From NCBI RefSeq assembly GCF_023169965.1, contig NZ_AP025592.1:4030001-4094000 (forward strand): a DNA stretch of 64,000 bases. Direction: 5' to 3'. A program made the translations under genes and the position numbers. This DNA comes from Anaeromyxobacter paludicola. GTDB taxonomy: Bacteria; Myxococcota; Myxococcia; Myxococcales; Anaeromyxobacteraceae. The notes beneath the pieces are model-generated. The model was not told the origin of the DNA and did no database searches. It worked only from the letters and a program-made list of their open reading frames with translations. Below are positions 1 through 64,000 of this stretch, one piece after another (position 1 is the first letter of the stretch; each line of letters opens with the position of its first letter).

Positions 1-1
1 G

Positions 2-973
2 GAGTTCGGGCTGCGCCGCGCGCAGGGCGTGGACGGCGCGCTGGCGGCGAGCCGCGCCGCCTACCTGGGCGGCTGCGCCGGGACCTCCAACGTTCTCGCA
101 GGCCGGCTCTTCGGGATCCCGGTGAAGGGCACCCACGCGCACAGCTGGGTGATGCTCTTCGACGACGAGCGGGAGGCCTTCGAGTCCTACGCGCGCGCCC
201 TGCCGGCGAACTGCCTCTTCCTCGTGGACACCTACGACTCGCTCGAGGGCGTGCGCCACGCCGTCGAGGTGGGGAAGTGGCTCCGCGCGCAGGGGAAGGA
301 GCTGCTCGGGATCCGGCTCGACTCGGGCGACCTCGCCTGGCTCTCCATCCAGGCCCGGCGGCTGCTCGACGAGGCGGGCTTCCAGAAGGCGACCGTCTTC
401 GCCTCCAACGAGCTCGACGAGCTCATCATCGACAGCTTGAAGGAGCAGGGGGCGCGCATCGCGGCGTGGGGCGTCGGCACCCGGCTCGTCACCGGCCAGC
501 CCGACGGCGCGCTCGGCGGCGTCTACAAGCTCACCGCGGTCCGCCGGCCGGGCGAGCCCTGGAAGTACCGCGTCAAGCTCTCCGAGCGCGTGCAGAAGAC
601 CACCATCCCGGGGCTCCTCCAGGTGAGGCGCTTCGTGCAGGACGGGGTGCTCGTGGCCGACGCCATCTACGACGAGTGGAGCGGGCTGCCGTCGCCGGCC
701 ACCATCGTGGACCCGCTCGACCTCACCCGCCGCAAGACGCTCGACGGAGCGCTCGAGGGGGAGGACCTCCTCCGGCCGGTCTTCCGCGGCGGCGCGCTGG
801 TCGGCCCGCGCCCCACGCTCGAGGAGGCCCGCGCGCGGGTGCGCCAGCAGCTCGCGCTGCTCCATCCGGGCGTGAAGCGGTTCGTGAACCCTCACCAGCT
901 CCCGGTGGGGCTCGAGAAGGGGCTCTTCGAGCGGCGCACCGCGCTCGTCCTCGCCGCGCGCGGCGAGTCGTGA
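2..973 (+). CDS. pncB: Nicotinate phosphoribosyltransferase, 5'-truncated by the window edge
   Basis: The reading frame is open from the first bases of the window, so the gene starts upstream; about 323 C-terminal residues are present of a family usually near 400-490. It begins inside the conserved EFGLRRAQG-DGALAASRAAYLGG region, followed by GTSNVLAG and a KGTHAHSWV segment, typical of NAPRTase. The family forms nicotinate mononucleotide from nicotinate and PRPP in the cytoplasmic NAD salvage (Preiss-Handler) pathway. LGIRLDSGDL and ASNELDE match the phosphate-binding part of the TIM-barrel-like domain. The next gene begins 13 bases after the stop, so cotranscription is possible. The missing N-terminus is the only real uncertainty. 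Confidence 0.93.
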   Translation, partial: EFGLRRAQGVDGALAASRAAYLGGCAGTSNVLAGRLFGIPVKGTHAHSWVMLFDDEREAFESYARALPANCLFLVDTYDSLEGVRHAVEVGKWLRAQGKELLGIRLDSGDLAWLSIQARRLLDEAGFQKATVFASNELDELIIDSLKEQGARIAAWGVGTRLVTGQPDGALGGVYKLTAVRRPGEPWKYRVKLSERVQKTTIPGLLQVRRFVQDGVLVADAIYDEWSGLPSPATIVDPLDLTRRKTLDGALEGEDLLRPVFRGGALVGPRPTLEEARARVRQQLALLHPGVKRFVNPHQLPVGLEKGLFERRTALVLAARGES

Positions 974-986
974 CAGACTTTGACGC

Positions 987-2048
987 ATGCGAAAGGAAGC
1001 CTTCTTCGGGATGAGCCGCGAGGACTCCCTCGACCTCCTCGCCGACGCCCGCGTGGTCCACCTCGCCACCACCACCCCGGTGCGCCAGCCGGTGCTGCGC
1101 GCCTCGAACGCGGTGGTGATGGAGGGCGCGGTCTTCTTCCACGGCTCGGGCGCCGGCGAGAAGGGGACCACGGTGGGCATGCCGGCGGTGGTCTCGGCCG
1201 AGGAGGTGGTGGCGGAGATCCCGAGCTTCATGATCGACGCCCGGCGGGCCTGCGTCGCCACCACGCTCTACCGGAGCGTGCAGGCCCACGGCCACCTCGA
1301 GCAGGTGAAGGACCGGGCGGAGAAGGCGCGCATCCTCCGCGCCTTCATGGCCAAGTACCAGCCCGAGGGAGGCTTCGAGCCGCTCGAGGCCGAGAGCCCG
1401 CTCTACGGGGCGGCGCTCGACGAGATGCTCGTGCTGCGGATGCCGATCGAGCACCTCGACGGCAAGGCCAAGCTCGGCCAGAACCGCGAGCCGGAGGAGC
1501 TGGCGCGGATGATGGAGAAGCTCTGGGAGCGGGGGCTGCCGGGCGATCCACGCGCCATCGAGGTGATCCGGTCCGCCAACCCCGGCGCGCCGGTGCCGGC
1601 GTTCCTCGACTGGGCGGGAGGCCTGCCGCTCACCTGCGCGCTCGGCACCGCTCCGGCCGACCTCGCCCAGGCCGTGAAGCTCCTCGAGGGCGAGTACTGG
1701 CTCGCCGGGCTGCGGCCGGAGAGCATCGCGCGGGCCCACGAGCTCTCGCAGGCCTGGGTCGGCGCCCGCGACGACGGGCTCGTCATCGCGAGCGCGCGCG
1801 CGGTGAGCGACGGCAAGACCGCCTGGATCTACGACGTGGTGGTGGACCGGCCCTGGCGCGGCCGCGGCCTGGGAACGGCGCTCATGCGTCTCCTGCTCGA
1901 CCACCCCGCCGTGCGCAGCGCCGCGGCGGTGCGGCTCGCCACCAAGGACGCGCAGCCGCTCTACGCCCGGCTCGGCTTCAAGGACGTGAGCGCCTGGAAG
2001 CGAACGTTCGCGTCGAGCGAGATGGTGCTGGAGCGGGCGGGTCGATGA
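987..2048 (+). CDS. Fusion of a pyridoxamine-5'-phosphate-oxidase-like flavin-binding domain and a GNAT acetyltransferase
   Basis: 353 residues. Residues about 8-180 resemble the NimA-like/FMN-binding split-barrel family (start GMSREDSLDLLADARVVHLAT, then VLRASNAVV and FFHGS). Residues about 225-350 form a GNAT N-acetyltransferase domain with the acetyl-CoA loop motif RGRGLGTAL after a WIYDVVVDRPW strand, and a late LYARLGFKD motif. Both domains look intact. Substrates cannot be read from sequence: the first domain may bind FMN or heme, the second acetylates an unknown amine. ATG at 987 is the first start after the upstream gene and places the split-barrel motif correctly. It is probably cytoplasmic, with no signal peptide or membrane segment. 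Confidence 0.8.
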   Translation: MRKEAFFGMSREDSLDLLADARVVHLATTTPVRQPVLRASNAVVMEGAVFFHGSGAGEKGTTVGMPAVVSAEEVVAEIPSFMIDARRACVATTLYRSVQAHGHLEQVKDRAEKARILRAFMAKYQPEGGFEPLEAESPLYGAALDEMLVLRMPIEHLDGKAKLGQNREPEELARMMEKLWERGLPGDPRAIEVIRSANPGAPVPAFLDWAGGLPLTCALGTAPADLAQAVKLLEGEYWLAGLRPESIARAHELSQAWVGARDDGLVIASARAVSDGKTAWIYDVVVDRPWRGRGLGTALMRLLLDHPAVRSAAAVRLATKDAQPLYARLGFKDVSAWKRTFASSEMVLERAGR

Positions 2049-2105
2049 AGCACCGGTCGCCGTTCTCACCCCGGGTGTGAACCCGATCCAGGGGCCTCGC
2101 GGACC

Positions 2106-2151
2106 CGCTCTTCGGCGGTCGATCGACTCCGCGGTCGACCGCCGAAGAGCG
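2106..2151. repeat. Perfect 17-bp inverted repeat in a gene-poor stretch
   Basis: Arms 2106-2122 and 2135-2151 are exact reverse complements around a 12-base loop. It lies in 2049-2474, the longest stretch here without a convincing gene (426 bases), downstream of the PNPOx/GNAT gene. No T-run follows the right arm, so it is not a standard intrinsic terminator. It may be an RNA hairpin that stabilises the upstream mRNA 3' end, or an operator. The rest of the gap holds no gene I can support. Confidence 0.6.
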
Positions 2152-2430
2152 TTGACCCGCGCCATCCCGGCGCGCGCGCGGGCGCGCCCAGGGCGGCGGC
2201 GGGGCCCGCGTCCAGTCCAGGGTCCCGGCCCGGCCCGCGGCTGGCATGGCGGGTGCTCCTCCGCCCGGCTCTCCGAGATCGTGGCGAGCTCTCCGGGCAG
2301 TCGGAGGAGCTCGCGGCCATGGTGGGCGAGGGCCTGGCGCTCGATCCGAGGGACGTGATCCCGCTCGAGGACGACCCCTTCGCGAAGGAGTCCTGACCTC
2401 CGCGGAGGGTCCCGCCTGGGGACTGAAATA

Positions 2431-2470
2431 AGGCCTCCGCCCGGACGTAGGATCGTCCGAACGGAGGCCT
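2431..2470 (+). promoter_or_regulatory. 5'-UTR hairpin covering the ribosome-binding site of the PspC-domain gene
   Basis: The outer stem pairs AGGCCTCCG (2431-2439) with CGGAGGCCT (2462-2470), and an inner stem pairs CGGACG (2442-2447) with CGTCCG (2454-2459). The GGAGG ribosome site (2464-2468), six bases before the ATG at 2475, lies inside the right arm and would be hidden when the hairpin forms. This suggests translational control, such as a thermometer-like or protein-opened switch. The pairing is seen; the regulation is inferred. Confidence 0.55.
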
Positions 2471-2474
2471 CTCC

Positions 2475-2831
2475 ATGACCACCTGTCCCTACTGCAAGAC
2501 CGGCAACCACCCCCAGGCCGTCAAGTGCGCCGCGTGCGGCAGCTGGATCGGCGCGCACACCCCGGCCCGCGAGTGGGAGCGGGCCCGTGAGGGCAAGATG
2601 ATCGCCGGGGTCTGCCGCGGCCTCGCGAACCGCTTCGACCTCCCGGTGGCGGCGCTCCGCGTGGCCTTCCTGCTGACGCTCCTCTTCGGCGCCGGCATCG
2701 GCCTCCTCGTCTACATCGCGTTCTGGATCGCGATGCCGCTCGAGCCCGAGCCGGCCGCGCTCCCCACGCAGCCGATCGTCACGCCCCCTCCCGCCCCCGG
2801 CACCCAGATCCAGTCGCCACCGAGCGCGTGA
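2475..2831 (+). CDS. Zinc-ribbon/PspC-domain membrane protein
   Basis: 118 residues. A CPYC...CAAC zinc-ribbon sits at residues 4-21, followed by a PspC domain at about 38-93: a short basic segment ending GKMIAGVCRGLANRFDLPV, then a long hydrophobic stretch (LRVAFLLTLLFGAGIG and LLVYIAFWIAM) giving one or two membrane helices. The C-terminal 25 residues are Pro-rich. PspC family proteins act at the inner membrane in the phage-shock stress response, but many zinc-ribbon/PspC proteins have no proven role. No other psp gene is nearby. The ATG has a GGAGG site that is sequestered in a hairpin, unusual in this window. Confidence 0.85.
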   Translation: MTTCPYCKTGNHPQAVKCAACGSWIGAHTPAREWERAREGKMIAGVCRGLANRFDLPVAALRVAFLLTLLFGAGIGLLVYIAFWIAMPLEPEPAALPTQPIVTPPPAPGTQIQSPPSA

Positions 2832-2850
2832 GCGGAGGCAGCGGGCCCTG

Positions 2851-2980
2851 GGCCGCCCCTCCCCAGCCCTCCCCGCCCGAGCGGGGAGGGAGCGCCGCGC
2901 GGCGCGCTCTTCGACGCATCCGACCCGGCGTCCCTCTTCCCCTCTCCCGCGGAGCGGGGGAGGGACAGGGAGGGGCGCTC
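2851..2980. repeat. Composite intergenic hairpin repeat, copy 1 (two halves)
   Basis: This lies between two convergent genes. The first half contains a perfect hairpin (arms 2867-2876 and 2881-2890, loop four bases). The second half (about 2930-2978) is a second, imperfect G-rich/C-rich hairpin. The first half recurs almost unchanged in inverse orientation near 52910-52973, and the second half in inverse orientation near 56152-56200. It may act as a bidirectional terminator or belong to a REP-like dispersed family. Confidence 0.6.
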
Positions 2981-4238
2981 ACCGCTGCTGCGCCGACCAG
3001 GACCTCCCGTACTCGCCGCCCGGCGCGCCGCCGTGGGTGTGCACGTAAAAGAGGAAGGCCCCCGAGAGCGCCAGGTAGAGCGCGCAGGTGGCGACGAGGA
3101 GCCTCCGGCCGAGCGCGTGCCAGAGCGCGAGCCGGGCGAACCAGAGGTAGGTGAGCGGGAACGCGACGAGGAGGTAGTGCGGCCGGAACTTGATGCCGGC
3201 GAGGGTGATGGCGAGCCCCATCACCACGAAGGCGCCGTTCTGCGCGAGCGACGAGGTGGAGGCGGAGAGGAGCCGCCCCCGCAGGCTCGCCCCGCGCAGG
3301 AGCCCGCGCGCGCCGAGGAGGAGCGCCGCCACCGCCACGGTGAGGAGCGCCGCCTGCGCCGCGGCCGCGCCGTAGGTGGGCCACCCGAGCAGCCGCGGCC
3401 CGGCGAGGAAGCGCAGGTAGTCGCCCCGCAGCGTGTAGCGGAGCTGCAGGCCGCCGAGGTCGAGGAGCCAGTCGCGCCAGAAGCCGAGCTCCTGCGCGTT
3501 GGCGAGCTGGCGCGCCGGCGCGCCGCCCGGCGCGAGCAGGGCCGCGCGGGCCCAGGGCACGAGCGGCAGCGCGCCCAGGACCGAGCCCGCGAGCCACGCG
3601 CCCCACCGGACCGGCCGCTTCTCCTCGGCGCGGCGGCCGCGGTCGAGGAGCGCCGTCCAGAGCGCGATCCCGCCCGCGAAGAAGAAGCCGCTCATGTGGA
3701 TCTGGCCCAGGCAGGCGCCGAGGAGCCCCCACAGGAAGGCGCCCGCCAGCGTGCGCCGCCAGGCGAAGGCGGCCAGGAAGGCGAGGGTGGGCAGGGGCAG
3801 CACCGACTGCGCCCAGATCTTGCGCTGGAGCAGCACCGCGCCCGGGTTGAGCGCGCCGAGCGTCGCCGCCCAGGCCCAGCCCTCCTGCTCCTCGCGCCGC
3901 CGGGTCAGGGCGAAGGCGAGGAGCCCCACGAGAGCGGCGGCGTCGAGGACCATCACGGCGCGCCCGAGGTCCACCGGCGTGCGCACGTGGAAGAGCCGGT
4001 GGAGCGCGCCGAAGACCCAGACGCTCATGCCCGGGTTGCGCGTGCCGACGCCGGAGCCGAGCCCCACCCACGGGAGCGGGCCGCCGTGGGCGAGGTCGGA
4101 GGCGAGCGCGTACATCGCCTGCTCGTCGCCCTTCCACTCCATGTCCTGCGGCCAGGCGAGCCGGAGCGCCGCGCCGGCCAGCACCGCGGCGGTCGCGAAG
4201 GGCAGGAGCCAGCGGGGAGCGGGAGAGGCGGCGGCCAT
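2979..4238 (-). CDS. Polytopic membrane glycosyltransferase-like protein (GT39/ArnT-type fold)
   Basis: 419 residues with about ten hydrophobic helices. A short N-terminal helix is followed by a periplasmic-loop motif WKGDEQAMYALASDLA (about residues 35-50), where the acidic DE pair recalls the catalytic loop of PMT/ArnT/GT39 transferases that use polyprenyl-phosphate sugars. Further helices include TLGALNPGAVLLQRKIWAQS and the C-terminal HYLLVAFPLTYLWFARLAL. These facts support an inner-membrane sugar transferase or related lipid-linked-sugar enzyme; donor and acceptor are unknown. The gene is convergent with the PspC gene and followed by a hairpin repeat. The ATG at 4238 leads directly into the first helix. 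Confidence 0.65.
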   Translation of the reverse strand: MAAASPAPRWLLPFATAAVLAGAALRLAWPQDMEWKGDEQAMYALASDLAHGGPLPWVGLGSGVGTRNPGMSVWVFGALHRLFHVRTPVDLGRAVMVLDAAALVGLLAFALTRRREEQEGWAWAATLGALNPGAVLLQRKIWAQSVLPLPTLAFLAAFAWRRTLAGAFLWGLLGACLGQIHMSGFFFAGGIALWTALLDRGRRAEEKRPVRWGAWLAGSVLGALPLVPWARAALLAPGGAPARQLANAQELGFWRDWLLDLGGLQLRYTLRGDYLRFLAGPRLLGWPTYGAAAAQAALLTVAVAALLLGARGLLRGASLRGRLLSASTSSLAQNGAFVVMGLAITLAGIKFRPHYLLVAFPLTYLWFARLALWHALGRRLLVATCALYLALSGAFLFYVHTHGGAPGGEYGRSWSAQQR

Positions 4239-4306
4239 GGGCGGGGGAGCCTACCACCGAGCGGGCCGGGGACCTCGAATTCGCCCCGGGCCGGGCGGGG
4301 CCCGGC

Positions 4307-5128
4307 TCACCCCCGCCGCGCCGGGCCCACGATCCCGGTCGGCGAGAGCGAGAGCGCCTCGCCCTTCACCCGCCCGAGGAGCCGGAGCAGCCCGTCGAGC
4401 AGCGTGATCGGGTGCGGCGGGCAGCCCGGGATGAACAGGTCCACCGGCACGCCCGGGAGCGCCTCGGCGGCGCCGCCCGCGACCGAGCCGCCCTGGAACG
4501 GCCCGCCGGAGATGGCGCAGGCGCCGACCGCCACCAGGATCTTCGGCGACGGGGTCGCCTCCCAGGTCCGGCGCAGCGCCTCGCGCATGTGATCCGACAC
4601 CGGCCCGGTCACCACCACCCCGTCGGCGTGGCGCGGCGAGGCGACGAACTGGACGCCGAAGCGGGAGAAGTCGAACTGGACGTTGCCGGTGGCGTTGAGC
4701 TCCGCCTCGCAGGCGTTGCAGCCGCCCGCCGAGACCTGCCGCAGCCGCAGCGAGCGGCCGAGGAGCCCGCGGAGCTCGGCCCCGAGGGCCTCGGCGAGGA
4801 GCGGCCGGTCGCCGGAGACGACCAGCGCCTCGCGGTCGCGGGCCGCGAGCCGGTAGTCGCGGGTGAACCGCACCGCGCCGGTGGGGCAGGCCTCCTCGCA
4901 GCCGGGGCAGAAGGTGCAGCGCCCGAGGTCGAGCGCCATGCCGGCCTCGCCGGGGCGGAGCACCGCGTCCACCGGGCAGGCGTCGGCGCAGGCGCGGCAG
5001 CCGGCCTCGCAGCGGTCCGGGTCGAGCGCCGGCCGGCCGCGGAACCGCTCCGGGAAGCGGGCCGGGCCCTCCGGGTAGGCGACCGTCTGCCGGCCGAGCC
5101 GGGCGCGCAGGCGCAGCAGATCGATCAC
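4307..5128 (-). CDS. hyfI: Hydrogenase-4-like small subunit fused to an N-terminal 2[4Fe-4S] ferredoxin domain (HyfH-HyfI/NuoI-NuoB-like)
   Basis: 273 residues. The N-terminal part has two four-cysteine sets (Cys 40, 44, 47, 51 and 71, 74, 77, 81), each ending in Cys-Pro as in bacterial ferredoxins. The C-terminal part is a NuoB/HyfI-like small subunit with GCNAC (137, 140), GAC (204) and PGCPP (236), the ligands of one proximal [4Fe-4S] cluster. In E. coli these are separate proteins (HyfH, HyfI); here they are one chain. It would pass electrons to the large subunit at the inner membrane's cytoplasmic face. It is last of a six-gene operon; its GTG start overlaps the stop of the large-subunit gene by four bases, which fixes the start. 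Confidence 0.88.
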   Translation of the reverse strand: MIDLLRLRARLGRQTVAYPEGPARFPERFRGRPALDPDRCEAGCRACADACPVDAVLRPGEAGMALDLGRCTFCPGCEEACPTGAVRFTRDYRLAARDREALVVSGDRPLLAEALGAELRGLLGRSLRLRQVSAGGCNACEAELNATGNVQFDFSRFGVQFVASPRHADGVVVTGPVSDHMREALRRTWEATPSPKILVAVGACAISGGPFQGGSVAGGAAEALPGVPVDLFIPGCPPHPITLLDGLLRLLGRVKGEALSLSPTGIVGPARRG

Positions 5129-6591
5129 AGGTCGTGCCCCGCGTAGGAGAGGTTGAAGCTCTTGTTGCAGAGCGGGAAGTCGGAGATCTGCTCGCCGCGG
5201 AGCGCCAGCGCGAGCCCGGCCCAGTCGTGGAACGACGGGTCCACCACGGCGTAGCGGGCGAAGCGGCCGCCCTCGCCGGCGGTGACCACGTGGGCGAGCT
5301 CGCCGCGCCAGCCCTCCACGAGCGCCACCGCGAGGTGGCCCGGCGCGGGCGGCGGGCAGGTGACGCGCGCCGGTCCCTCCGGGAGGAGCTGCAGGGTGCG
5401 GTCCACGAACTGGGCGCTCCGCTCGGCCTCCAGCAGCCGCACCAGCGCCCGGGCGTAGACGTCGCCCGAGTCGGCGCTCGCCACCGGCGGCCGGTCCTGC
5501 CGGTAGTGGCCGGCCGGGTGGTCGCGGCGCACGTCGCGGCCGGCGCCGCAGGCCCGCGCGCAGGGGCCGACCAGCCCGAGCTCGTCGCAGAGCGCCCGCG
5601 TGAGCGCCCCGGTGCCGTCGGTCCGGTTGCGCGCCGAGGGCGAGCGGAAGAGGAGGCCCGCCGCCTCGCGCACCTTGGCGAAGGCGCCGGAGAGCCGGTC
5701 GGCGAGCCGCGCCGTCTCCGCCGGGTCGAGGTCGAAGCGGACGCCGCCCGGGGCGAGGAGCCCCTTGCCGAAGCGGTTGCCGCAGAGCTCGGCGAGCGCG
5801 TTCAGGAACTCGGCGCGGAGCGCGCCCAGGTAGGAGGCCGAGGGGAGGAAGCCGACGTCGCCGGCGATGGCGCCGAGGTCGCCGACGTGGTTCGCGAGCC
5901 GCTCGAGCTCGAGCCCGACCGCCCGGAGCGCCTGCGCGCGCGGCGGGGCCTCGATGCCGGCGAGCGCCTCGACCGCGCTCACGTGCGCGAGGGCGTGGCC
6001 CACCGCGGTGTCCCCGGCGATCGACTCGGCGAGGGCGAGCGCCCGCGGCCCGCGCGCCGCCTCGAGGAGCCGCTCCACCTCGCGCCGCTGGTACCCGAGC
6101 TGGATCTCGAGGTGGAACACGTGCTCGCCGTGGCACTGGAACCGGAAGTGGCCGGGCTCGATGATCCCGGCGTGGACCGGGCCCACCGCCACCTCGTGCA
6201 GCTCCGGCCCCTGCATGGCCCAGCGCGGGGCGCCGTCCGCGAGCGCGCCGCGGACCGGCTTCATCCAGGGGTGCCCCTCGGGCCGCACCCCGTGCTCCTC
6301 GAAGAGGGCCCGCTCGAACCGCTCCACCTGCGGGAAGTCGCGGGCGAGCGACGGGAGCGCGTCGCCGGGGAGCGTGGCGGCGAGGCCGAGCCGGCCGGCG
6401 GCGTCGTCGGCGAGGAGCGCCGTGAGCCGGACCTGGCCGCCGGCGTCGCGCTCGCCCACGTAGGCCGCGAGCCGGCCGCCCGCCTCGAGGGTCTCGCCGA
6501 GGAGCAGCTGGAACCCGGCCGGCGGCAGCACCGGGATCTCGGAGAGCGGCACCACCGCGCCGTTGCGGACCGGGAGGAGGCGGTCGCTCAC
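5125..6591 (-). CDS. hyfG: Hydrogenase-like large subunit without Ni-Fe ligands (HyfG/NuoCD-like, Ehr type)
   Basis: 488 residues: an N-terminal NuoC-like part (about 1-110) followed by a NuoD/[NiFe]-large-subunit fold with the EPGHFRFQCHGEHVFHLEIQLGYQ motif. At the position of the ligand motif RICGIC the sequence reads ESIAGDT (residues 189-195), so both cysteines are gone. At the C-terminal DPCxxC site it reads DFPLCNKSFNLS, with one cysteine (475). A Ni-Fe centre is therefore unlikely. Such proteins occur in Ehr complexes known from Geobacter-type genomes. The GTG start overlaps the preceding stop by four bases; it is translationally coupled to genes on both sides. Confidence 0.88.
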   Translation of the reverse strand: MSDRLLPVRNGAVVPLSEIPVLPPAGFQLLLGETLEAGGRLAAYVGERDAGGQVRLTALLADDAAGRLGLAATLPGDALPSLARDFPQVERFERALFEEHGVRPEGHPWMKPVRGALADGAPRWAMQGPELHEVAVGPVHAGIIEPGHFRFQCHGEHVFHLEIQLGYQRREVERLLEAARGPRALALAESIAGDTAVGHALAHVSAVEALAGIEAPPRAQALRAVGLELERLANHVGDLGAIAGDVGFLPSASYLGALRAEFLNALAELCGNRFGKGLLAPGGVRFDLDPAETARLADRLSGAFAKVREAAGLLFRSPSARNRTDGTGALTRALCDELGLVGPCARACGAGRDVRRDHPAGHYRQDRPPVASADSGDVYARALVRLLEAERSAQFVDRTLQLLPEGPARVTCPPPAPGHLAVALVEGWRGELAHVVTAGEGGRFARYAVVDPSFHDWAGLALALRGEQISDFPLCNKSFNLSYAGHDL

Positions 6592-8015
6592 GGCCGGCCC
6601 CCCACGGTGGCGGAGGCGGCGGCGAAGAGGTCCCGCAAGGACGGCGGGAGCCAGAGCCCGAGCACGAGCGAGGCGGCGAGGAGCGCCAGCGGCGGCGCGG
6701 CGTTCCCCCAGCCGTCGGCCTGGCCCGGCCGCTCCGGGCAGCCCTCCGGGTCGCCCTGCACCACGCCGAGGACGATGGACCCCATGCCGACGAAGATCAC
6801 GGCGGTGAAGGCGAGGAAGAGCGCGCCGGCCACGGCGTGGCCGGAGCCGAAGGCGCCCTGCAGGATGGCGAGCTCGCTGAAGAAGGGGCCGAACGGCGGC
6901 GCGCCGGTGACGGCGAAGAAGCCGGCCAGGAAGAGCGGCCCGGAGAGCGGCAGCCGGCGCAGCGCGCCGCGCACCTCGTCCACCCGCTTCGTGCCGTAGG
7001 AGCGGTGGATGGAGCCGGCGGCGAGGAAGAGCACGCCCTTCACGAGGCCGTTGTTGAGCGCGTGGAAGAACGCGCCCGCCCCGGCCGCGCCGCCCACGCC
7101 GAGCCCCACGGCGAGGATGCCCATGTGCTCCACCGAGGAGTAGGCCAGCATCCGCTTGTAGTCGCGCTGCCCCACGATGAAGACGCACGCCAGCGCCATC
7201 GAGAGCAGCCCCATCACGAGCAGCGCCTGCCGCGAGAAGTCCCCCTCGCCGGCCGCGCCGCAGACCTGGAGCACGCGCGCCAGCGCCAGGAAGGCGGCGC
7301 TGGTGACGCCGCCGGAGAGGAGCGCGCCGAGGAGGCCCGGGGCCTCGCCGTAGGCGTCGGGCTTCCAGGAGTGGAGCGGGGCGAGCCCCATCTTCGTGCC
7401 GTAGCCGACGAGCAGGAAGACGAAGGCGGCGCGCACCCAGGGGCGCGAGAGGGCCGGGCCGGCGGCGACCAGCTCCCGCAGCACCAGCGAGCGGGGGCCG
7501 CCGGGCGCGGCGCTCGCGAGCGCGAGGAAGAAGGTGCCGAGGAGCGCCAGCGCCACGCCGAGCGAGCAGACGAGGAGGTACTTCCAGGCGGCCTCGAGCG
7601 AGCGGGCGTCGCGGTCGAAGTAGATGAGCGGCGCCGTGGTGAGGGTGGTCACCTCGATGGCCACCCAGAGGAGCCCGAGGTGCTGCGAGAGCGCCACCAC
7701 CGAGAGCGCCGCCAGCAGCACCAGGAGGCCGCCCACGAAGACCCGGTTCTCCCGGTCCTCGCGCAGGCGCAGGTAGCGCTGGGCGTAGGCGGCCGAGGCG
7801 AGGAACAGGGCCGAGACGGTGGCGAGCACCACCTTGCCGGGCGCGTCGAGCTCGAGCCAGCCCGGGATCGCCTCGCCGGGATCCGCGAAGAGCCAGGCGA
7901 CGCCGGCCGCGTGCCCCACCGCCCCCGCGAGCAGCAGCAGCGGCCGCGCCCGGCGCGAGGGGAGCGCGAAGGCGAGGGCGCCGAGGAGCAGCGGGAAGAG
8001 GACGACGAGGAGCAT
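6588..8015 (-). CDS. hyfF: Proton-pumping antiporter-like membrane subunit (HyfF/NuoN/NuoM family)
   Basis: 475 residues, about 13-14 transmembrane helices, slightly shorter than E. coli HyfF. The proton_antipo_M core is visible: WVAIEVTTLTTAPLIYFDRD (the conserved helix-5 Glu region), the broken-helix region GTKMGLAPLHSWKPDAYGEAPG (helix-7 Lys), and RDYKRMLAYSSVEHMGIL. These Glu/Lys/His residues are the conserved ion-path residues of complex I-type antiporter subunits. It probably translocates H+ or Na+ across the inner membrane, driven by the soluble arm. It follows hyfE by five bases and overlaps hyfG by four. Confidence 0.9.
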   Translation of the reverse strand: MLLVVLFPLLLGALAFALPSRRARPLLLLAGAVGHAAGVAWLFADPGEAIPGWLELDAPGKVVLATVSALFLASAAYAQRYLRLREDRENRVFVGGLLVLLAALSVVALSQHLGLLWVAIEVTTLTTAPLIYFDRDARSLEAAWKYLLVCSLGVALALLGTFFLALASAAPGGPRSLVLRELVAAGPALSRPWVRAAFVFLLVGYGTKMGLAPLHSWKPDAYGEAPGLLGALLSGGVTSAAFLALARVLQVCGAAGEGDFSRQALLVMGLLSMALACVFIVGQRDYKRMLAYSSVEHMGILAVGLGVGGAAGAGAFFHALNNGLVKGVLFLAAGSIHRSYGTKRVDEVRGALRRLPLSGPLFLAGFFAVTGAPPFGPFFSELAILQGAFGSGHAVAGALFLAFTAVIFVGMGSIVLGVVQGDPEGCPERPGQADGWGNAAPPLALLAASLVLGLWLPPSLRDLFAAASATVGGRP

Positions 8016-8020
8016 CGCGC

Positions 8021-8683
8021 TCAGTCTCGCAGGGCCGAGAGCTTCTCGGTGTCCATCGAGGAGAATGTCCGGTGGATGTGGAAGATGACGATGCCCATCA
8101 CGAACACCGCCGCGAAGAGGTCGAGGAGCACGCCCGCCTCGACCATCCAGGGCATGAAGTCGCTGAGGAGCAGGCCGAAGACGAAGACGCCGTTCTCGAG
8201 CACCAGGAACCCGAGCACCTGCGAGACCGCCTTCTTCCGGCTCACCACCAGCAGCATCCCGGTCCAGACGGTGGAGAGCGAGGTGGCGACGAGGTAGGGG
8301 TGGCGCTCCGGCGTGGGGAGCGGGAGGGTGGCGGAGAAGGCGAAGGCCAGCATCACGCCGAGCCCGCCGAGCACGAGCGACGGCACGTACCCGACCACCG
8401 GCTCCACCTCGCGCGACACCGAGGCCTCGCGCATGGCCCAGCCGAGCATCCAGGGGATGGCGATCCCCTTCACGAGGAGCGCGCCCAGCGAGAGCGCGAG
8501 CACATGGAGGACGTGCAGCTCCTGCGGCGCGAGGAGGAGCGGCAAGAGCGCCAGCAGCGCCCCCTGCGCCGCCACCGCGCGGATGGCCGCCTTGAGCCGC
8601 GACGAGGCGAGCACGAAGAAGTCGATCATCACCACCAGGATGAAGACCGTCTCGGCGATGGTGGCCAGGCGGAGCGCGCTCAT
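8021..8683 (-). CDS. hyfE: Hydrogenase-4 component E-like membrane protein
   Basis: 220 residues, close to E. coli HyfE (216). It has about six or seven hydrophobic helices beginning TIAETVFILVVMIDFFVLAS and ending with an FHIHRTFSSMDTEKLSALRD tail. HyfE is related to NuoK (with an added N-terminal part) and sits in the membrane arm beside the antiporter subunits. Its start overlaps the stop of hyfC by four bases, and hyfF starts five bases after it. The assignment relies on length, topology and position between hyfC and hyfF. Confidence 0.85.
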   Translation of the reverse strand: MSALRLATIAETVFILVVMIDFFVLASSRLKAAIRAVAAQGALLALLPLLLAPQELHVLHVLALSLGALLVKGIAIPWMLGWAMREASVSREVEPVVGYVPSLVLGGLGVMLAFAFSATLPLPTPERHPYLVATSLSTVWTGMLLVVSRKKAVSQVLGFLVLENGVFVFGLLLSDFMPWMVEAGVLLDLFAAVFVMGIVIFHIHRTFSSMDTEKLSALRD

Positions 8684-9600
8684 CGGACCAGGAGGACGAA
8701 GGCGAAGAGGGAGAGGACGCCGGCGCCGACGAGGAGCTGCGGCACCCGGGCGAGCCGCAGGCGGGCCATGGTGGACTCGACGAGCCCGACCGCGATGGCG
8801 AAGAGCGCGAGCCCGACGAGGAGCGACAGGCTGCCCCCGAGGAGCCCCTGGCCGCCGCCGCCGAGCAGCAGCCGCGCGAGGAGCGCGCCGAAGACGTAGA
8901 GCTTCACCGCCGCGCCGTAGAGCACGAGCGCGAGGTCCGGGCCGGAGTGGTCGAGCACCATGACCTCGTGGATCATGGTGAGCTCGAGGTGGGTGGTGGG
9001 GTCGTCCACCGGGATGCGCGAGTTCTCGGCGAGCGCCACCACGAAGAGGGCCACCGCGCAGAGGAGGAGCGCCGGGGCCCAGAGCGCCCAGGCCGGCCCG
9101 AGCGCCGGGCCGAGCATCGCCGACAGCGAGAGCTCGCCGGTGGCGCGCGAGAGCGTGAGCAGGCAGAGGAAGAGCGCCGGCTCGGCCAGGCTCGCGAAGG
9201 TCACCTCGCGGGCGGCGCCCATGCCCTCGAAGGCGGAGCCGGTGTCGAGGGCCGAGAGCACGGTGCAGAACCGGCCGGCGGCGAGGAGCCCGGCCAGCAG
9301 GAACAGGTCCCCGCGGAACGCGAGGAGGGCGGGCGACCCCGGGCCGGGGACGAGCAGCCCGGCGGCGAGCGCCCCGGCGGCGGCCACCACCGGGCCGAGG
9401 TGGAACGCGGCGCCGGCGGTGGTGCTCTTCACCTCGCCCTTGCGGCAGAGCCGCGCCAGGTCGGAGTAGAGCTGCAGGAGCGGCGGCCCCTTCCGGCCGG
9501 CCACGCGGGCCTTCACGCGGGAGACGATGCCGGGGAGGAGCGGGGGCACGACGGCGAGCAGCGCGAGCTGCAGCCCGGCGCGGGCGAGGTCGTGGCTCAC
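8680..9600 (-). CDS. hyfC: NuoH/HyfC-like membrane subunit
   Basis: 306 residues, eight or so transmembrane helices. Diagnostic motifs are GPPLLQLYSDLARLCRKGEV near the N-terminus, the acidic loop ENSRIPVDDPTTHLELTMIH and ATGELSLSAM. These match the NuoH/HycD/HyfC family, which connects the soluble arm to the ion-translocating membrane arm and forms the E-channel. The GTG start lies in a four-base overlap with the stop of the upstream hyfB gene, and its own stop overlaps hyfE. No unusual residue change was noticed. Confidence 0.9.
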   Translation of the reverse strand: MSHDLARAGLQLALLAVVPPLLPGIVSRVKARVAGRKGPPLLQLYSDLARLCRKGEVKSTTAGAAFHLGPVVAAAGALAAGLLVPGPGSPALLAFRGDLFLLAGLLAAGRFCTVLSALDTGSAFEGMGAAREVTFASLAEPALFLCLLTLSRATGELSLSAMLGPALGPAWALWAPALLLCAVALFVVALAENSRIPVDDPTTHLELTMIHEVMVLDHSGPDLALVLYGAAVKLYVFGALLARLLLGGGGQGLLGGSLSLLVGLALFAIAVGLVESTMARLRLARVPQLLVGAGVLSLFAFVLLVR

Positions 9601-11597
9601 GGCCGGCTCCGGAGGGCGAGGATCGCGACCAGCACCACCAGCGTGACGAGCGTGTAGAGGAGCTGCAGGTTGAGCTTGCCGGACTGGAGCCCGCGCAGGA
9701 GCCGGAAGCGGCGCGCCGCCGCGTGGAAGAGCGGCCCGAACAGCCGCTCCTCGGCCGGATCCTGGACGCGCTGCTCGAAGCGGGCCGCGCCGGGGAAGAC
9801 GCCCTGCGGCGGCGTCACGCGGGCGCGGGGCTGCAGGAGCCGCGGCGCCACCGTCGAGAGGAGGAGCTGCGCGTAGGAGGAGGCGGTGTACTGCACCCGC
9901 GCCGATGGGACGGTGAAGCCGCAGCCCCAGGTCTCGCCCGCGACCTGGCCCTGGCGGCGCACGCGCAGCCGGCGCCACAGCTCGAGCGCGCCGGCGAGGG
10001 CCACGAAGGCGAGCACGCCGGCCTGGAGCCCGCCGCCGGCGCGGACCGCCGGGCCGGCCGCGAGGAGGAGCTCCTCGGCGGGGCGGTCGAGGAGCTGCGC
10101 CGCCGCGGGGGCGACGAGCCGGAGGGCCGCCCCGGGGAAGAGCCCGAGCGCGAGGCAGCCCGCGCCGAGGGCGAGGAGCGGCCCCCAGGCGGCCGCCCCG
10201 GGCGCGTGGGCCGTCCGGGCCGCCTCGCTGCGCGGCTCGCCGAGCAGCGCCACGCCGGCGACGCGGGTGAAGGCGAGCGCGGCGAGGCCGCTCACGAGGG
10301 CGAGCGCGGTGAGCGCGAGCCCGGCCCCGAGCGCCGCCGCGCCCGGCGCGTCCACGGCGCCGCGCAGGAGGGCCGAGAAGAGCAGCCACTCCGAGGCGAA
10401 GCCGTTCCAGGGGGGCAGGGCCGACAGGGCGGCGCAGGCGGCGAGGAGCAGCCCGCCCACCGCCGGCATGCGGCGCAGGAGCCCGCCCATGGCCTCGAGG
10501 TCGCGCGTGCCGGTGGCGTGGACCACCGCGCCCGCCGAGAGGAAGGCGAGCCCCTTCATGAGCGCGTGGTTCCAGACGTGGAACAGCGCGGCGAGGGCGG
10601 CGAGGGCGGCCACCGCCGGGGCGCCGAGGGCGCGGGCCGAGAGGGCCGCGCCGAGCCCGGCGGTGACGAGCCCCACGTTCTCGATGGTGGAGCAGGCGAG
10701 CGCGCGCTTGAGATCGCGCTGTCCGAGCGCGAGGGTGATGCCGCCGAGCGCGCCCGCGAGCCCGAGGCCGAGGAGCACCGCGCCGTGGCCGGCCGGCGCC
10801 GGCGGGAGCAGCGTGACCACCCGCAGGATGCCGTAGAGGCCGGCCTTCACGAGCACGCCCGACATCAGCGCCGACACGTGGCTCGGCGCGGCCGGGTGGG
10901 CCTCGGGGAGCCAGAGGTGGAGCGGGGGGAGGCCGGCCTTGACGCCGAACCCGACGAGCGCGAGGCCGAAGGCGAGCGCCGGGGCGACCGCGCCGCCCCG
11001 GACCGCGGCGATGGCGTCGAGGTCGAACGAGCCGGCCTCGCGCCCGAGCAGCAGGAAGAGGGCGAAGAGGAAGGCGGCGCCGAGGTGCGAGGCGACGAGG
11101 TAGACGAGCCCGGCCCGCCGCACCTGCGCGTCGGCGTGGTCGAACGAGACGAGCAGGAAGGAGCTGACGGCCATCGCCTCCCAGGCCGCGAGCAGGAGCG
11201 CGGCGTGCCGCGCTGCGAACACCAGGGCCAGCGCGGCGAGGAACAGGTCGTAGGCGCAGAGGAAGGCGCCGAGGCCGCGCCGGCCCAGGCTCGGCCGCAG
11301 GTACCAGGCCCCGAAGAGCGAGGCCGGGATGCCGAGCGCGAAGAGCGGCGCGAGGAAGAGGGCCGCGAGCGGGTCGAGGCGCAGGTGGAACCCGGCGAGC
11401 GGCGCGTTCCAGGCGAGCGAGAGGTCGAGCGCCGGGCCGCCCGCCAGCACCCGGAGCGCGGGGAGGAGCCCGGCGGCGCAGCCGAGCGCGGCGGCGGCGG
11501 TGGCGGCGGCGAGGGCCAGGCGCGGGCGCGAGGAGAGCGCGACGGCCGCGAGCGCACCCGCGGCGAAGAGGGCCAGGGCCGCCAGGAAGGCGGTCAC
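9597..11597 (-). CDS. hyfB: Large antiporter-like membrane subunit (HyfB/NuoL family), first gene of the complex operon
   Basis: 666 residues, very close to E. coli HyfB (672), with about 16 hydrophobic helices. Core motifs are LLLAAWEAMAVSSFLLVSFD (helix-5 Glu), GVKAGLPPLHLWLPEAHPAA (helix-7 Lys) and LGQRDLKRALACSTIENVGL, followed by a conserved HVWNHALMKGLAFL helix. A long C-terminal extension follows, as in HyfB. The family forms an ion channel in the membrane arm. It is the promoter-proximal gene; 144 bases separate it from the divergent gene at 11742, leaving room for the operon promoter, though I see no convincing -35/-10 pair. Confidence 0.9.
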   Translation of the reverse strand: MTAFLAALALFAAGALAAVALSSRPRLALAAATAAAALGCAAGLLPALRVLAGGPALDLSLAWNAPLAGFHLRLDPLAALFLAPLFALGIPASLFGAWYLRPSLGRRGLGAFLCAYDLFLAALALVFAARHAALLLAAWEAMAVSSFLLVSFDHADAQVRRAGLVYLVASHLGAAFLFALFLLLGREAGSFDLDAIAAVRGGAVAPALAFGLALVGFGVKAGLPPLHLWLPEAHPAAPSHVSALMSGVLVKAGLYGILRVVTLLPPAPAGHGAVLLGLGLAGALGGITLALGQRDLKRALACSTIENVGLVTAGLGAALSARALGAPAVAALAALAALFHVWNHALMKGLAFLSAGAVVHATGTRDLEAMGGLLRRMPAVGGLLLAACAALSALPPWNGFASEWLLFSALLRGAVDAPGAAALGAGLALTALALVSGLAALAFTRVAGVALLGEPRSEAARTAHAPGAAAWGPLLALGAGCLALGLFPGAALRLVAPAAAQLLDRPAEELLLAAGPAVRAGGGLQAGVLAFVALAGALELWRRLRVRRQGQVAGETWGCGFTVPSARVQYTASSYAQLLLSTVAPRLLQPRARVTPPQGVFPGAARFEQRVQDPAEERLFGPLFHAAARRFRLLRGLQSGKLNLQLLYTLVTLVVLVAILALRSRP

Positions 11598-11741
11598 GCC
11601 CGGCGCCTCCGCCGCGCGCGCGACGCCGGGGCGGGCCGTGTGAGGTTCGGCTCCATCGGCCCGGCGGTTCTACGTCTCCCGGGCGGGTGAGCGCAACTTC
11701 TCGGGCCGAGGCTGCGGTAGGCTGCGGTCGGAGGCCCGCCG

Positions 11742-12257
11742 ATGTTCGCGCCGATGGTCGTCGCCCCGCTCGCGCTCGCGGCGCTCGCCGCCGCCCCCGC
11801 CTGGCAGGTCACCTACGCCGAGTCGGGCGGGCTCGCCGGCCCGCTCTCCGACGCGACCGTCACCGTCACCAGCGCGGGAGAGGTGACGCTGGCGCGGCTG
11901 GCGGGCACCTGCGCCGGGCTGAAGGCCGATCCCGCCCGGCTCGCCGCCCTCGCGCGCGCGGTCCGCCGGGCCCGGCCGGGCCGCTGGGCGCCGCGCTACG
12001 TCCAGCCCGGGAACCCGCGGGGCTGCTGCGACCTCGTCTCCACCCGGCTCGCCCTGGCGCGGGAGGGGTCGGTGGCCCGCGAGACCGGGTGGTTCGACGA
12101 CGCCCGGGGGCTCGCCCCGGCGGACGCGCGGGCCGTGGCCGACGCGGCGCGCGCCCTCCTGCGGGCGCACCGGCGCTGCGCCGCTACTCCGCCTCCCCGA
12201 GGTCCGCCTCCGACTTCGTCAGCTCCCCCATCACCACCGTCGCGTACGAGCCCCTAG
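11742..12257 (+). CDS. Small exported protein of unknown function
   Basis: 171 residues. I do not recognise a family. An N-terminal hydrophobic stretch (MFAPMVVAPLALAALAAAP) looks like a signal peptide. The mature part starts AWQVTYAESGGLAGPLSDATVTV, contains a few cysteines (TCAG, GCCD, RRCAA) that could form disulphides, and ends in a Pro/Ser-rich tail. The last 74 bases overlap the end of truD on the other strand, and that tail ([17 protein letters not shown]) may be only a by-product of reading antisense to truD. ATG 11742 is the first good start after the divergent intergenic region. Confidence 0.6.
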   Translation: MFAPMVVAPLALAALAAAPAWQVTYAESGGLAGPLSDATVTVTSAGEVTLARLAGTCAGLKADPARLAALARAVRRARPGRWAPRYVQPGNPRGCCDLVSTRLALAREGSVARETGWFDDARGLAPADARAVADAARALLRAHRRCAATPPPRGPPPTSSAPPSPPSRTSP

Positions 12258-13227
12258 GGAGCTCGAAGCTCGCGCGGTAGCCGCCCTCCATCGGCTCGAG
12301 CGACACCTGCACCGGCAGCCGCGCCGCCCGGCGCGTCCCCTCGGCCTCGCCGCCGCCTCGGCGCAGGTCGTCGAGGGTCACGCCCTCCGCGGCGAGGAGC
12401 CGCTCCTCGCGCGCGAGCGCCTCGCCCGAGGCCGGGCGCAGCTTGTGGCCGAACATCGGGCCCGCCGGCGAGATCTCGAAGGCCGCCACGCGCGGCGCGT
12501 CGGCCGCGGGATCGGCGCAGTCGAACACCCCGCCGGAGTCGAGCTTCTTCATCACGTCGCCCGCGAGCGCCGCGGCGAAGAGGCCGTCGGCGAGCCGCTC
12601 CGCGAGCCAGCGGTTGAAGAGCGCCGACTGCCAGGCCGAGAGCGTGAGCCGCCGCAGGAAGCGGTCGCGCGCGGCGCGCCGGGCGCGCGGATCCTCGAGC
12701 CGCCCCTGCAGGAGGAGCTTCCCCACCGCGGCGTTGTCCCCGTCGCGCCCGAACCGCTGCGCCCCGAAGAAGTTGGGGAGCCCGCGGGCGGCGAGCCCCT
12801 CGGCGCAGGCGGCGGCCCGCGCGAGGTCGCCGCCGCGCACGGCGATGCCGAAGCGGTTGCCGCGGGCGTGGCCCGCCTTGAGCTTGTTCTGGTGGCGCGA
12901 GGCCCGGAGCACGCGGTAGCCCTCGCCGGCGAGCCTCTCCGGGTCGGGGTCGCGCGGGCAGGGGAAGGAGAGCCACTGCGTCGTCACCGCCTCGCGGTCC
13001 TTCAGGCCGGCGTAGCCGCAGTCGCGCTCCGGCACGCAGAGCGCGCGGGCGATCCCGCGCACCACGTCGGGCGTGGTCCGCCCCCGCTTCTCGACCAGGA
13101 GGTAGAGGTGCGGGCCGTCGCCCTGCGGCAGGTAGGCGGGCACCTCGTCCACCCGGAAGTCCTCGGGCGAGCGCTTGATGGCGCCGCCCGAGCCGGGCAG
13201 GTCGGCGGTGACGAAGGGGAGGGTCAT
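12184..13227 (-). CDS. truD: tRNA pseudouridine(13) synthase TruD
   Basis: 347 residues, normal length for TruD. The signature AGLKDREAVTTQWLSFP (about residues 78-94) contains the catalytic Asp after Lys, preceded by FRVDEVPAYLPQGDGPHLYLLVEK. NFFGAQRFGRDGDN and the basic NKLKAGHARGNRF segment are also characteristic. The enzyme converts U13 of tRNA-Glu to pseudouridine in the cytoplasm. The ATG at 13227 overlaps the stop of the upstream DUF4388 gene as ATGA, so the two are translationally coupled. Its 3' end overlaps the convergent gene at 11742 by 74 bases. Confidence 0.93.
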   Translation of the reverse strand: MTLPFVTADLPGSGGAIKRSPEDFRVDEVPAYLPQGDGPHLYLLVEKRGRTTPDVVRGIARALCVPERDCGYAGLKDREAVTTQWLSFPCPRDPDPERLAGEGYRVLRASRHQNKLKAGHARGNRFGIAVRGGDLARAAACAEGLAARGLPNFFGAQRFGRDGDNAAVGKLLLQGRLEDPRARRAARDRFLRRLTLSAWQSALFNRWLAERLADGLFAAALAGDVMKKLDSGGVFDCADPAADAPRVAAFEISPAGPMFGHKLRPASGEALAREERLLAAEGVTLDDLRRGGGEAEGTRRAARLPVQVSLEPMEGGYRASFELPRGSYATVVMGELTKSEADLGEAE

Positions 13228-14537
13228 GGGGTGGCCTTGAGGCTGGCGAGGGCGTCGAAGCGCCGCTTCACCTCGCGCGCCAGGGCCTCGTCGGCCGCGC
13301 GCGGGAGCTTCTCGCCCGCCTGGAACAGGTAGAAGAACATGAGCTCGGCGAGCGCGTCGAAGAGGTAGCCGGCCCGGTCGCCGGAGGGCTCGAGCTCGCG
13401 CAGCCGCTTCGGGTCGAGCGCCTCGAGGTTGAGGAGCAGCGCGGCCGGCTCGAGCGAGAGGTCGCGGGCCGGCTGGAGCTTCCGGTAGAGCGGCGCGAAG
13501 CGGCTCGCCGGGTCGGAGAGGAAGGGGCGGCTGCCGGCCAGGACCGGCTCGATCCCGCCCGCGCCCACCGCGGCGCCGATGACCCGGAAGAGCTCGTTCA
13601 TCCCCTCGCAGATGGCCCCGAGCCGCTCCGCCGGCGCCTCCGCCGGGCCGGCCAGCGGCTCGGCCGCGGCCTCCACGTAGCCCGCCTCGGCGAGGTGGTA
13701 GAGCACCTTGATCGCGTCGAACTCGTTGAGGTGCAGCGCCGCCGCGATCCCCGCGACGCGGGTGCGCCCGTCCACGCGGTCGAGGAGCTGCTGCTCGAGG
13801 GGCTTGAGCGCCACCGGGCTGCGCGGCTCGCGCCGGCGCAGGAAGGCCTGCGGCCCCGGGATCCGGGACTGGAAGAGGCTCAGCTCGTCGATGCGCCGGA
13901 TGGCGTCCATGAGCAGCGCCTGCGTGCTCATCGAGAGCGGGGTGCCGTGCAGGTCGTCCGGCGCCCCGTCGAGCATGACGAAGACGCCCTCGCGCGCCAG
14001 GAGCACCGCGTGGAACACCGCCGAGACCTGCTCGTGGAAGCACTTCCAGAGGTCGGCCGAGCTGATGGCGCCGGCCTCGACGAGGTGCTTCCCGAGCGGC
14101 CGCCCCGAGCGCATCCCGGCGCGCACCTGCGCCGCGGTGACGTACCCGAGCCGCACCGCCACCTCCCCGATCCGCTCGCCCGGCGCGGCGCTGGTCGCGC
14201 CGGTCACCTCGCCGTCCTTGAAGACCATGGCCCGCTCGACCCCGGCGGCCGCCACCTCCAGCCGCCCGGAGAGGCGCGACTGGTGGATGAAGGTGACGAG
14301 GTCGGCGATGGGGAACGCGGAGAGGTCGCCGGCGAGGACGCAGCGGGGCGGCGCCACCGCCCCGCCCCCGCCCGGCGAGCGCCGCGCCACCAGCAGGTCG
14401 GGCGCGCTCGGCAGGAGCAGGAACCGCCCGGCCCGGTCGGCGAGGGCGCGGCGCGCGAGGTCGTCCCCCGGCGCGACGCGCCCGTGCGCGTCCACGTCGA
14501 GGGTCAAGGGCGCGCTCGGGGCGGGGCGGTCGCTCAC
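13224..14537 (-). CDS. DUF4388 (PATAN-like) domain protein
   Basis: 437 residues. A DUF4388-type segment occurs at about residues 66-120: CVLAGDLSAFPIADLVTFIH followed by RLSGRLEV and a KDGEVTGATS motif. A middle part (IGEVAVRLGYVTAAQVRAGM, then GKHLVEAGAISSADLWKCF) resembles the paired helical GspE/MshEN-type segments, and the remainder is predicted alpha-helical. DUF4388 proteins are abundant in myxobacteria and often linked to signalling or polarity, but no activity is known for this one. No signal peptide, so cytoplasmic. It is coupled to truD by a four-base overlap. Confidence 0.75.
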   Translation of the reverse strand: MSDRPAPSAPLTLDVDAHGRVAPGDDLARRALADRAGRFLLLPSAPDLLVARRSPGGGGAVAPPRCVLAGDLSAFPIADLVTFIHQSRLSGRLEVAAAGVERAMVFKDGEVTGATSAAPGERIGEVAVRLGYVTAAQVRAGMRSGRPLGKHLVEAGAISSADLWKCFHEQVSAVFHAVLLAREGVFVMLDGAPDDLHGTPLSMSTQALLMDAIRRIDELSLFQSRIPGPQAFLRRREPRSPVALKPLEQQLLDRVDGRTRVAGIAAALHLNEFDAIKVLYHLAEAGYVEAAAEPLAGPAEAPAERLGAICEGMNELFRVIGAAVGAGGIEPVLAGSRPFLSDPASRFAPLYRKLQPARDLSLEPAALLLNLEALDPKRLRELEPSGDRAGYLFDALAELMFFYLFQAGEKLPRAADEALAREVKRRFDALASLKATP

Positions 14538-14562
14538 GGGGAGCCCTGGCGGCGCGGGGTCG

Positions 14563-15468
14563 TCAGTCGTGCTGCCAGCCGCCGTGCTTGTGCCACTCCT
14601 CCTCGTCCTGCAGCGTGAACTCGAGGGTGGCGGGGGAGTAGTCCGGCAGCGTGTAGCGGCGGCCGTTCAGGAACAGGGTCGGGGTGCCGGTCAGGCCGGC
14701 GGCGGTCGCCTCGGCCTTCGAGCCCTCCACCTTCGCCTTGTAGCGGTTCGCCTGCAGCGCCTTGAGCAGGTCGCCGGGGTCGCCGCCCAGCTGCCGCGCG
14801 TAGGTGGAGAGGTCCTGGTCCTTGAGGTCGTGCGGGTGGGTGAAGAGCGCGTCGTGCATGGGCCAGAAGAAGCCCTTCTCGCGCGCCCACTCGCCGGCCT
14901 GGGCCGCCTCCATCGACCGCGGGTGCATGGGGAGCGGGAACGGCTTGTAGAAGAGCCGCACCCGGTCGCGCCGCTGGTCCACGAAGTCCTCGAGCTGGGG
15001 CCGGAGGAGCTGGCAGTACGGGCAGGTGAAGTCGGAGAACTCGACGATGGTGATGGGGGCGCTCGCCTTGCCCTGCGGCGGCCCGAAGTCCTTCACGTCG
15101 AGCTTCGCCCGCTTGTTCTTCTCGAAGCTCGCGTAGTACTCGGAGAGCGCCTTCGAGATGTCGGGCGCGCGCAGGCCGCCGGCGGCGAGCCGCGCCGCCA
15201 CCGCGGCCATCCGCGGGGCGTGGTGGCAGCCCTTGTGCTCCTTCAGGCAGCCCATGAGCGTGTGCGGGCAGCCGCAGTAGCAGTACTGCCCCGAGAGGGC
15301 CTTGGTGAGCTCCTCGCGCTGGGCCGGGGTCAGCCGCTCGAGCGGCAGCTCGGGGAGCAGCTGCGACAGGTCGGGCGCGGCCGCGGCGCGGGCGCGGGTC
15401 GGGCGCACCGCGGCGAGGAGGGCGAGGGCGCTCGCGAGGGCGAGGGCGGGGAGGGCGATCTTCTTCAT
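14563..15468 (-). CDS. Exported DsbA-family thioredoxin-fold protein with a PCYCGC-like Cys-rich segment
   Basis: 301 residues. A signal peptide (MKKIALPALALASALALLAA, cleavage near ARA-AA) is followed by a Cys-rich segment with CYCGC (63-67), then Cys 74 and 81 plus two His. A DsbA/DsbG-like thioredoxin fold follows (about 135-290) with active site FTCPYC (Cys 149, 152) and the cis-Pro loop GLTGTPTLFLNG. It probably acts as a periplasmic thiol oxidase, isomerase or reductase. The Cys-rich part resembles the PCYCGC-motif domain of some secreted proteins, possibly binding metal or heme; that is inference. The gene is divergent from the radical SAM gene at 15542. Confidence 0.82.
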   Translation of the reverse strand: MKKIALPALALASALALLAAVRPTRARAAAAPDLSQLLPELPLERLTPAQREELTKALSGQYCYCGCPHTLMGCLKEHKGCHHAPRMAAVAARLAAGGLRAPDISKALSEYYASFEKNKRAKLDVKDFGPPQGKASAPITIVEFSDFTCPYCQLLRPQLEDFVDQRRDRVRLFYKPFPLPMHPRSMEAAQAGEWAREKGFFWPMHDALFTHPHDLKDQDLSTYARQLGGDPGDLLKALQANRYKAKVEGSKAEATAAGLTGTPTLFLNGRRYTLPDYSPATLEFTLQDEEEWHKHGGWQHD

Positions 15469-15541
15469 GGGTGGTGCCGTCCGGCTGTGTCGGAGGAGGG
15501 GTTGGATTGTAGGGGGCGGGCCGCTCGTTTAGAAGGGGATC

Positions 15542-17299
15542 GTGGATCGGGAACGGCGGGACCTCGAGGGCGGGGCGGTGCGCAAGGAGCGCGGCGGCAG
15601 GCTGCGCGTGGCGCTCGTGTACCCGAACGCCTACCGCCTGGGCATGGCCAACCTGGGCCTGCACGCCGTCTACCGGATCCTGAACGATCAGCCGGAGGCG
15701 CTCTGCGAGCGGGTCTTCCTCCCCGAGTCGCCCGGCGAGCCGCCCCGCAGCGAGGAGTCGGGGCTCGCCCTGGCCGACTTCGACGTGGTGGCGTTCTCGC
15801 TCTCCTTCGAGGACGACTACGTGCACGTGGTCGAGCTGCTGCTGCGGGCCGGGCTGCCCGTGCGGGCGGCCGACCGGCGGGGCGGCGAGCCGCTGGTGGT
15901 GGCCGGCGGCATCGCCGTGCAGATCAACCCCGAGCCGGTGGCGCCGTTCTTCGACGCCTTCCTGGTCGGCGAGGCCGAGGAGCTGGCGGCGCCGTTCGTC
16001 GCCCGCGTCCGCGCGCTCGCCGGTCGGGAGCTCTCGCGCGAGGAGCTCCTCGCCGGGCTCGCCTCCCTGCCGGGCGCCTACGTCCCGTCGCTCTACGACG
16101 TGGAGTACGCCGACACGCGCTCCGGCGGCCCGGGCTGGGTGACCCGCTTCGCGCCGAGGGAGGGCGCGCCGGAGCGGACCCGGCGCCTGTACGTCGCCGA
16201 CCTGCGCGGCCGGCCCACCTCGCGCGTGCTCGACTCCCCCGACGCCCAGTTCGGGGACCTGTTCCTCACCGAGGTGGCGCGGGGCTGCCTCTGGGGCTGC
16301 CGCTTCTGCGCCGCCGGGTTCGTGCAGCGCCCCTACCGCGAGGTGGATCTCGAGACCCTGCGGGCCGAGGCGCGCAAGGGGATGGAGCGGGGGCTGCGCG
16401 TCGGCCTCGTGGGCCCCGACACGAGCGACCACACCGGGCTCGACCCGCTCACCTGCTTCATCGGCGAGGGCGGCGGCACCTTCAGCCCCTCGTCGCTGCG
16501 CGTGGACGCCATCACCCCCGCGCTGTCGCGCCGCATGGCGGAGGGCGGCGAGCGCTCCATCACCATCGCCCCGGAGGCCGGGACCGAGCGGATGCGGCGG
16601 GTCATCAACAAGGACTTCCCCGACGACCTGGTGGTGCGGGCGGCGGAGAACGCCCTCTCGCAGGGCATGGCCCACGTGAAGATGTACTTCATGTGCGGGC
16701 TCCCCACCGAGACCGAGGACGACGTGCTCGGGATGGCCCGCCTCGCGCTGCGGATCCGCGACGAGGTGATGATGCGCTACGCGAAGGAGCGCGGGCGCAT
16801 GGGGCGCATCACGCTCTCGGTGAACCCCTTCGTCCCGAAGCCCTGGACGCCGTTCCAGTGGGCGCCCATGTGCGAGGAGAAGCGGCTCAAGGAGAAGCGG
16901 CGGCTGCTCGAGAAGACGCTCCGGCCCCGCGGCGTGGACGTGGACTTCCTCTCGCCGCGCGAGGCGACGCTCCAGTCGCTCCTCTCGCGCGGCGACCGCC
17001 GGGTGGCCGACCTCCTCGAGGCGGCGGCCCGCGACCACGGCGGCGACGTGCGCAAGGCGCTGCCGGCCTGGCCGCACGACCCCGCGTGGTTCGCCGGCCG
17101 CGAGATCCCGGTCGAGGACCGGCTCCCCTGGGACTTCATCGACCAGGGGCTCGAGAAGCGCTTCCTGGCGCGCGAGTACCGGCGCGGCGTCGGGGCGAAG
17201 ATCACGCCCAAGTGCCACGTCGAGACCTGCCGCGCCTGCGGGCTCGACTGCGCCGGGCACCCGGAGCTGCGGCCCGGGCTGCCGGTGCTGCAGGGCTAG
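15542..17299 (+). CDS. Radical SAM protein, TIGR03960-like
   Basis: 585 residues. The N-terminal half contains a Rossmann-like region of the cobalamin-binding type (LRVALVYPNAYRLGMANLG...VVAGGIAVQINPEPVAPFFD). The radical SAM core has VARGCLWGCRFCAAGF (CxxxCxxC, about residues 244-255) that binds [4Fe-4S] with SAM. Downstream are SITIAPEAGTERMRR and HVKMYFMCGLPTETEDD. A C-terminal cluster motif, CHVETCRACGLDC, may bind more iron. Members often sit beside or are fused to a DUF2344/TIGR03936 partner; none is visible. The reaction is unknown. Start is GTG at 15542; no better in-frame start precedes the N-terminal domain. Confidence 0.85.
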   Translation: MDRERRDLEGGAVRKERGGRLRVALVYPNAYRLGMANLGLHAVYRILNDQPEALCERVFLPESPGEPPRSEESGLALADFDVVAFSLSFEDDYVHVVELLLRAGLPVRAADRRGGEPLVVAGGIAVQINPEPVAPFFDAFLVGEAEELAAPFVARVRALAGRELSREELLAGLASLPGAYVPSLYDVEYADTRSGGPGWVTRFAPREGAPERTRRLYVADLRGRPTSRVLDSPDAQFGDLFLTEVARGCLWGCRFCAAGFVQRPYREVDLETLRAEARKGMERGLRVGLVGPDTSDHTGLDPLTCFIGEGGGTFSPSSLRVDAITPALSRRMAEGGERSITIAPEAGTERMRRVINKDFPDDLVVRAAENALSQGMAHVKMYFMCGLPTETEDDVLGMARLALRIRDEVMMRYAKERGRMGRITLSVNPFVPKPWTPFQWAPMCEEKRLKEKRRLLEKTLRPRGVDVDFLSPREATLQSLLSRGDRRVADLLEAAARDHGGDVRKALPAWPHDPAWFAGREIPVEDRLPWDFIDQGLEKRFLAREYRRGVGAKITPKCHVETCRACGLDCAGHPELRPGLPVLQG

Positions 17300-17306
17300 A
17301 AAAGAA

Positions 17307-17332
17307 GAGGGCCGGCGCGGCGGCCGGCCCTC
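17307..17332. terminator. Bidirectional hairpin between convergent genes
   Basis: Arms 17307-17316 and 17323-17332 are perfect 10-bp complements with a six-base loop. It lies seven bases after the radical SAM stop and 28 bases before the end of the minus-strand lipoprotein gene. An A-run (17299-17306 region) flanks it, giving a short U-run for the minus-strand transcript. Confidence 0.6.
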
Positions 17333-17359
17333 CTCGGACGCATCGGGCTGGCGCGCCCT

Positions 17360-19795
17360 CTAGTTGACCGTGCCGTTCAGCGGGAAGAACTCGTAGATCC
17401 CGTCGACGGTGATCTTGAGGTCCACCGTCTCTCCGCCGGCCTTCGCGCCGGTCACGAGCACCGGGATGACGTCGCCGGTGCTGAAGCCGCTCACGGTCGA
17501 GACCCGGTAGCAGGGCGAGGTCTGGCACGTGGCGGAGCAGCCGGCCAGCGTCGTCGGGGCCTCGGTCGAGCAGTAGAGCTGGCTGAAGCCCATGCCCAGG
17601 CTGTCCACGAAGGTGATCGGGCCGTTCACGATGGTCGCGCTGGCGTTCTGCATCACGGAGGAGACCGCGAAGCTGGCGCCGGAGGTGAGGATGTTCAGGT
17701 TCGGGTCGAGCAGCGTGGCGCTCACCAGCTTCGAGGTGGCCGGGGAGGCCGCCACGCTGAAGGTCGCGGCCGACCAGGTGGAGACCCCGAGGTCGGGCAG
17801 GCCGGTGTAGAGCACCCGCGTCTCGGCCCAGATGGTCGTGTCGGCGTCCCACTTGCCGTTCGGCCCGTCGTAGAGCCCGTTGCCGTTCACGTCGATGTAC
17901 GGCTCGTTGGCGTCGTGCACGCCGTTGTCGTTCTCGTCGAGGTAGGGCTCGCCCTGATCGACGAACGGCTCGCCCTGGTCCCAGATGCCGTTGCCGTTCA
18001 GGTCCACGAAGCCCTCCTCGCCCTTCACGGCGACGAGGATGGTGACGAGGCCGTCGCGCGGGTTCCGCGTGCTCACGCCGCAGGCGTCGGGCGCCGCGAG
18101 CGCGTGGCTCGGCTCGCCGGTGAAGGGCTCCACGTCGAGCGGGAGCCCGTAGCCGCCCACCAGGACCGTGTTCTTGGCGAAGCCGAGCGTCGAGGTCTGG
18201 TCGGTGCCCTTCGACGGGTCGTAGGCGGTGGTGGTGACCGGCTGGCCGGCCGCCCCGGCCTCGCTCCGGAAGGTGGCGAGGGTCGGCACGCCGAGCACGT
18301 TGCCGAACCGGTCGGCGAAGTAGGCGGTGCAGGTCACGTCCTGCTTGGCGTAGAAGGTCTGGGTGCAGTTGGTGTCCATGAGCGCCGGGAGGTTCTTCGG
18401 CGTGCAGTCGATCGACACCTGCGCGCCGCTCGCCTTGGCGCCCACCACCGCCAGGTTCTGGATCACGTAGCTGCGCTGGAGCCCGCCCGCGGTGGCGGTC
18501 ACCTTGATCGCGACCGGCCCGGCGACGGTGCCGGAGTAGAGGTTCACCGCGGCGAGGCCGTCCGAGTCGGCCTTGCCGGTCTTGGTGGAGGCGGTCGCGC
18601 CGAGGTAGCCGAGGCAGTGGGTGGCGGCGGTGCAGGTGGAGGTGTCGGCCGTGAAGGGCTTCGAGATCTCCGACCCGCCGAGCTGCTGGTGCTCGAAGCG
18701 CACCGCCAGGCCGTCGGGGTAGGGCTGCTGGTTGGTGTCGAGGAGCAGGACCGAGATCGGGATCTGCTCGTTGAAGCCCGAGTACTTGGCGCCCAGGACC
18801 GGCGCGGTCACCGGGACCACCGTGATCGAGCCGAGGAGTGGCATGGCGACCGTGGCCGTCATCGAGACGAGCGGCGCCTGCGCGACCGTGCCGGTGATGG
18901 TGGCGATGCCGCCGTTCTCGTCGGAGGTGAGGAGCACGGTGGCCTTGCCGGTGGAGTCGGTCTGCACCGACGGGGCCGACAGCGTGCCGAGCGTGGTCGA
19001 GAGGTTCACGGTGGCGTTGGCGGCCGCGCTGCCCGACTTCGAGACCGAGAGGGTCACGAGCGTGCTCGCCTTGCCGTCGGCCGGGATGCGGGCGCGGGCG
19101 GGGGTGATGGAGAGGCCGTAGCCCGAGCCCATGTCCACGCACTTCTGGCTCTGGCAGCGGAAGGTGGGCGAGCCGGCCTTGCAGGCCTGGCCGTCGCAGG
19201 CGCTGTCGAGGCAGTCGATGGTGCCGTTGCAGTCGTTGTCCAGGCCGTCCTGGCAGTTGGTCTCGGAGGAGGCGGTGGGGGCGCAGACCGGCGCGACGCA
19301 GGTGAGCGCCTGGCAGGTGCCGGCGACCCCGCCGGCGGTCACGCAGGCCTTGCTGTCGCAGGCCGAGTCCTGGCAGTCCACGAGCCCGTCGCCGTTGTCG
19401 TCCACGCCGTTGTTGCAGACCTCGGCGCCGAGGAAGGAGACCTGTGCCGAGGCGGTGCGGAGCGCGGCGTCGGTGGCGGTGATGGTCGCCGTGCCCTGGC
19501 AGCTCGCGTCGAGCGTCGCGTCACAGGTGGTCAGCACCGCGTCGGACGCCGGGCCCTGCACCGCGGTGGTGCGCGTCCCCTCCTGGAAGGTGCCGCGCGT
19601 GGTGGTGAGCGCCACCGCGCCCGCGGCGGCGTTCGCCACGTGGACGGTGACGGTCTTCGTGCCGTCGGCCATGACGGTCGCGGCCGAGACGGTCACCGCG
19701 AGCGGCTGCGACGGGACGCTCGTCGTCTTGCTCCCCGAGCAGGCGGCGCCCGCGAGCAGGGCCAAGGCAACTGCGAGGATGCGGCGGATGGACAT
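17360..19795 (-). CDS. Large lipoprotein with Ig-like (Big) domains and Asp-rich calcium-binding-type repeats
   Basis: 811 residues. The signal peptide ends in lipobox LAGAAC (lipid Cys 19). An initial Big/invasin-like domain (VTVSAATVMADGTKTVTVHV) is followed by two Cys-rich repeats of the DNGDGLVDCQDSACD type (near 115-190), then further Big-type domains (ITPARARIPADGKASTLVTL). Near 615-660 there are DxNxNGxxDxGE repeats (DLNGNGIWDQGEPFVD, DENDNGVHDANEPYID, DVNGNGLYDG) resembling dockerin/EF-hand-like Ca2+ sites. It is probably an outer-membrane lipoprotein in adhesion or envelope structure. The ATG at 19795 gives a clean signal peptide. Ends with a hairpin shared with the convergent gene. 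Confidence 0.8.
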   Translation of the reverse strand: MSIRRILAVALALLAGAACSGSKTTSVPSQPLAVTVSAATVMADGTKTVTVHVANAAAGAVALTTTRGTFQEGTRTTAVQGPASDAVLTTCDATLDASCQGTATITATDAALRTASAQVSFLGAEVCNNGVDDNGDGLVDCQDSACDSKACVTAGGVAGTCQALTCVAPVCAPTASSETNCQDGLDNDCNGTIDCLDSACDGQACKAGSPTFRCQSQKCVDMGSGYGLSITPARARIPADGKASTLVTLSVSKSGSAAANATVNLSTTLGTLSAPSVQTDSTGKATVLLTSDENGGIATITGTVAQAPLVSMTATVAMPLLGSITVVPVTAPVLGAKYSGFNEQIPISVLLLDTNQQPYPDGLAVRFEHQQLGGSEISKPFTADTSTCTAATHCLGYLGATASTKTGKADSDGLAAVNLYSGTVAGPVAIKVTATAGGLQRSYVIQNLAVVGAKASGAQVSIDCTPKNLPALMDTNCTQTFYAKQDVTCTAYFADRFGNVLGVPTLATFRSEAGAAGQPVTTTAYDPSKGTDQTSTLGFAKNTVLVGGYGLPLDVEPFTGEPSHALAAPDACGVSTRNPRDGLVTILVAVKGEEGFVDLNGNGIWDQGEPFVDQGEPYLDENDNGVHDANEPYIDVNGNGLYDGPNGKWDADTTIWAETRVLYTGLPDLGVSTWSAATFSVAASPATSKLVSATLLDPNLNILTSGASFAVSSVMQNASATIVNGPITFVDSLGMGFSQLYCSTEAPTTLAGCSATCQTSPCYRVSTVSGFSTGDVIPVLVTGAKAGGETVDLKITVDGIYEFFPLNGTVN

Positions 19796-19943
19796 GGCGT
19801 GACCTCGGAAGGGGAGCCCCCGAAGTATCCGGGACACACAGGAGGGGGTCAAGTTGGCGGAGGTCCGCCTACACGCCCCGGGTCCGGGCCGCGCCGCCGC
19901 CGAGGTGCTCGCGTCGGCCCGGCGGCCGGGGTACACCACCTCC

Positions 19944-20432
19944 GTGACCATCGACGAGGCCATGCAGGAGGCCCTGGCGCTCGCCCGGCAGGCGGCCGGG
20001 GAGGGGGAGGTCCCGGTCGGCGCGGTGGCCCTCTTCGAGGGCCGGATCGTGGGCCGCGGCCGGAACGCCCGGGAGCGGGCCAACGACCCGACCGCCCACG
20101 CCGAGCTCCTGGCGATCCAGGAGGCGGCGCGCGCGCTCGGGAGCTGGCGGCTCACCGGCGTGACCCTCGTCGTCACGCTCGAGCCCTGCGCCATGTGCGC
20201 CGGCGCCCTGGTGCTGGCCCGGATCGACCGCCTGGTCTTCGGCGCGAGCGATCCCAAGGCCGGCGCGGTCGGGTCGCTCATGGATCTCACCTCCGATCCG
20301 CGGCTCAACCACCGGTTCCCGGTGGAGCGCGGGCTCCGCGGCGAGGAGTGCGGGGCCCTGCTCCGGGCGTTCTTCCAGGAACGGCGCCGCGCGCGGGCGC
20401 CCGTGGCGGCCGGGGAGCCGGAGGCCGACTGA
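19944..20432 (+). CDS. tadA: tRNA-specific adenosine deaminase TadA
   Basis: 162 residues from the GTG at 19944. Cytidine-deaminase-fold motifs are HAELLAIQEA (zinc His and proton-shuttle Glu) and EPCAMCAGALV (zinc Cys pair), with VPVGAV before and DPKAGAVGSLMDL after, as in TadA, which makes inosine at wobble A34 of tRNA-Arg. The GTG start matches the usual N-terminus (helix before EVPVGAV). An alternative TTG at 19854 has a much better ribosome site (AGGAGGGGG 6-14 bases upstream) and would add 30 residues of non-family sequence; the true start is unsettled. tRNA genes follow closely. Confidence 0.9.
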   Translation: MTIDEAMQEALALARQAAGEGEVPVGAVALFEGRIVGRGRNARERANDPTAHAELLAIQEAARALGSWRLTGVTLVVTLEPCAMCAGALVLARIDRLVFGASDPKAGAVGSLMDLTSDPRLNHRFPVERGLRGEECGALLRAFFQERRRARAPVAAGEPEAD

Positions 20433-20460
20433 AAAAGGAGGGGGAGAGCCGCGAACCCCC

Positions 20461-20489
20461 TTGGCCGGCCGAGGGAGATCGGTTAGATC
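20461..20489 (+). promoter_or_regulatory. Candidate sigma-70 promoter for the tRNA-Ser/SRP RNA cluster
   Basis: TTGGCC (20461-20466) and TAGATC (20484-20489) are separated by exactly 17 bases and sit just before the first tRNA. Each box has four of six consensus matches. The spacing to the tRNA leaves almost no leader, which lowers confidence. Confidence 0.35.
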
Positions 20490-20496
20490 GGTCCGC

Positions 20497-20583
20497 GGAG
20501 AGCTGGCCGAGTGGCCGAAGGCGCCTGACTCGAAATCAGGTGTACGGGTAACCGTACCGTGGGTTCGACTCCCACGCTCTCCG
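20497..20583 (+). tRNA. tRNA-Ser (anticodon CGA)
   Basis: 87 bases. The acceptor stem GGAGAGC (20497-20503) pairs with GCTCTCC (20576-20582), discriminator G at 20583. The anticodon stem CCTGA/TCAGG encloses loop CTCGAAA with anticodon CGA at 20531-20533, reading UCG. A long variable arm with complementary ACGGGTAACCGT is typical of class II tRNA-Ser. GGTTCGACTCC is the T arm. The 3' CCA is not encoded and must be added after transcription. Confidence 0.96.
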
Positions 20584-20591
20584 TACATCTT

Positions 20592-20678
20592 GGAGAGGTG
20601 ACCGAGCGGCTGAAGGTGCACGACTGGAAATCGTGTGTACCGGGAACGGTACCGTGGGTTCAAATCCCACCCTCTCCG
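20592..20678 (+). tRNA. tRNA-Ser (anticodon GGA)
   Basis: 87 bases. The acceptor stem GGAGAGG (20592-20598) pairs with CCTCTCC (20671-20677), discriminator G at 20678. The anticodon stem CACGA/TCGTG encloses loop CTGGAAA with GGA at 20626-20628, reading UCC/UCU. The long variable arm has complementary sides (TACCGGGAACGGTA). Unlike the tRNA nine bases upstream, CCA follows directly in the DNA (20679-20681). Confidence 0.96.
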
Positions 20679-20698
20679 CCAAGCTGTACCCGGCAGTC

Positions 20699-20806
20699 GA
20701 GCCGGCTCAGAATCCTCGGGCGACGTGGGCGCTTCCGAACCCCGCCAGGCCCGGAAGGGAGCAACGGTGGGAGGTTCTCCGTGCGCCCGGGGATTGTGAG
20801 CCGGCT
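20699..20806 (+). ncRNA. ffs: Small signal recognition particle RNA (4.5S type)
   Basis: A long hairpin of about 100 bases. GCCGGCTCAGAATCCTCGGGCG at the 5' side pairs with CGCCCGGGGATTGTGAGCCGGC at the 3' side. The apical part contains the SRP core, GCCAGGCCCGGAAGGGAGCAAC, including the GGAA tetraloop and the asymmetric loop that binds Ffh. It works in co-translational membrane targeting with Ffh and FtsY. Its position between tRNA-Ser and dnaX is a common bacterial arrangement. A short T-run at 20804-20811 follows. Confidence 0.93.
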
Positions 20807-20812
20807 TTTTAT
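20783..20812 (+). terminator. Terminal stem plus T-run of the SRP RNA
   Basis: The 3' strand of the SRP RNA stem (ending GAGCCGGC) is followed by TTTTTATTT (about 20805-20813), the clearest intrinsic-terminator-like end in this GC-rich window. dnaX begins about 115 bases later. Confidence 0.55.
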
Positions 20813-20925
20813 TTGCGCGAAGCGCCTCCTTCCCGAAACGCCTCCGCTGCCCCGGCGGCCTGCGCGAGCGCCACTTCCGTTCCAGGGCTAAAGCTGGTAC
20901 CTGATTCGGCTTTCCCGAGAGGCCC

Positions 20926-22767
20926 ATGGGTTACCTCGTCCTCGCCCGCAAGTACCGCCCCCAGAGCTTCGGAGAGATGGCCGGCCAGGAGCACGTGGTC
21001 CGGACGCTCGCGAACGCGCTCAAGAGCGGTCAGCTCGCCCACGCCTTCCTCTTCACCGGCCCGCGCGGGGTGGGCAAGACCACCAGCGCCCGCCTGGTCG
21101 CGAAGGCGCTCAACTGCCAGAAGGGGCCCACGGCCACGCCGTGCGGCGAGTGCCCGCCCTGCGTCGAGATCGCCGAGGGGCGCTGCGTGGACGTGGTGGA
21201 GATCGACGCCGCCTCCAACAACGGCGTGGACAACGTCCGCGACATCATCGAGGCGGTGAAGTACCGGCCGGCCCGCGACCGCTACAAGGTCTTCGTGGTC
21301 GACGAGGTCCACATGCTCTCGACGGGCGCGTTCAACGCGCTCCTCAAGACGCTGGAGGAGCCGCCCGAGCACGTGAAGTTCGTGCTCGCCACCACCGACG
21401 TCCACAAGGTCCCCGAGACCATCGTCTCGCGCTGCCAGCGCTTCGACTTCCGCCGGCTCACCCAGCAGCAGATCGTCGATCAGCTGCGCAAGGTGGCCGA
21501 GGCGGAGGGGATGCGCGTCTCCGACGCCGCGCTCGCGCTCGTGGCCCGCGCCGCCGAGGGCGGCATGCGCGACGCGCTCTCCTCGCTCGACCGGGTCCGC
21601 GCCGCCTGCGGCGACGACACCTCCGACGCCGCCGTGGCCGAGGCGGTCGGGGCGGTGGACGCGGCGGCGGTGGCCCGGCTCGGCCGCGCCCTCGTCACCC
21701 GTGACGGCGCCGCGCTCCTCGCCGAGATTGAGGCCCTCCACGGCCGCGGCCAGGAGATGCGCCGGGTGGCCGAGGAGCTCGCCCGCCACCTGCGCGACGT
21801 GGTGGTGGCCCGGCTCGTGCCGCAGGCGCCGCTCGACCTCACCGACCACGAGCGGGCCGAGGTGGTGGCGCAGGGGCAGGCCGCCGAGCCGGCGCAGCTC
21901 ACCCGCCTCTTCGACATCGCCCAGCGCGCCATCTCCGAGGTGAAGCTCTCCGACCAGCCGCGCCACGCGCTCGAGGTGGCGCTGCTCAAGGCGGCCTACC
22001 TCGCCCCCGGGCAGGAGGTGGGCGAGCTCGTCGCCCGGCTCGAGTCGCTCGCCGCGGGCGCGCCCCTCCCGCCGCGCCCGCCCGGCGCCGGTGGCCCCGG
22101 CTCCGGCGGGCCGGGGGCGCCGCGCTCCGCCGCGCCGGCGCAGGCCGCCCCGGCGCCCTCGTTCCACTCCCAGCGCGCCGAGGCGCCGGCCCCCGCCGCC
22201 CCGGCCCGGGCCGGGGACGCCGCCGCCCCCGCGGGCTTCTCGCCCATCGCGTCCTTCGGGACGCCCGGCTGCGCCGGCGGGGCCGCGCCGGCGGTGGTCG
22301 CGCCCGCGGCGCCCGCCGCCCCCGGCCCGTGCGACGACCCCTCCGCCCCGCCGGCCGAGCGCTGGCGCGCCGCGGTCGAGTCGATGGAGCGCCAGAGCCC
22401 CTTCGTCGCCCAGGCGCTCAAGCACGCCGCCCTGCTCGGCATCGAGGCCGACGCGATCTCCCTCTCCCTGCCGCGGGGCTCCACCATGGCCGCCGCCGCC
22501 GAGCGGAAGCGGCCGGAGGCGGAGGCGTCGCTGTCGCGCTTCTTCGGGCGCGCCATGAAGCTCGTCCTCTCCCTCGGCGACGCGCCGCCGCCCGCCGCGG
22601 CGGCCGCCGGCCCGGCGCCGGGCGCGCCGACCTCCATCTTCGCCGCCGAGAAGGCGGAGCGGGCCGCCCTCCACGCGAAGCGCGAGGCAGAGGCCCGCGG
22701 CCACCCCAACATCCAGGACGCGGTCCGGATCCTCGACGGCGAGATCCACCGCGTCGACGACCTCTAG
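20926..22767 (+). CDS. dnaX: DNA polymerase III subunit tau/gamma
   Basis: 613 residues. The AAA+ clamp-loader ATPase has Walker A GPRGVGKTTSARL (about residues 45-57), the zinc-binding cysteines CGECPPC, the KVFVVDEVHMLS Walker B region, and LEEPPEHVKFVLATTD followed by SRCQRFDF. Domain III extends to about 370. It is followed by a Pro/Ala-rich linker (about 370-465) and a tau-like C-terminal domain that would bind the polymerase core and helicase. It assembles the replisome and loads beta clamps. No obvious poly-A/poly-T slippage site for a gamma form was seen. It begins the dnaX-ebfC-recR cluster. Confidence 0.95.
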   Translation: MGYLVLARKYRPQSFGEMAGQEHVVRTLANALKSGQLAHAFLFTGPRGVGKTTSARLVAKALNCQKGPTATPCGECPPCVEIAEGRCVDVVEIDAASNNGVDNVRDIIEAVKYRPARDRYKVFVVDEVHMLSTGAFNALLKTLEEPPEHVKFVLATTDVHKVPETIVSRCQRFDFRRLTQQQIVDQLRKVAEAEGMRVSDAALALVARAAEGGMRDALSSLDRVRAACGDDTSDAAVAEAVGAVDAAAVARLGRALVTRDGAALLAEIEALHGRGQEMRRVAEELARHLRDVVVARLVPQAPLDLTDHERAEVVAQGQAAEPAQLTRLFDIAQRAISEVKLSDQPRHALEVALLKAAYLAPGQEVGELVARLESLAAGAPLPPRPPGAGGPGSGGPGAPRSAAPAQAAPAPSFHSQRAEAPAPAAPARAGDAAAPAGFSPIASFGTPGCAGGAAPAVVAPAAPAAPGPCDDPSAPPAERWRAAVESMERQSPFVAQALKHAALLGIEADAISLSLPRGSTMAAAAERKRPEAEASLSRFFGRAMKLVLSLGDAPPPAAAAAGPAPGAPTSIFAAEKAERAALHAKREAEARGHPNIQDAVRILDGEIHRVDDL

Positions 22768-22812
22768 GACCAGACCACGGCGGCCCGCCCGGCGGCGCCG
22801 CGAGGAGCCCAC

Positions 22813-23130
22813 ATGCCCGGAATCGACATCCAGTACCTCATGCGGCAGGCCAAGAAGATGGAGCAGGCCATGGAGCAGGCCCGCGAGAAGCTCGGCGAGC
22901 TCTCGGTGGACGCCGAGAGCGGCGGCGGGCTCGTGAAGGTGAAGATGGACGGCCGCCACATGGTCCAGCGGATCGAGCTGGACCCCAAGGCGATCGACCC
23001 GAACGACAAGGGGCTGCTCGAGGACCTCATCGCCGCCGCGATCAACGCCGCGTCCGAGAAGGCCAGCGCCGCCGCCAACGAGTCGATGAACAAGGCCACC
23101 GGCGGGCTCAAGATGCCGCTGCAGTTCTAG
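22813..23130 (+). CDS. ebfC: YbaB/EbfC family nucleoid-associated protein
   Basis: 105 residues, the usual length for this family. The N-terminal helix [20 protein letters not shown] is followed by a beta section with [22 protein letters not shown] and a C-terminal helix ([16 protein letters not shown]). The dimer binds DNA without strong sequence demand and takes part in nucleoid organisation. The gene is 45 bases after dnaX and five bases before recR, the standard order, and is almost certainly cotranscribed. The ATG at 22813 has GAGG nearby. Confidence 0.94.
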
Positions 23131-23135
23131 CGCCC

Positions 23136-23732
23136 ATGGCGGTCGCGGATCCCATCGCCCGGCTGGTGAAGGAGCTGGCGCGCCTGCCCGGCATCGGGGA
23201 GAAGACCGCCCAGCGGCTGGCCTTCCACATCCTCGAGCAGGGGGCGGAGCGGGCCGGGGCGCTCGCCGAGGCGATCACCGGCGTGGTGCGCGACGTGCGC
23301 TGCTGCTCGGTCTGCCAGACGCTCACCGACCGCGACCCCTGCGCCATCTGCGCCGACCCGAAGCGCGACCCGCGCCTCGTCTGCGTGGTGGAGAGCGTGC
23401 CGGACCTCGTCGCGGTGGAGCGCACCCACGAGTTCCGGGGGCGCTACCACGTGCTCCACGGGGCGCTCTCGCCGCTCGACGGCGTCGGCCCCTCCGACCT
23501 CAAGATCCGCGAGCTCCTCCTGCGGCTCGAGCGGGAGCCGGCCGACGAGGTGGTGGTGGCCACCAACCCCGACGTCGAGGGGGAGGCGACCGCCCTGTAC
23601 CTGAAGAAGCTGCTCTCGCCGTCGGGCGTGCGGGTGACGCGCATCGCGCAGGGGCTCCCGATGGGCGGCGATCTCGAGTACGCCGACCAGGTGACCCTGG
23701 CGCGCGCGCTGAGCGGCCGGCGCGAGCTGTAG
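23136..23732 (+). CDS. recR: Recombination protein RecR
   Basis: 198 residues. A helix-hairpin-helix [19 protein letters not shown] at the N-terminus is followed by a zinc finger ([17 protein letters not shown], about residues 56-72) and a Toprim domain with [12 protein letters not shown] and [15 protein letters not shown]. RecR works with RecO/RecF to load RecA at gaps. It begins five bases after ebfC; this gene trio is conserved in many bacteria. Normal length, with no odd residues noticed. Confidence 0.95.
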
Positions 23733-23852
23733 CCGGGCCGCCCGGCGCGGCGCGGATGTGGGACGGCCGCCTTCACCGGCGCAGGGTCCGAACGTTGCCC
23801 CGGGACGGGTTCCCTGGTACCTCTGGACGCTCCGAGGGGCTCTGGAGCGGCC

Positions 23853-24341
23853 ATGAATTCCGGCTTGGTCATGTACGACGAGGAGTTTCGGGCGATCACC
23901 GCCGTCTGCGAGCACCTGTGCCGCGACGCGAACGCCAACGTCGTCTTCCTCGTGGACAAGAACGGCCAGCTCATCACCTCGAGCGGGCACGCCAAGGGCG
24001 AGCTCGACACCACCTCCCTCGCCTCGCTCACCGCCGGCAACGTCGCCGCCATGGGCGGGCTCGCCAAGCTCATCGGCGAGCGCGAGTTCCCGACCCAGTT
24101 CCACGAGGGCGAGCGCGAGTCGCTCCACATGAGCATCGTCGCTGGCCGGGTGGTGCTGGTGGTGGTCTTCGACGCCCGCAGCTCCCTCGGCCTCGTGCGC
24201 CTCCGCGTCAAGAAGGCGAGCGAGGAGATCGGCCGGGTCCTGGAGAAGGTGGCGAAGCGGCAGGCCTCCACGGCCGCCCAGAGCCCCTTCGCCGAGATCA
24301 CCGACGAGGACATCGACAACCTCTTCAGCGACCGGTCATGA
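23853..24341 (+). CDS. mglB: MglB, roadblock-domain GTPase-activating protein
   Basis: 162 residues, about the size of Myxococcus xanthus MglB. A roadblock/LC7 domain spans about residues 10-130 ([20 protein letters not shown] then [12 protein letters not shown] and [21 protein letters not shown]). The C-terminal tail ends with an [13 protein letters not shown] segment, similar to the C-terminal helix that contacts MglA. MglB dimers stimulate MglA GTPase activity and mark the lagging cell pole in Myxococcus. Its stop overlaps the mglA start as ATGA, so expression is coupled. No signal peptide; cytoplasmic. Confidence 0.93.
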
Positions 24342-24925
24342 GCTTCATCAACTACAGCTCCCGCGAGATCAACTGCAAGATCGTCTATTACGGCCCGGGC
24401 CTCTGCGGGAAGACGACGAACCTCCAGTACGTCTACGCGAAGACCAACCCCGAGTCGAAGGGCAAGATGATCAGTCTCGCCACCGAGACCGAGCGGACCC
24501 TGTTCTTCGACTTCCTCCCGCTGGCGCTGGGCGAGATCCGGGGCTTCAAGACCCGGTTCCACCTCTACACGGTGCCGGGCCAGGTCTTCTACGACGCGTC
24601 CCGCAAGCTCATCCTCAAGGGCGTGGACGGCGTGGTCTTCGTGGCCGACTCGCAGGAGGAGCGCATCGACGCGAACCTCGAGTCGGTCGAGAACCTGCGC
24701 GCCAACCTGGGCGAGCAGGGCTACGACCTCGACAAGCTCCCCTACGTCGTGCAGTACAACAAGCGCGACCTCCCCTCGGCCCTGCCGCTCGAGGAGCTGC
24801 GGCGCGAGCTCAACCCGCGCGGCGTGCCGGAGTTCGAGGCGGTCGCGCCGGTCGGGAAGGGCGTCTTCGACACCTTGAAGGCGGTCGCGAAGCTGGTGCT
24901 CACCGAGCTGAAGAAGGGCGGCTGA
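24338..24925 (+). CDS. mglA: MglA, Ras-like polarity GTPase
   Basis: 195 residues, the same length as Myxococcus MglA. G1 is GPGLCGKT (19-26), the switch/G3 region is TVPGQ (78-82) in place of the usual DxxG (the MglA hallmark), and NKRD (141-144) is the guanine-specificity motif. In Myxococcus MglA-GTP at the leading pole controls gliding and type IV pili. The start is fixed by the four-base overlap with mglB. It sits directly upstream of a Glt/Agl-like envelope operon, which suggests that MglA may control that apparatus here. Confidence 0.95.
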
Positions 24926-24985
24926 GCCCGCTCTCGAGGTGGTATAAGCCGTCGCCGGCGTCCCGCCGGCCGCTCCCCGGAGGCG

Positions 24986-25639
24986 ATGGTGAACCCGCAC
25001 CGTACCTGCCGCCTGGCCCTGCTCCTCGCGCTCGCCCTGCCGGCCTCGGCCGCGGAGCCGTCCGGCGAGGCGGCGCCGGCCCTCGGCGACGAGCAGTCCG
25101 AGGCCCAGGTCCGCGCGCTGCAGGAGCGGGTCACCGATCTCAAGGACCGGATCTTCCGGACGAAGGCGCGGCTGCAGCACCTGCAGGAGCTGGTGCTCGG
25201 CGGCGACGTCTCCGCCGGCGCCAAGGCGGTGCTCGTGCACCGCAACGAGATGGGCTCCTCCTACGTGCTCGAGTCGGCCGCCTTCGCGCTCGACGGCGCC
25301 CCGGTGTTCACCCAGGTGGACGCCAACGGCAGCCTCGACCGGCGCGAGGAGTTCGAGGTCTTCAGCGGCCGGGTGGACCCCGGCAAGCACCAGCTCTCGG
25401 TGCGGCTCGTGTACCGCGGCCACGGCTCGGGGCTCTTCGACTACCTCGAGGGCTACCGGTTCAAGGTGGAGTCGTCCTACACGTTCGAGGCGCAGGCCGG
25501 GAGCGTCAGCCGGGTGAAGCTGACCGGCTACGAGAAGCAGGGCGCGGAGCCGAAGGACCGGCCGGCGCTCCGCTTCGACCTCGCCACCGCGCGCGAGGAG
25601 GCTCCGCGCGCCGGGGGCGCAGGGGGCGACGCCCGGTGA
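24986..25639 (+). CDS. Exported coiled-coil/beta-domain protein, first gene of the envelope cluster
   Basis: 217 residues, family not recognised. A signal peptide (CRLALLLALALPASAAEP) is followed by a coiled coil (about residues 36-70, ALQERVTDLKDRIFRTKARL) and a predicted beta-rich domain with LVHRNEMGSSYVLESAAFAL and YRFKVESSYTFEAQAG. It is therefore probably periplasmic. It follows mglA by 60 bases, with GGAGG just before the ATG, and overlaps the next gene by four bases. Its place at the head of the TPR/TonB-like cluster suggests a structural role in that complex; no function is claimed. Confidence 0.7.
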   Translation: MVNPHRTCRLALLLALALPASAAEPSGEAAPALGDEQSEAQVRALQERVTDLKDRIFRTKARLQHLQELVLGGDVSAGAKAVLVHRNEMGSSYVLESAAFALDGAPVFTQVDANGSLDRREEFEVFSGRVDPGKHQLSVRLVYRGHGSGLFDYLEGYRFKVESSYTFEAQAGSVSRVKLTGYEKQGAEPKDRPALRFDLATAREEAPRAGGAGGDAR

Positions 25640-27939
25640 GCCCGCGCCGGGCCCCCGCCCGCCTCGCGGCGGCGCTCGCCCTCGCCCTCGTCGCCGCCGC
25701 CCCCGCGGCGGCCCGCGCCGGGGCCGTGGAGGAGGTCGAGGCGCGGCTTCGCGCCCTCCAGGACGACGCCGCGAGGCTCGAGTCCGGCGCGGCGCCGGCG
25801 GAGGCCGGCCCGGCCGAGCGCGCCCGCCGCGCCCTCGCCGCCGGCCGGGCGCGGCTGGCCGTGAGCGACCACGCTCGCGCCGCGGCCCTGCTGGCCGAGG
25901 CGGCCGAGGCGCCCGCGCTCGAGGGGACCGCCGACGGCGCCGAGGCGCTCTGGCTGCTGGCGCAGGCCCTCGACGGCCAGGGCAGCACCGCCGCGGCCGC
26001 CCGGGCCTTCGAGCGCGTGGCTGCGCTCCGCGGCCCGCGCGAGCGGGAGGCGCTCCCCCGCGCCGTGGACGCGGCCTTCCGGGCGGGGCGCTACGACCGG
26101 GCGGCGGCGCTCGCCGATCGCGCCCGGGCGCTCCTCGGGAAGCTCCCCCCGGACCTCGCCTACACCGCCGCCAAGGCGGCGTTCCGGCGGCGGGACCTCC
26201 CGGACGCGGAGCGGCGCCGCCGCGCGCTCGCGGCCCTCGAGGCGGTGCCGGCCCCGCATCACCTCGCCGCCGCGTACCTGCAGGGCGTGCTGCAGCTCGA
26301 GGCCGGCGCCCGCGACGCGGCGGTCGCCCGCTTCGAGGGCTGCACCCGGCTCGACGGCAAGGAGCCGCGGCAGCGCGAGCTCCGCGAGCTCTGCCACCTC
26401 GCCCTGGCGCGGCTGTACGGCGACGCCGGGCGGACCGCCGAGGCGATCTCGCAGTACCAGCGCGTCTCGCGCGACTCGCCGCGCTTCGACGAGGCGCTCT
26501 ACGAGCTCGCCTGGACCTGGGTCCGCGCGAAGAAGCACGCGCTCGCGCTCCGGACGGCCGCCCTGCTCGCCGACCTCGCCCCGGAGTCGCCGCTCGCGCC
26601 CGAGGCGCTGCTGCTGCAGGGCCGGCTCGAGCTCGAGCTCGGCCACTGGCGCCCGGCGGTGGAGAGCTACGAGCGCGTGGTGAGCCGCTGGGGCCCGGTG
26701 CGCGACGAGCTCGAGGCGATCCTGGCCGCCGGCGAGGATCCGCTCCGCTCCTTCAACGAGATCGTGGGCCGGCCGGACGCCGGGCTCGAGGCCGCGGCGG
26801 TGCTGCCGCCGCTCGCCCGGCGCTGGGCCGCGGAGGACGGCGGCCTGGAGCGGGCCCTCGGCGTGGTGGGCGCGCTGGAGGAGGGGCGGCGCGACCTCGG
26901 CGAGGCGACCGAGCTCTCCGCGCGGCTCGGCGCCGCGCTCTCGGCGGAGGGCGAGGGGACGCCCCGCGCCCGCGAGGCGCTGGCCCGCGCCGACGCGGTG
27001 GCGAACGGGCTCCTGCTCGCGCGGGCCGCCCTGGCCCGGGCCGAGGAGGCCGAGCTCGGGCTCGAGGCGGGCGACCGCGCCGAGCTCGCGAGCCTGCGCG
27101 CCGCCCGCCAGCCGCTCGAGGGCCGCCTGGCGGCGCTCCCCGCGAGCGCGGCGGCGGCCGACGAGCGGGTCCGGCGGGCCCGCGCCGGGATCGACGCCCT
27201 CGACGCCGAGGCGTTCCGGCTCGGGTTCGAGGCGCGCGCCGAGTCGGCCGCCATCGCCGGCACCCGCGGCTGGCTGGAGCGGAGGGCGCCGGCCGCGCGC
27301 GACCCCTCCGACCGCGCCGCGGTGGCGGAGGAGCTGCGCCGCCAGCGGGAGATCGTGAGCGGGTACGCCGAGGAGGCCCGGCAGCTGCGGCTCGACCTCG
27401 CCCTCGCCGAGGACGCCGCGCGCGCCCAGGCGGCGTCGGCCGGCGACGAGAAGCTCCGGAGCGCCTTCGCCGCGCGGCTCGCGGAGGAGGAGGCCCTCCT
27501 CGCCCGCGCCCGCCAGGGCCGCCCGGCCGCGGGCCGGCTCGAGGCCGTGGACGCCGCCCGCGGGCGCGCCGCCGCGCTCGAGGCGGCCACGGCCGCGGCG
27601 CGGTCCCGCCTCGCGGCGCAGGCCGCCGCCGGACGGGAGGCGCTGCGGGCCCAGGCCCAGGCGCAGGCGGACGAGCTCGGCCGCGAGCAGGCCGAGCTGG
27701 AGCGGCTGCAGGAGGAGGTGCGCCGCGCCGTGGGGCGCGTGACGACGCGCTCCCTGGAGCGGGTCCGCGGACAGTTCCAGCAGCTCGTGCTCGAGGCCGA
27801 CGTGGGGCTCGTGGACGTCGCCTGGGCGCGCAAGCGCGACCGGGCGGAGAGGATCCAGCAGCTCTCGGCGCAGAAGCAGGCCGAGCTCGACCGCCTCGAC
27901 GCCGAGGCCCGCGGCGCGCCCGGGAAGGTGGAGCGGTGA
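25636..27939 (+). CDS. Exported TPR/coiled-coil protein of the envelope cluster
   Basis: 767 residues. A signal peptide ends near AAARAGA. About 450 residues of TPR-like helical repeats follow (for example ALYELAWTWVRAKKHALALR and LARLYGDAGRTAEAISQYQR). A C-terminal coiled coil (about 480-765) is rich in Ala, Arg and Glu and ends RKRDRAERIQQLSAQKQAEL. It overlaps both neighbours by four bases, so it belongs to one translationally coupled operon. Similar TPR/coiled-coil genes lie beside agmU-type genes in myxobacteria. It may scaffold the periplasmic part of a Glt-like machine; I cannot give a precise family name. Confidence 0.75.
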   Translation: MSPRRAPARLAAALALALVAAAPAAARAGAVEEVEARLRALQDDAARLESGAAPAEAGPAERARRALAAGRARLAVSDHARAAALLAEAAEAPALEGTADGAEALWLLAQALDGQGSTAAAARAFERVAALRGPREREALPRAVDAAFRAGRYDRAAALADRARALLGKLPPDLAYTAAKAAFRRRDLPDAERRRRALAALEAVPAPHHLAAAYLQGVLQLEAGARDAAVARFEGCTRLDGKEPRQRELRELCHLALARLYGDAGRTAEAISQYQRVSRDSPRFDEALYELAWTWVRAKKHALALRTAALLADLAPESPLAPEALLLQGRLELELGHWRPAVESYERVVSRWGPVRDELEAILAAGEDPLRSFNEIVGRPDAGLEAAAVLPPLARRWAAEDGGLERALGVVGALEEGRRDLGEATELSARLGAALSAEGEGTPRAREALARADAVANGLLLARAALARAEEAELGLEAGDRAELASLRAARQPLEGRLAALPASAAAADERVRRARAGIDALDAEAFRLGFEARAESAAIAGTRGWLERRAPAARDPSDRAAVAEELRRQREIVSGYAEEARQLRLDLALAEDAARAQAASAGDEKLRSAFAARLAEEEALLARARQGRPAAGRLEAVDAARGRAAALEAATAAARSRLAAQAAAGREALRAQAQAQADELGREQAELERLQEEVRRAVGRVTTRSLERVRGQFQQLVLEADVGLVDVAWARKRDRAERIQQLSAQKQAELDRLDAEARGAPGKVER

Positions 27940-30900
27940 TCCCGGCCGCGCTCGCCCTCGCCGCCCTCCTCGCCGCCGCGCCGGCGGCCGGCGCCGCGCA
28001 GCCGCCGGCGCCCGCGACGCCGGCGACCGGCGCGGCCGCCTCGCCGCGGCCCGGCGCCGGCCCGGTGACCCAGGCCGAGCTCGACGCCGCCGTCGCGGCC
28101 GTGAGGCGCGCCGAGGCGGAGCCCGGGCCGTCCCCGGCCGAGCCGCAGGACCCGGCCGCGAAGGCGCGGGCCGAGCGCCGCCGCGCCGTCGCCGAGGGCT
28201 ACGAGCGGACCCTGCGCGAGCTCGAGCTGCAGGAGCGGAAGGAGCGGCAGGAGGCGATCGCGGAGTTCGAGGAGTTCCTCGCCCGCCACCCCTCCGACCC
28301 GGCCTTCACGCCGGACGCCATGTTCCGGCTGGCCGAGCTCTACTACGAGGCCTCCAACGACGCCTACGCCCAGGCCGTCGAGCAGTGGCGCGAGGAGAGC
28401 CGCCGGCCGGGCGCCGAGGGGCGCGAGCTCCCCGAGCCGCAGAAGGACTTCGCCCGCTCCATCGGGCTCTACCAGCGGCTCATCACCGGCTTCCCCTCCT
28501 ACCGCTTCAACCACGGCATCCACTACCTGCTCGGCTACTGCCTCGGCGAGATGGGGCAGGGCGAGGAGGCCCAGCGCGTCTACGCCGAGCTCGTGGTCCG
28601 CTTCCCGAAGAGCCCCTTCGTCCCCGAGGCCTGGGTCCGGATGGGCGACTGGCACTTCGACGGGACGCGGCGCGACTCGCTCGCCCGCGCCGCCGCCGCC
28701 TTCGGACACCTCTACGAGTTCCCGACGCACCCGCTCTACGCCCGGGCGGTCTACAAGCTCGGCTGGACCTTCTACCGGCTCGACGACTACCCGCGCGCGG
28801 TGGAGGCCTTCTCGAGGCTGCTCGACTTCTACGCCGCCGAGGGGCGTAAGGCTGGCAAGCCGGCGGGCGGCGACCTGTGGCCGGAGGCGGTGCAGTACGT
28901 CGCCCTCTGCTTCTCCGACGAGAGGTGGGGCGGGGTGGAGCGCGCGCGGGCCTTCTTCGAGAAGCTCGGGGGCCGCCCCTACGAGGCCGAGGTCTACGCC
29001 CGGCTGGGCGAGTTCTACTTCGAGGAGACCCGCTACCCGGCTGCCGCCGCGGCCTGGCGCGCCTCCATCGACGAGGACCCGCTCGCGGCCGGCGCCCCCG
29101 GCGTCCACACCCGGATCGTGCAGGCCTGGGTGCGCGCCCGCGACCCCGACAAGGAGGTCGCGGAGCGCGAGGCCTGGCTCGCCGCCTGGGACGAGCCGGG
29201 CGCGTGGTGGAAGCGCCACGGCAAGGACCCGGCGCTCTCGAAGGAGGTCCGCGACCAGGTCCAGAAGAGCCTGGCGCGGGTCGGCGCCTTCCACCACGGC
29301 CGGGCCCAGGCGCTCAAGGCGGCCGGCCGCGGGGCCGACGCGGTGGGCGAGTACCAGCGCGCGGCGCGGGCCTACGGCGACTTCGTGCGCCGGTTCCCGC
29401 AGGACCCGAGCGCCTACGAGCTCGCCTACGCCCTCGCCGACTGCCTCTTCGAGGCGGGCGAGCCGGCGCGCGCCGCGAAGGTGTACGCGCAGGTCCGCGA
29501 CGACCCGTCCGACGCCCGCTTCCGCGCCGACGCCGCCCTCGGCGCGGTCGTCGCCTGGGAGGCGGAGGCGCGGCGGCTCGAGAAGGCCGGGCAGCTCGCG
29601 CCGGTGCGCGTGCTCCTCTCCAAGGACCGCAAGGCCGGCGAGGCACCGCGCGCGGCGCCGCTCGCGCCGGCCCGGGCCGCGCTGGTGCGCGAGTCGGACG
29701 CGCTGCTCGCGAAGGTGCCCGAGCACCCGAAGGCGCCCGCCATCGCCTACCGCGCCGGCGAGCTCGCCTACGCGCACGACGACTTCCCCGAGGCGCGCCG
29801 CCGGCTCGAGGCGGTGGTGGCGCGCTGGCCGCGCGCCGAGGTGGCCGGGTACGCCGCCAACCTCCTCGTCGAGCTCGAGCTCGCCGGCGGCGACTGGGCG
29901 GCGGTGGAGGCCACCGCGGCGCGGCTGCAGCAGACCGAGACCGCGCGCGCCGCCCCGGCGCTCGAGCGCAGCCTGCAGAAGTTCAAGCTGGGCGGCCGCT
30001 TCAACCGGGCCATGCAGCTCATGGAGCAGAAGCGGCCCGACGAGGCGGCCCAGCTCTTCCTCGCGCTGGTGGCCGAGGACCCGAAGCACGAGCACGCCGA
30101 CAAGGCGCTCTGGAACGCCGCCGCCTGCTTCGAGCAGGCGCGCCGGTTCGAGTCGGCGCTCCGGCTGCACGAGCGGATCCCGGTGGAGTACCCGGGCTCG
30201 TTCTACGCCGACGAGTCGCTCTTCCGCGTCGCCTGGACCGCCGAGAACGCCTACGACTTCGACAAGGCGGTCGCGAACTACCTGCGGCTCGTGGACGAGT
30301 ACCCGCGCTCGCGGCAGCGCAAGGACGCGCTCTACAACGCGGCCCGCTCGCTCGAGAACCTGCAGCGCTACGACGAGGCGGCGCGCGCCTTCGCGCGCTA
30401 CGCGGCGCTCTACCCCGACGCCGAGGACGCCGCCCGCACCCAGTTCCACGCCGCCCTCGTCTACGAGAAGACGCGCGAGTGGCGCCGCGAGGTGGAGGCG
30501 CTGCAGGCGTTCCAGCGCCGCTTCGCCGGGGGGCGGGAGCACGAGCTCATCGTGCAGTCGCACCTCAAGGTGGCCCTCGCCTGGCGCGCGCTCGGCGAGG
30601 AGGCGAAGGCCCGGGAGACGTACGGCGCGGCCGTCGCCGAGTTCGCGCGCCGCAAGCTCGACCCGGCCACCCACCTGCTGGGCGCCGCCGCCGCCGCCGA
30701 GGCCCGCTTCCGCCTGGCCGAGCACGAGTTCGAGCGCTGGGACCGGATCGCGCTGCCGGCCACCGCCAACCCGAAGAAGCTGCAGAAGTCGCTCGAGGCC
30801 AAGCTCTCGGAGATGAAGCGGCTGGCGCCGCTCTACAACGAGGTGAAGAAGTACCGCCGCCCCGACTGGACCCTGGCCGCCTTCTACCGCCAGGCGTTCC

Positions 30901-31265
30901 TGCTGGAGCGGCTGGCGCAGACGCTGTACGAGGCCCCGGTCCCGCCGGAGCTGAAGGAGCCGGGCCAGGAGGAGTACCTCGCCGCCTACCAGGATCAGCT
31001 GGCGCAGTTCGCCCAGCCGTACGAGGACCAGGCGGTCGCGGTGTACGTGCAGGCCATCCAGGCCGCGCGCGAGCTTCACGTGAAGAACGAGTGGACCCGG
31101 CGCATCAGCGAATCGCTGGCCCGCTACCGGCCGAAGGAGTATCCCATCTTGAAGGACGCCAAGGGTCGGATGGTCCCCCAGGACCTCTCGCCGCTGGCGC
31201 TGGCCGGAGCCGCTGCGGGGCGCGAGTCGCCTGGCGCGGGTGCCCGAACGAACGAGGAAAGGTGA
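27936..31265 (+). CDS. gltD: Large TPR protein, GltD/AgmU-like
   Basis: 1109 residues, near the about 1.2 kb-residue size of Myxococcus AgmU (GltD). A signal peptide at residues 1-20 is followed by a disordered Pro/Ala stretch, then tandem TPR repeats to about residue 900: FRLAELYYEASNDAYAQAVE, YAELVVRFPKSPFVPEAWVR, YKLGWTFYRLDDYPRAVEAF, and further ones. The C-terminal part holds conserved-looking YPILKDAKGRMVPQDLSPLA. GltD is reported in the periplasm and cytoplasm as part of the trans-envelope gliding complex. The GTG start lies in a four-base overlap. The AgmU name rests on size, repeats and position, not on an alignment. Confidence 0.7.
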   Translation: MIPAALALAALLAAAPAAGAAQPPAPATPATGAAASPRPGAGPVTQAELDAAVAAVRRAEAEPGPSPAEPQDPAAKARAERRRAVAEGYERTLRELELQERKERQEAIAEFEEFLARHPSDPAFTPDAMFRLAELYYEASNDAYAQAVEQWREESRRPGAEGRELPEPQKDFARSIGLYQRLITGFPSYRFNHGIHYLLGYCLGEMGQGEEAQRVYAELVVRFPKSPFVPEAWVRMGDWHFDGTRRDSLARAAAAFGHLYEFPTHPLYARAVYKLGWTFYRLDDYPRAVEAFSRLLDFYAAEGRKAGKPAGGDLWPEAVQYVALCFSDERWGGVERARAFFEKLGGRPYEAEVYARLGEFYFEETRYPAAAAAWRASIDEDPLAAGAPGVHTRIVQAWVRARDPDKEVAEREAWLAAWDEPGAWWKRHGKDPALSKEVRDQVQKSLARVGAFHHGRAQALKAAGRGADAVGEYQRAARAYGDFVRRFPQDPSAYELAYALADCLFEAGEPARAAKVYAQVRDDPSDARFRADAALGAVVAWEAEARRLEKAGQLAPVRVLLSKDRKAGEAPRAAPLAPARAALVRESDALLAKVPEHPKAPAIAYRAGELAYAHDDFPEARRRLEAVVARWPRAEVAGYAANLLVELELAGGDWAAVEATAARLQQTETARAAPALERSLQKFKLGGRFNRAMQLMEQKRPDEAAQLFLALVAEDPKHEHADKALWNAAACFEQARRFESALRLHERIPVEYPGSFYADESLFRVAWTAENAYDFDKAVANYLRLVDEYPRSRQRKDALYNAARSLENLQRYDEAARAFARYAALYPDAEDAARTQFHAALVYEKTREWRREVEALQAFQRRFAGGREHELIVQSHLKVALAWRALGEEAKARETYGAAVAEFARRKLDPATHLLGAAAAAEARFRLAEHEFERWDRIALPATANPKKLQKSLEAKLSEMKRLAPLYNEVKKYRRPDWTLAAFYRQAFLLERLAQTLYEAPVPPELKEPGQEEYLAAYQDQLAQFAQPYEDQAVAVYVQAIQAARELHVKNEWTRRISESLARYRPKEYPILKDAKGRMVPQDLSPLALAGAAAGRESPGAGARTNEER

Positions 31266-31272
31266 GGGGCAG

Positions 31273-32853
31273 ATGAACAGGACGTGGAATGCCATCTTCT
31301 TGGGAGCGCTGCTGGCCGCGGGGGCGGGGAGCGAGGTCGCCCGGGCCGATGCGCTGAAGAAGTACCAGGCCGATCACGTGGTCCCGCAGAAGCGGGAGAT
31401 CGACGACGAGGCCGAGCGGGCCGCGGTGGGCGACGCCCAGCTGCACATCGAGCGCGGCAGCCAGATGCGCGACGCCGGCCGCATGGACGAGGCGCGGGCG
31501 GAGTGGCGCGTCGGCGGCGAGCAGTTCCAGCACCTCGCCGACCGGTTCCGCTCGTCGGAGTGGCGGCTCACCTACCAGCGCGCGGCGCTCGAGAACTTCT
31601 ACCGCGCCGGCGAGTGGACGCTGGCGGCCGACGCGGCCGACAAGCTCCGCGCCGACCCGACCGCCAACGACGTCTCCCGCGCCATCGCCTCGCGCTTCGG
31701 GGCGGGCGCGCTGCAGCAGGAGGCCTTCGCGCAGATCAAGGCCGGCGGGCTCGAGCCGCTCAAGATCCCGGGCGGCAAGACGGCCCTGAAGCCGCGCCCG
31801 CCGCCGACGGTCTGGCGCCGCTTCATCGACCTCGCCGACGTCTACTCGCAGGTCCACGCGAGCGACGCGCAGGTGAAGAACGCGGCCGAGATCGCGGCCA
31901 ACTTCGAGCTGCTCACCGGCCAGGTGGAGCTCTCGTACCACAACGTCGAGGAGGCCCGGCAGCGGCTCGCCAGGATCATGGACCGGTTCCCCGGCACGCC
32001 GGAGTCCGCCGACGCCGCCGCCCTCTACGCCAACAGCTACCTCATGACCGGCGACGACGCCGGCCGGCGCACCGCGCTCGAGAAGGCCCGCCCGGCCATC
32101 CACGCCGCCCTGGTGAAGCAGCAGGAGCTGGCGAAGTCCAACCCCGAGGCGGCGCAGCAGGCGGAGCGCATCTCCAAGATGGAGGAGCAGCTCCAGAAGC
32201 AGGAGCAGCAGCAGGGCTACGCGGGCGCGGTGGCCATGCTCAACGCCGGCAAGGCGGCCGAGGCGGCCCAGGCCTTCGAGCGCTACGCGGCCGACAACAA
32301 GGACGACCCCGACGCCGCCGGCGCGCTCTACAACGCCGGCGTGGCCTGGGACAAGGCCGGCAACCACAAGAGCGCCGCCGCCGTCCGCGAGAAGCTGCTC
32401 GCCGACTACCCCGACTCGAAGCTCGCCCCGAAGGCGATGCTGGCGCTCGCGAGCGCCCGGTCGCACGCCAAGGAGCACGGCGCCGCCGCCAAGCTCTACG
32501 CCGACTACCTCGCCAAGTACCCGAAGTCGGAGGAGCGGTGCCTCGCCCTGCAGAACCTGGGCGTCGAGACCGACCTCGGCGGGAGCAAGGCGGAGGGGGC
32601 GCGGCGCTACCACGACTTCGCGAGCGACCCGAAGTGCGCGGCCGAGGACCCGAACTCGGCGGCCCGGCTGCTCTACCGCGCCGGCGCGCTCTACGCCGAG
32701 GCGAAGCAGGACCAGAAGGCCATCGAGGCCTGGAGCCAGCTCTCCTCGCTGAAGGGCGTCACCGACACGGTGGCGAAGTCGCAGGTCGCCGACGCGAAGG
32801 CGCAGATCGCCCTCGCCAAGGCGCGCCTCAAGAAGGCCCCCAAGGGGAAGTGA
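31273..32853 (+). CDS. Exported TPR protein of the Glt-like cluster
   Basis: 526 residues. A signal peptide ends ARADA. A conserved-looking N-terminal region (YQADHVVPQKREIDDEAERA) is followed by TPR motifs, a Gln/Glu-rich coiled segment near residues 300-325, and a second TPR block (AQAFERYAADNKDDPDAAGA, LLADYPDSKLAPKAMLALAS). The ATG at 31273 with GGGGCAG upstream is chosen over an in-frame ATG at 31240 because only it gives a proper signal peptide. Among known cluster members it could be GltC- or AglT-like, both TPR proteins. It starts eight bases after the gltD-like gene. Confidence 0.7.
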   Translation: MNRTWNAIFLGALLAAGAGSEVARADALKKYQADHVVPQKREIDDEAERAAVGDAQLHIERGSQMRDAGRMDEARAEWRVGGEQFQHLADRFRSSEWRLTYQRAALENFYRAGEWTLAADAADKLRADPTANDVSRAIASRFGAGALQQEAFAQIKAGGLEPLKIPGGKTALKPRPPPTVWRRFIDLADVYSQVHASDAQVKNAAEIAANFELLTGQVELSYHNVEEARQRLARIMDRFPGTPESADAAALYANSYLMTGDDAGRRTALEKARPAIHAALVKQQELAKSNPEAAQQAERISKMEEQLQKQEQQQGYAGAVAMLNAGKAAEAAQAFERYAADNKDDPDAAGALYNAGVAWDKAGNHKSAAAVREKLLADYPDSKLAPKAMLALASARSHAKEHGAAAKLYADYLAKYPKSEERCLALQNLGVETDLGGSKAEGARRYHDFASDPKCAAEDPNSAARLLYRAGALYAEAKQDQKAIEAWSQLSSLKGVTDTVAKSQVADAKAQIALAKARLKKAPKGK

Positions 32854-32858
32854 TCCCG

Positions 32859-34223
32859 ATGCGGACGCGCGCTCCGGTGCCGGCACTCGCCTCGCGGGCA
32901 GGGCTCCTCGCCCTCGCCCTCGCGGCGGCCTGCGCCGGGGCGCAGCGGCCGGGGGCGGACGCCGCGCCGGGCCGGCCGGGCGCCGCGGCGCCTTCCGTGA
33001 AGCCCGAGGACGCCGCCCGGGCGCGGCAGCTCCTCGACCGCGGCCTGGCCGCGTCCGCGAAGGGCGACCTCGGCGAGGCCCTCGCCGCCTTCGACCAGGG
33101 CTGGCAGGCCGATCCGACGCTCGTCGAGGCCGGCTTCGACGCCGGCGTCGCCGCCGAGCGGCTCGGCAAGCCCGAGCAGGCCGAGCGGAGCTACCGCGCC
33201 GTCCTCGCGGCGGCGCCCGGGCACGCCGGCGCGAGCGAGAACCTCACCCGGCTCCGGCTCCGCGCCGGCCGGGCCAAGGAGGCGGAGGCCGACCTGCGCG
33301 CCCGGATCGCCGCCCAGCCCGCGGCGCTCGCCTTCCGCGATCAGCTCCTGACCGTGCTCCTCGCCGGCGACCGCCTCGACGAGGCCGAGCAGGAGGCGAA
33401 GGCCGTCCTCAAGCAGGACGAGCGCGACATGCGGGCCATGACGACCCTCGGCGCCGTCTACCTCGCGAAGGGGCGGCTCGAGCTCGCGCGCATGGTGGTG
33501 GACAACGCCCGCCAGGTGGCGCCCCAGGACCCGGTGGTCTGGAACCGGCTCGCCTTCGTCGAGCTCGCCTCCGGCAGCCGGCCGCAGGCGCTCGAGGCCT
33601 TCAGGAAGGCGGCGGCGCTCCGGGAGGACTACGTCGAGGCCCACGTCAACTACGGCAACCTGCTCGTGGAGGCCGAGGACTTCCCCGGGGCCCGCAAGGA
33701 GCTCGAGCTCGCGCTCCGCTACGCCCCCGACCTCGCCCCCGCCCACCTCGGGCTCGGGAACGCGCTGCGGGGGCTGAAGGACCTGCCGGCGGCCCGGGCC
33801 GAGTACGAGCGCGCGCTCGCGCTCGACCCGTCGATGGTGGAGGCCCACTTCGACCTGGGCGTGCTCTTCCTCGACGTCGAGGACCCGTCCCTCCCGGCCG
33901 CGAGCCGCTACGAGCAGGCCATCGCCTCGCTCGACACCTACCGGAAGCAGGGCGGCGAGGAGCCGCGGCTCGCGCAGTACCGCAAGGACGCGCAGGCGCT
34001 CCTCGAGAAGGAGAAGAAGCGGCTCGCGCGCGAGGAGAAGGACCGCCTCCGCAAGGTCGCCGAGGCGAAGAAGAAGGAGGAGGCGGCGGCGAAGCAGGCG
34101 GCCGCCGCGGCTCCCCCGGCCCCCGGCGCACCTGCACCCACCGCCGCGGCTCCCCCGGTCGCCGGCGCCCCCGCACCCACCGCCGCGCCCGCGGCAGCAC
34201 CCCCCGCCCAGCTCGCGAAATGA
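32859..34223 (+). CDS. gltE: TPR lipoprotein, GltE/AglT-like
   Basis: 454 residues. The lipobox LAAACAG (lipid Cys about 25) marks an exported lipoprotein. At least seven TPR units follow (for example FDQGWQADPTLVEAGFDAGV, LGAVYLAKGRLELARMVVDN, HVNYGNLLVEAEDFPGARKE). A basic Lys/Glu-rich helix (about 365-400) is followed by a Pro/Ala-rich tail repeating APAPTAA. GltE/AglT in Myxococcus is a TPR lipoprotein of the gliding complex, consistent with this order (TPR lipoprotein, small protein, TonB-like protein). It lies five bases downstream of the preceding TPR gene and overlaps the next by four bases. Confidence 0.7.
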   Translation: MRTRAPVPALASRAGLLALALAAACAGAQRPGADAAPGRPGAAAPSVKPEDAARARQLLDRGLAASAKGDLGEALAAFDQGWQADPTLVEAGFDAGVAAERLGKPEQAERSYRAVLAAAPGHAGASENLTRLRLRAGRAKEAEADLRARIAAQPAALAFRDQLLTVLLAGDRLDEAEQEAKAVLKQDERDMRAMTTLGAVYLAKGRLELARMVVDNARQVAPQDPVVWNRLAFVELASGSRPQALEAFRKAAALREDYVEAHVNYGNLLVEAEDFPGARKELELALRYAPDLAPAHLGLGNALRGLKDLPAARAEYERALALDPSMVEAHFDLGVLFLDVEDPSLPAASRYEQAIASLDTYRKQGGEEPRLAQYRKDAQALLEKEKKRLAREEKDRLRKVAEAKKKEEAAAKQAAAAAPPAPGAPAPTAAAPPVAGAPAPTAAPAAAPPAQLAK

Positions 34224-34480
34224 CCACCTTCCGCTCGCTTGTACGGCTACTCGCCACCGTGCTAACCATCTGGGCTGGTCCCGTTCGGGCCGAGCCGCCC
34301 AGCAAGAAGCCGGCGCCGAAGAAGGTGCTCCGGCTCGAGGAGATGAAGGTCGAGGGTCGGATCCGGAAGCCGCAGGCGATGTTCCTGATGCCCCGGGCCA
34401 ACCTGAGCGTGGGGGAGCTCGACCGGAGCCCGTCGTTCGTGTCGAAGGTGGCCCGGGCGGCCGAGAAGGACCCCTTCTAG
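34220..34480 (+). CDS. Small exported protein of the Glt-like cluster (possible GltF position)
   Basis: 86 residues. An N-terminal hydrophobic segment (LVRLLATVLTIWAGPVRAEP) looks like a signal peptide. The mature part is short and basic (KKVLRLEEMKVEGRIRKPQA) and ends LDRSPSFVSKVARAAEKDPF. I recognise no domain. The ATG overlaps the previous stop by four bases, and the TonB-like gene starts 15 bases later, so it is very likely translated and functional. Its position is that of gltF in Myxococcus gene order as I remember it; that identity is inference only. Confidence 0.65.
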   Translation: MTTFRSLVRLLATVLTIWAGPVRAEPPSKKPAPKKVLRLEEMKVEGRIRKPQAMFLMPRANLSVGELDRSPSFVSKVARAAEKDPF

Positions 34481-34495
34481 GAGCGGGAACTGCCG

Positions 34496-35506
34496 ATGGC
34501 GAAGTCGAACCAGGCCCACAGCCCATCGCCGGTCCCCGCGAGCGGCCTCCCCGCGGTGCCGCACGGCCACCGCTTCCGCAGCCTCGACCGGGCCTTCCTC
34601 GTCATCCTGCTCTGCTCGCTCGCGAGCCACGTCGGCGCCTACGCGGCGCTGGCGCGCACGCCGCCGCGCGAGGAGGTGACGCTGGAGCAGATCCCCGACC
34701 GCTTCGCCCGCATCCTCATCCCCGAGAAGGCGCCGGAGCAGCCGCCCGAGGCCAAGGTCGAGGAGAAGCGGCCGGAGGTCGCCGAGAAGAAGGCGGAGGA
34801 GAAGCCGAAGGAGGAGGCGCCGGCGCCGGAGGATCCGCCCGAGGTGGTGGCCGAGAAGAAGGCCCGCCACGCCGCCGAGGTGACGAAGGCGGTCCAGTCG
34901 AAGGGCATCCTCAAGGTGCTCGGCGCGCTGGGCGGGGCGGGCGGCGGGCTCGGCGGCGCGGCGGTGAAGGACGTCTTCGGCGAGGGCGGGGCGACCGACG
35001 TCGCCGCGGCGCTCGCGGGCGCCGGCGGCGTGGCGGTCGCCTCCGGCGAGGGCGCGGCGGGCGCCGGCGGCCGGCGCGGCGCGGCGGCCAGCACCGGGGC
35101 GGCGCGCATCGGCGACCTCGGCACCACCGGCGGCGGCGGCAAGGTGGACTACGGCGCCCGGGCCGAGGCCAAGGTCTCGGGCTCGGTCGGCATGGAGGAG
35201 GCCGAGGTGGACTCCCCCGACGTGGACCAGGCCCGGCTCGGCGCCTTCATCCGCGCGCGCATGTCGGCCGTGAAGGCCTGCTACGAGAGCCAGCTCAAGC
35301 GCAACCCGGGGCTCCGGGGCAAGATCCGCATCCGCTTCACCATCCTCGAGACCGGCGCCCTCTCCGACGTGCAGGCGGTGGAGAACGGGATCGGCTCGAG
35401 CGAGGTCGCGAGCTGCATCGTTGCCACCATGCGGACCTGGCGCACCCAGTTCCACCCGTCGGGCGTGGTGACGGTGGAGCACGGGTTCGTCTTCTCCGCC
35501 AACTGA
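34496..35506 (+). CDS. gltG: AgmX/PglI C-terminal-domain (TonB-like) protein, GltG-like
   Basis: 336 residues. A cytoplasmic N-terminus and a single membrane helix (AFLVILLCSLASHVGAYAAL, about 31-50) are followed by a Glu/Lys/Pro-rich periplasmic stalk (about 55-125), a Gly/Ala-rich linker (to about 230), and a C-terminal TonB/AgmX-PglI-type domain (VKACYESQLKRNPGLRGKIR then FTILETGALSDVQAVENGIG). GltG/PglI and GltJ/AgmX of the gliding machine share this layout and span the periplasm. This is the best single marker that the cluster is Glt-like. It lies 15 bases after the small gene and 12 bases before the surface-protein gene. Confidence 0.82.
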   Translation: MAKSNQAHSPSPVPASGLPAVPHGHRFRSLDRAFLVILLCSLASHVGAYAALARTPPREEVTLEQIPDRFARILIPEKAPEQPPEAKVEEKRPEVAEKKAEEKPKEEAPAPEDPPEVVAEKKARHAAEVTKAVQSKGILKVLGALGGAGGGLGGAAVKDVFGEGGATDVAAALAGAGGVAVASGEGAAGAGGRRGAAASTGAARIGDLGTTGGGGKVDYGARAEAKVSGSVGMEEAEVDSPDVDQARLGAFIRARMSAVKACYESQLKRNPGLRGKIRIRFTILETGALSDVQAVENGIGSSEVASCIVATMRTWRTQFHPSGVVTVEHGFVFSAN

Positions 35507-35518
35507 TCGCGAGAGCGC

Positions 35519-38500
35519 ATGAACGCGTTGCTCCTCTCCATCGTCCTCGGTGCCGGAGCGCTCACGAACTTCCCCCGCGACGCCGGCGGCGCGGTGACCC
35601 AGTCGGCCATCGGGGCGCAGGTGGACGGCGCGCCGGCGGTGGTGGCGGTGGCCGGGGAGCAGGTCGTCGCCTTCCGCGCCGACGGCTCCTCGCCGCGCGG
35701 GTTCCCCTTCTCGCTCGGCCGGGACGAGGCGGCGAGCGGCGCCCCCGCGGCCGGCGACATGGACGGCGACCGCCGGACCGAGGTGGCGGTGGTGACGCTC
35801 TCGGGCCGGCTCTTCCTCTGGTCGGAGGGGCGGATCGCGCCCGGCTTCCCGGTGCGGCTCGGGGCCGGCTCGCGCGCCGGCCCCTCCTTCGCCGACGTGG
35901 ACGGCGACGGCAAGCCGGAGCTGCTCGTCGGCGACGAGTCGGGCCGGCTCCACGCCTTCAAGAAGAGCGGGCAGGAGGCGAAGGGGTGGCCGGTGTCGCT
36001 CGGCGCGCCGGTGAGCAGCACCGCCTCCTCGAGCCGCTTCGCCGGGAGCCGGGTGGTCGCGGTCGGGTGCGCCGACGGCAAGGTGCACGTCCTCGACCTC
36101 GCCACCCGCGCCGAGAAGCCCGGGTTCCCCCTCGCCACCTCCTTCGAGGTCACCGGCGCGCCGGCCTTCGCCGACCTCGACGACGACGGCGCGATGGACC
36201 TCGTGGTGGGCAGCCAGGACTTCAAGCTCTACGCGGTGGACGCGAAGGGGCAGCCGCTGCGCGGGTTCCCGGTCTCGACCGGCTACCGCGTCTACGAGTC
36301 GCCGGCCATCGGCGACCTCGACGGCGACGGCAAGCTCGACGTGGTCTTCACCTCGGCCGACGGCAGCGTCTACGCCGTGAACCGGCAGGGCGAGCCGCTC
36401 CCCGGCTTCCCGGTCCGGATCGGCTCGCGCATCTTCGGCGGGCCGGTGCTCGGCGACGTGGACCGCGACGGCCGCCCGGACGTGGTGGCGGTCACCTCCG
36501 ACGGCCAGGTGGCAGCGCTCTCGGCCGAGGGGCGCATGCTGCACGGCTTCCCGACCCGGCTCGACGCCGCCGACGTCGGCGCCACGCCGCTGCTCCTCGA
36601 CCTCGCCCAGGACGGCGGCTACTCGATCTTCGTCGGGGCCGGCCCCATGCTGCAGGCCATCCGCGCCCCGCGCATGGGCACCGTCCCCGCGAGCGGCCCC
36701 TGGCTCGCGAGCGGGCACGACGCCGCCCGCAGCGGCCACTTCGGCCCGAACCCCCCCAGCTTCCGCGCCCTCGGGCTCGCGCCGGAGAAGCCGCGCACCG
36801 AGGACGCGCTGGCGGCGACCTGGAAGTGGGTGTCGCTCGACGCCGGCCCGGAGGATCCCGAGCCGGAGGTGGAGATCCAGTGGTACCGCAACGGGCAGGT
36901 GGTCGAGGAGCTCGACGGCCGCCGCACCGTCCCGCCCCGCACGGCGAAGCGCGGCGAGCGCTGGAGCTTCGTGCTCGTGCCCCGGGTCGGCTCGCGCGTG
37001 GCGCGGAGCGCCACCGTCACCGTGCTCGGCACGCCCCCCACGCCCCCCGGCTTCGCGCTCGAGCCGAAGGCCCCCTCGCGCGCCGGGCCGGTGCAGGCGA
37101 AGCTCGTGAAGCCCTCGGTCTCGGTGGACGGCGATCCGCTCACCTACCGCTACGAGTGGCTCCTCGACGGCCAGCCCACCGGCGTGAAGGGCGAGACCTT
37201 CCCCGCGGACAAGCTCAGGAAGGGGCAGCTCCTCTCGCTCCGCGCCGTCGCCGCCGACACCGTCTCCGAGTCGGAGCTCGCCACGGTCGAGGGGCGGGTG
37301 GTGGACACGCCGCCGGGGCCCGTCGGCCTGGCGCTCGAGCCCGACCGCGCCTCCCGCTCCGACGTGATCCTGGCCCGCATCCTCGCGCCGGCCACCGACG
37401 CCGACGGCGACGCCCTGGCCTACCACTACCGCTGGACCGTGGACGGCCAGCCGCGCAACCTCCCGCTCTCGGCCGCGCAGTTCCCGGCCCGGGTGGCCCG
37501 CAAGCACCAGAAGGTCGCGGTCGAGGTGCGCGCCTTCGACGGCGAGCTCGAGGGGCCGGCGGCCCGCGCCGAGGTGATCCTCGCCAACGCCCCGCCGGCC
37601 GCGCCGCCGGTGGCGATCCAGCCGAAGGCGCCGCGCAGGGGCCGGCCGCTGCGGGCGGTGCTCCTCGCCGAGGCGGCCGACGCCGACGGCGACCGGCTCG
37701 CCTACCGCTACGCCTGGACCAAGAACGGCAAGCCGCTCCCGCTCCCGGCCGACGCGCGCGAGGTGCCGGGGAGCGAGGTGGCGCGCGGGGACCGCTTCGA
37801 GGTGGAGGTGTGGGCCACGGACGGCGAGGCGGAGGGGCCCCGCGCCCGCGCCGCCGCGAGCGTCGGGAACACCCCGCCCACCGCGCCGCTCGTGGCCCTC
37901 TCCCCGGAGCGGCCGCGCGCCGGCCAGCCGGTGAAGGTCGCGCTGGCGCGCCCGTCGGTGGACGCCGACGGCGACCCCGTCACGTACGCCTACGCCTGGA
38001 CCCGCGACGGCGCCAAGGGCGTCGAGGGGCGCGACGCGCTCCAGCCCGGCGAGTTCAAGAAGCACGAGCGGCTCCGCGTGACGGTGACCCCGCGCGACGC
38101 GACCGAGGCCGGCCCGGCGGCCGCCGCCGAGCTGGTGGTCGAGAACACGCCGCCCTCCGCGCCGCAGGTGTCGCTCGTCCCCGAGGCGCCCTCGGCGGCG
38201 ACCGGCGTGGCCGCGGTGCTGACGGCGCCGGCCACCGATCCCGACGGCGATCCGATCCAGTACCGCTACGCCTGGACGCGCGACGGCGTCCCGGTGGACG
38301 TGAAGGGCGACCGGGTGCCGCCCAACGTGCTCCGCCACGGCGAGACCTGGCGGGTGGTGGTGACGCCCTTCGACGGCGAGGAGCTCGGCGCGCCGGCCGC
38401 GGCGACGGCGCTGGTGCGCAACACCGTGCCCGCCACCCCGGCGGTGGCGCTCGCGCCGCCCGCCCCCGCGGGCGGGCAGCCCCTCGAGTGCGCCGTCCGC

Positions 38501-39322
38501 GCGCCGGCGCAGGACGAGGACCACGAGCCGGTGGAGCTCCACGTGCGCTGGACCGTGGACGGCAAGCCGGTGGCGGTGGCCGAGGACGCGCTGCAGCTCC
38601 CCGCCGGCGTCACGCGGCGGGGCGAGCGCTGGCGCTGCGAGGCCTGGGGCTCGGACGGCTTCAACGACGGCCTCCACGCCTTCGCCGAGGTCGAGGTGCG
38701 CAACAGCCCGCCCGGCGCGCCGCAGGTGGCGCTCGAGCCGGACCGGCCGCGCACCGGCCAGCCGCTCGCGTGCCGGGTGGCCGGCGAGGCGGTGGACCCG
38801 GACGGCGACCCGGTGAGCTACGCCTACGCCTGGTGGAAGAACGATCAGCCGCAGGCGCCCGGCGACGACCCGAGCCGGATCCCGGGCGCGCAGGTGCACA
38901 AGGGCGATCGCTGGCGCTGCGCCGTCACCGCGAGCGACGGCGCGGCGCAGGGCCAGCCCGGCCAGGCCGAGCGGAAGGTGGCCAACACGCCGCCCGGCCC
39001 GGCGGTGGTGCGGATCGCCCCGGCCTCGCCGCGGGTGGGCGAGCCGCTCCGCTGCGAGCTCGCCACCCGCTCCACCGATCCGGACGGCGACGCCATCCGC
39101 TACCGCTACGCCTGGGTGAAGAACGGCGTCGCCCAGTCCTTCGCCGAGTCCTCGGCGGAGGTGCCGGGGCGGCTCGTGAAGCTGGCCGACCACTGGCGCT
39201 GCACCGCCACCCCCTTCGACGGCGACCAGAACGGCCCGGCCGCCTCCAGCGCCGAGGTGTCGGTCGGGACCGGCGGCGCCGCCCGGACGCGCGTCTCGGC
39301 GGCGCCGGGGGCGCGGGAGTGA
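35519..39322 (+). CDS. Giant exported protein: FG-GAP propeller plus eight Ig/cadherin-like repeats
   Basis: 1267 residues. A probable signal segment (MNALLLSIVLGAGALTNFP) is followed by an FG-GAP/VCBS-type propeller (about residues 25-400) with blades marked by DVDGDGKPELLVG, DLDGDGKLDVVFT and DVDRDGRPDVVAV, typical Ca2+-binding loops. From about 505 to 1250 come eight repeats of about 93 residues, each with a PP(T/G/S)AP opening, a DADGDxxxYxYxW core and a DGExEGPxA end. It is probably an outer-surface adhesin or spacer. Its position just after the TonB-like gene makes it a candidate load of the apparatus (position of gltH in Myxococcus, though the fold differs from the barrel usually described). 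Confidence 0.8.
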   Translation: MNALLLSIVLGAGALTNFPRDAGGAVTQSAIGAQVDGAPAVVAVAGEQVVAFRADGSSPRGFPFSLGRDEAASGAPAAGDMDGDRRTEVAVVTLSGRLFLWSEGRIAPGFPVRLGAGSRAGPSFADVDGDGKPELLVGDESGRLHAFKKSGQEAKGWPVSLGAPVSSTASSSRFAGSRVVAVGCADGKVHVLDLATRAEKPGFPLATSFEVTGAPAFADLDDDGAMDLVVGSQDFKLYAVDAKGQPLRGFPVSTGYRVYESPAIGDLDGDGKLDVVFTSADGSVYAVNRQGEPLPGFPVRIGSRIFGGPVLGDVDRDGRPDVVAVTSDGQVAALSAEGRMLHGFPTRLDAADVGATPLLLDLAQDGGYSIFVGAGPMLQAIRAPRMGTVPASGPWLASGHDAARSGHFGPNPPSFRALGLAPEKPRTEDALAATWKWVSLDAGPEDPEPEVEIQWYRNGQVVEELDGRRTVPPRTAKRGERWSFVLVPRVGSRVARSATVTVLGTPPTPPGFALEPKAPSRAGPVQAKLVKPSVSVDGDPLTYRYEWLLDGQPTGVKGETFPADKLRKGQLLSLRAVAADTVSESELATVEGRVVDTPPGPVGLALEPDRASRSDVILARILAPATDADGDALAYHYRWTVDGQPRNLPLSAAQFPARVARKHQKVAVEVRAFDGELEGPAARAEVILANAPPAAPPVAIQPKAPRRGRPLRAVLLAEAADADGDRLAYRYAWTKNGKPLPLPADAREVPGSEVARGDRFEVEVWATDGEAEGPRARAAASVGNTPPTAPLVALSPERPRAGQPVKVALARPSVDADGDPVTYAYAWTRDGAKGVEGRDALQPGEFKKHERLRVTVTPRDATEAGPAAAAELVVENTPPSAPQVSLVPEAPSAATGVAAVLTAPATDPDGDPIQYRYAWTRDGVPVDVKGDRVPPNVLRHGETWRVVVTPFDGEELGAPAAATALVRNTVPATPAVALAPPAPAGGQPLECAVRAPAQDEDHEPVELHVRWTVDGKPVAVAEDALQLPAGVTRRGERWRCEAWGSDGFNDGLHAFAEVEVRNSPPGAPQVALEPDRPRTGQPLACRVAGEAVDPDGDPVSYAYAWWKNDQPQAPGDDPSRIPGAQVHKGDRWRCAVTASDGAAQGQPGQAERKVANTPPGPAVVRIAPASPRVGEPLRCELATRSTDPDGDAIRYRYAWVKNGVAQSFAESSAEVPGRLVKLADHWRCTATPFDGDQNGPAASSAEVSVGTGGAARTRVSAAPGARE

Positions 39323-39831
39323 GGCGGGCTTCGGCCTCCCGGGCCGCGGCCCTCGCGCTCGCGGCCGCGCTCGCCGGCGGCGGCCCGGCGCGGGCGGCCG
39401 AGGTGGGCAAGGCCGAGCGGCTCGAGCAGGCGGCGGCGAACGTGGCCGAGGTCCGCCGGCTCACCGGCCAGCTCGTGGCCCAGTGCGACGAGGCCCGCGC
39501 CGAGCGCGACGCCGCCAAGCTCGCCTGCTGCGGCGAGGCGCTCGACCAGGCCGCCGCGCTGCTCGGCGCGGCGGAGCGGGCCGAGAAGGCCCTGCGGGCG
39601 GCGCTCGAGGGGAGCGGCGAGGGGGCCGAGACCGAGTCGCTCGCCATCGACGTCGCCCGGCGCCGCGTGGCCGGGGTGCGGGCCGAGGGGGAGCGCTGCA
39701 TCGGCCAGCTCGCCTGGCGCGGCGTGAACGCGACCGAGGTGGAGGTCACGCGCCCGCGCCCGCTCGCGCCCGGCGAGCTCGAGAAGAAGGGCGACGCCGG
39801 CGGGAAGGACGCGGGCGCCGGGAAGAAGTAG
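39319..39831 (+). CDS. Small exported helical protein with four cysteines, last gene of the cluster
   Basis: 170 residues. A signal peptide (ALALAAALAGGGPARAAE) is followed by an Ala/Glu-rich helical part with four cysteines (QCDE, ACC, RCIG) and a conserved-looking IAWRGVN-type stretch (QLAWRGVNATEVEV) ahead of a Lys/Gly tail. No family recognised. The GTG start overlaps the stop of the giant gene by four bases, and the frame closes the run of genes starting at mglB. A disulphide-stabilised periplasmic accessory is plausible but unproven. The 114 bases that follow, before comM, show no feature. Confidence 0.65.
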   Translation: MRRASASRAAALALAAALAGGGPARAAEVGKAERLEQAAANVAEVRRLTGQLVAQCDEARAERDAAKLACCGEALDQAAALLGAAERAEKALRAALEGSGEGAETESLAIDVARRRVAGVRAEGERCIGQLAWRGVNATEVEVTRPRPLAPGELEKKGDAGGKDAGAGKK

Positions 39832-39945
39832 CCGCCTCGTCCGCCGCGCGTCCACCCGTCCGCGCGGCGGCCCGCACCGTCCGCCGACGCCCGCGGATCC
39901 CGCTGCTCCGCCCGTGGCACGCCCGGTGCTCTCGACCGGCGCACG

Positions 39946-41481
39946 ATGCTGGTGCGCGTGCGAACCGAGTCGGTGCTGGGCGTCTCCGCCGTGGGCGTGG
40001 ACGTGGAGGTGGAGTCCTTCCCCGGGATGCCGTCCACGAGGCTCGTGGGGCTGGCCGGCGGGGCGGTCCAGGAGGCGATGGTCCGGGTGCTGGCGGCGGT
40101 CCGGGCGATCGGCGTCAGGCTCCCGGAGAAGCGCACCGTCGTCAACCTCGCCCCGGCCGACCTGCGCAAGGACGGCACGAGCTACGACCTGCCCATCGCC
40201 GTTGCCCTGCTCGCCGCGAGCCACGAGCTGCCGCCGGAGGCGCTCGAGGGGCTCCACTTCGCGGGCGAGCTCTCGCTCTCCGGCGAGGTGAAGCCGGTCC
40301 GCGGGGCGCTGCCGATGGCCATCGAGGCGCGCCGGGCGGGCGCCCGGGGGCTGGTGGTGCCGGCCGAGAACGCGCTCGAGGCGGCGGTGGTCCAGGGCAT
40401 CCGGGTCCACCCGGCCCGCCACTTCGGCGAGATCGTGGCCTGGGCCCGCGGCGAGGCGCCCTTGCCCGAGCAGCTCCCGGCGCCGCTCCCCCCGGGCGGC
40501 GACGCGGCGCTCGACCTCTCCGACATCGCCGGCCAGGAGCACGCCAAGCGCGCCCTCGAGGTGGCGGCGGCCGGCGGCCACAACCTGCTCCTCTTCGGCC
40601 CGCCCGGGAGCGGCAAGACCATGCTGGCGCGGCGGCTGCCGGGCGTGCTCCCGCCGCTCGCCTTCGAGGAGGCGCTCGAGCTCACCGTGGTCCACAGCGT
40701 GGCCGGCCTCACCCGCGGCCGCGGGCTCATCGAGGAGCGGCCGTTCCGGGCCCCGCACCACTCGATCTCCGACGCCGGGCTCGTGGGCGGCTCCAACGTC
40801 CCGCGCCCCGGCGAGATCTCGCTCGCCCATCACGGCGTGCTCTTCCTCGACGAGCTCACCGAGTTCCGCCGGCACGTGCTCGACTGCCTCCGCCAGCCGC
40901 TCGAGGACGGCGAGGTGACCATCGCCCGCGCCGGCCGGAGCGTGCGCTACCCGGCGCAGTTCATGCTCGTCGCCGCCATGAACCCCTGCCCGTGCGGCCA
41001 CTACGGCGACAAGGGGCGGCCCTGCCTCTGCACGGTGCACGAGCTGCAGCGCTACCGGCGCCGGCTCTCCGGCCCCTTCCTCGACCGGATCGACATCCAG
41101 ATCGACGTCCCGGCCGTCCCCTGCGGGCTCCTCGCCTCGGCCGGCGCGGGCGAGCCGACCGAGGCGGTGCGCGCCCGGGTGGCGCGGGCGCGCGAGGCGC
41201 AGCTCGAGCGGGCCCGGACCGCCCCGGCCGGGCGGGGGGCGCACCCGCGCTGCAACGCCCGGCTGCGCGGCGCGGCCCAGCGGCGCGCCTGCCAGCCGGA
41301 CGACGCCGGCCGGCGGCTGCTCGCGCAGGCGGTGGAGAAGCTCGGCCTCTCGGCGCGGGCCCACGACCGGATCCTGCGGCTCGCCCGCACCATCGCCGAC
41401 CTCGAGGGGAGCGACGCGCTGCGGGCGCCGCACCTGGGGGAGGCCATCCAGTACCGGAGCCTCGACCGGCAGCCGGCCTGA
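39946..41481 (+). CDS. comM: ComM/YifB family Mg-chelatase-like AAA+ ATPase
   Basis: 511 residues. An N-terminal Lon-protease-like fold (about 1-180, [21 protein letters not shown]-type region) is followed by the AAA+ domain with Walker [11 protein letters not shown] (about 220-230), Walker [11 protein letters not shown], and [20 protein letters not shown], and by a C-terminal lid ([11 protein letters not shown]). Zinc-binding-type CPCGHYGD...CLC sits between. ComM family helicases promote branch migration in natural transformation. It directly precedes recA (94 bases), supporting a DNA-processing context. Confidence 0.93.
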
Positions 41482-41575
41482 GCCGCCGGCCCGCGGGCCT
41501 CCGGCGGCGCCGCCGCGACGATCTCACGCACCGCGCCCGGAGGGGCGCGTCCATCCACGACGAAGGAGAGGGCAC

Positions 41576-42604
41576 ATGGGGAAGCTCACGGAGAAGATGA
41601 AGGCGCTCACCGCCGCGGTCGGGGCCATCGAGAAGCAGTTCGGGAAGGGGAGCATCATGCGGCTCGGCGAAGGAGAGGCGGCCGGGCCGATCCCGGTCAT
41701 CCCGACCGGCTCGGTGGGGCTCGACCTCGCGCTCGGCGTGGGCGGCTACCCGCGCGGCCGGGTCATCGAGATCTTCGGGCCCGAGTCGTCGGGTAAGACC
41801 ACGCTCACGCTCCACGCCATCGCCGAGGTGCAGCGGCTCGGGGGCGTGGCGGCCTTCATCGACGCGGAGCACGCGCTCGACGTCGGCTACGCGAAGAAGC
41901 TGGGCGTGAACCTCGCCGACCTCCTCGTCTCGCAGCCCGACACCGGGGAGCAGGCGCTCGAGATCGCCGAGCAGCTGGTCCGCTCGGGGGCGGTGGACCT
42001 CGTGGTGGTGGACTCGGTGGCGGCGCTCGTCCCGCGGGCGGAGATCGAGGGCGAGATGGGCGACGCGCACATGGGCGTGCAGGCCAGGCTCATGAGCCAG
42101 GCGCTCCGCAAGCTCACCGCCGTGGTCTCGCGCAACCTCTCGACCGTCATCTTCATCAACCAGATCCGGATGAAGATCGGCGTGGTCTTCGGGAACCCGG
42201 AGACCACCACCGGCGGGCACGCGCTCAAGTTCTACGCCTCGGTGCGGCTCGACATCCGGCGCATCGGCCAAGTGAAGGAGGGCGACGCCGCGGTGGGGAG
42301 CCGCACGCGGGTGAAGGTGGTGAAGAACAAGGTGGCGCCGCCCTTCCGCGAGGCCGAGTTCGACGTCCGCTACGGCTCGGGGGTGGACCGGTTCGCCGAG
42401 GCGCTCGACCTCGCCGCCGAGCGGAACGCGGTGGAGAAGTCGGGCGCCTACTACGCCTTCGAGGGGGAGCGGATCGGCCAGGGCCGCGAGCGCGCCGCCG
42501 AGTGGCTCCGCCAGAACCCGGCCGCGATGGAGCGGCTGGTGGCGCGCCTCGCCGCGCCCGCCGAGTCGGAGCCGCCGGTGTCCGCGGTGGCCGAGGGGGC
42601 GTAG
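41576..42604 (+). CDS. recA: Recombinase RecA
   Basis: 342 residues, normal length. The N-terminal helix and [13 protein letters not shown] lead into Walker [11 protein letters not shown] (about residues 65-74), [12 protein letters not shown] as Walker [21 protein letters not shown] (the L1/L2 region) and [17 protein letters not shown]. It carries out strand exchange and induces SOS. AAGGAG sits nine bases before the ATG, one of the stronger ribosome sites here. No SOS box was recognised in the 94 bases upstream. Its stop is only eight bases from the convergent gene's stop, so no terminator is visible. Confidence 0.97.
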
Positions 42605-42612
42605 CCGTGGAG

Positions 42613-43926
42613 TCACGGCGCGAGATCGATCACGAACCCGTCCGTCCCGATGGCCGAAGCAGGGCCGTCCCCGAAATCGAACGTGTCCGTGAAGGTTCCA
42701 CCAATCACCACGTCGTGACCACGCATCGCGACGACGGGGCGTTCGTAAGGCCGCCCCCCGACGCACCACGTCGGAACGTCCCTTGCCCACCGCCGACTGC
42801 CGTCGGGGTCGTACAGGGCGACCTTGCTCGGGGCGCAATCCGAGCCCCTCGCGACCACGGCCACGTCGCCGTCGTCGTCCATGGCCACGCCCTGAGGCAG
42901 GAGCCCGTCGTTGACCAACCGAGCCCATCGCGGCGCGCCGTCACCGCGGGCCACGGCGATGAACCCGGCGGTGCCGGCGGAGGCTGCGACGGACGAGCGG
43001 CCCCAGCTCAATGCGCCGGAGAAGGTGCCGATGGCGACGGTCGTTCCATCTGGCCCTACCGCGATGCCGGAGAGGGTGCCGGTGAAGTTCTCGATGCTCG
43101 CCACCCAGACGATCTCTCCCGATACGGAGAGCCTCGTGAGGAAAAGCGTCGGGCTTGGACCGTTCCCGACAATGACCGTACCGACCGAGAGAGGACTATC
43201 GGCCGTTCCGGCGCACACGGCATCACCGTTCGAGGCGAACCCTGCGAACTGACAGCCGCTACTGCCGAGAAGCCCATGGGCAGTCGACGTGAAGGTGTCT
43301 CGACTCAGGGCCGTGTATGTCCCGTCCGACAAAAATAGATAGGTGTAACTGCCCAGTTCAGAGGTGCCGGACAGGAGCAGACTGCCAGTATCACTGGCGG
43401 CTTGCGTGTATACGTTGCAGTCTTGACCGCACCCGTCGACGATTCGGACGTACGCACCGTCGGAAGCAAACTCGGCGATGACCGGGTTCTTGAATAGCTG
43501 TCCTCCCAGGAGAACAGCGCCGGGAAGGAAGTGCACGTACAGCGTGCCTCCCGGGCTTGCCACCAGTTCCTGGGAGATCGGAGTTGGGTCCGCGAATGCC
43601 GCGAGCCAGTCGGTTTCCCCTGACTCGTTCAAGCGTTCGAGAAAGTACCGATAGGAGCCCGCCAGGGTGTCGATGCCGAAAACGGAAACCGTTCCATCGG
43701 GCCCTGTGGCCACGCCCGTCACGCGATCATTACCCTGGCCAGCAATGGTGCGCTTCCATCGCAACAGGCCGCCAGAGTGAGGCGGCCCAAGTGATCCGTC
43801 CTTCTGAGATGGCGTCGAGGGGGCGGGTTGGACCGCAACGCTCGGTCCACATCCCCCCAGAAAGATGGCCACCGTGAGTGACCCGCAAAGTGCGGATCGC
43901 CAGATGCCCTCTCCGGATGGCGGCAT
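42613..43926 (-). CDS. Lipoprotein with SBBP-type beta-propeller repeats, lower GC than its neighbours
   Basis: 437 residues. A signal peptide ends in a lipobox FLGGCG (lipid Cys about 26). Repeats of about 45-60 residues contain [48 protein letters not shown], and the ending [20 protein letters not shown], as in SBBP/propeller proteins. No catalytic motif is seen, so function is unknown. Base composition is near 55-57% GC in two counted 60-base lines (43321-43380, 43621-43680), far below neighbours, and codon choice is more balanced. This suggests recent acquisition. It is separated by 59 bases from the upstream minus-strand gene. Confidence 0.78.
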
Positions 43927-43985
43927 TCCAGCAAGGTGGCACGCCCCGATCCTTCGCGGCGAGTCCCCTGCCGGGCGAGCCCCGC

Positions 43986-46900
43986 TCAGAAAAAGAAGTA
44001 CCGCAGGGTGATGTTCGTCACCCACGAGGTGTGGTCGATCATCGCCGGCGTCTTCTGCCCCTTGATGTCGAACGGGTGCCCGAAGTGGACGCGCAGCAGC
44101 AGCGGGCCGAAGAGCACGTTGGCCCCGAGCACGCCGGTGAGGGTTCGAGACTCCCAGGCCCCGGCCTGGTGGCCGGCGAAGCACTGGCCGGAGCCGCCGT
44201 CGCAGATCTGGTAGTTGCGGCTCTCGAGCTCGTTGAAGACGCCGCCGAAGTCCATCGCGGCGACGCCCTCGACGTAGTCGAAGATGAAGAGGTGGATGAG
44301 CGCGTCGAGCGGCACCTGCAGCTCGACGTTGGCGACGTAATAGCTCTGGCCGACGAGGAAGGCGGTGTCGAGCGGGTTGAAGCCGCGCAGGTTGTCGGCC
44401 GAGGTGAGCCACCAGCTCTTGGCCCAGGTCTTGTTGGGCTCGGAGGCGAAGCTCGACCCGGCGGCGAGCCGGGCCATGAGGTTCATCCGCCCCACGATCT
44501 GGAACCAGTGGGCGGCGTCGAAGCGGGTGAAGCCGGTCACGGCCGTCCGGCTGGGGAGGTACTGGCCGCCGAGCTCGTACAGGAACGAGCTCCCCTCGAT
44601 GGGCCCGGTGAACGGGTCGAAGCGCACGGTGTCGTAGCCGTAGCGGACGGTGGGGGTGACGGTCGGGGTCACGCCGCCGTTGCGGTTCCGCCAGTCGTCG
44701 GTGCGGCCGGCCGGGCTGTGCTCGGTCTGGATGCCGGTGCAATCCTTCACCGTCTGCACGCTGGGGCTGAGGTCGGTGAGGCAGTAGCGCTGGAGGGCGC
44801 CGAAGGAGAGCTCGGTCTCGAGCCGCTGGAACCGGTCGAGGGGGAACCGGAGCGAGCCGATGAGCCCGAAGTCGCGCTGGAAGTAGGAGAGGTTCGGGTC
44901 GAGCCGGTCGAGCTGCTGCTGCACGAAGTGGTAGGCGCCGAAGGCCCAGTTGCGGCGCCGCGAGCGATCCTCGTACAGCACCATCGCCTGCGTGTAGTCG
45001 AAGGAGCCGTACACCGCGAGGTCGAGGTAGACCACGTGGTCGCGCAGGATGTCGGTGAAGAGCAGCGCCGCCCGCCCGGCCACCGCGCCGGCGCCCCCGC
45101 CGCCGTACACGATGCCCGCGTCGGGCTTCCAGTTGGCGAGCTTGAACGGCTGGTAGGTCGGCGTCTGCGGCGGGATCGAGGCGAGCGGGATCCGGAGCGG
45201 CTCGCCGCCCGCCTCCGGCTGCGGCTCGAAGTCGTCCTCGAGCACCGCCGCCCGCGGCACCTCCACGAGCCGGAAGCGCCCGCGGTAGAAGGTGGAGGCG
45301 TAGATGCCGCGCGCGTCGGGGGCGGGGAACGGGCTCTGCACGCCGGTGGCGAACTCGGTGAGCCGGCGCGCCTGGCCGTCCTTGAGCAGGTAGAGGTCGG
45401 TGCGCCCCCCGCGGTCGCTCGAGAAGAGCAGCGAGCCGTCCGCCTGCGGGCGCGGGTAGCGGTCGTTGACGGCCGCGGTGGTGAGCCGGGTGCGCCGGCC
45501 GTCCTTCGGGTCGATGCGGAAGAGGTTGAACCGGCCGTGGTCGGTGGCGTCGGAGGAGCAGGTGATCCCGTCGGCGCCCCAGGCGAGGTCGCGCTCGGCG
45601 TAGTCGTCGTCGGTGAGCTGCCGCGCCGTCCCGCCCTCCACCGGCACCACGTAGACGTCCTGCTGGCCGCGCTCGGTCAGCCCGGCGAAGGCGAGCTCCT
45701 TCCCGTCGGGCGAGAAGACCGGATCGGAGAGCTCGATGAACCGGAGCCCCTGGGGGTGGCGCAGGGGGAGGACGCGCCGCGGGCCGAGCGTGATCTCGGG
45801 CCCGTGCCCCTTCTCCGGCGGCCGGTGCGCGAACTCCTGCAGGTAGAGCACGTCCCCCGGCCCGACCTGCGCCGCGAAGGCGAGCCGGTCCTTCGCGAGC
45901 GCCAGCACCCCGTGCTCGACCGGGTGGAGCGACTCGACCCCCGGCCCGCCGTCCTCGGCCACCTGCTCGGCCGACTGCGGGCTGCGCACGTCGGCGAGGT
46001 AGAGCCGGGCCCGCCCCTCCTCGCGGTCGAGGCCGCGGAAGAAGAGGAGCTGCCCGTCGGCGCTCGCGACGAAGGCCTCGGGCTCGGCCGGGAGCCGCTG
46101 GATCTCGCGCACGTTCGGGAGGTCCTGCCGGATGCGCAGGTACTCCGGGTAGTAGCGCTTCTTGAGCCAGGCCCGCCAGCGCGCGTCCACCTGGTCGATG
46201 GGCTCGCCGAGCACCCGCTTCGTGAGCGAGGCGAAGCCGCGCTCGGTGGGGGCGCCCTCGCGCCCGGAGCCCATCAGGAAGGCGTTCTCGAGATAGGCCT
46301 GGATCTTCTCCTTGCCGTAGACCTCGGCGATGAAGGTGACGCGCGCCTGGCCGAGCTTGTAGGTGGGGATGTAGCCCCGGTAGCGGTCCTCGGCGAAGGG
46401 CAGGATCTCGTAGTGGTGCTCGGGGTCGGGGTTCCAGACCAGGTCGCGGAGGAAGGCGTCCGACTCCGGGTCGAGCCCGCCCTTGGCGTAGTACTCGGCG
46501 ATCCCCTCGATGAACCAGAGCGGGAAGTTGTCGAGGGGCGAGGCGACGTCGTCGCCGCCGGCCAGATCCAGCAGCTTCTGGATGGTGAACTGGTGCACCA
46601 TCTCGTGCGTCGAGACCTCGCGGAACTTCTCGTGGTCGCCGAAGTACGGCAGCGACATCTTGAGGTCGAGCGGCGAGGTGACGCCGAGCACCGCCTCGGT
46701 GACCTGGAAGACGTTGGTGGTCTGGAACTCGCGCTGCGAGCTGTAGAGGATGTAGGGGATGGGCTTCGTCGGGCTGTAGTGGAACTGGTCCACGAGCCGC
46801 AGGTACGAGGAGCGGATGGCCGGCAGCGCGCGCTCGGCCACCTCGCGCTCCCGCTCGTAGTAGTAGAGCCGGATGCCGCCCTTGCCGCCCGCCGGCGGGG

Positions 46901-47174
46901 GCACGTCGAGCCGCCGCCAGTCGAACTCGAACCAGGCCACCTGGTTCTGCCCGGGCCGCTCCGGGAGGATGAAGGTCTGCGGGAGGGGGTCGCCGAGGCG
47001 CAGCTCGCCCGCGTGGAGCTGCAGCATCCGGTCCACCTGCAGGAGCGCCTCGCCGAAGCTGGGCGTGCCGAACGCCGACTGGGCGAGGGCGAGCCCCGGC
47101 GCCGCGGCGAGCCACAGGAGCGCGAGGGCCCTCGTCATCCCCCGGAAGATACCCACTCCGTCACGGTCCGTCAT
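43986..47174 (-). CDS. Metallopeptidase-like domain fused to a TolB-type propeller and a C-terminal outer-membrane beta-barrel
   Basis: 1062 residues. A signal peptide lies at about 13-31 (LALLWLAAAPGLALAQ). A gluzincin-like domain has HEMVH (190-194) and WFIEGIAEYY with Glu 223, the classic HExxH plus distal Glu. Residues about 360-640 form WD40/PD40 repeats (FSPDGKELAFAGL, LLFSSDRGGRTDLYLL). The C-terminal 400 residues are beta-strand rich with alternating aromatics and end in YFFF, typical of outer-membrane barrels. It could be a surface-anchored, self-translocated peptidase. The ATG overlaps the upstream stop by four bases; an in-frame ATG at 47138 is an alternative start. Confidence 0.75.
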   Translation of the reverse strand: MTDRDGVGIFRGMTRALALLWLAAAPGLALAQSAFGTPSFGEALLQVDRMLQLHAGELRLGDPLPQTFILPERPGQNQVAWFEFDWRRLDVPPPAGGKGGIRLYYYEREREVAERALPAIRSSYLRLVDQFHYSPTKPIPYILYSSQREFQTTNVFQVTEAVLGVTSPLDLKMSLPYFGDHEKFREVSTHEMVHQFTIQKLLDLAGGDDVASPLDNFPLWFIEGIAEYYAKGGLDPESDAFLRDLVWNPDPEHHYEILPFAEDRYRGYIPTYKLGQARVTFIAEVYGKEKIQAYLENAFLMGSGREGAPTERGFASLTKRVLGEPIDQVDARWRAWLKKRYYPEYLRIRQDLPNVREIQRLPAEPEAFVASADGQLLFFRGLDREEGRARLYLADVRSPQSAEQVAEDGGPGVESLHPVEHGVLALAKDRLAFAAQVGPGDVLYLQEFAHRPPEKGHGPEITLGPRRVLPLRHPQGLRFIELSDPVFSPDGKELAFAGLTERGQQDVYVVPVEGGTARQLTDDDYAERDLAWGADGITCSSDATDHGRFNLFRIDPKDGRRTRLTTAAVNDRYPRPQADGSLLFSSDRGGRTDLYLLKDGQARRLTEFATGVQSPFPAPDARGIYASTFYRGRFRLVEVPRAAVLEDDFEPQPEAGGEPLRIPLASIPPQTPTYQPFKLANWKPDAGIVYGGGGAGAVAGRAALLFTDILRDHVVYLDLAVYGSFDYTQAMVLYEDRSRRRNWAFGAYHFVQQQLDRLDPNLSYFQRDFGLIGSLRFPLDRFQRLETELSFGALQRYCLTDLSPSVQTVKDCTGIQTEHSPAGRTDDWRNRNGGVTPTVTPTVRYGYDTVRFDPFTGPIEGSSFLYELGGQYLPSRTAVTGFTRFDAAHWFQIVGRMNLMARLAAGSSFASEPNKTWAKSWWLTSADNLRGFNPLDTAFLVGQSYYVANVELQVPLDALIHLFIFDYVEGVAAMDFGGVFNELESRNYQICDGGSGQCFAGHQAGAWESRTLTGVLGANVLFGPLLLRVHFGHPFDIKGQKTPAMIDHTSWVTNITLRYFFF

Positions 47175-47644
47175 TCCTTCCCGAGCGGATGCCGCGTCCC
47201 GCCCTGGCGCAGCGCGAACCCGGCCGGCGCCGACGGGTCCTCCTCCAGCGCGAGCCCCAGCGTCACCTGCGCCGCCCGCGAGAAGCGGGCCCGGTGGCCG
47301 CCCTTCACCCGCGCGTGCAGCACGCCCTCGCCGTCCACCGTCAGGGTGGCCGGCGCGAGCGGCTCGGAGGTGCCGTCGGTGAGGTGGAGGACGGGGCCCC
47401 CGGGCGCCTCGGAGACGGCGCGCACCACGTAGGGCGCGTCGGCGAGCCGCACGTACCCGCTCTCCCGCCCCACGTGCACGAGGTAGCGGCCGTCCGGGGC
47501 GCGCTCCAGGGAGCCCCAGAGCACCGCCAGGGTCCGGGCGTGGGTGATGGGCTCGCCGCGGTGGAGGAAGCGACCCTCGAGGTCGATCGAGAGGCCGCTC
47601 CGCTCCCGGAGGAGCTCGAGCAGCGCGGGGTCGGGGGCGGTCAC
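47171..47644 (-). CDS. DUF1285-like protein of unknown function
   Basis: 157 residues from GTG 47644. Features: GLSIDLEGRFLHRGEPITHA, then LVHVGRESGYVRLADAPYVV, and LHARVKGGHRARFSRAAQVT. The pattern is similar to DUF1285 proteins, whose fold is known but activity is not. No signal peptide; soluble. The stop overlaps the start of the peptidase/barrel gene by four bases, so the two are likely coexpressed. Earlier in-frame starts exist in a long upstream open frame, but family-like sequence begins at this GTG. Confidence 0.6.
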   Translation of the reverse strand: MTAPDPALLELLRERSGLSIDLEGRFLHRGEPITHARTLAVLWGSLERAPDGRYLVHVGRESGYVRLADAPYVVRAVSEAPGGPVLHLTDGTSEPLAPATLTVDGEGVLHARVKGGHRARFSRAAQVTLGLALEEDPSAPAGFALRQGGTRHPLGKE

Positions 47645-47719
47645 CCCCTGGATGATAAGCGGCCCGGGCGGGAGCGGGTGGCCCTTGCGGGCCCGGGGGC
47701 GCCAGGGTAAGCGAGCGGC

Positions 47720-48157
47720 ATGGAGACGGAGCCGCTGGTGCGCATCCGCTGCAAGACGCCCGAGGAGGAGGCCCGCTGCGTGGCCGCCCTCACCCGGGCC
47801 GGGTACGCGCCGCGGAGCGCCCTCACCTGGCTCGTCGTGCCCGACGCCCACCCCGACCGCGTCAACGAGGCGCTGGTGGCCGGCGGCGCCCACGCGAGGG
47901 TGGCCGCCCGCGAGCAGATCGGCAGGCTCATCGGGTACCTCCTCGACCGCCAGGGCGACCTCGCCGGCCGGGCGGCCAACGTGAAGAACCTCTGCGAGCG
48001 GGTGCTCTCCGAGGCCGGGCTCGCCGACCGGTACGCGCTGCGGCCCGAGCCGGAGCTGCTCGCGGGCGCCGCCGCGCTCCACGCGGAGCTCGTCGCCACG
48101 GCGGGCGGGTTCGTCTCCTGGGAGCGGTTCCTCGAGCTCTTCTGCCTGCGCCGCTAG
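47720..48157 (+). CDS. Small soluble protein, family not recognised
   Basis: 145 residues. The N-terminal half has an alternating beta/alpha look (LVRIRCKTPEEEARCVAALT then LTWLVVPDAHPDRVNEALVA), which resembles a ferredoxin-like or ACT-type fold. The C-terminal half is helical (RLIGYLLDRQGDLAGRAANV). No signal peptide, no membrane segment, no catalytic motif. The stop overlaps the convergent neighbour by four bases. The gene is real by start, length and codon pattern, but no function can be suggested. Confidence 0.6.
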   Translation: METEPLVRIRCKTPEEEARCVAALTRAGYAPRSALTWLVVPDAHPDRVNEALVAGGAHARVAAREQIGRLIGYLLDRQGDLAGRAANVKNLCERVLSEAGLADRYALRPEPELLAGAAALHAELVATAGGFVSWERFLELFCLRR

Positions 48158-49353
48158 CCTCCCCGGAACGCGAGCGCGCCCCAGGTGTTCACCGCCACGC
48201 CCGCGAGCCCGGCGGCCCGGAAGCGCCAGTCCATGGGCCTGCCCCCGAGCGCCAGGAGCAGGAAGAGGTGCGGCGTGTAGTCGAGGCTGAACCGGTAGCC
48301 GAACTGCACGTAGCCGGTGTTCTGGTAGAGGAAGCCGGGGAGGGCGGTGGCGGCGACCGTGAGCCAGAGGATCCGGTGCAGGCGCGGCCGCTCGCGGGGC
48401 CAGAGCAGGAAGAGGAAGAGCGGCGTGGTCACGAAGAGCGACAGGCCGTCGGGGTCGTAGGCGAGCCGGCCGCCCGCGAGGTGCGGCAGCCGGGTGAAGG
48501 CGGCGTGGAGCTGCTTCTCGAGGTAGTGCGGCGAGAAGAGCCCCCAGCGCGCCACGTCGGCGTTGACGCGGTTGTGCCAGAGGTGGGCGTGGCCGAAGTC
48601 GAAAGGTGAGCCGAAGCGGGCCTGGTTCAAGGCCGCCGCGAGCCCGAGGAGCGGGGCCGCGCCGAGGAGGAAGAGCCCGAGCTTCCGCCAGCGGGCCCGG
48701 TCGGCGAGCGCCGCGCGCCACCCGAGGCCGCGCCCGAGCGCGCCCCCGCCGGCCGCGAGCTCGAGCAGGAAGAAGAGGCCCGAGAAGAGGAGCGGCGCGC
48801 GCGTCACCGCGGCGAAGCTCCAGGCCACCCCCGCCGCGAGCGGGTGGGCGGCGCGGTGCGCGGCGAGGAGGAAGAGGCAGCTCGCGGTCACCCCCAGCAC
48901 CTCGGCGGTGAACCAGACCTCGCCGCGGATGGAGCAGGAGAAGCTCACCGTCCCGAAGGCGAACAGGAGCGCCAGGGCGACGTCCTCGGCGCGCGTCCGC
49001 CGGTCCTCGCCCGACTCCCGCAGCCGCTCGAGTACCCGGAACACCAGCACCACGTTGAGCGCCGCGAAGGCCACGGTGAAGGCGACGTCGGGGAAGCCGA
49101 GCCCGAGGAGCGCCACCCCGGGCACGAGGAGGAGCGCCGGCCCGGGTGGGAACGAGACGTACCAGCGCTCGCCGACGCGGGCCCAGTCGTTCAGGTTCGG
49201 CGGCGGCGCGAGCAGGTGGAGCTGGCCGTGGAGCCAGGCCTGGGCCTGCCAGAGGAAGTGGGGCGCCTGCGAGGTCTGGAGGAGGTGGGGGCCGGCGAAG
49301 GCCGCGAAGATCGCGAGCGAGCCGACGAAGAGGGCCGGCTCCGCCCGCCTCAC
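48154..49353 (-). CDS. Polytopic membrane protein, glycosyltransferase-like
   Basis: 399 residues with about nine hydrophobic helices, starting VRRAEPALFVGSLAIFAAFAGP. A large first loop carries PNLNDWARVGERWYVSFPPG, a pattern seen in membrane mannosyl- or related glycosyltransferases. Later helices include LLFAFGTVSFSCSIRGEVWF and GFLYQNTGYVQFGYRFSLDY. No catalytic residue can be assigned with certainty. It overlaps the end of cinA by four bases, so it may be cotranscribed with the pssA-pgpA-cinA genes. The GTG at 49353 is fixed by that overlap. Confidence 0.6.
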   Translation of the reverse strand: MRRAEPALFVGSLAIFAAFAGPHLLQTSQAPHFLWQAQAWLHGQLHLLAPPPNLNDWARVGERWYVSFPPGPALLLVPGVALLGLGFPDVAFTVAFAALNVVLVFRVLERLRESGEDRRTRAEDVALALLFAFGTVSFSCSIRGEVWFTAEVLGVTASCLFLLAAHRAAHPLAAGVAWSFAAVTRAPLLFSGLFFLLELAAGGGALGRGLGWRAALADRARWRKLGLFLLGAAPLLGLAAALNQARFGSPFDFGHAHLWHNRVNADVARWGLFSPHYLEKQLHAAFTRLPHLAGGRLAYDPDGLSLFVTTPLFLFLLWPRERPRLHRILWLTVAATALPGFLYQNTGYVQFGYRFSLDYTPHLFLLLALGGRPMDWRFRAAGLAGVAVNTWGALAFRGG

Positions 49354-50582
49354 CGCATGGCCCGCAGGAGCAGGAACAGCGCCTCGAACGCGGTGCTGCG
49401 CCGGACCCGGTCGCGGTCGCCGCGGTAGAGCCGCGCCACGTGCGCGGTCCCGCCCGGCCCGGCGAGCGCGAGGTGGACCGTGCCCACCGGCTTCTCCGGG
49501 GTGCCGCCGCCCGGGCCGGCGATGCCGGTGATGCCGACGCCCCAGGTGGCGCCGGCGCGCGCCCGCGACCCCTCGGCGAGCGCCCGCGCCACCGGCTCGG
49601 ACACCGCGCCGTGGGCGGCGATGAGCTCCGCCGGGACGCCCACCAGCGCGCTCTTCGCCTCGTAGGAGTAGGCGACCACGCCCATGTCGAAGGCGCCGGA
49701 GGAGCCGGGTACGCTCGTGAGGAGCTCCGCCACGAGGCCGCCGGTGCAGCTCTCGGCGGTGGTGACCCGCTCCCCGCGCGAGAGCAGCCGCTCGACCACC
49801 ACCCGCGGCAGCTCGTCCTTCCCCTCGCCCCAGACCGCGTCGCCGAAGAGGGCCCGCACCTCGCCGAGGAGCCGGTCGGCCCGGGCCGTCGCGTCTTCCC
49901 CGCCGACGGTCCACTTCACGTGGACCTCGGGCCAGTGGGCGCGGTAGCCGAAGCGGACGCCCTGGTTCTCGGGCGCGTCCATGAGCGGGCGCATGGCGTG
50001 GTCCACCGCCGACTCGCCGAGGCCGAAGAGCTTCACCACCCGCCCCGCCGGGACGCTCTCGAGCCCGGCGGCGAGCGCCGGCAGCACCGCCTCGTCGCAG
50101 AGCCCCTTGTACTCGACCGGCACGCCCGGGAGGCAGTAGAGCCGGGCCCGCCCGAGCTGCACCGAGAAGCCGGGGGCGGTGCCGAAGCGGTTGGGGATGA
50201 CCGCCGCGCCCCTCGGGAAGAGCGCCTGCTTCTCGTTGTTGGGCGTCATGGGGCGCCCGAAGTGCTGGAAGCGGCGGCGGATGGCCTCGAGCGACGGCTC
50301 GTGCCGCTCGAGCGGCACGCCGAGCACGGCGGCGACGCACTCCGCGGTGAGGTCGTCCTCGGTCGGGCCCATGCCGCCGCTCATCACCACCACGTCGGCG
50401 CGGGCGGTCGCCTCGCGCAGCGCGGCCTGGAGGTCGCCGCGGTCGTCGCCGACGAGGGTCTTGCGCCGGACCATCAGGCCGAGGTCCCAGAGCCGGTCCA
50501 TGAGCCAGGTGGAGTTGGTGTCCACCACCTGGCCGGTGAGCAGCTCGTCGCCGGTGGAGAGGATCTCGACGGTGGGGATCAC
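49350..50582 (-). CDS. cinA: CinA family protein (nicotinamide-nucleotide amidase)
   Basis: 410 residues, normal for two-domain CinA. The N-terminal MoCF/COG1058 domain has EILSTGDELLTGQVVDTNS and MSGGMGPTEDDLTAECVA. The C-terminal PncC-like amidase domain has TTAESCTGGLVAELLTSVPG and VGITGIAGPGGGTPEKPVG. CinA deamidates NMN and salvages pyridine nucleotides, and is linked with competence genes in some species. GTG 50582 overlaps the pgpA stop by four bases. In many bacteria cinA is next to recA; here they are 7 kb apart. Confidence 0.95.
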   Translation of the reverse strand: MIPTVEILSTGDELLTGQVVDTNSTWLMDRLWDLGLMVRRKTLVGDDRGDLQAALREATARADVVVMSGGMGPTEDDLTAECVAAVLGVPLERHEPSLEAIRRRFQHFGRPMTPNNEKQALFPRGAAVIPNRFGTAPGFSVQLGRARLYCLPGVPVEYKGLCDEAVLPALAAGLESVPAGRVVKLFGLGESAVDHAMRPLMDAPENQGVRFGYRAHWPEVHVKWTVGGEDATARADRLLGEVRALFGDAVWGEGKDELPRVVVERLLSRGERVTTAESCTGGLVAELLTSVPGSSGAFDMGVVAYSYEAKSALVGVPAELIAAHGAVSEPVARALAEGSRARAGATWGVGITGIAGPGGGTPEKPVGTVHLALAGPGGTAHVARLYRGDRDRVRRSTAFEALFLLLRAMR

Positions 50583-51181
50583 GGCGTCAGCTCGGCGCAC
50601 CAGAAGTGGAGCGCGCCGCCCTCGCAGCCGAACCAGAGCCGGAGCGCGAGCATCAGGACCGCCATCGCGCAGGCCGACCAGACGCCGGCCATGACGTCGT
50701 CCATCACCACGCCGAAGCCGTTCTTCACCTTCCGGTCGAAGTGCGACGCCGGCCAGGGCTTCAGCACGTCGAAGATGCGGAAGAAGACGAACCCGGCCAC
50801 CGCGGCCGGCCAGCTCCAGGGGACGAAGGCCATGGTGACGAGGTAGCCCGCCACCTCGTCCACGACGATCTGCGAGGCGTCCACCACCTTCCAGTACCGC
50901 CCGGCCCGGTGCGAGGCGTAGCAGGCGAGGGCGATGAAGGCGACCGTGGTGAGGAGGTAGAGCGGGAGCGGCAGGTCCCGCAGCACGTAGAAGAGCGGGA
51001 TGGCGCCGAGCGTGCCGGCCGTGCCCGGCGCGACCGGGACGTAGCCGCAGGGTCCCCAGGCGGCGAGCAGGGTCCAGCCGTCGGGCGGGCCGTCGGGCCG
51101 GCCCTTCTTGAGCTCGCCGGAGACGCGCTGGAGGGTGGAGAGATCGGGAGTGGCGGGAGCTTCGGGCTTCGGGTCGGACAC
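50579..51181 (-). CDS. pgpA: Phosphatidylglycerophosphatase A
   Basis: 200 residues. About 45 non-conserved N-terminal residues precede the family core (WGPCGYVPVAPGTAGTLGAI). The DEVAGYLVTM motif and FFRIFDVLKPWPASHFDRK are diagnostic of PgpA, an inner-membrane phosphatase that makes phosphatidylglycerol from its phosphate. Four or so membrane helices follow (ALPLYLLTTVAFIAL etc.). It is three bases from pssA and coupled to cinA, placing it in a phospholipid operon. The long soluble N-terminus is mildly unusual. Confidence 0.92.
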   Translation of the reverse strand: MSDPKPEAPATPDLSTLQRVSGELKKGRPDGPPDGWTLLAAWGPCGYVPVAPGTAGTLGAIPLFYVLRDLPLPLYLLTTVAFIALACYASHRAGRYWKVVDASQIVVDEVAGYLVTMAFVPWSWPAAVAGFVFFRIFDVLKPWPASHFDRKVKNGFGVVMDDVMAGVWSACAMAVLMLALRLWFGCEGGALHFWCAELTP

Positions 51182-51184
51182 GGG

Positions 51185-52045
51185 CTAGATGTACTCGTCG
51201 CCTTCCTTCTCCGCCCCGGGAACGTCGTCGTCGTCGGGCTCGAGCGCCTCGTCGGCCTCGATCTCGGCGCGCACGCCCGGCGGCAGCGCCGCCACCACCT
51301 CCTCGGTGGGACGGCGGCGCGCGAATACCGCCTCGGCGAGCCCCATGGCGATGTAGGCCGCCATGTAGACCACCATCACGAAGGAGGCGCGGGTGACGAT
51401 CCCCATCGCCAGGCCGGCGATGCAGAGGAAGGCGAAGGTGAGGAGGCTCTTGGGGGAGAGGTGGACGTCCTTGAAGGTGCGGTAACGGACGGTGGAGACC
51501 ATCAGGAAGGAGAGCAGCCCCACCACGATGGCGATGGGGATCCGGTCGGCCGGGGCGGTGAGCTCGCCGTAGGTGCGGTAGTGGGCGATGACGAGCGACA
51601 CGAGCGCGCCGGCCGCGAGCGGGATGGGCAGGCCGACGAAGAAGCGGGACGAGCCCTTCTCGCCGCGGTGCGCGAGCACGTTGAAGCGGGCGAGCCGGAG
51701 GGCGCCGCAGGCCGCGAAGGCGAAGCTGACCACCAGGCCGGCGAAGCCGAGCGGGGCGAGCGCCCACTTGTAGACGAGGAGGGAGGGGGCCGCGCCGAAG
51801 CTCACCACGTCGGCCAGGCTGTCGAGCTCCACCCCAAACTCCGACTGCGTCTTCGTCATGCGGGCGACGCGACCGTCGAAGGCGTCGAAGAACATCGCGA
51901 AGAAGATGGCCAGGGCGGCGCGGTTGAGCTGGGCCGGGGTGGGCTCGCCGGCGCAGAGCGTCATCGCGTAGAAGCCCAGGAAGATCGAGCTGACCGTGAA
52001 GAGGTTGGGCAGCACGAACATCGCCTTGCGGAGGTTGATCTGCAT
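51185..52045 (-). CDS. pssA: CDP-diacylglycerol-serine O-phosphatidyltransferase
   Basis: 286 residues, with about eight helices. The CDP-alcohol phosphotransferase motif DG-x2-AR-x8-G-x3-D-x3-D is intact within FDAFDGRVARMTKTQSEFG and the following VELDSLADVVSFG (about residues 56-84). ATG 52045 is chosen over an upstream start (52219) because the family begins with MQINLRKAMFVLPN. The C-terminus is an acidic tail (EPDDDDVPGAEKEGDEYI). It makes phosphatidylserine, the precursor of phosphatidylethanolamine. It precedes pgpA by three bases and faces nth across a 185-base divergent gap. Confidence 0.94.
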   Translation of the reverse strand: MQINLRKAMFVLPNLFTVSSIFLGFYAMTLCAGEPTPAQLNRAALAIFFAMFFDAFDGRVARMTKTQSEFGVELDSLADVVSFGAAPSLLVYKWALAPLGFAGLVVSFAFAACGALRLARFNVLAHRGEKGSSRFFVGLPIPLAAGALVSLVIAHYRTYGELTAPADRIPIAIVVGLLSFLMVSTVRYRTFKDVHLSPKSLLTFAFLCIAGLAMGIVTRASFVMVVYMAAYIAMGLAEAVFARRRPTEEVVAALPPGVRAEIEADEALEPDDDDVPGAEKEGDEYI

Positions 52046-52168
52046 CGGGTCGAGACCTTGCGGGCGGCGGTGGCTGGGAAAGCCCGCCGGGGGGCCCGGA
52101 AGGGGGGTCCAACCTCCTTTCTTGCGGCGGAGGCTGGCACGGAGGGGAGGCTTTGTCGAGCGCGAAGC

Positions 52169-52228
52169 CGGTTCCGGGTGGGACAGTGTGGGCGTATCCG
52201 GTAAGTTGCGCCCTCGCACCCGGAACCG
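52169..52228. promoter_or_regulatory. 12-bp inverted repeat in the pssA-nth divergent region
   Basis: CGGTTCCGGGTG (52169-52180) is the exact reverse complement of CACCCGGAACCG (52217-52228), with a 36-base spacer. The right arm ends two bases before the proposed nth GTG. It may be an operator, or a hairpin affecting nth translation. If nth starts further upstream, the arms lie inside the coding sequence and the repeat would matter less. Confidence 0.4.
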
Positions 52229-52230
52229 CC

Positions 52231-52893
52231 GTGCGTGAATCGAGGACAGAGAAGCGCCAGCGCGCGCTGGAGGTGGCCGAGCGGCTCGGGCAGGCGCTGC
52301 CGCAGGCGCGCATCGCGCTCGAGTTCCGGAGTGATCTCGAGCTCCTGGTCGCGGTGGTGCTCTCGGCCCAGTGCACCGACGCCCGGGTGAACCTCGCCAC
52401 CCCGGCCCTCTTCGCCCGCTTCCCCGACGCCGCCAGCTACGCCGCGGTCCGCCCGGAGGAGCTCTGGCCCTACATCCAGCGGCTCGGCCTCTACCGCGCC
52501 AAGGCGAAGGCCATCGTGGCGGCGATGGGGGCGCTCGCGCGGGAGCACGGCGGGCGGGTGCCGCGGACGCGCGAGGCGCTGGAGCAGCTGCCGGGGGTGG
52601 GGCGCAAGACGGCGGGGGTGGTGCTCGTGCACCTCGGCGCGGGGGCCGCCTTCCCGGTGGACACCCACGTCGGCCGGGTATCGCGGCGGCTCGACCTCAC
52701 GCGCGAGGAGGATCCGGACAAGGTGGAGCGGGACCTCTGCGCGCTCTACCCCGAGGCGCGCTGGGGCAGGACCCACCAGCTCTTCGTCTGGCACGGCCGG
52801 CTCACCTGCACCGCGCGCGCGCCGGCCTGTCCCCGGTGCGCGGTCGGCGACCTGTGCCCGAAGCGCGGGGTGAAGAGAGGCCGCCCGGGATAG
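52231..52893 (+). CDS. nth: Endonuclease III
   Basis: 220 residues from GTG 52231. The helix-hairpin-helix LPGVGRKTAGVVLVHL (catalytic Lys in GRKTA), the catalytic Asp in VDTHVGRVSRRL, and a C-terminal [4Fe-4S] set (CTARAPACPRCAVGDLC, spacing C-x6-C-x2-C-x5-C) are all present. It is the DNA glycosylase/AP lyase for oxidised pyrimidines. An upstream in-frame start at 52153 would add 26 residues unlike the family. No strong ribosome site was seen. The gap to def contains a repeat hairpin. Confidence 0.94.
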   Translation: MRESRTEKRQRALEVAERLGQALPQARIALEFRSDLELLVAVVLSAQCTDARVNLATPALFARFPDAASYAAVRPEELWPYIQRLGLYRAKAKAIVAAMGALAREHGGRVPRTREALEQLPGVGRKTAGVVLVHLGAGAAFPVDTHVGRVSRRLDLTREEDPDKVERDLCALYPEARWGRTHQLFVWHGRLTCTARAPACPRCAVGDLCPKRGVKRGRPG

Positions 52894-52909
52894 CTGGTTG
52901 AAGCGCGCG

Positions 52910-52973
52910 CCCCGCGGCACTCCCTCCCCGCTCGGGCGGGGAGGGCAGGGGAGGGGCGGCCAGCGGTGCAACG
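52910..52973. repeat. Intergenic hairpin repeat, copy 2 (matches the first half of copy 1, inverted)
   Basis: The reverse complement of this stretch is nearly identical to 2851-2914 (I count about ten differences or fewer across 64 bases). It contains the same 10-bp hairpin (arms 52922-52931 and 52936-52945, loop four bases). It lies between convergent nth and def and may act as a terminator. The remaining bases of the 384-base gap (52894-53277) show nothing I can support. Confidence 0.6.
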
Positions 52974-53277
52974 CGCCTCCTTTGCACCACGTTCGCGGCC
53001 CGCGCCGCGGGGCCGCCGGGAGCCCACCGCTGCGGTGCTCGCTCCGGCGGCTCCGCCCGGTCGCTGATCGGTGACCGGCGCCTTGGGCGCAGAGCGCTCG
53101 ACCCCGCTGCGGTGCCGATCTGGCTCTGGCGTGCGGCTCCGGCTGCGGCGTTGCAGGGGGGAGCGGCGCTTCCATCGTGTCACGCGGTCCGACGCCGGCG
53201 GGCGGCCCGCCTGCGCTGCGCGCCTCGGGAGGGCTCCCGTCGGCCGTTGATGCGGCGCTCGGGGACGAATGAGGCGA

Positions 53278-53835
53278 CTACAAGGCCGACTTGTGCTTCG
53301 CGGCCGTCTTGATGTCTTCCGCCTTCTCGGCGGCGCGGTCCTGCTTCAGCTTCTTCATGCGCCGCCGGATGAGCTCGCGCTTGAGGCTCGAGAGGTGGTC
53401 CACGAAGAGCGTGCCCTCGAGGTGGTCGTGCTCGTGCTGCGCCGCGATGGCGAGCAGCTCGTCGCACTCCAGCTCGAACGGCTTCCCGGAGTAGTCGAGC
53501 GCCCGGACCCAGACCTTGGCGAACCGGTCCACGTCCTCGGCCTCGCCCGGGATCGACAGGCAGCCCTCGGTGTAGGTGGTCTCGCCCTCGGCCTTCACGA
53601 TGACCGGGTTCACGAGGTGGATGAGCTTCTGCCCTTCCTGGCGCGGCGAGGTGTCGATCACGATGCAGCGCTTGTCCACGCCGATCTGCGGCGCGGCGAG
53701 ACCGACGCCGTCGGCGGCGTACATGGTCTCCGACATGTCGTCGAGGAGGCGGCGGATGCCGTCGTCGACGGCGTCCACCGGCTTCGCGACCTTCTTCAGG
53801 ACGGGGTCGGGCCAGATGACGATTTCACGAATCAT
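53278..53835 (-). CDS. def: Peptide deformylase
   Basis: 185 residues. All three motifs are present: GVGLAAPQIG (about 43-52), EGCLSIPG (about 89-96, metal Cys) and HEHDHLEG (HExxH, about 131-138), as in type 1 deformylases that remove the N-formyl group from new proteins. ATG 53835 is chosen over 53889 because the family starts with MIREIVIWPDPVLKK. A basic C-terminal extension (RRRMKKLKQDRAAEKAEDIK) is longer than in E. coli. priA lies upstream (68 bases). Confidence 0.95.
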   Translation of the reverse strand: MIREIVIWPDPVLKKVAKPVDAVDDGIRRLLDDMSETMYAADGVGLAAPQIGVDKRCIVIDTSPRQEGQKLIHLVNPVIVKAEGETTYTEGCLSIPGEAEDVDRFAKVWVRALDYSGKPFELECDELLAIAAQHEHDHLEGTLFVDHLSSLKRELIRRRMKKLKQDRAAEKAEDIKTAAKHKSAL

Positions 53836-53902
53836 GGAGTAGTCCAGTCTATCAAGACCTTTTCTAAACGGCCAGAACGGGCCGCGCACTCCAGAGCGCC
53901 CG

Positions 53903-56116
53903 TCAGAGCATCGAGTACGGGTCCATGTCGAACCGGACGGCCGCCCCGCCCGGGGGCCTGGCCGCCACCCGGGCGAGCGCCCGGTGGACGGGGCGCAGCG
54001 ACGCGGCGTCGGGCGCCTTGAACAGGAGGTGCCACCGGCTCTTGCCGCGCAGCCGCTCGAGGGCCGCCGGGGCGGGCCCGAGCATCATCGCCCGCCCGAG
54101 CGCCGGCCGGGCCGCCTGCCCCAGCGCCTCGGCGGTGCGCCGCGCGCCCGCCTCGCTCCCCTCCACCCGGACCGCCATCATCCGGCCGTGGGGCGGGTAG
54201 GCGAGCTGCCGTCGCCAGGCGAGCTCCCCCTCGGCGAAGCGGGCGTAGTCGTGGGTGCGGGCGCAGTCGATGGCCGGCTCCTCGGGGTGGAAGGTCTGCA
54301 CCAGCACCCGCCCCGCCTCGCCCCCGCGCCCCGCCCGGCCGGCCACCTGCGCGAGGAGCTGGAAGGTCCGCTCGCGGGCGCGGAAGTCGGGGAGCGCGAG
54401 CGAGGTGTCGGCGAGCACCACGCCGACGAGGGTGACGCCGGGGAAGTCGTGCCCCTTCGCCACCATCTGCGTGCCGACCAGCACGTCGAGCTCCCGGCGG
54501 GCGAAGCGGGCCAGCACCGAGGCGAGGTCGTCGGCGCCGGACACCGCGTCGCGGTCGAGCCGCTCGACCCGGGCGCCGGGGAGGAGCGCCTTCACGCCGG
54601 CCTCGACCTGCTCGGTGCCGACGCCGAGCCCCCGGCGCATCCCGCCGCAGGCCGGGCACTCCGGCGTGACCGGGACCGAGTAACCGCAATAGTGGCAGGT
54701 GAGGACGTTGCGCCTCCGGTGGTGGGTGAGCGAGACCGAGCAGCGCTCGCACTGCTCCTCGCGCCCGCAGTCCTCGCAGACCACCAGCGTCTCGTAGCCG
54801 CGCCGGTTGAGGAACAGGATCGACTGCTGGCCGGCGGCGAGCGTCTCCCGGAGCATCTCCGCGAGGCGCGGGGAGAGGAGCCCGAGCTCCGGCCTGGCGG
54901 CGCCGCGCCCGCCGCCGCGCCGGCGCGAGAGGTCCACCACCTCCACCTCGGGCATGGGGCGGCCGTCCACGCGCTCGGGGAGCTCGAGCAGGCGGTACCT
55001 GCCGCGCCGGGCGTTCTCGAGCGTCTCGAGCGAGGGCGTGGCCGAGCCGAGCAGGAGCACCGCCTGCTCGAGCCGGGCCCGCACCACGGCGAGGTCGCGG
55101 GCGTGGTAGGCCGGGCCGTCCTCCTGCTTGAAGGAGCCGTCGTGCTCCTCGTCCACCACGATGACGCCGACGTCCTCCACCGGCGCGAAGATGGCGCTGC
55201 GCACGCCCACGCAGATGCGCGCCTCGCCGCGCCGGAGCCGGAGCCACTCCGCGTGGCGCTCCGGCGGGGTGAGGCCGCTGTGGAGCACCGCCACGTCGGC
55301 GCCGAAGCGGGCCCGGAAGCGGCCGGCGAGCTGCGGGGTGAGGCCGATCTCCGGCACCAGGACCAGCGCCCCCTTGCCGCGGGCGCGGGCCCGGGCGATG
55401 GCCTGCAGGTAGACCTCGGTCTTCCCCGAGCCGGTCACGCCGAGGAGCAGGAAGGGCGTGTAGGCCCCGGCCGCCTCCTCCACCGCGGCGAGCGCCGCCG
55501 CCTGCGCGGGCGTGAGCGCCGGCGCGGCGGCCGACGCGGGGAGCTCGGCGCCGGCCGGGGCGGGCGCCTCGGCCTCCACCCGCGCCAGCCCGCGCTTCAC
55601 GAGCGCGGTGAGGGCCGGGCGGGCCTTGGGGAGCGCCGCGCGCAGCTCCTCGAGCGGGATGCGGCCGCGGGCGAGGAGGTACTCGAGGACGGCGCGCTGC
55701 GCGGGGGCCCGCCCGAGCCCGTCGAGCGCGCCGGCCGCGCCGTCGCACGGCGCCGCGAACTCCACCGCGCGCCGGGCCGGGGCCTCCCCGCCGCCGCGCG
55801 CGTTGAGCCCCGGCGGCAGCGCCGCGCGGAAGAGCTCGCCCGGCGGGACGAGGTAGTAGTCCTCCGCCCAGCGGAGGAGCTTCACGAGCGGCGCGGTGAA
55901 GAGCGGGAACTGGTCGAGGACCGCGGCGACGTCGCGCAGCGCCACCCCGTCCGGCGCCGACTCCGGGAAGCCGAGCACGTAGCCGGTCGCCCGCGGGCTG
56001 CGCCCGAACGGCACCGCCACCCGGCGCCCCAGGGTCACCTCGGGCTCGAGCGACGCCGGGACCCGGTAGGTGAAGGTGCCGCGGACGGCGGCGGCGACGG
56101 CGACCTCGACGAGCAC
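53903..56116 (-). CDS. priA: Primosomal protein N' (replication restart helicase PriA)
   Basis: 737 residues, normal size. The N-terminal 3'-end-binding domain (FTYRVPASLEPEVTLGRRVA) is followed by the helicase with Walker A GVTGSGKTEVYLQA and the DEEH box, EEHDGSFKQEDGPAYHARDL. A zinc-binding cassette (CEDCGREEQCERCSVSLTHH and the following CHYCGY, CPACGG) and motif V/VI (VGTQMVAKGHDF, RAGRGGEAGRV) are all visible. It reloads the replicative helicase at collapsed forks. ATG 56116 with family-like MLVEVAVAAAVRGTFTYRV supports the start. Confidence 0.96.
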   Translation of the reverse strand: MLVEVAVAAAVRGTFTYRVPASLEPEVTLGRRVAVPFGRSPRATGYVLGFPESAPDGVALRDVAAVLDQFPLFTAPLVKLLRWAEDYYLVPPGELFRAALPPGLNARGGGEAPARRAVEFAAPCDGAAGALDGLGRAPAQRAVLEYLLARGRIPLEELRAALPKARPALTALVKRGLARVEAEAPAPAGAELPASAAAPALTPAQAAALAAVEEAAGAYTPFLLLGVTGSGKTEVYLQAIARARARGKGALVLVPEIGLTPQLAGRFRARFGADVAVLHSGLTPPERHAEWLRLRRGEARICVGVRSAIFAPVEDVGVIVVDEEHDGSFKQEDGPAYHARDLAVVRARLEQAVLLLGSATPSLETLENARRGRYRLLELPERVDGRPMPEVEVVDLSRRRGGGRGAARPELGLLSPRLAEMLRETLAAGQQSILFLNRRGYETLVVCEDCGREEQCERCSVSLTHHRRRNVLTCHYCGYSVPVTPECPACGGMRRGLGVGTEQVEAGVKALLPGARVERLDRDAVSGADDLASVLARFARRELDVLVGTQMVAKGHDFPGVTLVGVVLADTSLALPDFRARERTFQLLAQVAGRAGRGGEAGRVLVQTFHPEEPAIDCARTHDYARFAEGELAWRRQLAYPPHGRMMAVRVEGSEAGARRTAEALGQAARPALGRAMMLGPAPAALERLRGKSRWHLLFKAPDAASLRPVHRALARVAARPPGGAAVRFDMDPYSML

Positions 56117-56151
56117 GGGGCGGAGTGTAGCAGCGAGCCGGACGGCGCGGG

Positions 56152-56200
56152 GGGCGCCCCCTCCCTGTCCCTCCCCGCTGCGCGGGAGAGGGGAACCTCG
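56152..56200. repeat. Intergenic G/C-rich repeat, copy 3 (matches the second half of copy 1, inverted)
   Basis: GCGCCCCCTCCCTGTCCCT...GCGGGAGAGGGGAA matches the reverse complement of about 2934-2978 with a single-base gap and few changes. It lies in the 155-base gap between priA and galU, tandem genes on the minus strand. G-rich sequence continues to about 56245. Confidence 0.55.
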
Positions 56201-56271
56201 GGGTGCTCAGGGTGAGCAGGTCGCCGCGCGCGGGGAGAGGGGAGGAGGGGCTCGGGGCCAGCAGCGCCGCG

Positions 56272-57150
56272 CTACCCTTCCTCGCCCGCCGCCTCGCGCA
56301 TGAAGGCGCGGAGCGGGTCGCGCAGGTCGGGGCGCTTCAGGGCGAAGGCGATGTTGGCCTTGAGGTAGCCGAACCGGTCGCCGGCGTCGTAGCGCTCGCC
56401 CTCGAAGCGGTAGCCGGCGAGCCCCTCCTCGCGCGCCAGCACGGCGAGGGCGTCGGTGAGCTGGATCTCGCCGCCCACGCCCGGCTCCTGCCGCTCCAGG
56501 ATCTCGAAGACGCGCGGCGGCAGGACGTAGCGGCCGATCACGGCCAGGTTGGAGGGGGCGTCCTGCTTCGGCTTCTCGACCAGCCGGTCGATCCGGATGG
56601 TGCGCTCGTCCAGCGCCGCGCCGGCCGCCACGCCGTACAGGTGCGCCTCCTCGGGCGGCACCTCCATGAGCGCGATGGCGCCGAGGCCGGTGCGCGCGTG
56701 GCAGTCGGCGAGCTGCTTCGTCGCCGGGACCGGGGCGTCGATGATGTCGTCGCCGAGCATGACCACGAAGGGCTCGTCGCCGACGAGGTCCTTGGCGCAG
56801 AGCACGGCGTGGCCGAGCCCGAGCGGCTCCTGCTGGCGCACGGTGACCACGTTCGCCATCCGGGCGATGGCGCGCATCTGGTCGCGCAGCGCCGTCTTGC
56901 CGTGCTTCTCCAGGTTGTGCTCGAGCTCGCCGGCGATGTCGAAGTGATCGACGATCGAGTCCTTGCCCCGGGCGCAGACCAGGATCACGTCGCGCACCCC
57001 CGCCGCCACCGCCTCCTCCACGATGTACTGGATGGTGGGCTTGTCCACGATGGGCAGCAGCTCCTTCGGGACCGCCTTGGTGGCGGGGAGGAAGCGGGTG
57101 CCGAGGCCGGCGGCGGGGATCACGGCCTTGCGGATGGGGCGCGTGGACAT
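56272..57150 (-). CDS. galU: UTP-glucose-1-phosphate uridylyltransferase
   Basis: 292 residues, the usual size. Motifs: VIPAAGLGTRFLPATKAVPK (nucleotide-binding, about 9-28) with KELLPIVDKPTIQYIVEEAV, RQQEPLGLGHAVLCA, FVVMLGDDIIDAP (metal-binding Asp), and the lysine-containing LVEKPKQDAPSNLA. It makes UDP-glucose for exopolysaccharide, O-antigen and trehalose synthesis. It is transcribed alone as far as I can see, divergent from the porin-like gene at 57234 with 83 bases between. Confidence 0.95.
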   Translation of the reverse strand: MSTRPIRKAVIPAAGLGTRFLPATKAVPKELLPIVDKPTIQYIVEEAVAAGVRDVILVCARGKDSIVDHFDIAGELEHNLEKHGKTALRDQMRAIARMANVVTVRQQEPLGLGHAVLCAKDLVGDEPFVVMLGDDIIDAPVPATKQLADCHARTGLGAIALMEVPPEEAHLYGVAAGAALDERTIRIDRLVEKPKQDAPSNLAVIGRYVLPPRVFEILERQEPGVGGEIQLTDALAVLAREEGLAGYRFEGERYDAGDRFGYLKANIAFALKRPDLRDPLRAFMREAAGEEG

Positions 57151-57233
57151 GGGCCGGGAATCTAACCGGGTCCGCCCGGAGCGTGAAGCGGCGATTGCCG
57201 CGCCCCCGCCCGCGCCGGTAATCTTCGCCCACC

Positions 57234-58100
57234 ATGCGCTCGCTCGCCCTCGCCGCCACGCTGGCTCTCCTCGCCGGGCCCGCCCGGGCCGCGACGCCCG
57301 GCCCGATGACCGCCGCCGACCTCGGCGGCATCCGCGCCCTCTCGCTCGGCGGCGCCTTCCGCGGCCTGACCGGCGGCAACGAGGGCATCTTCCTCAACGC
57401 GGCCTCGCTCGCCGCGCAGAAGCGCTACTCGCTCGAGGCGCAGTTCGTGACCGACCGCACCGGCGCCGACACCGACGCCCAGTGGCTCGGGCTCTCGGTG
57501 GTGGACTCGGCGGGCGCCTCGGTGGCGGCCGGCATGGCCTACACCCGCTTCCCGGCCGGCAAGACGCAGGGCAACGCCTACCACCTGGCGCTGGCGACGC
57601 CGATCGGCGAGAGCCTCTTCTTCGGCGTGACCGGCAAGTACTTCCAGGTGGACGGCCCGGGCGACCGGGTCCGCGACCTCAACGCCGACGCCGGGCTCTA
57701 CTGGCGCGTCAACTCGTACCTCTCGCTCGGCGCGGCCGGGTACAACCTCCTCTCCTCGAGCCACCGCGAGCAGATGCCGCGCGGGGCGGGCGTGGGGATC
57801 GCCCTCGGCGACGAGCGGAGCTTCCACGTGGTCGGCGACTGGCGCGGCGACTTCGACCGCAAGGACGCCAAGCTCACCAACGCCTGGAGCGGCGGGGTCG
57901 AGTACCTGCTCGCCGAGATGTTCCCGCTGCGCGCCGGCTTCGTCTCCGACGACACGCTCGGCGGCTCGTTCTGGACGGCCGGCGCCGGCATCGTCACCGC
58001 GGGCGGGGTGGCGCTCGACGTCGGCTACCGGCAGGCGGTGGACGACGGCTCGCGCCGGACCGTCGGCGTGGCGCTCAAGATGATGCTCCCGGGGATGTAG
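57234..58100 (+). CDS. Exported beta-barrel outer-membrane protein, family not assigned
   Basis: 288 residues. A signal peptide (ALAATLALLAGPARAAT) is followed by beta-strand-like alternation: RALSLGGAFRGLTGGNEGIF, SVAAGMAYTRFPAGKTQGNA, FFGVTGKYFQVDGPGDRVRD, LDVGYRQAVDDGSRRTVGVA. The early GGAFRGLTGGNEGIFLNAAS resembles the start of PorV/TraF-like or FadL-like outer-membrane proteins, where the fold begins with a GxAxxA-type segment. A beta-barrel is likely; cargo is unknown. The stop codon overlaps the ABC ATPase gene by 26 bases (convergent). Confidence 0.7.
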   Translation: MRSLALAATLALLAGPARAATPGPMTAADLGGIRALSLGGAFRGLTGGNEGIFLNAASLAAQKRYSLEAQFVTDRTGADTDAQWLGLSVVDSAGASVAAGMAYTRFPAGKTQGNAYHLALATPIGESLFFGVTGKYFQVDGPGDRVRDLNADAGLYWRVNSYLSLGAAGYNLLSSSHREQMPRGAGVGIALGDERSFHVVGDWRGDFDRKDAKLTNAWSGGVEYLLAEMFPLRAGFVSDDTLGGSFWTAGAGIVTAGGVALDVGYRQAVDDGSRRTVGVALKMMLPGM

Positions 58101-58893
58101 GGCCGCGCGGCAGCACCACCGGGTCGCCGGTGGCGCCGTTCTCCCCGCGCCAGACCGGCAGCCCCCAGACCGCCTCCACCCGCGCCTCGGTGAGGACCTC
58201 GCGCGGCGCCCCCTCGGCCACCACCCGGCCGCGCGACAGCACCACCAGCCGGTCGCAGGAGGCGGCGGCCAGGTTGAGGTCGTGCAGGACCGCGACCACG
58301 CAGAGGCCGGCCCGCGCGGCCACCTCGGCCATGCGCATCGCGGCCACCTGGTGGGCCAGGTCGAGGAAGGCGGTGGCCTCGTCGAGGAGCAGCACGCGCG
58401 GCTCCTGCGCGAGCGCGCGGGCGAAGAAGACGCGGCGCCGCTCGCCGCCGGAGAGCGCGTCGAGCCGGCGGTCGGCGAGGTGGAGCAGCTCGCAGGCCTG
58501 GAGCGCGCCCTCGACGGCGCCCCGGTCGAGCGGCCCGGCCGCCGCGAAGAAGTTCTGGCGCGGGGCGCGCCCCATCATCACCGCCTCGCGCACCGTGAAG
58601 GGCCAGTGCACCGGCGGCTCCTGCGGCACGAGCGCGCAGACCCGCGCCACCTCCCGGCGCGCCGCGCGGGAGGGGTCGAGCCCGGCGAGCCGCACCGAGC
58701 CCTCGTGCGGCGCGGCGAGCCCGGCCACGAGCCGCACCAGCGTGCTCTTGCCGGCGCCGTTCGGCCCCACCAGCCCGACGAGCTCGCCGGCCCGCGCCGT
58801 GAAGGAGACGCGATCGAGCGCGAGGGCGTCGCCGTAGCGGAACGAGGCCTGGCGGACCTCGATGAGGTCGCCGTCGGGGAAGGGCGCGGTCAC
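58075..58893 (-). CDS. btuD: ABC transporter ATP-binding protein (BtuD/FecE-like)
   Basis: 272 residues. Walker A GPNGAGKST, Q-loop VPQEP, signature LSGGERRRV, Walker B VLLLDEAT and the His switch (HDLN) are all present. The first segment DLIEVRQASFRYGDALALDR is typical of the FecE/BtuD cobalamin- and siderophore-uptake subfamily. It energises the membrane subunit encoded upstream (BtuC-like). GTG 58893 overlaps the amidohydrolase stop by four bases. BtuD is preferred over an iron-siderophore ATPase by context (BtuF-like binding protein), but this is inference. Confidence 0.85.
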   Translation of the reverse strand: MTAPFPDGDLIEVRQASFRYGDALALDRVSFTARAGELVGLVGPNGAGKSTLVRLVAGLAAPHEGSVRLAGLDPSRAARREVARVCALVPQEPPVHWPFTVREAVMMGRAPRQNFFAAAGPLDRGAVEGALQACELLHLADRRLDALSGGERRRVFFARALAQEPRVLLLDEATAFLDLAHQVAAMRMAEVAARAGLCVVAVLHDLNLAAASCDRLVVLSRGRVVAEGAPREVLTEARVEAVWGLPVWRGENGATGDPVVLPRGPTSPGASS

Positions 58894-60029
58894 GGGCGAT
58901 CGAGCGGGGGGAGGCCGAGGAGCGCCTCGGCGTTGCGGTGGTAGAGCCGCTCGAGCACGTCGCGCGGGAGCCCCAGCCCGGGCAGGTTCCAGTCGCCCTG
59001 GAGCGGCGTCGGGCTCGGGATGGCCGGGTCGCGCGTCTCGAGGAACCGGAAGTTCCCGTCGAAGAAGCGGCGCAGCTCCTCGGCGCCGGCCGCCCAGCCC
59101 GCGCCGGCGATGACCCCCTTCTCGCCCTCGGCCCCCTCGATCCACTGGAGGTCGGTGCCGAAGAGCACGCGGTCGGGGTGGGCCAGGATCACCGCGCGGG
59201 TGGCGGCCCGGCGGCCCAGCTCCGGCGCGCGGCCGGCGGTGTCCACCCACAGGTTGGGCAGCCGGTCGAGCAGTCGGCCCACCTCGGCCGGGTCCTCGGC
59301 GTCGTTGCCGAAGTGGACGCCGATGAAGGTGGTGCGGGGGTGGCGCGCCACGCGGCGCACGTACTCGTCGAAGACCTCCTGCCAGGCGGGGTACCGGGCC
59401 CGGTCCGCCCAGGACCACTCGGGCGACTCGGCGAGCTCCGCCTCGCGCTCGTTGTCCTCGCCCCGCGGCTCGAAGAAGGCCTTGGGGTCGGCGGCGTGCA
59501 GCGAGACCGGCAGGCCGAGCCGGCCCGCCGCCTCGAAGACCGGGTCGAGCGCGGGCGCGTCGACGGGGACGCGCCGGCCGGCGGCGTCGGTCGCGGTGAG
59601 CCCGAGCGCCTTGTAGAGGGTGAGCCCGCGGGCGCCGGCCGCCTTGCCGCGCTCGAGCCGCGCCACCTCGCGCCGCTGCCAGCCCTCGTCGCAGCAGCCC
59701 TCGAGGTCGAGCCCCATGAAGACCAGGGCGCGGCCCGGGTGACGGGCGGCGGCGGCGAGCTGGGCCTGGAGCGCCTCGTCGTCGGCGCCGCCGGAGAGGT
59801 TCACCACCACCCGGATCCCCTGCGAGGCGCCGAGCCGGACGGCGTCGGCGAGCGTGCGGGGGCCGACGTGCTGGTGCACGTCCACCTTGGGGATGGGCAG
59901 CGGGCGGAAGCGCCGGGCGCGCTCCGGGGCGTCGCGGCGGAAGGACCACCCGGCGACGCCGAGCACCGCGCCGGTGACCGCGAGGCAGAGCGCGAGCACC
60001 GCGAGCCACATGCGCCGGGGTGGGATCAC
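58890..60029 (-). CDS. Membrane-anchored amidohydrolase-2 family protein
   Basis: 379 residues. One N-terminal helix (LAVLALCLAVTGAVLGVAGW) suggests a periplasm-facing anchored enzyme. A metal-dependent TIM barrel follows, with HxH (KVDVHQHV, about 49-56), LYKALG (Lys), VSLHAADP (His), IGVHFGND (His) and FGTDLQW (Asp), the full ligand set of amidohydrolase-2/ACMSD-like enzymes. Substrate unknown. Its place between btuC and btuD, with four-base coupling to btuD, is unusual and suggests a job in processing the transported compound. The GTG 60029 start has AGGA nine bases upstream; ATG 60011 is an alternative. Confidence 0.75.
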   Translation of the reverse strand: MIPPRRMWLAVLALCLAVTGAVLGVAGWSFRRDAPERARRFRPLPIPKVDVHQHVGPRTLADAVRLGASQGIRVVVNLSGGADDEALQAQLAAAARHPGRALVFMGLDLEGCCDEGWQRREVARLERGKAAGARGLTLYKALGLTATDAAGRRVPVDAPALDPVFEAAGRLGLPVSLHAADPKAFFEPRGEDNEREAELAESPEWSWADRARYPAWQEVFDEYVRRVARHPRTTFIGVHFGNDAEDPAEVGRLLDRLPNLWVDTAGRAPELGRRAATRAVILAHPDRVLFGTDLQWIEGAEGEKGVIAGAGWAAGAEELRRFFDGNFRFLETRDPAIPSPTPLQGDWNLPGLGLPRDVLERLYHRNAEALLGLPPLDRP

Positions 60030-60038
60030 GGCGGCATC

Positions 60039-61067
60039 CTACCGCCGCTCCCCGCGCCGCAGCAGCCAGAGAAAGAGCGGGCCACCGGCGAAGGCGGTGA
60101 GCGCGCCCACCGGCGGCTCCGTCCCGAGCGGGAGGAAGGCGACCCGCGCCACGGCGTCGGCCAGCACCAGGAAGGCGGCGCCGAAGAGGGCCGAGGCCGG
60201 GACGAGCACCCGGTGGTCGGGGCCGAGCACCCGGCGCGCCGCGTGCGGCACGATGAGCCCGACGAAGCCGACCATGCCGGAGAGGGCCACCGCGGCGCCG
60301 GTGGCGGCGCTCGCGCCGAGGAAGACCAGGGCGCGGGCGCGCCCCACGTCCACCCCGAGGGAGGCCGCCTCGTCGTCGCCGAGCGCGAGGAGGTTGAGCC
60401 GCGCCGAGAGCGCCCCGAGGAGCGCCACGCTCGCGAGGACGCCCACCGCCCCCATGGCGAGGGTGCCGGGGGAGACGTAGCCGAGCGAGCCCATGAGCCA
60501 GTAGAGCAGCCGCGCCGCCTCGTCGGGGGGCACGAGCACCTTGAGGATGGTGATCACCGCCGCCGCGAAGGCGTTGAAGACGATGCCGACGAGGAGCGCC
60601 GCCTCCGGGACGAGCCGGCCGCCGATCCGGCCGAGCGCGAAGACGAGCGCGGTGGCCGCGGCCGCCCCCGCGATGGCGCCGAGCGCGACCGGCGGCGCCG
60701 AGCCGAGCAGCGCGCCGGCCCCGGCCGCGACCTGCCCCACGAACGTGGCGGCGAGGAGGACGAGGGTGCCGCCCAGCGCCGCGCCGCCCGAGACGCCGAG
60801 CACGAACGGCTCGGCGAGCGGGTTGCGCAGGAGCGCCTGGAGCGCGGCGCCGGCCGCCGCGAGGGCCGCGCCCACCAGGGCGCCGAGGAGGGCGCGCGGG
60901 AGCCGCAGCCCGAGCAGGATGGTCCGGTCGGGCTCGCCGCCCCGGAGCGCGGCCGCGAGCGAGACGGGCTGCGAGCCGAGCGTGGAGGAGACGGCGATGG
61001 CCGCGGCGAGCGCCAGGAGCCCCGCCGCGACCGTGAGCCCGAGCCGCGTCCCCAGGGCCCGCTTCAA
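60039..61067 (-). CDS. btuC: FecCD/BtuC-family ABC importer permease
   Basis: 342 residues with about ten hydrophobic helices. Motifs include GLRLPRALLGALVGAALAAAG, GVSGGAALGGTLVLLAATFVG and SGMVGFVGLIVPHAARRVLG, the last being the conserved cytoplasmic coupling loop of FecCD permeases. This family imports vitamin B12, heme or iron-siderophores. The four-base overlap with btuF and nine-base gap before the amidohydrolase indicate one operon. A second permease copy is absent; BtuC works as a homodimer. Confidence 0.9.
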   Translation of the reverse strand: MKRALGTRLGLTVAAGLLALAAAIAVSSTLGSQPVSLAAALRGGEPDRTILLGLRLPRALLGALVGAALAAAGAALQALLRNPLAEPFVLGVSGGAALGGTLVLLAATFVGQVAAGAGALLGSAPPVALGAIAGAAAATALVFALGRIGGRLVPEAALLVGIVFNAFAAAVITILKVLVPPDEAARLLYWLMGSLGYVSPGTLAMGAVGVLASVALLGALSARLNLLALGDDEAASLGVDVGRARALVFLGASAATGAAVALSGMVGFVGLIVPHAARRVLGPDHRVLVPASALFGAAFLVLADAVARVAFLPLGTEPPVGALTAFAGGPLFLWLLRRGERR

Positions 61068-61924
61068 GGCCGGGCCTCGCCGTGGACGGCCGCGTAGAGG
61101 GCCTCGAGCGCGCCCGCGAGCCGGGGGCCGGGGCGGAGCGCGTCGTCGTTCGCGAGCCGGCGCACCGCGCCGCGCCGCACCGCCGGGATGGCCGAGAGCC
61201 GGGAGATGCCCTCCCTCGGCTCGAGCACGGCCGCGTCGATGACCACCTCCGGATCGTCGGCCGCCGCCTTCTCGAGCGGGTAGACCGGCCAGGGCCGGGT
61301 GCCCTGGACCACGTTCTCGCCGCCCACGAGCCGGAGCACCTCGTCGGGATAGCTGCCCGGGCCGGCCACCACCAGGGGGTCGCGCCCGACGACGAACAGC
61401 ACGCGCACGCGCCGGGCCCGGGCGGCGCGGGCCCGGGCGGCCTCGATGGCCCGGGAGAGCGAGGCCGAGAGCCGGTCGCCCGCCGGGGCGTCGCCGAGCG
61501 CGGCGCCGAGGACGCGGGCCGTCGCGAGCACGTCGGAGACGCTCACCACCGGCGTCGCCAGCACCGGCACGCCCAGGTCGGCGATCCGCCGCACCGCCGC
61601 GTCGGCGCCGCGATCGGTGAGCCAGAGCACGAGGTCGGGCCGCAGCCCGAGCACCCGCTCCGGCGACGGATCGAGGAAGCCGCCCACCCGCGGCAGGCGC
61701 GCCACCTCGGGCGCGTCGTCGTAGCGCGTGACGCCCACCAGCCGGTCGGCGTGGCCGAGCGCCACCACCATGTCGGTGAGGCTCGGCGCGAGCGCCACCA
61801 CGCGGCGCGGGACCGCGGGCGGCCTCGGCCCGAGCCAGAGCGCGTGGGCGCGGCCCCCCTCCGCCGGCGCGGCGAGCGCCGGGGCGGAGAGGAGCGCGAG
61901 GGCGAGGACGGCTACAAGGCGCAT
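61064..61924 (-). CDS. btuF: Periplasmic binding protein (BtuF-like, Fe-B12 family)
   Basis: 286 residues. A signal peptide (LALALLSAPALAAPAEG) is followed by the class III binding fold: RVVALAPSLTDMVVALGHAD, then VTRYDDAPEVARLPRVGGFL (BtuF-type), DPSPERVLGLRPDLVLWLTD and WPVYPLEKAAADDPEVVIDA. These match BtuF, though heme- and siderophore-binding proteins share the fold. It delivers substrate to the BtuC-like permease, whose gene start overlaps its stop. Its start overlaps the upstream lipoprotein by 13 bases. Confidence 0.85.
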   Translation of the reverse strand: MRLVAVLALALLSAPALAAPAEGGRAHALWLGPRPPAVPRRVVALAPSLTDMVVALGHADRLVGVTRYDDAPEVARLPRVGGFLDPSPERVLGLRPDLVLWLTDRGADAAVRRIADLGVPVLATPVVSVSDVLATARVLGAALGDAPAGDRLSASLSRAIEAARARAARARRVRVLFVVGRDPLVVAGPGSYPDEVLRLVGGENVVQGTRPWPVYPLEKAAADDPEVVIDAAVLEPREGISRLSAIPAVRRGAVRRLANDDALRPGPRLAGALEALYAAVHGEARP

Positions 61925-63183
61925 GAGACGGCGGACACGAGGGCGTTCCCGTGGGAGTTGGCCGGGCAGATCGGGGAGCCGCTCACGGTCACGGTCCGGG
62001 CCGCCGGGTCGAGGCGCAGCATGGCGCCGGAGGCGCGGTCGCCAGCATAGATCTTGCCGCCGCAGAGGGCGACGCTGCCGGGCTGCTGGGTGGTCGCGAC
62101 GAGCGACTGGACCGTGGGCACGCTGGTGGAGAGGTCCACCGGGAGGAAGCCGGCGCCGGTCGCCGGGGGCGTGGTGCCGTAGGCCTGGAAGCCGCAGGCG
62201 ACCCAGAGGGTGCTCCCCACGAGCGCCAGCTCGGCGGGGTCCTGGCAGCCGGTGAGCGTGACGGTCTGCGCGACGGTCTGGGTGGAGGGGTCGATGACCG
62301 CGAGCTTGCCGTCGCCGGCGGGGTTGAAGCTCGCATCGAGGTTGGCGAGCGTCACGTAGACCTTCCCGGTGGCGCCGACGCCCTCGGTGAAGGGGAGGAC
62401 GCGGTAGGGCAGCGCGTTCGCGCCGGCGTCGATGCGTGCGAGCACCTGGCCGCAGGAGCCACTCGCGGGGTGGGCGCAGGTGGCCTCCTTCGAGACGTCC
62501 ACCACCGCCACCGCGTTGAGCGGCGCGTACCCGTAGTTGGCCTGGAGGGCGACGTAGGCGCGGTCCTGCACGAAGCCGATGCCCTGCGGGTTCACCCCCT
62601 CGCCCGCCGCGCCGAGCGGGATCTCGTCCCGCACCGCCTTCGCGACCGGGTCGATCACCACCAGCGTGCCGGCCGGGGCGTTGGAGGCGTAGAGGAGGCC
62701 CGCGTGGACCGCGAGGTAGGAGAGGTCCGAGTAGCCGACGCTCGTGAGCGTGACCGCCTGGTTCTGGATGGCGCGGGTGCCGGCAAAGGTCACGCGCGAG
62801 AGGGTGTTGCTGAGGTCGTTGGCGACCCAGAGCTCGCCGCCCACCGGGACGAGGGCGTCCGGGCCGGCGTCGGTGGCGAGCGGCTCGCCGGCGGCGACGA
62901 GATCCTGCGTCGCCCCCTGGATGGCGTTGGTGTCGAAGCAGGCCGCGTAGACCGCGACCGCGCAGGTGCCGGTGGCGGCGCAGTCGGTGCAGACCCCCGC
63001 CTGGCAGGCCTCGCCGCTGCCGCAGGCGTGGCCGCAGGCGCCGCAGTTCTTCGCGTCGGTGCGGATCGAGGTGCAGGCGTCGGAGCAGACGAGCTGGTCG
63101 CCCGCGCAGACGAGGTCCTTGCTGCAGCCGGAGAGCGCGGCGAGGGCCACGAGGAGGAGGGTGGTGAGGGCGGTGCGCTTCAT
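61912..63183 (-). CDS. Lipoprotein with Cys-rich N-terminus and YVTN-type beta-propeller (BtuG-like candidate)
   Basis: 423 residues. Lipobox ALSGC (lipid Cys 20), then a Cys-rich region (about 26-70) with KNCGACGHACGSGEACQAGVC, a motif common in myxobacterial surface lipoproteins. From about 90 to 410 is a propeller with YVTN-like repeats: LWVANDLSNTLSRV, LYASNAPAGTLVVIDPVAKA, VYVTLANLDASFNPAGDGKL and LWVACGFQAYGT. In Bacteroides, BtuG is a surface propeller lipoprotein that captures B12 for BtuB; the neighbours here (TonB receptor, BtuF) fit that arrangement. Homology to BtuG itself is not established. It overlaps both neighbouring genes. Confidence 0.72.
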   Translation of the reverse strand: MKRTALTTLLLVALAALSGCSKDLVCAGDQLVCSDACTSIRTDAKNCGACGHACGSGEACQAGVCTDCAATGTCAVAVYAACFDTNAIQGATQDLVAAGEPLATDAGPDALVPVGGELWVANDLSNTLSRVTFAGTRAIQNQAVTLTSVGYSDLSYLAVHAGLLYASNAPAGTLVVIDPVAKAVRDEIPLGAAGEGVNPQGIGFVQDRAYVALQANYGYAPLNAVAVVDVSKEATCAHPASGSCGQVLARIDAGANALPYRVLPFTEGVGATGKVYVTLANLDASFNPAGDGKLAVIDPSTQTVAQTVTLTGCQDPAELALVGSTLWVACGFQAYGTTPPATGAGFLPVDLSTSVPTVQSLVATTQQPGSVALCGGKIYAGDRASGAMLRLDPAARTVTVSGSPICPANSHGNALVSAVSCAL

Positions 63184-64000
63184 GGGGCTCCTGGGGTGGT
63201 GCTCCCGGCGCGCAGGACCAGCAGGATCATGCGGCCGGGGAGCGGGTTTCCGAACGGATCGGTGAGGGTGCGGTCGTCGAGCAGGTTCTTCACCTCCACG
63301 CCGGCGCGGACGTCGGGCCGGGAGAGGAGGCGCAGGGAGGCGCCGGCGTTGAGCGTGGTCGCGGCCGGGACGGCGAGGAGGTTGCGCGAGTCCTGGTACT
63401 GCGACGAGACGTGGTGCAGCTCCACGTGGCCGCCGAAGGGGCCGGGCGCCACCGCCAGCCGGGCGTAGACGCGGTGGCGGGGCCGGTGCGGCACGTCGCG
63501 CCCCAGCTCGGCCGCCTCGCCGCGCAGGGTCTCGGTCACCTGGTAGGTGTAGGCCGCGGCGGCGGAGAGGCCGAGCGGCCCGACCGGCGCGCTCGCCACC
63601 TCCGCCTCGAGCCCCGCCGCGGACGCCTTGCCGTCGTTGAACGGCTTGAGCCGCCCCTGGCTCGCCGGCTGGTAGACGATGAGGTCGTCGTAGAGCGCGC
63701 CGAACGCCCCGAGGCTGGCGAGCCCGAGCCGGCCGTCGGCCACCAGGGCGGCGTCGGCGGTGAAGCTCGTCTCGGAGGCGAGGCCCGGGTTCGGCTGCAG
63801 GATGCCCTGCTGCAGGAAGAGCTCGGCGAAGCTCGGCGCGCGGAAGGTGCGGCCGGCGCTGGCGCGGACCGAGAGCGGCCCCGCGATCGCGAGGCTCGCC
63901 CCGAGCTTGCCCGAGAGCCCGCGGTACTGCCCCTGCGCCTCGGCGCGGCCGGCGGCGGTGAGCCGCAGCCGGCCGTCGGCGACGGCCGCCTCGTGCGAGA
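63180..64000 (-). CDS. TonB-dependent receptor (BtuB-like), 5' part beyond the window
   Basis: The frame is open to the window's edge, so at least 273 C-terminal residues of a larger receptor are present (typical size 600-750). Receptor-type motifs are visible: FRAPSFAELFLQQG and NPGLASETSF (conserved NPxLxPE-like), then repeated beta-strands (LYDDLIVYQ, LSAAAAYTYQVTET, HRVYARLAVAP) and VEVKNLLDDRTLTDPFGNPL near the end. It would import the compound delivered by the propeller lipoprotein and handled by the BtuF/C/D-like importer; a B12 role is inferred from the neighbours. Its stop overlaps the lipoprotein start by four bases. Confidence 0.85.
   Translation of the reverse strand, partial: SHEAAVADGRLRLTAAGRAEAQGQYRGLSGKLGASLAIAGPLSVRASAGRTFRAPSFAELFLQQGILQPNPGLASETSFTADAALVADGRLGLASLGAFGALYDDLIVYQPASQGRLKPFNDGKASAAGLEAEVASAPVGPLGLSAAAAYTYQVTETLRGEAAELGRDVPHRPRHRVYARLAVAPGPFGGHVELHHVSSQYQDSRNLLAVPAATTLNAGASLRLLSRPDVRAGVEVKNLLDDRTLTDPFGNPLPGRMILLVLRAGSTTPGAP

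Follow-up and report, generated by a model that had tools for sequence, protein, structure and literature searches.

An Ehr-type operon without Ni-Fe ligands in Anaeromyxobacter paludicola and the HTH-EIIA gene that accompanies many of its relatives

Introduction

Earlier descriptions of Ehr complexes state that the Ni-Fe ligands are missing and that no function has been assigned (PMC10284858, PMC6349859, PMC7894505, PMC13194489). Genes for Ehr occur in genomes of many bacterial phyla, and the complexes offer a natural case in which to study the conversion of a hydrogenase into a different ion pump, a step that also gave rise to complex I. The closest solved fold is that of the FHL/hydrogenase-4 enzymes (HycE, HyfG; E. 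coli FHL-1 and FHL-2), which are built from equal subunit types. In the large subunit of both systems a NuoC-like domain is fused and the proton-path residues are kept. The MBH and MBS/MBX complexes of P. furiosus are ferredoxin-fed, ion-pumping relatives of complex I, as is proposed for Ehr. Complex I itself (core subunits NuoB, C, D, H, I, K and L/M/N) has lost all four Ni-Fe cysteines, as has Ehr, and the His/Glu/Arg path is conserved in both.

The operon described here lies in a stretch of 64,000 nucleotides, referred to below as the window, from the 4.59 Mb, single-contig genome of Anaeromyxobacter paludicola. Judged from its sequence, it is a new member of the known Ehr family. It shares EhrA, EhrC, EhrL, EhrS and the missing Ni-Fe ligands with the Geobacter sulfurreducens Ehr locus, GSU0739-0745 (PMC7894505, PMC13194489, PMC10284858). 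A residue map, a four-cysteine relative and a probably dedicated regulator, all presented below, make the question of Ehr function testable.

Organization of the operon

The six co-oriented genes occupy positions 4307-11597 on the minus strand and form one tightly packed operon, in which a Hyf/Hyc-type membrane arm is combined with a large and a small subunit, as in Ehr. The spacing reported in the first-pass annotation, 4-base overlaps or 5-base gaps, is found as four overlaps (HyfB/HyfC, HyfC/HyfE, HyfF/EhrL and EhrL/EhrS) and a single 5-base gap at the HyfE/HyfF junction.

The four membrane subunits, together with the HyfG-like EhrL, bear out the names first given to them. The HyfB-like antiporter subunit EhrA (666 aa, 9597-11597) matches Pfam PF00361 (Proton_antipo_M) at 1e-46 and has a C-terminal ND3-like extension with a WGCGF loop. 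It is followed by the HyfC/NuoH-like membrane anchor EhrB (306 aa, 8680-9600; PF00146, NADHdh, 2e-34), the HyfE-like, NuoK-like subunit EhrC (220 aa, 8021-8683; PF00420, Oxidored_q2) and the HyfF-like antiporter subunit EhrD (475 aa, 6588-8015; PF00361, 2e-47). The matches of EhrA, EhrC and EhrD to the NCBIfam models of hydrogenase 4 subunit B (2e-157), membrane subunit (6e-24) and subunit F (4e-87) are strong, yet all fall under the equivalog cut-offs, as would be expected of a related complex other than hydrogenase 4.

The large subunit EhrL (488 aa, 5125-6591; PF00346, Complex1_49kDa) consists of an N-terminal NuoC-like and a HycE/NuoD-like part and has no Ni-Fe ligands; its best PDB match is HycE (7z0s_E). 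The last gene, EhrS (273 aa, 4307-5128; Pfam Fer4_7 and Oxidored_q6), had been named HyfI-like and is in fact a fusion of HyfH and HyfI types: a 2x[4Fe-4S] domain resembling HycF and MbhN (6cfw_N) is joined to a HycG/NuoB-like half. The best PDB matches are HycF for the former half, and MbhJ and HycG for the latter.

The operon differs from those of FHL/hydrogenase-4 in lacking the Ni-Fe ligands, HycB/HyfA, HyfD and a maturation protease, and in having HycF/HyfH and HycG/HyfI joined in one protein. It has no separate Mrp subunits, in contrast to MBH and MBS/MBX, and differs from complex I in having neither the NADH module nor the quinone-site His and Tyr, and in its proximal-cluster motif, CxxC in place of CC. 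Genes for HycB/HyfA, NuoEFG or formate dehydrogenase are absent from the operon. Whereas Geobacter-type operons have two HyfB-like (NuoL-like) subunits, EhrA-1 and EhrA-2, the window operon has one, as do many otherwise typical Ehr operons.

No match to a sigma-54 promoter was found upstream of HyfB at the operon, and the two matches in the entire window are fewer than expected by chance. A divergent frame of 171 aa without a Pfam match (11742-12257) lies between the Ehr operon and truD.

Loss of the Ni-Fe site

EhrL residues are numbered from the GTG codon at 6591. Alignment to HycE of E. coli and to 95 Ehr sequences places the four Ni-Fe ligands of HycE, C241, C244, C531 and C534, at A192, T195, S482 and G485 of EhrL. 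The proximal pair falls in the ESIAGDT motif (6007-6027, minus strand), present as first described, of which AGD is almost invariant in the 95 sequences. The distal pair falls in the C-terminal motif DFPLCNKSFNLSYAGHDL (5125-5181, minus strand, stop codon included). This motif is almost invariant among 92 complete sequences, and EhrL ends there without any extension.

The register is fixed by a Myxococcota relative, L166, which has all four cysteines and reads AERMCGVCSVSH and DFPLVNKSFELCYSCTDR at the two sites. In this register the cysteine of DFPLC (C475), previously taken for one of the two distal ligands, aligns with an Ile of HycE that is not a ligand. Displacement of the Ni-Fe cysteines within EhrL is thereby ruled out: the ligands are missing, not moved. 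None of the four cysteines that bind Ni-Fe in the group 4 (FHL/Hyf) [NiFe]-hydrogenases is left in the predicted protein. The earlier statement that the complex is no hydrogen producer is accordingly well supported at the level of sequence. The loss concerns the EhrL gene specifically, since two HypD genes and further [NiFe] large subunits are encoded in the host genome.

A new metal site formed by C153 and C475, which are better conserved than any other cysteine of the pocket region, was considered and rejected as the leading idea. In some members one or the other is replaced by itself, without covariation, which is unlike a ligand pair.

Family, distribution and origin

At least 573 loci with EhrL relatives were confirmed in one scan, and 80 of these were retained. 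The retained loci span many phyla, among them Myxococcota, Thermodesulfobacteriota, Planctomycetota, Verrucomicrobiota, Spirochaetota, Acidobacteriota, Gemmatimonadota, Elusimicrobiota and Chloroflexota, and almost all have the gene order HyfB(1-2)-HyfC-HyfE-HyfF-EhrL-EhrS. A chance arrangement is excluded by the number of related loci and by the order shared across phyla.

A tree was built from 34 rows, of which the 21 from Ehr group in a single clade (support 99/98), apart from hydrogenases and NuoD. This clade contains the window EhrL as well as the Geobacter argillaceus and Geomonas copies. The Ehr-type identity first proposed from the missing ligands thus holds for both the residues and the phylogeny. 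A second Ehr type of Myxococcota is sister to this clade. The four-cysteine L166 and the ligand-poor L165 and L167 branch just outside Ehr, closer than HycE/HyfG, in a tree whose bootstrap is not fully settled and in which the long-branch L165, L167 and L168 are placed unsurely. The position of the four-cysteine relative fits a loss of the metal site within a group 4 hydrogenase lineage.

The L166 gene (also L177, 11780-13399, G192:C37) encodes all four Ni-Fe cysteines, in AERMCGVC... and ELCYSCTDR, and sits in a HyfB/HyfC/HyfF-type operon; it is likely to be a hydrogenase just outside the Ehr clade. L165, L167 and L168 (G146, G113 and G047) lack some or all of these cysteines and are atypical for Ehr, and their operons include HyfB-like and EhrS-like genes. 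The second Ehr type is about 45% identical to the first and is characterized by VETIAGD[AS] and DFPICNKSFDLSYCG. It is found at L036 (5083-6531, G022) and L038 (6069-7502, G021), where it is separated from the first copy by about 13 kb and lies on the opposite strand, and also in G005, G014 and G023.

Conserved proton path, clusters and channels

The AlphaFold2 model of EhrL has a pLDDT of 90.8. Its best fold match is HycE (7z0s_E; Z 42.6, rmsd 2.3 over 474 residues), followed by the 49 kDa subunits of complex I, with Z of about 37 to 39.

The HycE residues for proton delivery or belonging to the beta1-beta2 loop have been named in the structure paper on the E. coli FHL complex (PMC9474812). 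The equivalents of H188, E193, H284, R395, E437 and R478 are kept in 93 to 95 of the 95 Ehr sequences. In the window EhrL the Glu of the beta1-beta2 loop is E145 and the canopy Arg is R429. The position of HycE D192 is Ile in Ehr, and Asn takes the place of the canopy residue S283, which is also the case in complex I. At the position of the canopy residue D529 most of the 95 sequences have Asn and five have Asp, so that the proton path is only incompletely kept.

All 12 cluster cysteines of EhrS are present, as first noted, and each is kept in 77 to 87 of 88 sequences. The four of the proximal cluster have normal spacing and are kept in 84 to 86 of the 88.

The charged residues of the membrane arm are similarly conserved. 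In EhrA, E140, K220, K297, H340, K348 and E403 are kept in at least 82 of 83 sequences. The acidic chain of EhrB (E125, E132, E140, E192, D199, D200, E206, E212 and E275) is kept in 88 to 90 of 90, EhrC E163 in 87 of 89 and E182 in 89 of 89, and EhrD E141, K208, K287 and K326 in 90 to 93 of 93.

Proposed mechanism and alternatives

We consider it probable, with some reserve, that the intact Ehr complex descends from a group 4 [NiFe]-hydrogenase and works as a redox-driven ion pump with a ferredoxin-type donor and a small acceptor. A low-potential donor, most likely reduced ferredoxin, would dock on the 2x[4Fe-4S] domain of EhrS, from which electrons would pass through the four-cysteine proximal cluster into the metal-free former Ni-Fe pocket of EhrL. 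There the small acceptor would be reduced and protonated by way of the retained Glu/His/Arg/Glu/Arg path. Turnover would be relayed by the EhrL beta1-beta2 loop and by loops of HyfC and HyfB to the HyfC-HyfE-HyfF-HyfB membrane arm, which would move H+ or Na+.

The choice of ferredoxin, already offered as a donor in the first-pass annotation, follows by analogy from the fused 2x[4Fe-4S] domain and from the operon having no input module of the NADH, formate or HycB/HyfA type. It is the most likely donor on these grounds. Ion pumping, likewise claimed at first, is suggested by the conserved channel residues, and to that extent the claim stands; either of the two ions could be the one moved. A proton is unlikely to be the acceptor, since Ni-Fe is absent, and a quinone probably is not the acceptor either.

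Quinone has nevertheless to be weighed, because complex I provides the precedent of an enzyme in which all four cysteines were likewise lost (PMC7684303). The emptied pocket of EhrL could bind menaquinone as complex I does, making the complex a ferredoxin:quinone oxidoreductase, and both the fold match to the 49 kDa subunits (Z about 37 to 39) and the His/Glu/Arg path common to the two (PMC9474812) are consistent with such a function. However, Nqo4 H38 aligns with Ile or Val, and Y87 with Gly, in Ehr, and the proximal cluster has the CxxC of hydrogenases rather than the CC pair of complex I. Ehr is also present in Spirochaetota, many of which are without quinones. It occurs, moreover, in lineages in which no quinone pathway was detected (PMC6349859). 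The missing His, Tyr and CC motif, taken together with this distribution, make a quinone the less likely substrate, and we regard this function as rather unlikely.

MBS is the other known member of the superfamily that is not a hydrogenase (PMC7684303), and with its ferredoxin input and ligand loss it might suggest that Ehr reduces polysulfide or another disulfide at the proximal iron-sulfur cluster. The proximal cluster of MBS, however, has three cysteines in a shortened motif, and two of the four Ni-Fe cysteines are retained (PMC7684303), whereas EhrS keeps four cysteines with normal spacing and Ehr has none of the Ni-Fe cysteines. The glutamate proton donor is also kept in Ehr, although catalysis by MBS is proton-free. 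The three-cysteine cluster and the two cysteines kept in MBS make an MBS/MBX-like role decidedly improbable.

There is similarly little to favour a partnership of Ehr with formate dehydrogenase or another enzyme encoded elsewhere, or operation in reverse, with the gradient driving ferredoxin reduction. A complex of formate dehydrogenase with Ehr has been proposed from gene neighbourhoods (PMC6349859), and Ehr subunits are commoner in formate-grown Geobacter (PMC7894505). However, no formate dehydrogenase cluster recurs near the roughly 95 Ehr loci, and the operon is without a HycB-type linker subunit.

A vestigial Ehr, no longer functional and under relaxed selection, was briefly suggested for Geobacter strain KN400 on the basis of missense mutations (PMC13194489) and would be in keeping with the departure of the window copy from two near-invariant residues (H169R and G171E). 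This reading is very improbable given six intact frames, motifs almost invariant across many phyla and dN/dS ratios of 0.17-0.33 across the six genes (Nei-Gojobori counts against a genome of the same genus). The six genes are under purifying selection.

The HTH-EIIA regulator and other neighbours

A gene whose product combines an HTH_17 domain at its N-terminus with PTS_EIIA_2 at its C-terminus lies just upstream of the operon in 51 of about 95 loci, mostly on the same strand; an example is found at L085, 4278-4985. In its GxAxPH stretch the His, which we take to be the phosphorylated residue from EIIA proteins in general, is kept in 19 of 21 aligned members. The divergent members L116 and L134 are without it.

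The full-length protein is encoded in 23 of the 46 Myxococcota genomes that have EhrL and in none of the 149 that do not (195 genomes; p about 2e-17), and at the genus level in 13 of 26 Ehr genera as opposed to none of 64 others (p about 6e-9), p values to be read with the related genomes not being independent. In 17 of the 23 genomes the gene shares a contig with EhrL at a distance of 6 to 9 kb; the remaining six are draft genomes with the two genes on separate contigs. Outside Myxococcota, four named genomes each have a single strong full-length match, on the contig of the ehr locus. These observations suggest that HTH-EIIA is the dedicated regulator of the Ehr operons in many loci. Ehr itself has been described before, and no earlier report of its co-occurrence with HTH-EIIA, or of any link between Ehr and PTS or EIIA, was found in the literature searched, which omits most subscription papers.

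The Geobacteraceae copies of Ehr adjoin the regulator, whereas the window operon does not. All that the genome of the window contains is a weak EIIA match lacking the HTH part, so the operon there must be controlled otherwise. A fuller proposal, which we put forward tentatively and with some doubt, is that Ehr is a widespread class of complex I relatives and a ferredoxin-driven ion pump with an emptied pocket and a kept proton path, the small acceptor of which is neither proton nor quinone nor polysulfide, and that in many phyla it is controlled by HTH-EIIA, which could read the state of the PTS.

Among the approximately 95 loci, no gene that would name the acceptor recurs widely beside the operon. 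The recurrent neighbours are the HTH-EIIA regulator, NtrC-type two-component genes and, in seven loci, a SulP-type transporter. The SulP-like genes, so named by eye from sequence, are found no more than about 7 kb from the Ehr operon in L041, L057, L071, L077, L089, L096 and L128, seemingly more often than by chance. Response regulators and sensor kinases, assigned to the NtrC type by eye, flank L036, L038, L041-L044, L046, L047, L058, L083, L101 and other loci, and are most frequent in Anaeromyxobacteraceae.

Elsewhere in the genome of the window (G000:C1, 152110-158030), two NuoD-like genes are situated about 4 kb apart on opposite strands. This pairing, which also occurs in several relatives, suggests two divergent complex I operons.
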